This document shows, piece by piece, positions 1 to 27,326 of a stretch of 27,326 bases of DNA; the stretch's first letter is position 1, and every line of letters begins with the position of its first letter. This DNA is from a virus. Under the pieces are notes generated by a model. The model had not been told where the DNA came from, did not search any database, and worked only from the letters and a program-made list of their open reading frames with translations. Made by a program: the position numbers and the translations under genes. The stretch lies in the IMG/VR virus record IMGVR_UViG_3300025137_000227, positions 1 through 27,326 of that record; one strand, given 5' to 3'.

Positions 1-966
1 TCTGATTTATATGGCATTGGATACCAAAGACATGAACAAGCAGTAAATATTTCAAAGGGATTAATTGAAGATGAATCTCAATTAGTTTGCATTTATGGAG
101 CAGACAAAGAAGACGATCCATTTGATGAACGTACTTGGAAAAAAGCAAATCCAAACTATAACATATCAATCGGTAAACGTGCATACGAAAAAGAAGCAAA
201 TAAAGCATTGGTAAGTGCAGCAAGTTTAAACTCATTCAAAAGATATTATCTAAATGTTTGGACACAATCAAAGGATGGATGGATTAATGATGAGGTATGG
301 ACCAAATCACATTGGGATTATGATGATAATATGTTGCGTAATTATCCATGTTTTGGTGGGCTTGATTTGTCATCACGAAGCGACATAACTGCATTTTCTT
401 TAGTTTGGAAAATAGATGAAAAGTATTATTCTAAAAATTGGTTTTGGTTACCTGAAGATAAAGGCACACAATCAGCGGATAAAAAAAATATTCAATATCG
501 TGAATGGGTTCGTGATGAATATATTGAAGAAACAAGTGGGAATGTAATTGACTATGATTTTATTATTTACAAACTTGGTCAGTTAAATAAGTTATATGAT
601 ATTCAATCAATTGCTTATGACAACTGGAATTCACACCACATTGCTCCAAAGTTGTATGAAGAAGGATTTGAGCTAATTGAATTTAGACAAGGATTTAAAT
701 CTATGAATGCACCAACTAAAGAACTTCAGGCAATGGTTGAAAGTAAAAAGTTTAATCATGGCAATAATCCAGTATTGCGTTGGATGGTTGGCAATGCATC
801 GGTTAAGTCTGATCCAGCTGGGAACATAAAACTTGAAAAGGACACACGTTCACCAAACAAAAAAATAGATGGGTTGATTTCAAACATCATGGCATTTGGT
901 TTATGGCTAGAAAAACCTGAAAAATTTAACAGTTATTTAGAACAAGGCGATCTATATATAATATGA
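1..966 (+). CDS. terL: terminase large subunit, C-terminal part (5' end outside window)
   Basis: Frame 1 is open from the first base, so the gene starts upstream and about 321 codons are visible. Large terminases package concatemeric DNA into proheads with an N-terminal ATPase and a C-terminal RNase H-like nuclease. The nuclease part is visible here: GGLDLSSRSDITAF carries the first metal-binding Asp, IAYDNWNSHH the second acidic position, and KIDGLISNIMAFG the last Asp. The Walker motifs must lie before base 1. The position ahead of portal, protease and capsid genes is the usual HK97-type order. The stop overlaps the next start as ATGA, suggesting translational coupling. Family assignment is firm; the packaging type (cos or pac) cannot be told from this fragment. 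Confidence 0.93.
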   Translation, partial: SDLYGIGYQRHEQAVNISKGLIEDESQLVCIYGADKEDDPFDERTWKKANPNYNISIGKRAYEKEANKALVSAASLNSFKRYYLNVWTQSKDGWINDEVWTKSHWDYDDNMLRNYPCFGGLDLSSRSDITAFSLVWKIDEKYYSKNWFWLPEDKGTQSADKKNIQYREWVRDEYIEETSGNVIDYDFIIYKLGQLNKLYDIQSIAYDNWNSHHIAPKLYEEGFELIEFRQGFKSMNAPTKELQAMVESKKFNHGNNPVLRWMVGNASVKSDPAGNIKLEKDTRSPNKKIDGLISNIMAFGLWLEKPEKFNSYLEQGDLYII

Positions 967-1406
967 AAGTACCTAAAAAAATATTTGACGTATTAAACAA
1001 TCGAAGAAATTTTGATTTTTTATTTTTTGAAATGTTAAAATTTCATAGCAGCGAAGATGCCTATGATGCTGCGGTGGATTATGTAAGAGAATATGCACCA
1101 AATTTTAAGCACTACAAAGACTATGATTCGTATAGAGTTATGTTAGCAAAAAAAAATAATATAGAAATTGAGATTCCAAAAGAAATAATCAAAGCAGTTA
1201 CATATGGAATTGATGATTTATTTCATAAGCATTTAAAGGTAGTAAAAATTAGAGAAGAGGCATATAATCTTACAGTAAAAGAAATTAATAAATATTTACC
1301 TTTTTACAAACCCTATTCAAATTATATATCGTTTAAAAATATGCAATCTTTTAATTATAAAAAACAAAATGAAATCAGGAAAAACCGCAAGAAGAAAGGG
1401 GCATGA
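963..1406 (+). CDS. small basic protein with two tandem AYxxxV...YxPxxKxYxxY repeats
   Basis: 147 residues, starting in the terminase stop (ATGA). The protein shows an internal duplication of about 35 residues. The first copy (about residues 31-65) runs EDAYDAAVDYVREYAPNF then HYKDYDSYRVMLAKK. The second (about 98-135) runs EEAYNLTVKEINKYLPFY then PYSNYISFKNM. Shared positions are A-Y, V, Y-x-P, Y-x-x-Y-x-S and a basic tail. I recall similar AYE/YxSYxSF units in other Bacteroidota phage proteins but cannot name a characterised family. The C-terminus is very basic and overlaps the next gene by 38 bases. Position beside terminase suggests a role in packaging or DNA handling, which is inference only. 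Confidence 0.75.
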   Translation: MKVPKKIFDVLNNRRNFDFLFFEMLKFHSSEDAYDAAVDYVREYAPNFKHYKDYDSYRVMLAKKNNIEIEIPKEIIKAVTYGIDDLFHKHLKVVKIREEAYNLTVKEINKYLPFYKPYSNYISFKNMQSFNYKKQNEIRKNRKKKGA

Positions 1407-1698
1407 TTACGAAAGAAAAATTCGAAAAGAGTTTATTGAACTAGGTTACATTGATTGTAACACTTCAAGATATGAAAGCCTAAAACTTGATGCTCAAAAA
1501 GTTGATCTCACAAACACTGGTATATTTTACGTGCAATGTAAAGCGGTCGAACGTGGCATTAATTATCATAAATTATTAGAATCAATGCCTAAAAGCAAAA
1601 AAATAAATTCAGTATTTCATAAAAAAGATAGAAAAGAAATAGTCAGTATTTATAAGGAAGATTTTTATAAAATAATAAAATTAATTAATGAAAGTTAA
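1369..1698 (+). CDS. PD-(D/E)XK nuclease, Holliday-junction-resolvase-like
   Basis: 109 residues. The layout fits small archaeal Hjc-like or phage resolvase-like nucleases: an N-terminal KGHDYERKIRKEFIELGY helix with the first acidic residue (Glu15), then S-R-Y-E-S, then DAQKVDLTNTGIFYVQCK. In that last segment KVD gives the metal-binding Asp and Q-C-K is a variant of the usual E-x-K strand. A short basic C-terminus follows. Its location between terminase and portal suggests resolution of branched DNA before packaging. The start overlaps the preceding gene by 38 bases in another frame. The Gln in place of Glu in the E-x-K strand also occurs in some members, so activity is plausible but not shown. 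Confidence 0.72.
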   Translation: MKSGKTARRKGHDYERKIRKEFIELGYIDCNTSRYESLKLDAQKVDLTNTGIFYVQCKAVERGINYHKLLESMPKSKKINSVFHKKDRKEIVSIYKEDFYKIIKLINES

Positions 1699-1819
1699 AA
1701 TTGGTATGTATAGCCACTATGTAGGTCTTGGAATCTCATACTCCAAGTTTTCAAAATTTGGTACTCGAATGTTTACAATTGACATTTTTAAAATTTTTAT
1801 TTCTTTTAAGTTCGAATAA
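1688..1819 (+). CDS. possible 43-residue small protein
   Basis: An ATG inside the end of the nuclease gene opens a 43-codon frame ending in TAA at 1817-1819. It begins MKVKIGMYSHYVGLGIS and ends in an aromatic, alternating segment (DIFKIFISFKFE) that would favour beta strands. The 11-base overlap with the preceding gene resembles the coupled starts used throughout this region, and it would otherwise leave a 174-bp gap in a dense late operon. No family is recognised and the frame is short enough to have arisen by chance. Confidence 0.42.
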   Translation: MKVKIGMYSHYVGLGISYSKFSKFGTRMFTIDIFKIFISFKFE

Positions 1820-1872
1820 TTAAGTAAAAATAATTACGTATTTAAAAGATTTGATTATAAAAATTTGCTCGA

Positions 1873-3090
1873 GTGAATTTATTTGGTTTTGAAATTAAAC
1901 GAATTAATCCAGTCTTATCTGCAAAAAAAGGTTTCTTAAATGCAAACTTTGGTGGAATGGTTGGAAGAACTCCAGTCACTGAAGAATCCGCAATGGGTTT
2001 ATCAGCATATTGGGCTGGTGTAAGAAGAATTACCGAATCAGTGGCTATGTTGCCTGTTGAAGTTTTTCGTAAACAAAACGGAAGGCGTGAAATTATTGCA
2101 CATCCAACTGAATACCTTTTAAATGCTGAAGCAAACTATGAATCTATTTCATTTGATTTTACTCAAATATTAATCACATCAGCAATCAATCATGGAAATG
2201 GTTTGGCCATTATTGAACGTGATCAGTTCGGAACACCAACATCATTGGTTAATGTGACACGTGAACAATGTGAACCAGTTAAATATGATGATGAGATTTA
2301 TTGGAAAGTTCAAGTCAAAGAAGCATACAACGAAAGTGAATCATTGATGGTCAAAGATGCTGACATGATTAATCTTCGTGGCTTTGGAACTGATCCAGTT
2401 GTTGGACTTTCGGCAATACAAGCCCACAAGCAAAATCTTGGTTTATCAATTGCAGCACAAGATTATGGTTCTGATTTTTTTAACAAATCAGCAAGGATTG
2501 ACGGCTTCATCGAATTTGCTGGTGTATTAAAACCAGAAACAAAAGATGCAATTAGTCAACAATGGGCTGCAAACTATGGACCAAATGGGACACGTGGAAC
2601 TGCTATACTTGATGCTGGTTCAAAATATCATCGTATTGGACTTCCACCAGCAGATGCTGAATGGATTTCAACTCGTAAATTCCAAAAGAACGAGATTGCA
2701 ACAATCTTGGGAATACCATCACATATGATTAATGAGATGGAGAATTCAACGTTTTCAAACATTGAACACCAATCAATTGAATTTGTGACTTACTCAATAG
2801 GTACGTGGATTGAAAAGATTGAGCAAGAATATAGACGAAAATTATTAAAAGATACAGAAAAACTTGACCATTATTTTAAGCATAACGTTGATCGTTTACT
2901 TCGAACTGATGTCAAGACAAAAGGGGAATATTATCGATTGATGACTGACATAGGAGCTTATTGCATAAATGATGTACTTGAATTAGAGGATAGGAATCCA
3001 ATTGATGGTGGTGATGAAAGATATGTTCAAATTAATAGAATACCAATTGAAGACATAAAAGAATATTATAAAAAAGAAAACAATGAATAA
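1873..3090 (+). CDS. HK97-family portal protein
   Basis: 405 residues with a GTG start; no ATG is available ahead of the conserved N-terminus. The portal forms the dodecameric ring at one capsid vertex through which DNA enters and leaves. Family features visible are AYWAGVRRITESVAMLPVEV near residue 46 (the usual start of the portal core), NHGNGLAIIERD near 108, and a C-terminal part with FQKNEIATILGIPSHMI followed by STFSNIEHQSIEFV, typical of HK97 portal proteins. Length matches the family. It overlaps the protease gene by 8 bases, so the two are probably translated in a coupled way. Confidence 0.93.
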   Translation: MNLFGFEIKRINPVLSAKKGFLNANFGGMVGRTPVTEESAMGLSAYWAGVRRITESVAMLPVEVFRKQNGRREIIAHPTEYLLNAEANYESISFDFTQILITSAINHGNGLAIIERDQFGTPTSLVNVTREQCEPVKYDDEIYWKVQVKEAYNESESLMVKDADMINLRGFGTDPVVGLSAIQAHKQNLGLSIAAQDYGSDFFNKSARIDGFIEFAGVLKPETKDAISQQWAANYGPNGTRGTAILDAGSKYHRIGLPPADAEWISTRKFQKNEIATILGIPSHMINEMENSTFSNIEHQSIEFVTYSIGTWIEKIEQEYRRKLLKDTEKLDHYFKHNVDRLLRTDVKTKGEYYRLMTDIGAYCINDVLELEDRNPIDGGDERYVQINRIPIEDIKEYYKKENNE

Positions 3091-3679
3091 AATAGAAAGA
3101 CTTGCAGAGGTTCGAAATATAAATGAAGTCGAACGAACTGCACAATTTATAATTTCAACCGAATCCATTGATAGACATGGTACATCTTTTAAACTTGATG
3201 GTTGGGATTTATCAACTTATGACAGAAATCCAATCGTTGGTTATAATCACGTTGTAAGTGGTGACAATCCTGATACAATCATTGGAACTTCACGAGTGTT
3301 TAGAGATGGTGAAGCGTTAGTTGGTGAAGTAACATTTGAACGTGAAGGAAACAATCCTTTAGCTGACAAAGTGTTTAACAAAATGCAAGATGGTATTTTA
3401 AAAATGGCTAGTGTTGGAGCAATACCGCATGAATATCGTTACGGCAAAGAAGATGATGAGGATAAAAATACAATATATTTTACTCGTCAAGAATTGATTG
3501 AATGGTCAATTGTAAGTGCTGGGTCGAATCGTGATGCATTTAAACGAAGTGCTGACCAAGTTGATGAACTTAAAAAAACACTTGAGGTTGAAGAAGAAGA
3601 AATTGTTGAAATGGGACTTGAAACAAAATCATCTTTACGAGAATACAACAAAGTAAAAATAGTTACAAAGTACCTGTAA
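3083..3679 (+). CDS. HK97-family prohead protease (S78)
   Basis: 198 residues. Serine protease that removes the scaffolding delta domain of the capsid protein inside the prohead and then digests itself. Candidate catalytic residues fit the HK97 gp4 arrangement: His56 in VGYNH, Ser110 in LKMASVGAIP, and an acidic residue in ELIEWSIVSAGSNRDA (Glu138 or Glu140). The tail after about residue 155 is charged and probably an assembly peptide. It lies directly before the capsid gene, as in HK97. Confidence 0.92.
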   Translation: MNKIERLAEVRNINEVERTAQFIISTESIDRHGTSFKLDGWDLSTYDRNPIVGYNHVVSGDNPDTIIGTSRVFRDGEALVGEVTFEREGNNPLADKVFNKMQDGILKMASVGAIPHEYRYGKEDDEDKNTIYFTRQELIEWSIVSAGSNRDAFKRSADQVDELKKTLEVEEEEIVEMGLETKSSLREYNKVKIVTKYL

Positions 3680-3682
3680 TCA

Positions 3683-3710
3683 AATAAATAATTTTTGTGT
3701 TTAAAATTTA
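3683..3710 (+). promoter_or_regulatory. AT-rich leader shared with the major tail gene
   Basis: The leader just before the capsid start contains AATAAATAAT, then TTTTTG, then TAAAATTTA. Almost the same order recurs at 6559-6584 before the major tail gene. It resembles a Bacteroidota -7 box (TAnnTTTG) but with one extra base and without a clear -33 TTG, so it may be a late promoter, a translation enhancer, or both. Confidence 0.4.
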
Positions 3711-3714
3711 GAAA

Positions 3715-4920
3715 ATGAGAAATAGTAAAATAATTAGAGAAGAAATAGGCGAGGTAAAAGTTGCCCTTGATGCTCTTGAAAATTTAGTTTCTGACGAAAA
3801 TAGAGATTTTTCTGAAGAAGAAAAAGTGTCATTTGACACAAACATGGAGAGATTAACTGAATTAGTTGATGAGCTTCCAAAAGTAGAAAAAGAAGAAGAA
3901 ATAAGAATGAAAGCAGCAAATTTAGGTGGTAGCCCAGTAGTGGCAGAAACCAAAGAAGAAAAAGAAATAGTAAGAGATTTTTCTTTCGGTAAAGCGGTAC
4001 GTGCAGCATTTGGTGGAAAACTTGATGGTGTTGAATTAGAAATGGCTCAAGAAGGTCAAAAGGAAATGACTGCAATTGGTCGAAGTGCAAATGGTGTTGT
4101 TATACCATCAATGATTTTGAATCGTGCGGTTGTTACTGAAAACGGAACTTCAGGAATCGAAACTCAAAGTTTTGTTGATGCAGTTTATGCAAATACAATT
4201 CTTGATGATCTTGGTGTTACTCGTGTAACTTCAACAACTGACCAACGTATTCCAATCTTGGGTGCAGTTACAACTCAATGGGAAGGTGAAACGGATGCAG
4301 CTGCTGATGGTGGTTCTGCAATGAGCAAAAAAGACCTTGCTCCAAAAAGACTTGCAAGTTTTGTCGATTTTAGTAAACAAGCCGCATTGCAGCATAATGA
4401 ATCACTTGAAGGTGCATTGAGAAACTCAATTGCTCAAGCGGTTGGAGCTAAAGTTGAATTTGCATTGTTTACAGATGATTCTGCAAATGGTTCATACAAC
4501 TTTTTAGGACAAGGTAAAACGGCATTAACAAATGCAAACATCACAAACTTGATGATGGCATTAGTTGAGCAAGTTCAATCTAATAACCACAACAGAGGTA
4601 ATTTAGGATTTGCAGTTTCAAATGATTTATTTAGTGAAGTTTATACGGCTGCACAAGTTAGTGGTGTTAATCCATTAATCATCAATGAAGCAATCATGGG
4701 AGTTCAAGCGAAGTTTTCAAACCAAATTGCTGACATAACTAATCCAGCGGTTTATTATGGTGACTTCTCAAAAGTTCAAATTGCACAATTTGGTGGAGTT
4801 GAAATCTTGGTTGATCCTTACACACAAGCGGTAAGCGGAACAAATAGATTAATCTTGAATTCATACTGGGATGCTGCACTTGTTCAAGATGCTGCAATTA
4901 GTGTTGGAACATTCGGATAA
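3715..4920 (+). CDS. HK97-type major capsid protein with delta-domain scaffold
   Basis: 401 residues. Forms the icosahedral shell. Residues about 1-75 are a highly charged helical coiled-coil (EEIGEVKVALDALENLV and onwards), matching the HK97 delta domain that acts as built-in scaffold and is cut off by the adjacent protease. The fold proper follows, with features such as VIPSMILNRAVV, RIPILGAVTTQWEGE and the C-terminal GGVEILVDPYTQAVSGTNRL segment typical of the P-domain end. The gene has its own leader and is followed by a strong terminator, consistent with very high expression in the late phase. Confidence 0.94.
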   Translation: MRNSKIIREEIGEVKVALDALENLVSDENRDFSEEEKVSFDTNMERLTELVDELPKVEKEEEIRMKAANLGGSPVVAETKEEKEIVRDFSFGKAVRAAFGGKLDGVELEMAQEGQKEMTAIGRSANGVVIPSMILNRAVVTENGTSGIETQSFVDAVYANTILDDLGVTRVTSTTDQRIPILGAVTTQWEGETDAAADGGSAMSKKDLAPKRLASFVDFSKQAALQHNESLEGALRNSIAQAVGAKVEFALFTDDSANGSYNFLGQGKTALTNANITNLMMALVEQVQSNNHNRGNLGFAVSNDLFSEVYTAAQVSGVNPLIINEAIMGVQAKFSNQIADITNPAVYYGDFSKVQIAQFGGVEILVDPYTQAVSGTNRLILNSYWDAALVQDAAISVGTFG

Positions 4921-4945
4921 TTCATTTATAGTAATTAGTTAATAT

Positions 4946-4980
4946 AAAGAGGGTGGGTTTTGCCCATCCTCTTTTTTTTT
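4946..4980 (+). terminator. intrinsic terminator after the capsid gene
   Basis: AGAGGGTGGG (4948-4957) pairs with CCCATCCTCT (4963-4972) with one G-U pair and a 5-nt loop, followed by a run of T to 4980. A classic rho-independent terminator. Readthrough is needed for the tail genes unless another promoter lies downstream. Confidence 0.9.
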
Positions 4981-4987
4981 AAAACCA

Positions 4988-5542
4988 ATGATAAGAAACA
5001 AAAAAATAACAAGCTATACACCATCAGTCAATTGGGGTTTGACTTTGGTTGAAGCAAAAAGACATTTAAACATTTTAGATTTATCTTTTGATGACATCAT
5101 AAATGATTACATAGCATCAGCACACTTAATGTTATGGAACGAAGCTGGTTTACTTATCAAAGGCGGTGTGACTGGGTACATGACAGAATGGGATGACTTT
5201 AGAATTGATGTTAATCCAATAGATGCATTTACAATTTATTATTATAATTCTGACAATGCACGTACTGCATTAGATTCAACAAAATACTTTTGGACAAATG
5301 GACTTTATTCTTATGTAGAAATGAAGGACAATTTGCCAAACTTATATAATCGTGATTTTCCAATTGAGATTGAGATTACAACTTTGGCAAATACTGATGA
5401 CATGGTAAAACAAGCATTGCGAATGATAGTTTCGGATATGTTTGAAAATAGACAAAGCACAATAGTTGGAAGCAATATGCACAACTTGTCACGTGGGACA
5501 AAGTTCCAAATGTCAATGGTAAGCCAACGGACTGAAATATGA
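4988..5542 (+). CDS. head-tail connector (gp6-like adaptor)
   Basis: 184 residues. The N-terminal part LTLVEAKRHLNI followed by DDIINDYIASAHLMLWNEAG is the usual signature of gp6-like connectors, which form the ring docking under the portal. The C-terminal part ends in a helix (VKQALRMIVSDMFENRQS), again normal for the family. It directly follows the capsid terminator and overlaps the next gene by ATGA. Confidence 0.85.
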   Translation: MIRNKKITSYTPSVNWGLTLVEAKRHLNILDLSFDDIINDYIASAHLMLWNEAGLLIKGGVTGYMTEWDDFRIDVNPIDAFTIYYYNSDNARTALDSTKYFWTNGLYSYVEMKDNLPNLYNRDFPIEIEITTLANTDDMVKQALRMIVSDMFENRQSTIVGSNMHNLSRGTKFQMSMVSQRTEI

Positions 5543-5850
5543 ACATTGGTCGTTTAGATAGAAAGATTGTGATTGAATCACAAACGTTTTCAACCAACTC
5601 AATTGGTGAATATACTGCAAGTTGGTCAACGTATCACACAACGTTTGCAAATGTGCAACGTGGTTTAGGTAATGAAAAAGTCGAAGCAGATCAAGTGACA
5701 TCTTCAAGCAAGGTTAAATTTAAAATTAGGTTTTTTAATGGAATTGATGAATCGATGCGTATTTCATACAATTCAAAATACTATGACATTCTTGACATCC
5801 AAGAACTTGGTCGTGAAGGTTTAATGATTAGTGCAAACAAAAAACTATGA
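5539..5850 (+). CDS. head-closure / head-tail joining protein
   Basis: 103 residues. IGRLDRKIVIESQ at the N-terminus, a W-x-T-Y-x-T-x-FANV segment, and a C-terminal Y-N-S-K-Y-Y-D-I-L-D-I-Q-E strand match the Phage_H_T_join family (SPP1 gp16-like stoppers). Such proteins form the closure ring below the adaptor and hold the packaged DNA. It sits between the gp6-like and gp10-like genes, with 4-base overlaps on both sides. Confidence 0.85.
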   Translation: MNIGRLDRKIVIESQTFSTNSIGEYTASWSTYHTTFANVQRGLGNEKVEADQVTSSSKVKFKIRFFNGIDESMRISYNSKYYDILDIQELGREGLMISANKKL

Positions 5851-6314
5851 TAAACTATAAAATTGAGGGTTTTAAAGGAGTTGCACTTGAAATTCAATCT
5901 TTGGATGACAAGATGAAAAGGAGTGAAATTCTTAAAATATTAAGAAGGCAAATGCAGCCAGTGGTTGATAAGATGAAACAAAATGCACCAAATCAAAGAA
6001 CCAAAACAATTAATGTCAGGGGTACTGATTACGCACCACAAGAATTAAAAAATGCAATTTCAGTAAAAACATCACCACAAAAAAAATATCCAAATGTTTT
6101 GGTTGGTCCAACTTATGGAAAAGGTAAACGAAAGTTTGATGGTTTTTATGCGTGGTGGATTGAATATGGAGTTGGAACGCATTCAGCAAATCCAACTGGA
6201 AAAAAGAATTTTATTCAGAAAACTTATTCTGAAACGAGTGATAAGATATACACTCAAGCAAGTGATAAACTTAAAAAGTATATAAAAAGAAAAGCAAAAA
6301 AATTAAATTTATAA
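5847..6314 (+). CDS. HK97 gp10-like tail-joining protein
   Basis: 155 residues. Early helices with RRQMQPVVDKMKQNAP, then RKFDGFYAWWIEYGVGTH followed by GKKNFIQKTY form the recognisable core of the HK97 gp10 family, where the F-Y-x-x-W-x-E-x-G stretch is the best conserved part. The C-terminus is lysine-rich. Family members act at the head-tail junction. ATGA overlap with the previous gene. Assignment is by motif and position. Confidence 0.82.
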   Translation: MINYKIEGFKGVALEIQSLDDKMKRSEILKILRRQMQPVVDKMKQNAPNQRTKTINVRGTDYAPQELKNAISVKTSPQKKYPNVLVGPTYGKGKRKFDGFYAWWIEYGVGTHSANPTGKKNFIQKTYSETSDKIYTQASDKLKKYIKRKAKKLNL

Positions 6315-6318
6315 AATT

Positions 6319-6555
6319 ATGAGAATAGAATTAACAATGGATTATGCAATCCATACAAGAACATTACCTGAAGGATCACAATTGCGTGTTGCAAATAAAT
6401 TAGGCAAAGAATTAATAAAATTAAAAGTAGCAAAGGCACTTGATGGTTTTACTCAAGAAGAAAAAATTGAACACGTTGTTGAGGTTGCAATTGCAAATGA
6501 TGAAAAGCCAATTGCAAAAAAACCAAAAGTAAAAAAAATTACAACAAATAAATAA
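6319..6555 (+). CDS. small protein in the slot normally used by the tail terminator
   Basis: 78 residues, no recognised domain. The N-terminus is beta-like (MRIELTMDYAIHTRTLPEGS), the middle a helix with LGKELIKLKVAKAL, and the last 20 residues are a lysine-rich tail (KPKVKKI). It could be a small structural or chaperone protein. In most siphoviruses of this type the tail terminator gene lies here; in this genome a better candidate lies at 13076-13471. Confidence 0.75.
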   Translation: MRIELTMDYAIHTRTLPEGSQLRVANKLGKELIKLKVAKALDGFTQEEKIEHVVEVAIANDEKPIAKKPKVKKITTNK

Positions 6556-6558
6556 TAC

Positions 6559-6584
6559 AATAAATAATATTTGACTAAAATTTA
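6559..6584 (+). promoter_or_regulatory. leader element of the major tail gene, similar to the capsid leader
   Basis: AATAAATAAT, then ATTTG, then TAAAATTTA precede the major tail start by about 14 bases. The same three blocks occur before the capsid gene at 3683-3710. Immediately upstream (6545-6558) lies a near copy of the first block. Function is inferred only. Confidence 0.4.
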
Positions 6585-6597
6585 AAAGAATAAAAAA

Positions 6598-7005
6598 ATG
6601 CCTTCGACTGGAATATTAAATGGAACTATAGCAAAAATACAAGTTGCTGGAACAACAATAGCACACTTAACATCAAACTCATTAACGTTTGATATGTCTA
6701 CAAGGGACGCAAGTACAAAAGACTCAAACGGCTGGAAGTCATCTCTCGAGGGACAGAAAAGCTTTAGCGGTTCAGCTGAAGGATTTTTTGCTGAAGATGC
6801 AACTTATGGATATGAGGATTTGTACACTGTGTTTACTGGAAGAACTTTGGTGACTGTAACTTGGACAACTGATGTGACTGGTGACAAAGAATATAGTGGT
6901 TCGTGTTATATCACTTCACTTGAAAGAACTGACGGTCTTGAGGAATCAAGCACTTTTTCTGTATCTTTTGAAGGAACTGGTGCAATAACACAAGCAACTG
7001 TTTAA
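6598..7005 (+). CDS. major tail (tube) protein
   Basis: 135 residues. Beta-rich throughout, with TSNSLTFDMSTRDASTKDSN and GWKSSLEGQKSFSGSAEGFF, the pattern seen in TP901-1-type major tail proteins, and a C-terminal SFSVSFEGTG strand. Hexamers of this protein stack around the tape measure to make the tail tube. Its position ahead of the chaperones and tape measure and the terminator directly after it support the call. Expected to be the second most abundant virion protein. Confidence 0.9.
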   Translation: MPSTGILNGTIAKIQVAGTTIAHLTSNSLTFDMSTRDASTKDSNGWKSSLEGQKSFSGSAEGFFAEDATYGYEDLYTVFTGRTLVTVTWTTDVTGDKEYSGSCYITSLERTDGLEESSTFSVSFEGTGAITQATV

Positions 7006-7025
7006 AAATAAATTAAATTAAATTT

Positions 7026-7056
7026 AAGGGGTGGGGGTATCCCCACCTTTTTTTTT
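7026..7056 (+). terminator. intrinsic terminator after the major tail gene
   Basis: GGTGGGG (7030-7036) pairs with CCCCACC (7041-7047) around a 4-nt loop, followed by nine T. The flanking A and T runs extend the stem by weak pairs. Confidence 0.9.
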
Positions 7057-7067
7057 ATAAAAAATAT

Positions 7068-7355
7068 ATGATTAAAATCAAAAACAAAGAGTACAAATTC
7101 AAATTCGGTTTCAAAGCACTACTAATGTACGAAAAAGAAACAGGATCATCAATTTCAGAAATGGGAGAAAGTGTGTCAATGAATATGATTGTTGAAATTG
7201 CTTATGCTGGAATGAAAGCATCAGGGGAAAAAGTTACAAAGGATTTTATTATTGATGCAATCGATGAGGACATGGGTTTAATTAGTGTATTTACTGAAAC
7301 AATGCAAAGTGATTTGAGTGCATTAAATAATTTAAATGCGGAAGCAAAAAAGTAA
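7068..7355 (+). CDS. tail assembly chaperone (gpG-like)
   Basis: 95 residues. Short helical protein beginning IKIKNKEYKFKFGFKALLMYEKETG, the usual start of gpG-like chaperones that coat the tape measure during tail assembly. The last sense codons are GCA AAA AAG before TAA, forming the slippery heptamer A-AAA-AAG in the correct reading phase for a -1 shift into the next frame (see 7346-7417). Most ribosomes would make this short form; a minority would make a 207-residue fusion with the downstream frame. Confidence 0.85.
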   Translation: MIKIKNKEYKFKFGFKALLMYEKETGSSISEMGESVSMNMIVEIAYAGMKASGEKVTKDFIIDAIDEDMGLISVFTETMQSDLSALNNLNAEAKK

Positions 7356-7417
7356 AATTGCCATTGATTAATTTCATAAGGGGTTTTGTATTCGGTGCGT
7401 TGAAACAAAATCCTTTA
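7346..7417 (+). promoter_or_regulatory. programmed -1 frameshift site with downstream hairpin
   Basis: A-AAA-AAG at 7346-7352 is in zero-frame phase for tandem slippage. The -1 frame from 7352 is open into the downstream gene. A 13-bp stem pairs TAAGGGGTTTTGT (7377-7389) with 7405-7417, including two G-U pairs, around a 15-nt loop. The gap from heptamer to stem is 24 nt, longer than usual, so the stimulatory role of the stem is less certain than the slippery site. Confidence 0.75.
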
Positions 7418-7690
7418 AGTTTAAATAATTATACAATGGTGGATTTGTGGGATGCGTACGTTGGAAATCGTTTGAATGAAAATATAAATTCAAGATCGTT
7501 GTGGGAAACCGCTCGAATGATTTCATATGTAACGTTAAAATCACAAGGACAAAAAACAATGAAACGACCACAAGACTTAATGAAATTTGAGTGGGAAGAA
7601 GTAACTGGTAAAAAAGGAACTAAATCAAATCCATATACTAAATCAGAAATTGAACAATTAAAAAAATTAAAACCAAATTGGTTCAATTAA
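7358..7690 (+). CDS. tail assembly chaperone second frame (gpT-like), expressed as a frameshift fusion
   Basis: As a separate gene this frame would need a TTG start right after the preceding stop, with no ribosome binding site, so it is more likely read only as the extension of the gpG-like protein after a -1 shift (112 residues from base 7352). The frame begins with hydrophobic RGFVFGALKQNPLSL and contains YTMVDLWDAYVGN and WETARMISYVTL, then a basic C-terminus. A helical T domain of this sort binds the tape measure and recruits tube subunits in lambda and HK97. It ends two bases before the tape measure start. Confidence 0.78.
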   Translation: MPLINFIRGFVFGALKQNPLSLNNYTMVDLWDAYVGNRLNENINSRSLWETARMISYVTLKSQGQKTMKRPQDLMKFEWEEVTGKKGTKSNPYTKSEIEQLKKLKPNWFN

Positions 7691-7691
7691 A

Positions 7692-10043
7692 ATGGCAAAG
7701 AAAAGTATTAATATAAGGGCTGGATTTGATTTAAAAGCGTTTAGCACATCTCAACAAAATTTAGTTAGAAAACTTCAGGCATCAGGCAAACAGATGAAGG
7801 CGATTGGTCGTTCAATGTCAATGTCATTGTCTGCACCAATTGTTGGACTTGGTGCGGTTGCAACAAAAACATTTGCAACATTTGAACAATCAATGGCAAA
7901 GGTTAAAGCCATAAGTGGAGCAACTGGTTCAGCATTTAAGGACCTTGAAAGCACTGCAAAAAACCTTGGTATGACAACAAGATTCTCATCAAGTGAGGTT
8001 GCAGAATTAATGTTGAATTACTCAAAACTTGGTTTTAGTGCAAGTGAGATTGAAAAAATAACTGGTGCAACATTAAACCTTGCACTTGCAACTGGCGAAG
8101 ATTTGGCACAATCAGCAACAATTGCTGGGGGTACTTTGAGAGCATTTGGAATGGAAGCGGATCAGATGCAACGTGTTACAGATGTAATGGCAAAATCATT
8201 TTCATCATCTGCACTTGATTTAGAAAAGTTTCAAAACTCAATGAATAAAGTTGCACCAATTGCAAACGCAATGGGTGGTTCATTAGAACATACAACTGCA
8301 CAATTATCTGTGCTTGTTAACAATAGCCACGAGGCATCAACCGCTGGAACAATGTTGCGTGGTATGATGTTAACCGCAACAAAAGAAGGTTTTAATTTTG
8401 ATGAAGCATTAAATAAGATTGCAAATAGTGCCAAAAAAGATGAAGAAGCTCTAAAGTTTTTTGATAAACGTGCAGTTGGTGTTGCAATTACTTTAGCTGA
8501 AAACATTGAAAAAACAAATCAATTAACTGAAGCATATGAAAAATCAGGTGGTGCAGCCAAAGCAATGGCTAAAATCATGGATGACACACTTGAGGGTTCT
8601 ATGTTTAAACTCAAGTCAGCTACTGAAGCAATGGGAATTGCAATAGGTGAAAAACTTGCTCCACACGTTATTAAGGTCACAGACTTCCTTGCAAAATTAG
8701 CACAAGGATTTACAGAACTGAATCCTGAAACACAACAAATTATCATTCAATTAGCTGCAACTGCTGCGGCAATTGGTCCATTGATTTATGCATTAGGTGC
8801 ATTAAAACTTGCAATGGCATTCTTGATTGCACATCCAGCGGTGTTGGTTGCAATTGCATTGGCATCTGCATTAGCTGCATTAAATATTGCAGCAAGTGAA
8901 ACAAACAAGATTTTTGACAGTGTAAAAACTGCAACTGAAGCGATGGAAACTGCATATACAGAATTAGGAACTGCGGTTGACAATTTAAACAGATTAAAAA
9001 ATCAAGGTTTAAAAGCATCAAAAGATGAAATAATACTTGCAATACAAAATGCAAAAGCTAAATTAAAAGAAGCAGAATCATATTTCAAACTTAATATGCA
9101 AAGGCGAAAAGAATTGGCTTTGCAAAAAAAGGAATCACTCCAACAAGCCCTTAAAGCAACTCGGCAAGTTGGTAAACAAGGTGAATTTATTGGTGCAGAA
9201 TTAGCACAAACGAAACAAATTGAAGCGAACATTCTTGCAGTTGATGAAAAACTTGCAAAATTAAATGAGCAATCTTTTAATGCAACAAAAGGTATTGGTG
9301 AACTAGAAACACAATTGAAACAAATTGAAAATCTAAATCCAACCAAAGAAATAAATAAAGATTTAACAACAACCACAACAAAGGTTGAAACATTAACTGA
9401 AAAGTTTAAAAAGAAAATAAGATTAAAAATAACGGCTGACTGGTCAGGATTGGGTAAAATATTAGATGATATGAGACCCAAAATTGAAAAAAAACTAAAT
9501 CCGACTGCAAAAATAAATATTAAGCCATTAACAAATGAACAACTTGGTATTGTATTTAAACCAAATATATTTGAAAAAATGGGTGCTGAAGCTGGTGAAG
9601 CATTAACTAGTGGATTAAAATCATTAGCAACTGAAGGACTTGTTTCATTTACAAACTTTTTGGGTAATGTGATAAGTGGAGGTGATGTTTCATTGAAAGA
9701 TTTTGGGCAAGGTTTGCTTGATTCAATTGGTAAGTTTATGGGACAATTTGGTGAAGCAATGATTGCAATTGGTATTGCTGAAATAATGCTAAAAGAATCA
9801 ATTAAAAACATGAATGGTCCGGGGGCAATTCTTGGTGGTATTTTATTGGTTGCAGCTGGTGCAGCAATATCAAACTTAAGTAAAAAAGGAATTGACACTA
9901 GTGGCGGTGGTAATGTTCCAACACCATCAATGGCTGGTGGTGGTATGGGTTCAATGGCATTGCAACCAATATCATTGGAAACAAAAATATCAGGACGTGA
10001 TTTAATACTTGTTCAAAATCGTGAAAAAGGATTTACAAGATAA
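7692..10043 (+). CDS. tail tape measure protein (TP901 type)
   Basis: 783 residues, the second longest gene. The N-terminal 60 residues are basic and helical. Residues about 60-330 form the TP901 core (FATFEQSMAKVKAISGATG, FSSSEVAELMLNYSKLGFS, ATIAGGTLRAFGMEADQ). A long hydrophobic alanine-rich stretch at about 350-405 and a second near 690-735 could insert in the membrane during DNA entry. A charged coiled-coil region lies between. At roughly 0.15 nm per residue the length predicts a tail of near 115-120 nm, which is an estimate from family behaviour. Confidence 0.92.
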   Translation: MAKKSINIRAGFDLKAFSTSQQNLVRKLQASGKQMKAIGRSMSMSLSAPIVGLGAVATKTFATFEQSMAKVKAISGATGSAFKDLESTAKNLGMTTRFSSSEVAELMLNYSKLGFSASEIEKITGATLNLALATGEDLAQSATIAGGTLRAFGMEADQMQRVTDVMAKSFSSSALDLEKFQNSMNKVAPIANAMGGSLEHTTAQLSVLVNNSHEASTAGTMLRGMMLTATKEGFNFDEALNKIANSAKKDEEALKFFDKRAVGVAITLAENIEKTNQLTEAYEKSGGAAKAMAKIMDDTLEGSMFKLKSATEAMGIAIGEKLAPHVIKVTDFLAKLAQGFTELNPETQQIIIQLAATAAAIGPLIYALGALKLAMAFLIAHPAVLVAIALASALAALNIAASETNKIFDSVKTATEAMETAYTELGTAVDNLNRLKNQGLKASKDEIILAIQNAKAKLKEAESYFKLNMQRRKELALQKKESLQQALKATRQVGKQGEFIGAELAQTKQIEANILAVDEKLAKLNEQSFNATKGIGELETQLKQIENLNPTKEINKDLTTTTTKVETLTEKFKKKIRLKITADWSGLGKILDDMRPKIEKKLNPTAKINIKPLTNEQLGIVFKPNIFEKMGAEAGEALTSGLKSLATEGLVSFTNFLGNVISGGDVSLKDFGQGLLDSIGKFMGQFGEAMIAIGIAEIMLKESIKNMNGPGAILGGILLVAAGAAISNLSKKGIDTSGGGNVPTPSMAGGGMGSMALQPISLETKISGRDLILVQNREKGFTR

Positions 10044-10046
10044 CAA

Positions 10047-12734
10047 ATGAGTGGTGTAATATTTAGGAGTGAATTAAGATCAGACAATAACACACGATAC
10101 AAAGTTGAATTATTTGGTGACGATTACAATGGTTTGCCAAAGGTTGAAATAATTGGTGGTGCAACTGGTGGAACATTTTATATCAATAAAGATTGGCGAG
10201 ATTATTTGCAAGTTGGTCAAGATTTATTTTTGTACACAAGTTCATCAACACAATCAGCAAATGTAACTGGTATATATTCAAACGGAATAACAACACAAAT
10301 AACAACTGACCAAAGTTATTCAGCATCATACACACATATTGGTTCATCTGATATTGTTGCAAATCAATACAAACCAACATTTACACCTGATTTAATTGAT
10401 TTAAAAACAGAATGGAAAGGTGAAGGGAATGAAATACTTGGTTCAATAAAGTCATCAAGCACATCAGTCACATATGCAAATAATAATCGTTATTTTGATA
10501 GGTTCTTTGAACAATACCAAATCACACAAGATAACAAACTTAAATTATTAGTTTATAGATACACAACAGATTGGGAACTTGATTGGGCTGGTATTATTGT
10601 AATGGACCTTGTTCAATGGTCAAATATAGACAAACCAAGACCATATACATTTAAAGCTATTGATGGACTTGATGCACTTAAAAAATACGAGTACACACAA
10701 ACAACATTATCAGTTAATAAAATACAAAGCAACATATTTGAGATTCTTGACATACTTGGATTAAAACAATTTTGGGGTTCATCAGATGCTTACATTCGTG
10801 AATCAATTGAATATCAATCACGTGTACTTGAAGCAACTACAACAACGGATGATTCACCAATTGATTACACATATATTCCTGACAATATGTTCATTGGTGA
10901 TACAAACAAAAATCCGGTGCAATACATATCATATTATGATGCACTAAAAGGATTAATGGATTTGTTTAGTTGTCGCATATACCATGCCGATGGTGTGTAT
11001 TGGATTCAGCAAGTAAGAAATTTTGATGCAACAACAATCAAATATCGTGAGTATATAAAAGATGGTACTTATACCGATAACACATACACACATCAAAAGT
11101 CAGTTGGTAATTCAGGAATTGAAAATTTAAACATATTAGCTGGTGGAACATTTGGATATTTTGCTGGTGCATATCGAACAAGAATTTTAGCAAAGCAACA
11201 CATTGAGGGTAAACTTGAGATTGAAGGCATAACATTATCAAGTAGAAAGGCATCAATTGAAACAAGAAGCATTAATATTGGAACAATAAAAAGTGATGGT
11301 GTTGGTCATATAAGGGTTGCAATGAGAGTGAGAACCGCAACTGGTCAATATGGAAATCATACATCAAACTTTTCATGTAATATTGATATTGAATTAAAAA
11401 GTGGCAATCGTTACATTAAAGGAATAGGTAACCCACCACAACTTGAAGCTGAATGGTATAATGATTCTGTTTCAACAAATCGAAAATGGACTAAAATAGT
11501 TAAAAACTCAAGTAATGCAACTTATGTTTATTTTGATGCTCCAACAATAGACTTTGAAGCTAAAGACATGATTTTTCAAATTACAACAACGTATGATGGA
11601 AAGGATGAGTTTAGAACAATGGCAAACGGAACAAGTGGTTTTTCAAATGCTTTTTATATTGATGATATAGAAATTTTATTTCCACAAGAATTAAGTGACG
11701 ATAATAACACAATGACTTTAGAAGTAGAAAATCCAAGTGGTTTTTATACAAAAGAAGTTGAACTTGATCCGTTGATTATTGTTGATTCAGAAATTGGTAC
11801 ATCAACAATTGCAAAGATTCAGATTGATGAAAATTACAACAATACACAATCATTTAGTTTGGTTGAATCAACAACATGGGATTGTGATTTTGACACATAC
11901 CCATTTTTATCTTATGCTCGTGTAATGGAAGCAATGTCATTACAAACAAAGCCAGTTGAAAAAATAATGAGTACAATTGTTGGTGATTACTATCCATTCC
12001 AATCATTAGCATACAATGACAAGGTGTATGTGTTTAGTGGTTGCACACGTGATTATGGAATGGATGAGGTAAGTGGTGAATGGTTTGAACAAATATCTGC
12101 AAGAACTGGTGTTGGAATTAAAAGAATAAAAGACATCATTGATCCAGCTGATATATCAACAAACAATGGTGAGGTGGTTGAAAACACTAATAAAATTTAT
12201 CGAGGTATTGAAGAACTCACACCAATGCTTAACTCATCAGACACATATGCAGTGTTCCAAAAAAATAGAGTTGTTGCTGATGGTGGTGTTTTTGAAGGTG
12301 TTGATTATGTTGAAGAATTTTTTCCTGATAATCACGTTGTTCAACAAATAAATATTCCACCATATACTGGTGATAGAATTTATCAAGGGGATATTTTGAG
12401 TGTTATTAACTCAAACAACAATAATGAAACAGATTATTTTGAAGTAACATCCGATATTGATGTTGGTGCAGTAGTTATTCCAGTAGTTCAAAAAGAAACA
12501 ACCTATCCAATAAGTGAAGGTGACATTCCAGTCTTTAAGAAAGGTGAAGTCACTGAATCAAACAAAGTACGTGCGGATTTATTTCAAATGAAAGGGAATG
12601 CACTTGCTCCAACACCTGAAGGTGGTGGTGACTATTTTAAAAATGGTGAATTTATTTTAAATGGTCCATACATTTATTGGAGGGATTTTAATGGTGACTA
12701 TTATCGTGCAACTGGCACACCACATACTCCTTAA
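10047..12734 (+). CDS. large distal tail / baseplate protein
   Basis: 895 residues, the largest gene. It follows the tape measure, where distal tail and tail-associated proteins lie. The N-terminal 230 residues have a pattern I know from Bacteroidota phage tail proteins: YKPTFTPDLIDLKTEWKGEG, then YTTDWELDWAGIIVMDLVQW, then PYTFKAIDGLDALKKYEY. Residues about 400-550 are beta-rich (GHIRVAMRVRTATGQ, DIELKSGNRYI) and may be a carbohydrate-binding-like domain. Near residue 748 the sequence VVADGGVFEGVDYVEEFF contains the DGG-V/F-E motif also found at 13751-13903. The exact role (distal tail protein, hub or fibre base) is open. No catalytic motif is seen. Confidence 0.8.
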   Translation: MSGVIFRSELRSDNNTRYKVELFGDDYNGLPKVEIIGGATGGTFYINKDWRDYLQVGQDLFLYTSSSTQSANVTGIYSNGITTQITTDQSYSASYTHIGSSDIVANQYKPTFTPDLIDLKTEWKGEGNEILGSIKSSSTSVTYANNNRYFDRFFEQYQITQDNKLKLLVYRYTTDWELDWAGIIVMDLVQWSNIDKPRPYTFKAIDGLDALKKYEYTQTTLSVNKIQSNIFEILDILGLKQFWGSSDAYIRESIEYQSRVLEATTTTDDSPIDYTYIPDNMFIGDTNKNPVQYISYYDALKGLMDLFSCRIYHADGVYWIQQVRNFDATTIKYREYIKDGTYTDNTYTHQKSVGNSGIENLNILAGGTFGYFAGAYRTRILAKQHIEGKLEIEGITLSSRKASIETRSINIGTIKSDGVGHIRVAMRVRTATGQYGNHTSNFSCNIDIELKSGNRYIKGIGNPPQLEAEWYNDSVSTNRKWTKIVKNSSNATYVYFDAPTIDFEAKDMIFQITTTYDGKDEFRTMANGTSGFSNAFYIDDIEILFPQELSDDNNTMTLEVENPSGFYTKEVELDPLIIVDSEIGTSTIAKIQIDENYNNTQSFSLVESTTWDCDFDTYPFLSYARVMEAMSLQTKPVEKIMSTIVGDYYPFQSLAYNDKVYVFSGCTRDYGMDEVSGEWFEQISARTGVGIKRIKDIIDPADISTNNGEVVENTNKIYRGIEELTPMLNSSDTYAVFQKNRVVADGGVFEGVDYVEEFFPDNHVVQQINIPPYTGDRIYQGDILSVINSNNNNETDYFEVTSDIDVGAVVIPVVQKETTYPISEGDIPVFKKGEVTESNKVRADLFQMKGNALAPTPEGGGDYFKNGEFILNGPYIYWRDFNGDYYRATGTPHTP

Positions 12735-12736
12735 TA

Positions 12737-13057
12737 ATGCCAAAGATGCCACACAAAGTTTATTCATTTAAAGATGATAAACCAAAGAAAAAAAAGAATT
12801 GGTTGAAGGACCAAGCAGATTTAAAATTTTACAACACATCAAGGTGGCGAAAATTATCACTTGCATATAAGATGCACAATCCAGTGTGTGAAATTGTCGA
12901 TTGTCATCAATCATCTTACTATACTGACCACATTGTTCCAGTGTCCGATGGCGGTGATAAATGGGATGAAAATAACTTTCAAGCATTGTGTCGATCTTGC
13001 AACGCATCAAAAACTGCCAAACAAAGTAAAAAAGTTTACACTAATAAATTTAGTTAG
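12737..13057 (+). CDS. HNH endonuclease
   Basis: 106 residues. FYNTSRWRKLSLAYKMHNPVC begins the domain; C51 and C56 with CRSC form a probable zinc knuckle; TDHIVPVSDGGDKWDENNFQ contains the catalytic His and the Asn; the third position reads CNASKTA where CHNxK is usual, so the last His is replaced by Asn. HNH proteins beside terminase assist packaging in HK97-type phages, but this one lies inside the tail module two bases after the distal tail gene. It could be a packaging nuclease that was relocated or a free-standing homing nuclease. Confidence 0.85.
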   Translation: MPKMPHKVYSFKDDKPKKKKNWLKDQADLKFYNTSRWRKLSLAYKMHNPVCEIVDCHQSSYYTDHIVPVSDGGDKWDENNFQALCRSCNASKTAKQSKKVYTNKFS

Positions 13058-13075
13058 CCTTACAAATTTGCATCA

Positions 13076-13471
13076 ATGATTGGAGGTGCTATCTATCAAC
13101 TGCTAAATGTTACATCAATAACAAGTATCGTTGAACAGTTGAATTATGGACTTGCTGCGCAAGAAAATTTGTTTCCTCGTGTTATTATTACGGAACAATC
13201 TACGCCTGAAAACTTTAAGGATGGATACTCAATAATAAATCACGATGTTGAAATAAACATTTTTGCAAGTAAAGTCAAAGATGGTAATGGTGGATTTGCT
13301 GAAGCATCAAATATTGCTGATAAAATTGATTTGATTTTAAATCGATTTAAAGGTGTTAGTGGTGGCAAAACAATTCAGCAAATTTATTTAAGCAATCAGG
13401 AAATAATGTTTGATTCAACTTCGCAATGTGCGAGAGTGATCATGGAGTATAGTGTTAGAGAAAGTATTTAG
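13076..13471 (+). CDS. tail terminator-like protein (DUF3168 type)
   Basis: 131 residues. The pattern of a short N-terminal helix (AIYQLLNVTSITSIV), a loop with LFPRVIITEQSTPE, a strand HDVEINIFASK, a helix AEASNIADKIDLILNRF and a C-terminal beta strand QCARVIMEYSVRE fits the DUF3168/tail terminator fold, which caps the tail tube and joins it to the head. In most genomes this gene lies between the gp10-like and major tail genes. Here it lies after the distal tail and HNH genes. The assignment rests on pattern, not on strict motifs. Confidence 0.62.
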   Translation: MIGGAIYQLLNVTSITSIVEQLNYGLAAQENLFPRVIITEQSTPENFKDGYSIINHDVEINIFASKVKDGNGGFAEASNIADKIDLILNRFKGVSGGKTIQQIYLSNQEIMFDSTSQCARVIMEYSVRESI

Positions 13472-13475
13472 ATAA

Positions 13476-13751
13476 ATGACAATAGAGGAATTAGTTGCTT
13501 TAAAAGGCGGAAAATATGCAGACAATGGTGCGGTTGTAACTGGCACAATTGCAACAAATTATAGATTTTTAGTCGTAAATGAAGACTGTTTGTTCAGTTC
13601 ATTAACTGATGTTTTAGACAACAACATTCTTACAGAATGGGGATTGACTGGAAAGACATTGACCAAAGGGATGGTAATTGCTCCAGCGAGTGAACGACCA
13701 TTTAAGACTGTAAGTGTTGCAAGTGGGTCTGTATTATTGATCAAACTTTAA
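13476..13751 (+). CDS. small structural protein, unknown
   Basis: 91 residues. Sequence is beta-rich with many G, V and T residues (GGKYADNGAVVTGTIATNYRFLVVNEDC) and ends in ASGSVLLIKL. This texture is common in small virion decoration or tail proteins of Bacteroidota phages, but no named family is recognised. It starts 4 bases after the tail terminator-like gene and its stop overlaps the next start (TAATG), indicating a coupled set of small late genes. Confidence 0.72.
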   Translation: MTIEELVALKGGKYADNGAVVTGTIATNYRFLVVNEDCLFSSLTDVLDNNILTEWGLTGKTLTKGMVIAPASERPFKTVSVASGSVLLIKL

Positions 13752-13903
13752 TGATTGGATTTGGTGTTCAATATAGTGCAATAAAGACATTCGATTCAAT
13801 TGGTCGGATTCTTTTTGAGGCATACAAATTAAGAGTGTTAACTGATGGGGGTGTGGTTGAAAATCAAAGTTGTACAATTAATAATTTAAACAGAATCAAA
13901 TGA
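13751..13903 (+). CDS. 50-residue protein with DGGVVE motif
   Basis: A short frame between two coupled genes: its ATG overlaps the previous stop (TAATG) and its TGA overlaps the fibre start (ATGA). The product, beginning MIGFGVQYSAIK, holds LRVLTDGGVVENQSC in its second half. The DGG-V-E-x-x-x-C pattern recurs in Bacteroidota phage tail and fibre proteins and is also in the 895-residue tail protein as ADGGVFEG. The double overlap is strong evidence that it is translated. Function unknown; probably a fibre- or tail-associated peptide. Confidence 0.7.
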   Translation: MIGFGVQYSAIKTFDSIGRILFEAYKLRVLTDGGVVENQSCTINNLNRIK

Positions 13904-15030
13904 GTATTTTAGACAAAGCAAGTTTAATCCAAATACCAAGCGGATATAAATCAACAAAACTATATTCATTAAGACCAATCAATGGAAATGGCGACTTTGA
14001 TTTCTCTCGTTCATCAAGTGCAACGAGGGTAAATAGTGAGGGGCTGATTGAGGAAGTGTCGGCAAACATTCCTCGCTTGGATTCAAGCGATGGTGCAAGT
14101 TGTGCGAGTTTATTACTGGAAGGGCAGAGAACTAATATAGAAACTAAAAGCACTGATATAAATGGTTGGTCGTTAGCAAGTAATGTTACAAGGACTGCAA
14201 GCTATATAACTTCTCCAGACGGAACAAGTAACGCAACAAGATTGCAATTTACGAGCAGCGGATTTCTTGGTAATACTTTTCAAGTAAGTGGAACTGAATA
14301 TACTGTTTCTTGCTATGCAAAAAGAAATGATACAAACACTCAATCATTTGGATTCTTTACAAATGGAAGTGGTGCGGTTAATAGTGCAATGTCGTTAACA
14401 AGCGATTGGAAAAGATTTGAATTTACATATACTTCAACAAATAGTAGCTATGTAGGTTTAGCTGGTTCAAGTGGTGCTGACGTATCTGTATTTGGATTCC
14501 AAGTTGAGGCTGGAAGTTTTAGCACTTCGCTAATCAATACAAGCGGAAGCACAGTAACTCGCACAGCCGATGTCTGCAACAATGCTGGGACTTCATCGAC
14601 CTTTAATTCAGAATCAGGGGTTTTATTTGCCGAAATAGCAGCGTTGGCTAATGATTCAACTTACAGACAAATCAGTCTTTCCGATGGAACTGCTACCAAT
14701 AGAATATCTTTATTTTATCAAAATACGAGCAATCAAATAGCGGTTGAAAGTGCAGGAAGTGGGACTAATTTAGGCATATATAATCAAAACCTAACGATAA
14801 CTAATTCAAATAAAATTGCAGTTAAATATAAAGTAAATGATTGTGCATTATGGATTAATGGCGTTGAGGTTGCAACTGACACTTCTTTTGCTGCGTTTTC
14901 GAGTGGAACGTTTACAGAATTATCATTTAATAAAGGTGATGGTTCACTTGATTTCTACGGCAAATGCAAACAACTAATGGTCTTTGATGAGGCTTTGAGT
15001 GATGAGGAATTAGCAACATTAACAACATAA
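13900..15030 (+). CDS. tail fibre / receptor-binding protein with lectin-like domains
   Basis: 376 residues. The N-terminal part has DFDFSRSSSATRVNSEGLIEE and NIPRLDSSD followed by LLLEGQRTNI, a widespread phage fibre signature. Residues about 75-205 look like a carbohydrate-binding jelly roll (NVTRTASYITSPDGTSNATR, YTVSCYAKRND, WKRFEFTYTST). Residues about 225-376 look like a LamG/concanavalin A-like domain (GVLFAEIAALA, KYKVNDCALWINGVE, GKCKQLMVFDEALSDEEL). The two domains together suggest binding of host surface glycans. G+C appears slightly higher than in neighbours and could reflect horizontal exchange of host-range modules. Confidence 0.87.
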   Translation: MSILDKASLIQIPSGYKSTKLYSLRPINGNGDFDFSRSSSATRVNSEGLIEEVSANIPRLDSSDGASCASLLLEGQRTNIETKSTDINGWSLASNVTRTASYITSPDGTSNATRLQFTSSGFLGNTFQVSGTEYTVSCYAKRNDTNTQSFGFFTNGSGAVNSAMSLTSDWKRFEFTYTSTNSSYVGLAGSSGADVSVFGFQVEAGSFSTSLINTSGSTVTRTADVCNNAGTSSTFNSESGVLFAEIAALANDSTYRQISLSDGTATNRISLFYQNTSNQIAVESAGSGTNLGIYNQNLTITNSNKIAVKYKVNDCALWINGVEVATDTSFAAFSSGTFTELSFNKGDGSLDFYGKCKQLMVFDEALSDEELATLTT

Positions 15031-15034
15031 AAAA

Positions 15035-15394
15035 ATGATTTTTAAGAAATACGAATTTACAGATAAGCAATGGAAAACCATTAGACCAACCTTATACAAT
15101 AAAGATGAGGAAGGTAACGAAACATTAATCGAATCCATAAACGCAATCGTTGAGATAGGACACATTTGCAAAGCATTTGATGAGGAAGGGACTTGTACTG
15201 ACCTATCTACTATGTATAGCGTGGATATGTTATTAAACGAAGAGGTTGAAAGTTTAGAAGATTACGAGGTGTATCCTGATCCAGTAGGTGTTCACACATT
15301 CGCTGGAGATGACTCGCTTTATTTAAAGGCTTATTGTGAAAAATATCCTGAATCAACATTTTGTGTTGTTCCTGAAATGGATGAAGAAGAATGA
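15035..15394 (+). CDS. acidic fibre-associated protein, unknown
   Basis: 119 residues, strongly acidic, ending in PEMDEEE. Segments AIVEIGHICKAFDEEGTC, YSVDMLLNEEV and VYPDPVGVHTFAGDDSLYLK followed by AYCEKYPES are reminiscent of small proteins that follow fibre genes in flavobacterial phages; I cannot name a family. It has four cysteines. It may aid fibre folding or attachment. It follows the fibre by 4 bases and overlaps the holin start. Confidence 0.7.
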   Translation: MIFKKYEFTDKQWKTIRPTLYNKDEEGNETLIESINAIVEIGHICKAFDEEGTCTDLSTMYSVDMLLNEEVESLEDYEVYPDPVGVHTFAGDDSLYLKAYCEKYPESTFCVVPEMDEEE

Positions 15395-15810
15395 AAACTT
15401 ATTTAACATCCATATTGAAAGTCATTATACTATTTTTTGCACCAATTAAACCGCTTATAATTTTAATTAGTTTAAGCACAATTATTGATACTGCATTTGG
15501 CATTTGGAAAGCCAAACAATTAAACGAAAAAATTACATCCAAAATATTTAGAAATGGACTCGTTCCAAAACTAATTTCATACATAACAACCATTATGATG
15601 GTGTATGGTTCGGATGTGTTTATCATTAACGAACTAACAAAAAGCGTTGTGGATGTGGAATATCTTGCAACCAAAATTGTTGCACTTACATTGATAAGCA
15701 TTGAAGTTAAGTCAATGGATGAATCATTTATTGCAGTCAAAGGATATTCGTTTATTGATAAATTCAAGCAAATGATTTCCAAGATCAAGGATGTTAAAAA
15801 ACAAATATGA
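15391..15810 (+). CDS. phage holin, holin-4 type
   Basis: 139 residues. Four hydrophobic segments (about 5-19, 21-38, 60-78, 89-107) and the motif IDTAFGIWKAKQLNEK, in which the ID-x-x-x-G-x-x-x-A pattern marks the Cph1-type holin-4 family, then a basic C-terminal tail. Forms membrane lesions that start lysis and let the endolysin out. The next gene, overlapping by ATGA, is an amidase, making the classic holin-endolysin pair. Confidence 0.85.
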   Translation: MKTYLTSILKVIILFFAPIKPLIILISLSTIIDTAFGIWKAKQLNEKITSKIFRNGLVPKLISYITTIMMVYGSDVFIINELTKSVVDVEYLATKIVALTLISIEVKSMDESFIAVKGYSFIDKFKQMISKIKDVKKQI

Positions 15811-16220
15811 GGGCAATTCATAAGATAATCATTCATTGCACTGCAACACGTGTAGGGGATGACATCAGCGTTGATACAATACGTAAATGGCATTTGGCAC
15901 GTGGATGGTCGGATTGTGGTTATCATTATGTCATTGATATAAAAGGCAACATAAATGCTGCTCGACCAATTGAATTAATGGGAGCACATACCAAAGGGCA
16001 AAACAAATATTCAATAGGGGTTGCATATGTTGGCGGTGTGGAAGCAGATGGCAAAACACCAAAAGACACAAGAACAAAAGCACAAAAGGATTCAATAATT
16101 AGACTTGTAAAAAAGTTAAAAGGTTGCTATCCTGACGTGTCAATACATGGACATAATGAGTTTTCAAACAAAGCGTGTCCATCATACAATGTAGAAAATG
16201 AAAAGGATTTATTCGGATGA
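15807..16220 (+). CDS. N-acetylmuramoyl-L-alanine amidase endolysin
   Basis: 137 residues, a complete T7-lysozyme-type Amidase_2 domain with no signal peptide. Zinc ligands His10 (IIIHCTATR), His116 (SIHGHNEF) and Cys124 (NKACPSYNV) match the His/His/Cys set of T7 lysozyme with the same 8-residue spacing for the last two. Lys122, two before the Cys, fits the catalytic Lys position, and GYHYVID supplies the Tyr. It cuts the amide between muramic acid and the stem peptide. It depends on the holin for export. It overlaps the phosphoesterase start by 23 bases. Confidence 0.92.
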   Translation: MRAIHKIIIHCTATRVGDDISVDTIRKWHLARGWSDCGYHYVIDIKGNINAARPIELMGAHTKGQNKYSIGVAYVGGVEADGKTPKDTRTKAQKDSIIRLVKKLKGCYPDVSIHGHNEFSNKACPSYNVENEKDLFG

Positions 16221-17316
16221 ATGGGTTGACATTTTTAACAAGTATCCGCAATTTGATAATGAGCAGCGTAATACTTATTATAAAAGAATCGGTGACTTAA
16301 CTGGGAAAAAACAATCATCAGTTAAAAAATACTTCTTAAATTTAAAATCCAAAATTGATTCTTATTGTGAAATGGCCGGTGTGCCAACTCACAACGTGAA
16401 ACATGGTTGGGTTAAAAGCAAAGACACATCACTATTTTTTAAGAATCCTGACTTTGAGGGTGCAGTTGATTATGATAAAATTCGTGAACAACTGATCAAT
16501 GACTTAAAAGATTATGCTCCAATCTACCCACGATTAACAAGGACCAAAATTCAAGATGGACATTTATTGGTTGTTGATCCAGCTGATGTACACATTGGCA
16601 AACTTTGTGAAGCATTTGAAACTGGTGAGGACTATAACTCAAACATTGCAGTTCAACGTGTGAAGGAAGGTGTGCAAGGCATTATTGATAAATCACGAGG
16701 GTATAACATAGACCAAATACTTTTCATTGGTGGGAACGATATACTTCACATCGATTCACCAAAACGAACAACGACATCAGGCACACCACAAGATACGGAT
16801 GGGATGTGGTATTCAAACTTTCTTATGGCAAAACAATTGTATGTTGATGTACTTGAAATGTTGCTTCCATTGGCGGATGTTTGCTTTGTTTTTAATCCTT
16901 CAAATCATGATTTCATGAGTGGTTGGTTTCTCGCCGATGTCATACAAAGCTGGTTTAGAAATAATAAGAACATGACCTTTGATTGCTCGATTGCACATAG
17001 AAAATATTATCAGTATGGTCAAAATCTTATTGGCACAACACATGGGGATGGTGCAAAAATGAATGATTTACCATTGCTTATGGCAGTTGAAGCAAAAGAA
17101 TATTGGGCAGACACAAAGCATCGATACATTTATACCCACCATGTTCACCATAAGCAATCGAAAGATATAACTTCTGTAAATATTGAGTCATTGCGTTCAC
17201 CAAGCGGAACAGACTCATGGCATAAAAAACAAGGATTTTTGTCAATGAAGGCTTTGGAAGGATTTCTGCACCACAAAGATCATGGCCAAGTGGCAAGGTT
17301 TACGCATTTATTTTAA
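16198..17316 (+). CDS. metallophosphoesterase with N-terminal HTH-like region
   Basis: 372 residues. Calcineurin-like fold signatures in order: DPADVHIGK (Asp130 and His132), FIGGNDILH (Asn/Asp), FNPSNHD, GTTHGDGAK and THHVHHK. The first 60 residues (DEWVDIFNKYPQF, then DLTGKKQSSVKKYFLNL) look like a homeodomain-like DNA-binding segment. The combination suggests nucleic acid as substrate, but specificity is not visible. Comparable proteins are often seen in Bacteroidota phages. The start lies inside the amidase gene in another frame. The 3' end overlaps the convergent methyltransferase by 17 bp, with no terminator between them. Confidence 0.82.
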   Translation: MKRIYSDEWVDIFNKYPQFDNEQRNTYYKRIGDLTGKKQSSVKKYFLNLKSKIDSYCEMAGVPTHNVKHGWVKSKDTSLFFKNPDFEGAVDYDKIREQLINDLKDYAPIYPRLTRTKIQDGHLLVVDPADVHIGKLCEAFETGEDYNSNIAVQRVKEGVQGIIDKSRGYNIDQILFIGGNDILHIDSPKRTTTSGTPQDTDGMWYSNFLMAKQLYVDVLEMLLPLADVCFVFNPSNHDFMSGWFLADVIQSWFRNNKNMTFDCSIAHRKYYQYGQNLIGTTHGDGAKMNDLPLLMAVEAKEYWADTKHRYIYTHHVHHKQSKDITSVNIESLRSPSGTDSWHKKQGFLSMKALEGFLHHKDHGQVARFTHLF

Positions 17317-17929
17317 TTATATCTTCACAAAGTTCTTGTGGTATTTTAGAACGTTCATAGTTGTTTTTCAATCCTTGCGTTCCAGTCTTTGAACCACGTG
17401 GTGCTTCTTCGTGATGGCATCGTGTATTTCCATTCCAACATTGTGGTCTTGGTTTCCAACCAGTTGGATTAAACATGGGATTATAAATATTGTTTGACCA
17501 TATGTCAGTTGGCTTTGCTCTATGGTCACCATATTGACAATACCAAATCGTTGTTCTTGGAATACCTTTCATAAAATCCATTTTGCGTAAATATCCGCGT
17601 GGATTTTCAATGTAGTATTTGCAATCAAAATGATTGATTAATTTTAGTGTATTTAAAATCAACTTATCACTTTTTTTAGCAAACTTTGTTTTTGGTTTAC
17701 CATTATTTCTATGGTGACTTATAGCGGCGATTGAATATGTTGTGCATGGCGGTGATGCCCATATTAAATCAGGTTCAAATGGTATCATATTAGGAGTCAA
17801 AAATTCTATGTCTTGCACTAAATTTATGTCATCAAAATCTTTGACATCTACACTAAACACATTGTGACCATAAAATTCTGCAACCTTACCAATCGAACGA
17901 GAACCAGCAAACAATTCAAGTACATTCAT
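17300..17929 (-). CDS. short phage cytosine-C5 DNA methyltransferase-like protein
   Basis: 209 residues, much shorter than cellular Dcm enzymes. Motif I is LELFAGSRSIGKVAEFYG, motif IV with the catalytic Cys is WASPPCTTYS, and motif VI is YYIENPRG. A later QYGDHRAKPTDIWSNN segment and a Cys/His-rich stretch (PQCWNGNTRCHHEEAPRGSK) replace the usual target-recognition domain. No restriction partner is seen nearby, so it is an orphan enzyme that may protect phage DNA. It is the last gene of the leftward operon and its ATG overlaps the preceding stop. Confidence 0.83.
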   Translation of the reverse strand: MNVLELFAGSRSIGKVAEFYGHNVFSVDVKDFDDINLVQDIEFLTPNMIPFEPDLIWASPPCTTYSIAAISHHRNNGKPKTKFAKKSDKLILNTLKLINHFDCKYYIENPRGYLRKMDFMKGIPRTTIWYCQYGDHRAKPTDIWSNNIYNPMFNPTGWKPRPQCWNGNTRCHHEEAPRGSKTGTQGLKNNYERSKIPQELCEDIIKINA

Positions 17930-18309
17930 AAAACAATCTGCAAAGCAATAACACCAAGTGCAATCAATAATGATTGTCGTGTGCGTTTAAGTTTGTGTTG
18001 TTGTCTTTGATTGCTATTTAATACAACATCATAACGTTGTTTAAGGGTATTTAAGGCGTGTTGAGTGCGTTCAAAGTTTGTTTGTGTGCTATCTATTAAC
18101 TCAATATACTTGTGCTTTTTAATGGAGTTTATTTTCGCTTGAGAAACAAGAGAATCTTTTTGCAACAATTCAACATAAATATCATCCATTTGACCAATGG
18201 TAATAGCAACCAAAGTATCACCAGTTTTTTCATCGATTAATGCGGTTTGCGAATAGCTTAATGCGTTCAGAAGAAGGAAGTATATGATAATTAGATATTT
18301 CTTTTTCAT
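17926..18309 (-). CDS. membrane protein with signal peptide and C-terminal TM, spanin-like
   Basis: 127 residues. Residues 1-21 (KKKYLIIIYFLLLNALSYSQ) form a signal peptide, the middle 90 residues are charged and helical with coiled-coil character, and the last 15 (SLLIALGVIALQIVL) are a transmembrane segment. A protein anchored at the outer side and at the inner membrane is the layout of unimolecular spanins such as T1 gp11, although no lipobox Cys is present after the signal. Its start lies 80 bp inside the upstream gene in another frame, as in many Rz/Rz1 pairs. Function is inference from topology and context. Confidence 0.68.
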   Translation of the reverse strand: MKKKYLIIIYFLLLNALSYSQTALIDEKTGDTLVAITIGQMDDIYVELLQKDSLVSQAKINSIKKHKYIELIDSTQTNFERTQHALNTLKQRYDVVLNSNQRQQHKLKRTRQSLLIALGVIALQIVL

Positions 18310-18484
18310 AATATAGTTTGATTGTATCTGATTGTTTTTCCAAGCTATCTAATTGTAAATAAATAGTATCGGTATTGGTTAGGATAGGCGGTTGTATTAT
18401 TTCTTGTTTATTGCGTGTTAAATCATTAATAATTATAAACGAAACAATCAATACAAATCCAAGTGTAAGAATGTAGTATTTCAT
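18230..18484 (-). CDS. single-pass membrane protein, inner-spanin-like
   Basis: 84 residues. One N-terminal transmembrane segment (about 4-21, YILTLGFVLIVSFIIIND) followed by a short polar periplasmic part with a helical stretch (LQLDSLEKQSDTIKLYYEKE) and the ending SSERIKLFANRINR, which I recall from small proteins near lysis genes in flavobacterial phages. N-in topology with an extracytoplasmic coiled region is what an i-spanin needs. It lies between the transglycosylase and the protein above, overlapping both. No homology is claimed. Confidence 0.68.
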   Translation of the reverse strand: MKYYILTLGFVLIVSFIIINDLTRNKQEIIQPPILTNTDTIYLQLDSLEKQSDTIKLYYEKEISNYHILPSSERIKLFANRINR

Positions 18485-18867
18485 AATTGTTCTTTGACTT
18501 TATGCCAGTAAGAAATTGTGCTTGGTTTATTGTGTCCATTTGGTCCACCATTCCAAACACGTGCAATGCGTTCAGGCGTTCCGTTGGGTGAATAGTGTTC
18601 TTTTATGATGTTAAATATATCAATAGATTTTGTTTTGCTCCATCGGTCATTTAAGGTGTATTGATTGCGTTTTAAAATGCGATTAACATCCTTAATCATT
18701 ATTGGTCTAATCTGCAAAACACCACAAGCATCTTCAGACTTATTCCAAGCATTTGGATTATTGCGTGATTCAACATAAATGATTGCATCAACTAAATTAT
18801 CCCTTGCCACACCATCAGGTGATGATGTGGGTTGGAATAAATAAATAAACAATAAATGAAAAATCAC
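18481..18867 (-). CDS. lytic transglycosylase / lysozyme-like (SLT fold)
   Basis: 128 residues. IIYVESRNNPNAWNKSEDAC with Glu33 as the predicted catalytic acid, followed by GVLQIRPIMI and later RIARVWNGGP and SYWHKV, follows the SLT pattern (E-S-x-x-N-P-x-A, G-x-x-Q-I, A-x-x-x-N-x-G). The first 16 residues are hydrophobic (MIFHLLFIYLFQPTSS) and could be a signal or signal-anchor sequence. It would cut the glycan backbone, complementing the amidase on the other strand. It could be a second endolysin or act at DNA entry. ATGA overlaps on both sides. Confidence 0.82.
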   Translation of the reverse strand: MIFHLLFIYLFQPTSSPDGVARDNLVDAIIYVESRNNPNAWNKSEDACGVLQIRPIMIKDVNRILKRNQYTLNDRWSKTKSIDIFNIIKEHYSPNGTPERIARVWNGGPNGHNKPSTISYWHKVKEQL

Positions 18868-19112
18868 AGATTTACAATATTTTCTTCAGTTAGACTGTCC
18901 ATTAACTTTCCAAAGTTTGTCACCAGCTTGTCGTGGATTTCATTTTTACTATCTTGTTTGTCAAGTAAATCACAAGCATCCACAACAAACGATTCCAGCG
19001 TACGTGACACACGTTTTATGTCACGTTGAACCCTAACGCCATTTATTTTGACATCATCAAGCAGTGGAATCATTTCAAGTGAAAGCAGATATAGCTTAAT
19101 TAATGGGTTCAT
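18864..19112 (-). CDS. small helical protein, unknown
   Basis: 82 residues, mostly predicted helix, with KRVSRTLESFVVDACDLLDK in the middle. No signal peptide, transmembrane segment or recognised motif. It overlaps the DnaA-like and transglycosylase genes by 4 bases each, so it is translated as part of the leftward operon. Function unknown. Confidence 0.7.
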   Translation of the reverse strand: MNPLIKLYLLSLEMIPLLDDVKINGVRVQRDIKRVSRTLESFVVDACDLLDKQDSKNEIHDKLVTNFGKLMDSLTEENIVNL

Positions 19113-19534
19113 CTAAAAAACTGCATTTTATTTGGTACTTTAAATATTGCACACAATTGAATATGATCTTTAAATAATAACCTTTCAGTTTCACACTTAT
19201 CTTCATAGGATTTTAAAGCGTGTATAATTGTTGAATGATCTCGAAATCCCATTGTGTTACCAATTGTTTTAAGCTTTAAATTTAATATGGTCCTTAAAAA
19301 ATATATTGTCGAGTATCTTGGTTGAATTATTTCTTGCTTTCTTGTTTTAGACAAGATAATTTCTTGCATATCAATAGCAGTTAAATTGCCATACAAATCT
19401 TTTATAATTGATTTATTTGCATAATACTTTGAAACCTGATATTTAATTGCATCAGTTGTTGTGTAATCAGGTAACTGTTTATTTATGTCATAAATATCAA
19501 ATGCTGGAAGCAAATAAGGATGAATGTTTTTCAT
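19109..19534 (-). CDS. stand-alone DnaA domain IV-like DNA-binding protein
   Basis: 141 residues. Residues about 60-112 match the C-terminal DNA-binding domain of DnaA: KTRKQEIIQPRYSTIYFLR, then LNLKLKTIGNTM, then GFRDHSTIIHALKSYED. The signature GFRDHSTIIHA corresponds to the G-x-RDHTTV-x-HA loop and helix that read the DnaA box. There is no ATPase domain; the first 55 residues are unrelated and may bind a partner. It could recognise an origin, recruit or block host DnaA, or act as a transcription regulator. It lies in the leftward operon beside a probable ssDNA-binding protein, which favours a replication role. Confidence 0.85.
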   Translation of the reverse strand: MKNIHPYLLPAFDIYDINKQLPDYTTTDAIKYQVSKYYANKSIIKDLYGNLTAIDMQEIILSKTRKQEIIQPRYSTIYFLRTILNLKLKTIGNTMGFRDHSTIIHALKSYEDKCETERLLFKDHIQLCAIFKVPNKMQFFR

Positions 19535-19923
19535 TTGGTAATAAGCGAATCTTTAGTGTATGTTATTTTAGGCACTGGGATTTGTTCACCATTTTCATCA
19601 ATATAATTTGCACCATGTTTCATTGCTGCAAGTGCTTGTTTAGATTGCATTTCAAAGTTTTTTAAGTCTTGATGAATCATTTGCCATTGCTCTATGTGCT
19701 TAAAATCATAGCGTGTTGCTCCATTTCTTCGTTCAAATTTGATTCCATGTAGTTCAAACGACTTGCCATACTTTTCTGATTCCTCCAGTGCAATATGTTC
19801 AATGTCCTTGATTGCTTGGTCAATTTCACGTTTGTACTCTTTTAGGTCTGCATATGAAATTAATGGATCAGCTGAACCCTCAATCACGTTGGCTGCTATT
19901 TCATTAAAATGGGATTTCATCAA
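19531..19923 (-). CDS. helical phage protein, unknown, beside the SSB-like gene
   Basis: 130 residues. Residues 20-90 are charged and helical; the core FELHGIKFERRNGATRYDFK followed by a helix with WQMIHQDLKNFEMQSKQALA is a pattern I have seen in proteins beside phage recombination or ssDNA-binding genes, but I cannot name a family. The ending contains KITYTKDSLITK. It overlaps the SSB-like gene by 20 bases and the DnaA-like gene by 4. Confidence 0.7.
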   Translation of the reverse strand: MMKSHFNEIAANVIEGSADPLISYADLKEYKREIDQAIKDIEHIALEESEKYGKSFELHGIKFERRNGATRYDFKHIEQWQMIHQDLKNFEMQSKQALAAMKHGANYIDENGEQIPVPKITYTKDSLITK

Positions 19924-20494
19924 CTTGATTATTTAATTGTTTAAACTCTAAAGATGATTGTATTTTTTCCTTTATAAAATCAGGAAAAGAATCATACAAT
20001 TCTTGCTTAAAATCTGAATAAGTCAGTTCTTGTTTATCGTTAACTTGATCAGGACAATCCATCCCTTTTGGAAGCATGGACACACTTGCAATGTTTGCAT
20101 ATGTTTTGCCATTTCCTAATGTTTTGTGCGTAATAGATAAAAGACAAGGCACACCAAGTAAGTTGGTCACATCAAATGATTGTGCTTCTTTGTCAGTGAA
20201 TGATTTACCACGCCAAGATTCAAGGAATGCACGAAGGGTTGATTTTTCGTGTAGTGATAATGTAAACTCCTTTGCAATGACACGAGGTTGTTCTCCTTTG
20301 TCTTCATTAAATACCAGTAATTCGGTTGGTAATTCCCAAGTAATTCTGACTTTATTGCGTTGTTTAGTTTCCCCATTAAATGTTTCTTCAATCGTACCAA
20401 TATGTATCATTGAATAACATCTTGCTGGATATGAACCAGCTGGTATGATTTCAATTGATGTTTGATTTGATTTGCTTGTTGCTATAATACTCAT
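19904..20494 (-). CDS. probable ssDNA-binding / recombination accessory protein
   Basis: 196 residues. The segments PAGSYPARCYSMIHIGT, NKVRITWELPTE, FTLSLHEKSTLRAFLESWRG, LLGVPCLLSITHK and SVSMLPKGMDCP form the pattern of a common phage protein family of OB-fold-like ssDNA-binding or replication proteins. The acidic C-terminus (LNNQVDEIPF) resembles the acidic tips of SSB proteins that contact partners; the final Phe fits that idea. It lies second in the leftward early operon. The role is inferred from pattern and neighbours, not from a defined motif. Confidence 0.68.
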   Translation of the reverse strand: MSIIATSKSNQTSIEIIPAGSYPARCYSMIHIGTIEETFNGETKQRNKVRITWELPTELLVFNEDKGEQPRVIAKEFTLSLHEKSTLRAFLESWRGKSFTDKEAQSFDVTNLLGVPCLLSITHKTLGNGKTYANIASVSMLPKGMDCPDQVNDKQELTYSDFKQELYDSFPDFIKEKIQSSLEFKQLNNQVDEIPF

Positions 20495-20742
20495 AAATTT
20501 TTGTTTAATAATTCTTGAAATTCAATTAAGATTTTGCGGTTTGCTTCGTTATTTATTAGAGCTTTTTTAGTTAATACTTTAAAATGAGGAAGATAGGAAC
20601 TGCATAATTTCCTTTTTCTTCCTAAAATATCATTGAGAGTGTTGATTGATCCATTTAATTCTTGAATTAAATCAATTCTTTCATTTATTGTAAGCTCTTT
20701 TCTTAATGATGCAGATTGTTTTTGACTTAAAAACTTGTTCAT
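20491..20742 (-). CDS. first gene of leftward operon, small helical protein
   Basis: 83 residues, helical and basic (LRKELTINERIDLIQELNGS, NDILGRKRKL). No clear HTH or other known domain. It is divergent from the first repressor across a 74-bp AT-rich operator region and so would be the first product made when that repressor is lifted, the place often held by cro or antirepressor genes. It overlaps the SSB-like start by 4 bases. Confidence 0.7.
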   Translation of the reverse strand: MNKFLSQKQSASLRKELTINERIDLIQELNGSINTLNDILGRKRKLCSSYLPHFKVLTKKALINNEANRKILIEFQELLNKNL

Positions 20743-20779
20743 TTAAAATTTTGTCTTATCTTGGGACAATATTATATAA

Positions 20780-20802
20780 AATTATATAATAAATATATAA
20801 TT
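20780..20802. promoter_or_regulatory. inverted repeat, likely operator
   Basis: AATTATATA (20780-20788) and its exact reverse complement TATATAATT (20794-20802) are separated by 5 bases in the 74-bp interval between divergent genes, 15 bases before the repressor start. Position and symmetry suit a repressor dimer site. The region is very AT-rich, so part of the symmetry may be chance. Confidence 0.5.
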
Positions 20803-20816
20803 ATTTATTAACAATA

Positions 20817-21449
20817 ATGAACAAAGGTCAAAGATTGCTGCACAATATTATGATTGGCAATAAATTAAGTCAAGTGGAACTTGCTAAAGAATTAGGCATA
20901 AACGCTCCGCAAATATCAGGGTATATGACTGGTGGCACAATCATGAGACAAAAAAAATTCAGAATGTTAGCTGAAAAGTATCCTGAATATGTAAAAAACG
21001 AAGAGTATACCGATGACATAACAAATGCTAACGTTATGAAAATACCATTAGTTAGTAATTACATAAGAGGTGTATCATTTAACAAACACATTGTTGATTC
21101 ATTAATGATTTATGTAAACAAAGAAGATCAAACAGGTGATTATTTTGTTTTTGAAATTAAAAGTGATTCAATGGAAGATTTAAGCAGTATAAGCATAAAC
21201 GATAATGACAAAGTATTAGCTTTAAACATTCCAAATAATAACTGGAACAATTTACATTTTCGAAAATATTTATTTATAATTATAAACGATGGTATTGTAT
21301 GCACACAAATAACCAATATAAATAAAGACACTGGAGACATTACTTGTCACTATTTAAATCCAACATATGATGATCAAATCATTAATTTTAAAGATGTAAA
21401 GCAATTATTTTACGTTAAAAAAGTGATCGAAAGGTCCATATCTTTATAG
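20817..21449 (+). CDS. first phage repressor (HTH plus S24-like domain, catalytic Lys apparently absent)
   Basis: 210 residues. N-terminal HTH about residues 16-45 (LSQVELAKELGINAPQISGY). The C-terminal S24/LexA-like domain shows FEIKSDSMED with Ser118, then NDNDKVLALNI, then the strand FIIINDGIVCTQITNI. In relatives the strand after DGI carries the lysine that activates Ser for self-cleavage (G-I-x-x-K-Q-I); here the equivalent position is Thr163 and there is no Lys from 152 to 169. The protein may therefore dimerise and repress but not be cleaved under SOS. It is divergent from the leftward early operon and precedes attP and the integrase. Its 3' end overlaps the first copy of an 18-bp direct repeat. 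Confidence 0.85.
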   Translation: MNKGQRLLHNIMIGNKLSQVELAKELGINAPQISGYMTGGTIMRQKKFRMLAEKYPEYVKNEEYTDDITNANVMKIPLVSNYIRGVSFNKHIVDSLMIYVNKEDQTGDYFVFEIKSDSMEDLSSISINDNDKVLALNIPNNNWNNLHFRKYLFIIINDGIVCTQITNINKDTGDITCHYLNPTYDDQIINFKDVKQLFYVKKVIERSISL

Positions 21450-21460
21450 AAATGTTATAG
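21443..21460 (+). repeat. 18-bp direct repeat, copy 1
   Basis: TTTATAGAAATGTTATAG, overlapping the repressor stop codon. An identical copy lies at 21707-21724; with one mismatch the match extends 4 bases further left. The pair brackets the putative attP segment. Confidence 0.85.
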
Positions 21461-21502
21461 TAAAGAAGTTAAATGTGTTCGTAAGTAGCTTACTTTCAAT
21501 AG

Positions 21503-21520
21503 TTTGTGAAAATGCACAAA
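21503..21520. repeat. inverted repeat with 6-nt centre, core-site-like
   Basis: TTTGTG (21503-21508) and CACAAA (21515-21520) flank AAAATG. Two short inverted recombinase-binding half-sites around a 6-8 bp overlap is the layout of tyrosine recombinase crossover sites. It abuts the tRNA fragment. Confidence 0.5.
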
Positions 21521-21522
21521 TT

Positions 21523-21542
21523 GCCAACTGAGCTAATCCCCC
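21523..21542 (-). other. 5' fragment of a tRNA gene, alanine-like
   Basis: Read on the - strand, GGGGGATTAGCTCAGTTGGC is the acceptor 5' strand, the TA linker, the D-stem GCTC and the D-loop AGTTGGC of a bacterial tRNA, most like tRNA-Ala of Bacteroidota. The sequence after it does not continue as a tRNA: no matching D-stem 3' strand or T-arm follows. Probably a piece of the host target tRNA carried by the phage. Confidence 0.7.
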
Positions 21543-21578
21543 ATATATTTTACGAAGATAAAATTTACTTGCAATAAT

Positions 21579-21614
21579 CCTTGTGTTTTAGCGGTACTCC
21601 AAGTAAAACAAAGG
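21579..21614. repeat. 11-bp inverted repeat in the attP segment
   Basis: CCTTGTGTTTTA (21579-21590) pairs with TAAAACAAAGG (21604-21614) with one bulged G and a 13-nt loop. No T run follows on the + strand, so it is unlikely to be a terminator for the repressor; it may be a recombination protein site or an RNA structure. Confidence 0.6.
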
Positions 21615-21706
21615 GGTTGAAGTGTTTGTTCATTTTAAGGTATATGCAAATATAAACAATAATCCGACTACTTTAGGCGGCAAATAAGTTGGTGTAGGCG
21701 TGTATT

Positions 21707-21724
21707 TTTATAGAAATGTTATAG
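21707..21724 (+). repeat. 18-bp direct repeat, copy 2
   Basis: Exact second copy of the repeat at 21443-21460, 264 bp away in the same orientation, ending 20 bases before the integrase start. Confidence 0.85.
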
Positions 21725-21744
21725 GATTTAGTTAGATTTGTTTC

Positions 21745-22863
21745 GTGGCATCGTTTAAATTAAATCTAAGAATTAGTGATATAAAGAAAAATCTTGATGT
21801 ACCTATTTATATTATAGCTACTGATGGCAAACCTTACTATATTAATCTAAAAGTGTTTTGTAAAAAGTGGGATTGGGACTTTAAACAGAACAAACCAAAA
21901 GACTTTGAATTTAATGAGTTCTGCCAAAAGAAGATAAAAGCAATACACAATGAATATCTAAAGAATGGATTTAATGTTAAACGATTTAAGCAGATTGTTG
22001 CAAATAATGGTAGCTTTTTAGAGTTTGCTAAACAAATTGAAGCTGATATTAAAAAAACAAGCGTTGGAAATGCAGCAGCATACAAAGTGGCCATAAATAG
22101 TTATTCCAAATTTATGGGAGGTGATATACTATTTTCAGATATTAATCCAGCTAAAATTGCTGAATACAAAGAATGGTGTCGAATCCAAGGCCTTGTTGTT
22201 AATTCTCAAAGTTTTTATCTTAGAACGCTTAAGGCGATATGGAGAAGACATTCAAAAACATCAAACCCATTTGATGGACTTATGCCACAAAGCACTAGAA
22301 CAGAAAAAAGAACCTTGCAAGAACAAGGATTACTTCAATTTTTAAGGTATAAATCAAATAACAAGATTAATCAAGTTGCTGTAGATAAGTTTAATTTAAT
22401 GTTTTATATGTGTGGTGTGAATTATTTAGATTTATTTTACGCTGAAAAAGATCAGTTGCAGGGAGATTACTTTGTGTTTAGTAGAAAGAAGTTAGGGGAA
22501 AGGGGTAATGTAACAAAAATATGGGTTAGTGATCTAGCTATGAAACTACTTAATAAATATAAAGGAAAAAACATGTTGCTCAACTTTTCAGAAGAAGTAA
22601 ATTTTGAGTCAACAAATTACAGGTCTAGTTTAAGGCGGCTGAATAATCGATTAAAAATGATAGGAAATAAACTAGAATTAGGAAGAATAACAACTAACGT
22701 GGCCAGACATTCGTTTGCAACAATTGCACGAAACAAAGGTGTACCATTGGACATTATTAAAATGTTGTTATCACATACAGATAATTCGGTTACTGGAATA
22801 TATTTAGGCGATTACCCAAAAGATATTTTAATTGAAAACATCAAAAAAGCTACTTTGCTATAA
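21745..22863 (+). CDS. int: tyrosine recombinase integrase, Bacteroidota type, Arg I replaced
   Basis: 372 residues from a GTG start. N-terminal arm-binding-like domain (LRISDIKKNLDVPIYIIATDG), SAM-like core-binding domain about 88-175, and catalytic domain from about 190. Box II reads TTNVARHSFATIA with Arg321; the following helix ends LLSHTDNSVTGIYLGDYP with His344 and the nucleophile Tyr353. In box I the usual Arg is replaced: FYMCGVNYLDL has Cys223 where relatives have L-R-G-x-N-x-x-D-L. IntDOT of CTnDOT also lacks Arg I (Ser instead), so this may still be active. Integrates and, with an excisionase, excises the phage. It lies next to the putative attP. Confidence 0.92.
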   Translation: MASFKLNLRISDIKKNLDVPIYIIATDGKPYYINLKVFCKKWDWDFKQNKPKDFEFNEFCQKKIKAIHNEYLKNGFNVKRFKQIVANNGSFLEFAKQIEADIKKTSVGNAAAYKVAINSYSKFMGGDILFSDINPAKIAEYKEWCRIQGLVVNSQSFYLRTLKAIWRRHSKTSNPFDGLMPQSTRTEKRTLQEQGLLQFLRYKSNNKINQVAVDKFNLMFYMCGVNYLDLFYAEKDQLQGDYFVFSRKKLGERGNVTKIWVSDLAMKLLNKYKGKNMLLNFSEEVNFESTNYRSSLRRLNNRLKMIGNKLELGRITTNVARHSFATIARNKGVPLDIIKMLLSHTDNSVTGIYLGDYPKDILIENIKKATLL

Positions 22864-23074
22864 TATCATTCATTTTTGATAAATATAAGGTTTGCAAACC
22901 TATAATATGAAGCATTTCTGTAATGTACTTTTTGCTATAAATGCTTTCTGTGTTTTCAATACAAGTTTCAATAAAATGATTCAATAAATCATTATTAACT
23001 TTAATATAATCAGATGCACTTGCATGATTAAATATTTCCTCAACTATTTCTTTTAATTTTTCTTCTTTACTCAT
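22850..23074 (-). CDS. small acidic helical protein, antisense to the integrase end
   Basis: 74 residues, helical and acidic, beginning MSKEEKLKEIVEEIFNHASA. No recognised domain. Its last 14 bases overlap the integrase 3' end on the other strand, so transcription of this gene runs antisense into int. It is divergent from the second repressor with 96 bp between the starts. The arrangement suggests a gene released when that repressor is removed, possibly a Cro-like or antirepressor function, but nothing in the sequence proves it. Confidence 0.6.
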   Translation of the reverse strand: MSKEEKLKEIVEEIFNHASASDYIKVNNDLLNHFIETCIENTESIYSKKYITEMLHIIGLQTLYLSKMNDIIAK

Positions 23075-23102
23075 ATTTAATTTTTAATTTATATTGCGTT
23101 TT

Positions 23103-23116
23103 AAATAATATTATTT
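23103..23116. promoter_or_regulatory. 14-bp perfect palindrome between divergent genes
   Basis: AAATAATATTATTT is its own reverse complement and lies between the 74-residue gene and the second repressor. Its core AATAATATT is repeated at the start of the repressor gene. Candidate operator. Confidence 0.5.
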
Positions 23117-23158
23117 GACAAATAAACGATAAAATTCAAACATTTAAAAAACTTTTTT

Positions 23159-23218
23159 AAAAATAATATAATGAAAAATAATATTAAGAAAAATAATATT
23201 AAGAAAAATAATATTAAG
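23159..23218 (+). repeat. 15-bp tandem repeat across the start codon of the second repressor
   Basis: AAAAATAATATTAAG occurs three times without change (23174-23188, 23189-23203, 23204-23218) and a fourth, two-mismatch copy at 23159-23173 ends in the ATG itself. The repeats encode three N-N-I-K-K-like units at the protein N-terminus. Confidence 0.92.
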
Positions 23219-23842
23219 TCTAGAATATTAAAGATTGCAGAATACAAAGGGATTAAAAAAGAAAATTTTTTAAAATTAAATGATTTATCAGCATCTAATT
23301 TTAGGGGAAATGCTTTTAATATGTCGTTAAGATCAGATTTTATTGATAAAATTTTATCAAAATACAAAGACATAAATGCTAGGTGGTTGTTAACTGGTGA
23401 AGGCAACATGGTATATCCTGAATTTAATAAAGAAAATTTAATACCTTTATATGATGGAGTTTTTCAAGCTAACAAAGAAGGAGTTGGTTTTATTAATGTA
23501 GCTAAATTGTTTCAAAAATCGTTTGGTTTTTTACGCATAACAAACGACTCAATGGCTCCAGATTACACCATTGGAAGTTTAGTGTCAATAGGTCATAAAA
23601 TTGATGATATTGATTTAATTGTTTCAGGGCAAGATTATGTTATTGAAACAAAAGAATTTAGAATTTTAAAAAGGCTTTATGTAAATGACAATAATGATTA
23701 CATTGATTGCATAAGTTTAAATGATACAGTTATTAAAACAAGCACGAAATTAAAATATCCATTGTTTACCATACCAAAGTCTAAAATAATAAATATATAT
23801 TCAGTGAATGGTTTACTTAAATTTTATAACATAAGCATTTAA
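23171..23842 (+). CDS. second phage repressor (HTH plus intact S24 domain)
   Basis: 223 residues. The first 16 residues are a lysine- and asparagine-rich repeat; the DNA-binding part follows (RILKIAEYKGIKKENFLKLN) with the segment KDINARWLLTGEGNM, a hallmark of Bacteroidota CI-like repressors. The S24 domain has LRITNDSMAPDYTIGSLVSI with Ser127 and ETKEFRILKRLY with Lys167, both expected catalytic residues. It should be able to self-cleave when RecA is active. It faces the 74-residue gene across an AT-rich interval and converges on the rightmost early operon with only 6 bases between the stops. Confidence 0.88.
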   Translation: MKNNIKKNNIKKNNIKSRILKIAEYKGIKKENFLKLNDLSASNFRGNAFNMSLRSDFIDKILSKYKDINARWLLTGEGNMVYPEFNKENLIPLYDGVFQANKEGVGFINVAKLFQKSFGFLRITNDSMAPDYTIGSLVSIGHKIDDIDLIVSGQDYVIETKEFRILKRLYVNDNNDYIDCISLNDTVIKTSTKLKYPLFTIPKSKIINIYSVNGLLKFYNISI

Positions 23843-23848
23843 TTATGT

Positions 23849-24115
23849 TTATCTCAAATATGATCCGTTAATTTTTGCTTTATATTTAAGTAAGCTATTA
23901 AGCTCGTATTTTATAGGTGAGTTTATAGAACTTCCTTTTTCATAGTTAAGCTCGTTTTTTAGCCTTAATGATTTTAATTTATCTCTGCCACAATTTAACA
24001 TTTTTAAAGTCTGTTGAGTGGTTAACATGACACATGAATCTAATAGCTCATTTAAAACTGCCTTTGCAGCTTCTTGAGCTGCGTATCTCACCAAATTGTT
24101 GTCTCGTTCATTCAT
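23849..24115 (-). CDS. excisionase-like HTH protein
   Basis: 88 residues. MLTTQQTLKMLNCGRDKLKSL is a winged-helix/MerR-like helix-turn-helix, followed by KYELNSLLKYKA, the usual ending of HTH_17-like and excisionase proteins. It is the last gene of the right early operon and could be the directionality factor for the integrase or a transcription regulator. It overlaps the upstream gene by 4 bases. Confidence 0.75.
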   Translation of the reverse strand: MNERDNNLVRYAAQEAAKAVLNELLDSCVMLTTQQTLKMLNCGRDKLKSLRLKNELNYEKGSSINSPIKYELNSLLKYKAKINGSYLR

Positions 24116-24417
24116 AATTCTTTAATTTTTTCATTAATGTTAATTTTATTTTGTAAATAATTAAGCTGATAATTAAGCGTTTTTATGCGTTCATTTAAAT
24201 CAGCAAATTCAGTAAAATATTCATTATTTTGTTGCTCTAAATAACAAGCATAATGAACCAAATTATTTAGCTTATCAAGTTTATTTTGCTTATCTTTAGG
24301 TATTTCAATAGAATGTGTATTAATGTTCCCAATTTTCATACCAGCTTGACGTTGCATTGCTAAATCTATTGAGCTAATTATTGATTTTGCTTCTTTTATT
24401 ATCTTTCTGTGGTCCAT
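24112..24417 (-). CDS. coiled-coil protein, unknown
   Basis: 101 residues, almost entirely helical. The C-terminal half (FTEFADLNERIKTLNYQLNY then LQNKININEKI) has heptad-like spacing of leucines, suggesting a coiled coil and dimer formation. No other domain is seen. It is translated between the adenine methyltransferase (2-base gap) and the HTH protein. Confidence 0.7.
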   Translation of the reverse strand: MDHRKIIKEAKSIISSIDLAMQRQAGMKIGNINTHSIEIPKDKQNKLDKLNNLVHYACYLEQQNNEYFTEFADLNERIKTLNYQLNYLQNKININEKIKEL

Positions 24418-24419
24418 AA

Positions 24420-25067
24420 TTAAAACAATACTTGTTGAAGTTGATGGTTGTGCAGTCTTTTAATGGCTGCATCATAATATTCTTTGTCTAATTCACAAGC
24501 AGTAAGGTCAAACCCAAGATTATGGCAAGCAATGGCAATTGAGCCACTACCTAAATGTGTATCAAGTACCATATCACCTTCCTTCGCATAATTCATTAAA
24601 AGCCATTCGTATAATTTAATAGGTTTTTCTGTTGGGTGTATTCTTTCTTGTTTTTCTTTCATATTTTGTTGCAAAAATCCGTGCCATCTCCATTCGAACT
24701 TTCTAACCGACGTTTTAAATGATGTCCAAGCTAATTCACAATCAGCATAATAATTTTCTCCATTTTTTTTATCCCAAACAATAAAACAAGAAGTGGCCTT
24801 TAAATAATCTAAAAAATAATTTCCCCCCCAAATAATAAGGTTTTTGCTAACTCTTTCTAATTCATTAAAATATTCTTTTGTAGGTATTTCGTTGTCCCAA
24901 TCCCCAACGTGATAATCTTTTTGTTTTATGTGTTTATTTTTCCCAGTATCTGCTCTTTTTAAATTTGCGTTAATCCCATAAGGAGGATCAACAATAGCAA
25001 GGTCAAAATGATTATCTTCATACCTTGCCATTAAGTCAATATTATCTTCGTTTGTAATATGTATCAA
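24420..25067 (-). CDS. N6-adenine (or N4-cytosine) DNA methyltransferase
   Basis: 215 residues. Motif IV DPPYG lies near residue 28 (LAIVDPPYGINA) ahead of motif I near 168 (DMVLDTHLGSGSIAIAC), the beta-class order. HPTEKPIKLYEWLL between them is motif X-like and common in phage enzymes; CFIVWDKK is another typical strand. It transfers a methyl group from S-adenosylmethionine to DNA. No restriction gene accompanies it. It overlaps the helicase gene by ATGA and is expressed early, consistent with protection of replicating DNA. Confidence 0.9.
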   Translation of the reverse strand: MIHITNEDNIDLMARYEDNHFDLAIVDPPYGINANLKRADTGKNKHIKQKDYHVGDWDNEIPTKEYFNELERVSKNLIIWGGNYFLDYLKATSCFIVWDKKNGENYYADCELAWTSFKTSVRKFEWRWHGFLQQNMKEKQERIHPTEKPIKLYEWLLMNYAKEGDMVLDTHLGSGSIAIACHNLGFDLTACELDKEYYDAAIKRLHNHQLQQVLF

Positions 25068-25978
25068 AATGGGGTTGATGTCGTTTGATAATTAGGTATT
25101 AATGGATCAATTACTTGTTCTTCTTTTGCATAAGCATAATGCTTTTTGTTAGTTATCACATCAAATTCATAAAATCTTTGGGTTGCCCAATCAATGTTTA
25201 AAATAGCTTCACCAATTTGTCCATAATGTTTAGGCTTTACTTTTTCAATAGTGATGTTGTATGGCTGGTTATTTTCTTTAGAATGTTTATGTACGACAAG
25301 AATATTACGACCATTATTGTTCCATTCAGAACCGCCCATTAAATCATAAACACTAGGCTTTTTTACTGATCCTTCCTTAATTTGCTTTGGATCAGGATTT
25401 TTTGGATGTATAACGATAAATGAATGCATCATGTTAGATTCCATAAATCGGTTTCTAAATGATAATATTTTTCTTAAATAATCAGGCTTTGTAGGTTCTC
25501 CTTTGTGATTCATGTAGTTCCAAGAATCTATAACTGCTGAATTACATTTAGCTTCTTTTGCGTAATTCCAAAACGCTTCAGGGTCTATGTGTTTAGATGC
25601 TGAAATAAATTTAAACTTATCAAAAAAATAACTTGAATGCTTTGAAATTTCCCTTTCAGTTATAGTGTTTTTATAACCTTTTGCAAACGTTTTACCAGTA
25701 ATTTTTTGTATTAAATTAGAAATTACTTCAATGTCTGATCCATCATCAGGCATATACAAACAATGCTTCCAACCCTCGTTCATTGTCAAACCAATAATTA
25801 TTTCTTTTAAAAATAAAGATTTGCCAAAAAATGGATAACCAGTAATGTCTGTGCATCCACCCTTAACAAAGCTTAATAATTCATCAAAAGGTTTTAGTCC
25901 TATTTTACTACCTTTAGGAATACCATGCTTATGAAGGTGATATAATTCCTCTAATATGTCTCCATTAGACTTAATCAT
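25064..25978 (-). CDS. DnaB/Twinkle-like replicative helicase ATPase
   Basis: 304 residues. Walker A is GYPFFGKSLF at about residue 47, Walker B is SAVIDSWNYM near 145, followed by FIVIHPKNP and the family segment DLMGGSEWNNNGRNILVVHKH, which ends in the arginine-finger region. It lacks an N-terminal primase or DnaB N-domain, so it is a single RecA-fold motor. Ring helicases of this type unwind phage DNA at the fork. It is coupled by ATGA to the initiator upstream and the methyltransferase downstream. Confidence 0.85.
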   Translation of the reverse strand: MIKSNGDILEELYHLHKHGIPKGSKIGLKPFDELLSFVKGGCTDITGYPFFGKSLFLKEIIIGLTMNEGWKHCLYMPDDGSDIEVISNLIQKITGKTFAKGYKNTITEREISKHSSYFFDKFKFISASKHIDPEAFWNYAKEAKCNSAVIDSWNYMNHKGEPTKPDYLRKILSFRNRFMESNMMHSFIVIHPKNPDPKQIKEGSVKKPSVYDLMGGSEWNNNGRNILVVHKHSKENNQPYNITIEKVKPKHYGQIGEAILNIDWATQRFYEFDVITNKKHYAYAKEEQVIDPLIPNYQTTSTPF

Positions 25979-26664
25979 ATTATTTTAGTCTTTATATAAA
26001 ATTGATTCATGTTTACGAATCGATCCAGTTTATCCTGGCGAGACATAAATTCAAGCGTTATATATTTAAAATTGCTATCTATATGATGCTGATCTTTAGA
26101 TGCATTATGCATGGCCAATAAAATATCCTCTTTTGTATAGCCTTCTTTTAATCTAGCTTGTAATTGCTTTTTTGCTTTTGTTCCTAAAACTTTTGACTTT
26201 TTACCAAAAATTGAATTAAACTGACTGATGAGTTTTTGCTCATCAATGGGTATTACTTTCTCTTTCTCTTTCTCTTTCTCTTTCTCTTTGCCTATTGAGT
26301 TGGGTTTTGTTTGGGTTTGTGTTTGGGTTTCTGTTTGGGTTTTTGGTCTGCCTCCTTTTTTACCATTCTCACGATTCTTATTAACCATTAACAATCTATT
26401 GTCACAACTATTAATAATTAGTTTATTAGATTCAATGCTGATTAGTTTTAATTCTTTTAATCTATTTAATATCGAATTAATTTCATCAGTGCTGCTATTC
26501 CATTTGCGTACCCATACATTAATATTAATATCAACGTTACCATTGTTGAGCATATACGTGTCAATTAATTCACGATATGCACCACGTTCAGATAATGTTA
26601 AATCAAATACGGCATCACTTGTTTGCCAGTCTTTAGGGTAAAATGTATATCCCAATTTAGACAT
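25975..26664 (-). CDS. replication initiator / replisome organiser with DUF1376-like N-domain and phage C-terminus
   Basis: 229 residues. The N-terminal winged-helix-like part (GYTFYPKDWQTSDAVFDLTL followed by SERGAYRELIDTYML) matches DUF1376-type initiators. A GKKGGRPK linker leads into a low-complexity stretch of T-Q and K-E repeats (about 110-138). The C-terminal part, FNSIFGKKSKVLGTKAKKQL and RLKEGYTKEDILLAMHNASK then KYITLEFMSRQDKLDRFVN, matches the conserved phage C-terminal domain found in DnaD-like replisome organisers. It probably loads the adjacent helicase. The K-E linker is encoded by a hexanucleotide repeat. Confidence 0.83.
   Translation of the reverse strand: MSKLGYTFYPKDWQTSDAVFDLTLSERGAYRELIDTYMLNNGNVDININVWVRKWNSSTDEINSILNRLKELKLISIESNKLIINSCDNRLLMVNKNRENGKKGGRPKTQTETQTQTQTKPNSIGKEKEKEKEKEKVIPIDEQKLISQFNSIFGKKSKVLGTKAKKQLQARLKEGYTKEDILLAMHNASKDQHHIDSNFKYITLEFMSRQDKLDRFVNMNQFYIKTKII
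26257..26345. repeat. hexanucleotide and G-rich low-complexity tract in the initiator gene
   Basis: A TCTCTT unit recurs about five times at 26257-26289, encoding alternating K-E on the - strand. Next to it (about 26298-26345) TTTGGG units spaced irregularly encode T-Q. Copy changes by whole units keep the frame and alter only linker length. Confidence 0.85.
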
Positions 26665-27038
26665 TACCTACAAGCTTTGAATTGATTAATAATTAAATTG
26701 TAATCCATCTCGCTTACGTGATCTTTAACAATCTCTTTCAATGTGTGTATAGCAGAATAGCGTTTTGTAGGGAATAATGATTCTTCAGCTATCTGATACA
26801 ATGATTTGCCATTTCTTTGACCAACGATGTTAATCTTGCCCTCCATGTATAAGTCACTGCATCTCTTTTGAGTATTGTTTACATTGTTGTTTAAATTAGA
26901 TACATTGTTTGATATTTCTTCGTATGTGAAAGATTCATTGTGATAATCTTTTAAATACTTTAAAATAAAAAATTTAGTTGATCTTCTTCTTTGCGTGTTG
27001 CTTTCATTTACAAAAGCCTTTAAACTTGATTTTGTCAT
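26664..27038 (-). CDS. winged-helix regulatory protein, first gene of the right early operon
   Basis: 124 residues from the ATG at 27038. A longer frame reaches 27080 but its added 14 residues (MISHSCWWAFLLNI) are coded by the attenuator hairpin and are unlikely to be translated. The product has STKFFILKYLKDYHNESFTY and EEISNNVSNLNNNVNNTQKR, a winged-helix core, then LYMEGKINIVGQRNGKSLYQ as the wing. Probably an early regulator or a replication accessory factor. The stop overlaps the initiator start (TAATG). Confidence 0.78.
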   Translation of the reverse strand: MTKSSLKAFVNESNTQRRRSTKFFILKYLKDYHNESFTYEEISNNVSNLNNNVNNTQKRCSDLYMEGKINIVGQRNGKSLYQIAEESLFPTKRYSAIHTLKEIVKDHVSEMDYNLIINQFKACR

Positions 27039-27048
27039 AATATTTAAT

Positions 27049-27114
27049 AAAAAAGCCCACCAGCAAGAGTGTGATATCAATTAAACTATACTAAAGATTA
27101 CTTGCTGGGAGCTT
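27049..27114 (-). terminator. attenuator-like hairpin in the leader of the right early operon
   Basis: On the - strand, CCAGCAAG (27108-27101 reversed arm) pairs with CTTGCTGG (27067-27060) and outer AAGC/GCTT arms extend it across a small internal loop; a run of six U follows. It lies between the predicted promoter and the first start codon, 11-15 bases before the ATG. A terminator here would stop most early transcripts unless antitermination occurs. Confidence 0.62.
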
Positions 27115-27148
27115 AATGTTTTTTATGTAAGCTAATAATATCACTTTG

Positions 27149-27181
27149 CAAACATATAACAAATAATAAATAAAATGCAAA
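27149..27181 (-). promoter_or_regulatory. Bacteroidota-type promoter for the right early operon
   Basis: On the - strand a TTTG (27181-27178) is followed 21 bases later by TATGTTTG (27156-27149), matching the Bacteroidota -33/-7 consensus TTTG and TAnnTTTG. Transcription would begin near 27143 and give a leader of about 100 nt holding the attenuator-like hairpin. It is the clearest promoter in the window. Confidence 0.65.
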
Positions 27182-27326
27182 CAATTAGCTAATTAATATG
27201 ATTTATATGTTTACTTTAATGTAATTTTTAGCAATATTAATTAATATATTATATAATAATTATATATTTGTGTTAGGGATAGGGGGGTTTTAAATCCACA
27301 TCTATTTGTACTACATAAATATATAA

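Follow-up and report, generated by a model that had tools for sequence, protein, structure and literature searches.

The stretch of DNA analysed here (the window, 27,326 nucleotides) comes from a marine bacterial virus. An attachment site had been proposed in it between a repressor gene and an integrase gene, and two such genes do flank the site: an HTH regulator on one side and a tyrosine integrase on the other. The features of this part of the window, with coordinates counted from its first nucleotide, are as follows.

20817..21449, plus strand: gene of the HTH transcriptional regulator, with an HTH_3 match slightly under the curated cut-off (Pfam) and a PHROG match to transcriptional regulator.

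21439..21460, plus strand: left direct repeat of 22 bp, exact over the 18 bp 21443-21460; a possible arm-type site of the integrase.

21503..21520, no strand: inverted repeat TTTGTG-AAAATG-CACAAA, at chance level.

21523..21542, minus strand: 5' fragment (nt 1-20) of tRNA-Ala(GGC), an exact match to the starts of host genes with a sharp end at nt 20; the proposed core of the phage attachment site (attP).

21553..21560, minus strand: promoter-like box TATCTTCG (TAnnTTYG), which stops 10 nt short of tRNA nt 1; a candidate phage-borne promoter of the tRNA.

21703..21724, plus strand: right direct repeat of 22 bp, exact over the 18 bp 21707-21724; a possible arm-type site of the integrase or else an operator immediately preceding int.

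21745..22863, plus strand: gene of the tyrosine integrase, 372 aa, GTG start, with matches to Pfam PF17293, PF13102 and PF00589 and to PHROG integrase.

All three Pfam matches of the integrase (arm-binding, SAM-like and catalytic domain types) exceed the curated cut-offs, which makes it a tyrosine integrase of the Bacteroidetes type. In the alignment, its residue Cys223 occupies the position of the first catalytic Arg in most relatives. The tRNA fragment lies upstream of the integrase gene with a gap of 202 bp, so that an integrase gene is close by in the sense used by Islander. Downstream of the integrase is a second repressor-like gene (23171-23842) of the S24 type, with a weak Pfam match and a PHROG match to transcriptional repressor; together with the HTH regulator it gives the lysogeny module two regulators. 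The small gene that comes after it (23849-24115) is without a family match and, by its look, may encode an excisionase.

The 18-bp direct repeats that had been noted on either side of the tRNA fragment are an exact pair, extendable to 22 bp with one mismatch. They are beyond chance, as none of 2,000 shuffles gave a repeat longer than 14 bp. The fragment sits between the two copies, and the left copy overlaps the final bases of the HTH regulator gene. The inverted repeat of the original prediction is present as well, but the structural role given to it did not survive: inverted repeats with 6-bp arms were observed twice against 1.3 expected, and we dropped this one as a structural element.

On the minus strand, the fragment reads GGGGGATTAGCTCAGTTGGC. 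Its 19-mer GGGGATTAGCTCAGTTGGC has a single match in the window even when 3 mismatches are allowed, whereas 0 are expected from 100 shuffles. The 20-mer is present in 22 of 301 Flavobacteriaceae genomes, and in every one of the 22 it opens a full tRNA-Ala(GGC) gene, which identifies the fragment in the window as nt 1-20 of tRNA-Ala. The reversed control pattern of the 20-mer occurred in none of the 301 genomes. Hence, the original prediction was right both about the 20-nt minus-strand match to the start of a tRNA-Ala gene, which is exact, and about its being the 5' rather than the 3' end of the tRNA, because the match begins at nt 1. Near a full tRNA-Ala(GGC) gene, an orphan copy of the 20-mer was found in two of the 22 matching genomes. 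The bare 19-mer matched 28 IMG/VR contigs, nearly all of them at full tRNA genes, and the fragment taken together with its phage-side flank had no match in IMG/VR.

The fragment comprises the 5' strands of the acceptor stem and the D-stem, together with the greater part of the D-loop. It contains one end of the tRNA gene (nt 1), as does a tDNA fragment in Islander. Past nt 20 no similarity to tRNA-Ala is left (local score of 5 against a shuffle mean of 6.2). To judge by the sequence, such a change from 20/20 identity to none looks like a recombination boundary and not like decay. When the attachment region was compared with tRNA-Ala and with any tRNA in a set of 279 sequences, no piece stood out as a 3' tRNA core. 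We counted this lack of a detectable 3' piece able to act as a core in favour of the 5' fragment as the core.

Several other loci carry interrupted or duplicated tRNA genes. In genome G264 (L250:5664-6053), a small GIY-YIG-like ORF, whose frame has its stop codon inside the tRNA when the sequence is read, lies between an orphan 5' fragment of tRNA-Ala(GGC) that ends in the D-loop and an intact tRNA-Ala 314 bp away. We rejected this orphan as an integration footprint, since the insert encodes the GIY-YIG-like protein and no integrase. In genome G289 (L251:8881-9038), a stretch of 83 bp is duplicated in tandem, so that the 5' end of tRNA-Ala(GGC) occurs a second time ahead of the intact gene. 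A hairpin-like insert, about 40 nt long, splits the D-loop of a tRNA-Phe gene (L104:5710-5830) that has an integrase beside it. A phage contig (L240:4590-4705) was rejected as a carrier of an orphan fragment, as it holds a tRNA-Ala-like gene in which an AT-rich insert breaks the sequence near the anticodon arm.

The fragment is oriented with its 5' end towards the flank on the side of the integrase, as the class of 5' fragments requires, and the predicted promoter box TATCTTCG lies 10 nt away in the same flank. The TAnnTTYG box is what we take to be the Bacteroidetes-type -7 element, as established for this group of bacteria. The probability of finding the box by chance is 2.2% within 30 nt and 3.5% within 45 nt, and of the 24 matching host fragments, 14 are preceded by a looser form of it.

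We therefore propose that 21439-21744 is the attachment region of the phage, with the 5' end of the host's tRNA-Ala(GGC) as its core, and that integration is of the 5' type and rebuilds the tRNA under a phage-borne promoter. On balance, we favour this reading, with considerable reserve. Inside the 20-bp block of identity, the integrase would exchange strands between the phage core and its counterpart in the host tRNA-Ala gene. If this block is the whole core, the crossover would lie no further into the tRNA than the D-loop, either there or at a point upstream. In the prophage, the phage DNA from the side of the integrase (TATCTTCG and tRNA nt 1-20) would be joined to nt 21-75 of the host tRNA to give an intact tRNA-Ala, which the phage-borne promoter would then drive, and the host's own promoter and 5' fragment would have moved to the far end of the prophage. 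At one junction, the phage left arm GGCAATTTGTGCATTTTCACAAA (minus strand) would meet the host DNA upstream of tRNA-Ala, and at the other junction the phage sequence TATCTTCGTAAAATATAT would adjoin the intact tRNA-Ala. The 22-bp direct repeats would serve as arm-type sites for the N-terminal domain of the integrase. We infer the working of the fragment as a core, the point of crossover and the function of the promoter.

The original prediction had offered two explanations of a 5' fragment, an unusual target at the D-arm end of the tRNA and a leftover of an older exchange, and we consider these to be the right pair. According to the second, some other part of 21450-21744 is the working core, and the 5' piece is either left over from a previous exchange or an inverted site with an accessory role. 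Two flavobacterial relatives make this a real rival, as they carry such pieces and yet use the 3' half of the tRNA. In genome G162 (L168), integration took place at the 3' half of tRNA-Met, the orphan 3' half being about 15 kb off, and in Tenacibaculum haliotis (G001, L140) at the 3' half of tRNA-Asn, with the orphan about 12 kb off. Between the tRNA and the integrase, L168 has an inverted 5' half of tRNA-Met, exact over 34 nt (in the stretch L168:2780-2946, minus strand), and L140 has an inverted and diverged 5' half of tRNA-Asn (in the stretch L140:5346-5515, plus strand). Like the fragment in the window, these pieces lie upstream of the integrase and on the strand opposite to it, at 111-194 bp in L168 and L140 and here between a 3'-type junction and the integrase. 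Hence, a 5' tRNA piece near an integrase is not always the core. However, the 5' piece in both loci is inverted with respect to a 3' core of the same tRNA, and that core is plain to see, whereas the window is without a 3' piece of tRNA-Ala and nothing stands out in it from the 279-sequence set either, which sets it apart from L168 and L140. Furthermore, the fragment in the window is free of decay. A core that matches no tRNA would fit this alternative too. We regard a secondary or relic fragment as rather unlikely, if a serious alternative to a working 5' core.

It is also conceivable that the fragment is what is left of a longer 5' half that extended to the anticodon loop, that the part after nt 20 was deleted or replaced, and that integration, if it still takes place, uses the shortened core. 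The pieces in L113 (nt 1-40; described below) and L168 (nt 1-34) do stop at the anticodon loop, but nt 21-60 have left no trace in the DNA beyond the fragment in the window, which makes this history very improbable. Least credible of all is that the fragment is an RNA or DNA signal and not a core, such as a stretch of the integrase leader antisense to tRNA-Ala: read in the direction in which the integrase is transcribed, the fragment is indeed antisense to tRNA-Ala, and the L168 piece is perfectly antisense, over 34 nt, to the tRNA-Met next to it, but no RNA family matches the region, and tRNA pieces beside tyrosine integrases are overwhelmingly attachment sites, both in Islander (PMC4383910) and among the related integrases analysed here.

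A lysogen, a host or a related integrated phage was not found in the collections searched (IMG/VR, the genome-collection scan and the sampled genomes), and the same three sources gave no full-length relative of the integrase above about 33% identity among the matches listed. The relatives obtained from the alignment and the genome searches have about 22-35% identity among the matches listed, closer ones may well exist beyond these, and the placement of the integrase in the tree is uncertain (end branch of 2.42, no starred group). A search of IMG/VR with the integrase as a single protein gave no confirmed relative, a terminase search of 400 Flavobacteriaceae genomes gave no prophage, and no integrase was found within about 1.5 kb on each side of the 22 host tRNA-Ala genes. 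Because neither a lysogen, nor a host, nor a close integrase relative was found among the matches listed, we counted the case for the 5' mode as weaker.

The structural genes of the phage do have close relatives, the terminase being as much as 95% identical across the whole query. The DNA similarity to these relatives ends at 20488, and the remainder (20488-27326) is the block of repressor, integrase and replication genes. None of 160 related loci has an integrase; many of them are short fragments, so this absence is in part a matter of coverage. Loci that extend past the equivalent point (e.g. L294 and L379) have primase, helicase and other replication genes in place of the lysogeny block, and no relative of the phage's own primase/helicase-like gene was found in IMG/VR. 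Taken together, the stop at 20488 and the count of 0/160 give the lysogeny block the appearance of an acquired module. It looks like a gain by one member of the group, with the sampled relatives being without it, and the phage looks like a temperate mosaic, the one member of its group so far seen to have an integrase.

Genes of tRNA are among the commonest targets of integration and are used by about 30-50% of integrative islands (PMC4383910). The crossover subsites described so far lie in the anticodon loop or the T-arm region, and the element nearly always carries the 3' side (PMC4383910). If our reading of the window is correct, tRNA genes would have an additional crossover subsite, a D-loop core that the element carries along with the 5' end, and transcription of a host tRNA would be under prophage DNA for as long as the phage is integrated. 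We put forward only tentatively, as a possibility somewhat short of probable, the full combination of a D-loop crossover in tRNA-Ala as a further subsite in addition to the anticodon loop, the T loop and the T/acceptor junction, capture of the front of the gene with a phage promoter and transcription of the lysogen's tRNA-Ala from phage DNA.

The 5' mode of integration as such is already known, but rare, in agreement with the original prediction, which had described 5' fragments as a minority. Of the 3,919 islands in Islander, 159 have a 5' fragment and 3,760 a 3' fragment, and every island is assigned to one of two crossovers, 2,083 to the anticodon and 1,836 to the T-arm region (PMC4383910). 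Of 68 related integrases that have a full tRNA no more than 700 bp upstream, 64 face the 3' end of the tRNA and 4 the 5' end, namely those of L113, L147 and L141 and one of the two in L040. In L040 (2326-5164), a tRNA-Ser lies between two divergent tyrosine integrases, one towards its 3' end and one towards its 5' end, and the 5'-side integrase is closely related to that of L113. We left out L089 and L046, which have 5' pieces on the integrase's own strand, as precedents, since their far ends are ambiguous.

The elements with a 5' fragment in Islander resemble the window in having a tDNA fragment that starts from nt 1, lies beside a tyrosine integrase and is placed to rebuild the tRNA (PMC4383910). 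They differ in the crossover, which is in the anticodon loop or the T-arm region (PMC4383910), whereas the identity in the window ends at nt 20, in the D-loop; if the crossover is placed by this end, it falls in neither of the two subsites. In Caldiarchaeum, an insertion at tRNA-Thr(GGU) left a 5' fragment of nt 1-27 (PMC3293823). Here, too, the 5' fragment is upstream of an intact tRNA, a recombinase-coding insert lies between them and the break is near the D-arm, but the element is archaeal, 1.8 kb long and of a proposed pNOB8 type, and its break around nt 25-27 is outside the D-loop (PMC3293823).

The closest parallel to the proposed 5' integration is L113 of Dysgonomonas sp. Marseille-P4361, in which both ends can be read. 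Its orphan copy, made up of 58 bp of upstream DNA and nt 1-40 of tRNA-Ser(GGA), is followed by the integrase interval and then by the same 98 bp running into the intact tRNA-Ser, with a repeat period of 6,006 bp. It follows from this 98-bp duplication that the element brings along a promoter region as well as the tRNA's 5' half, so that, by its sequence, an element can carry the two together. The 5' end of the intact tRNA-Ser faces the integrase, as expected for the window, and L040, L147 and L141 are oriented alike. Thus, L113 and the window share the same broad integrase family, a rebuilt tRNA with its 5' end towards the integrase and a promoter region that travels, or in the window would travel, with the 5' part of the tRNA. 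In contrast, the L113 integrase is only about 27% identical, and its fragment has 40 nt and reaches the anticodon loop, whereas that of the window has 20 nt, a point against the proposed 5' mode in the window; the L113 element is 6 kb long and need not be a phage.
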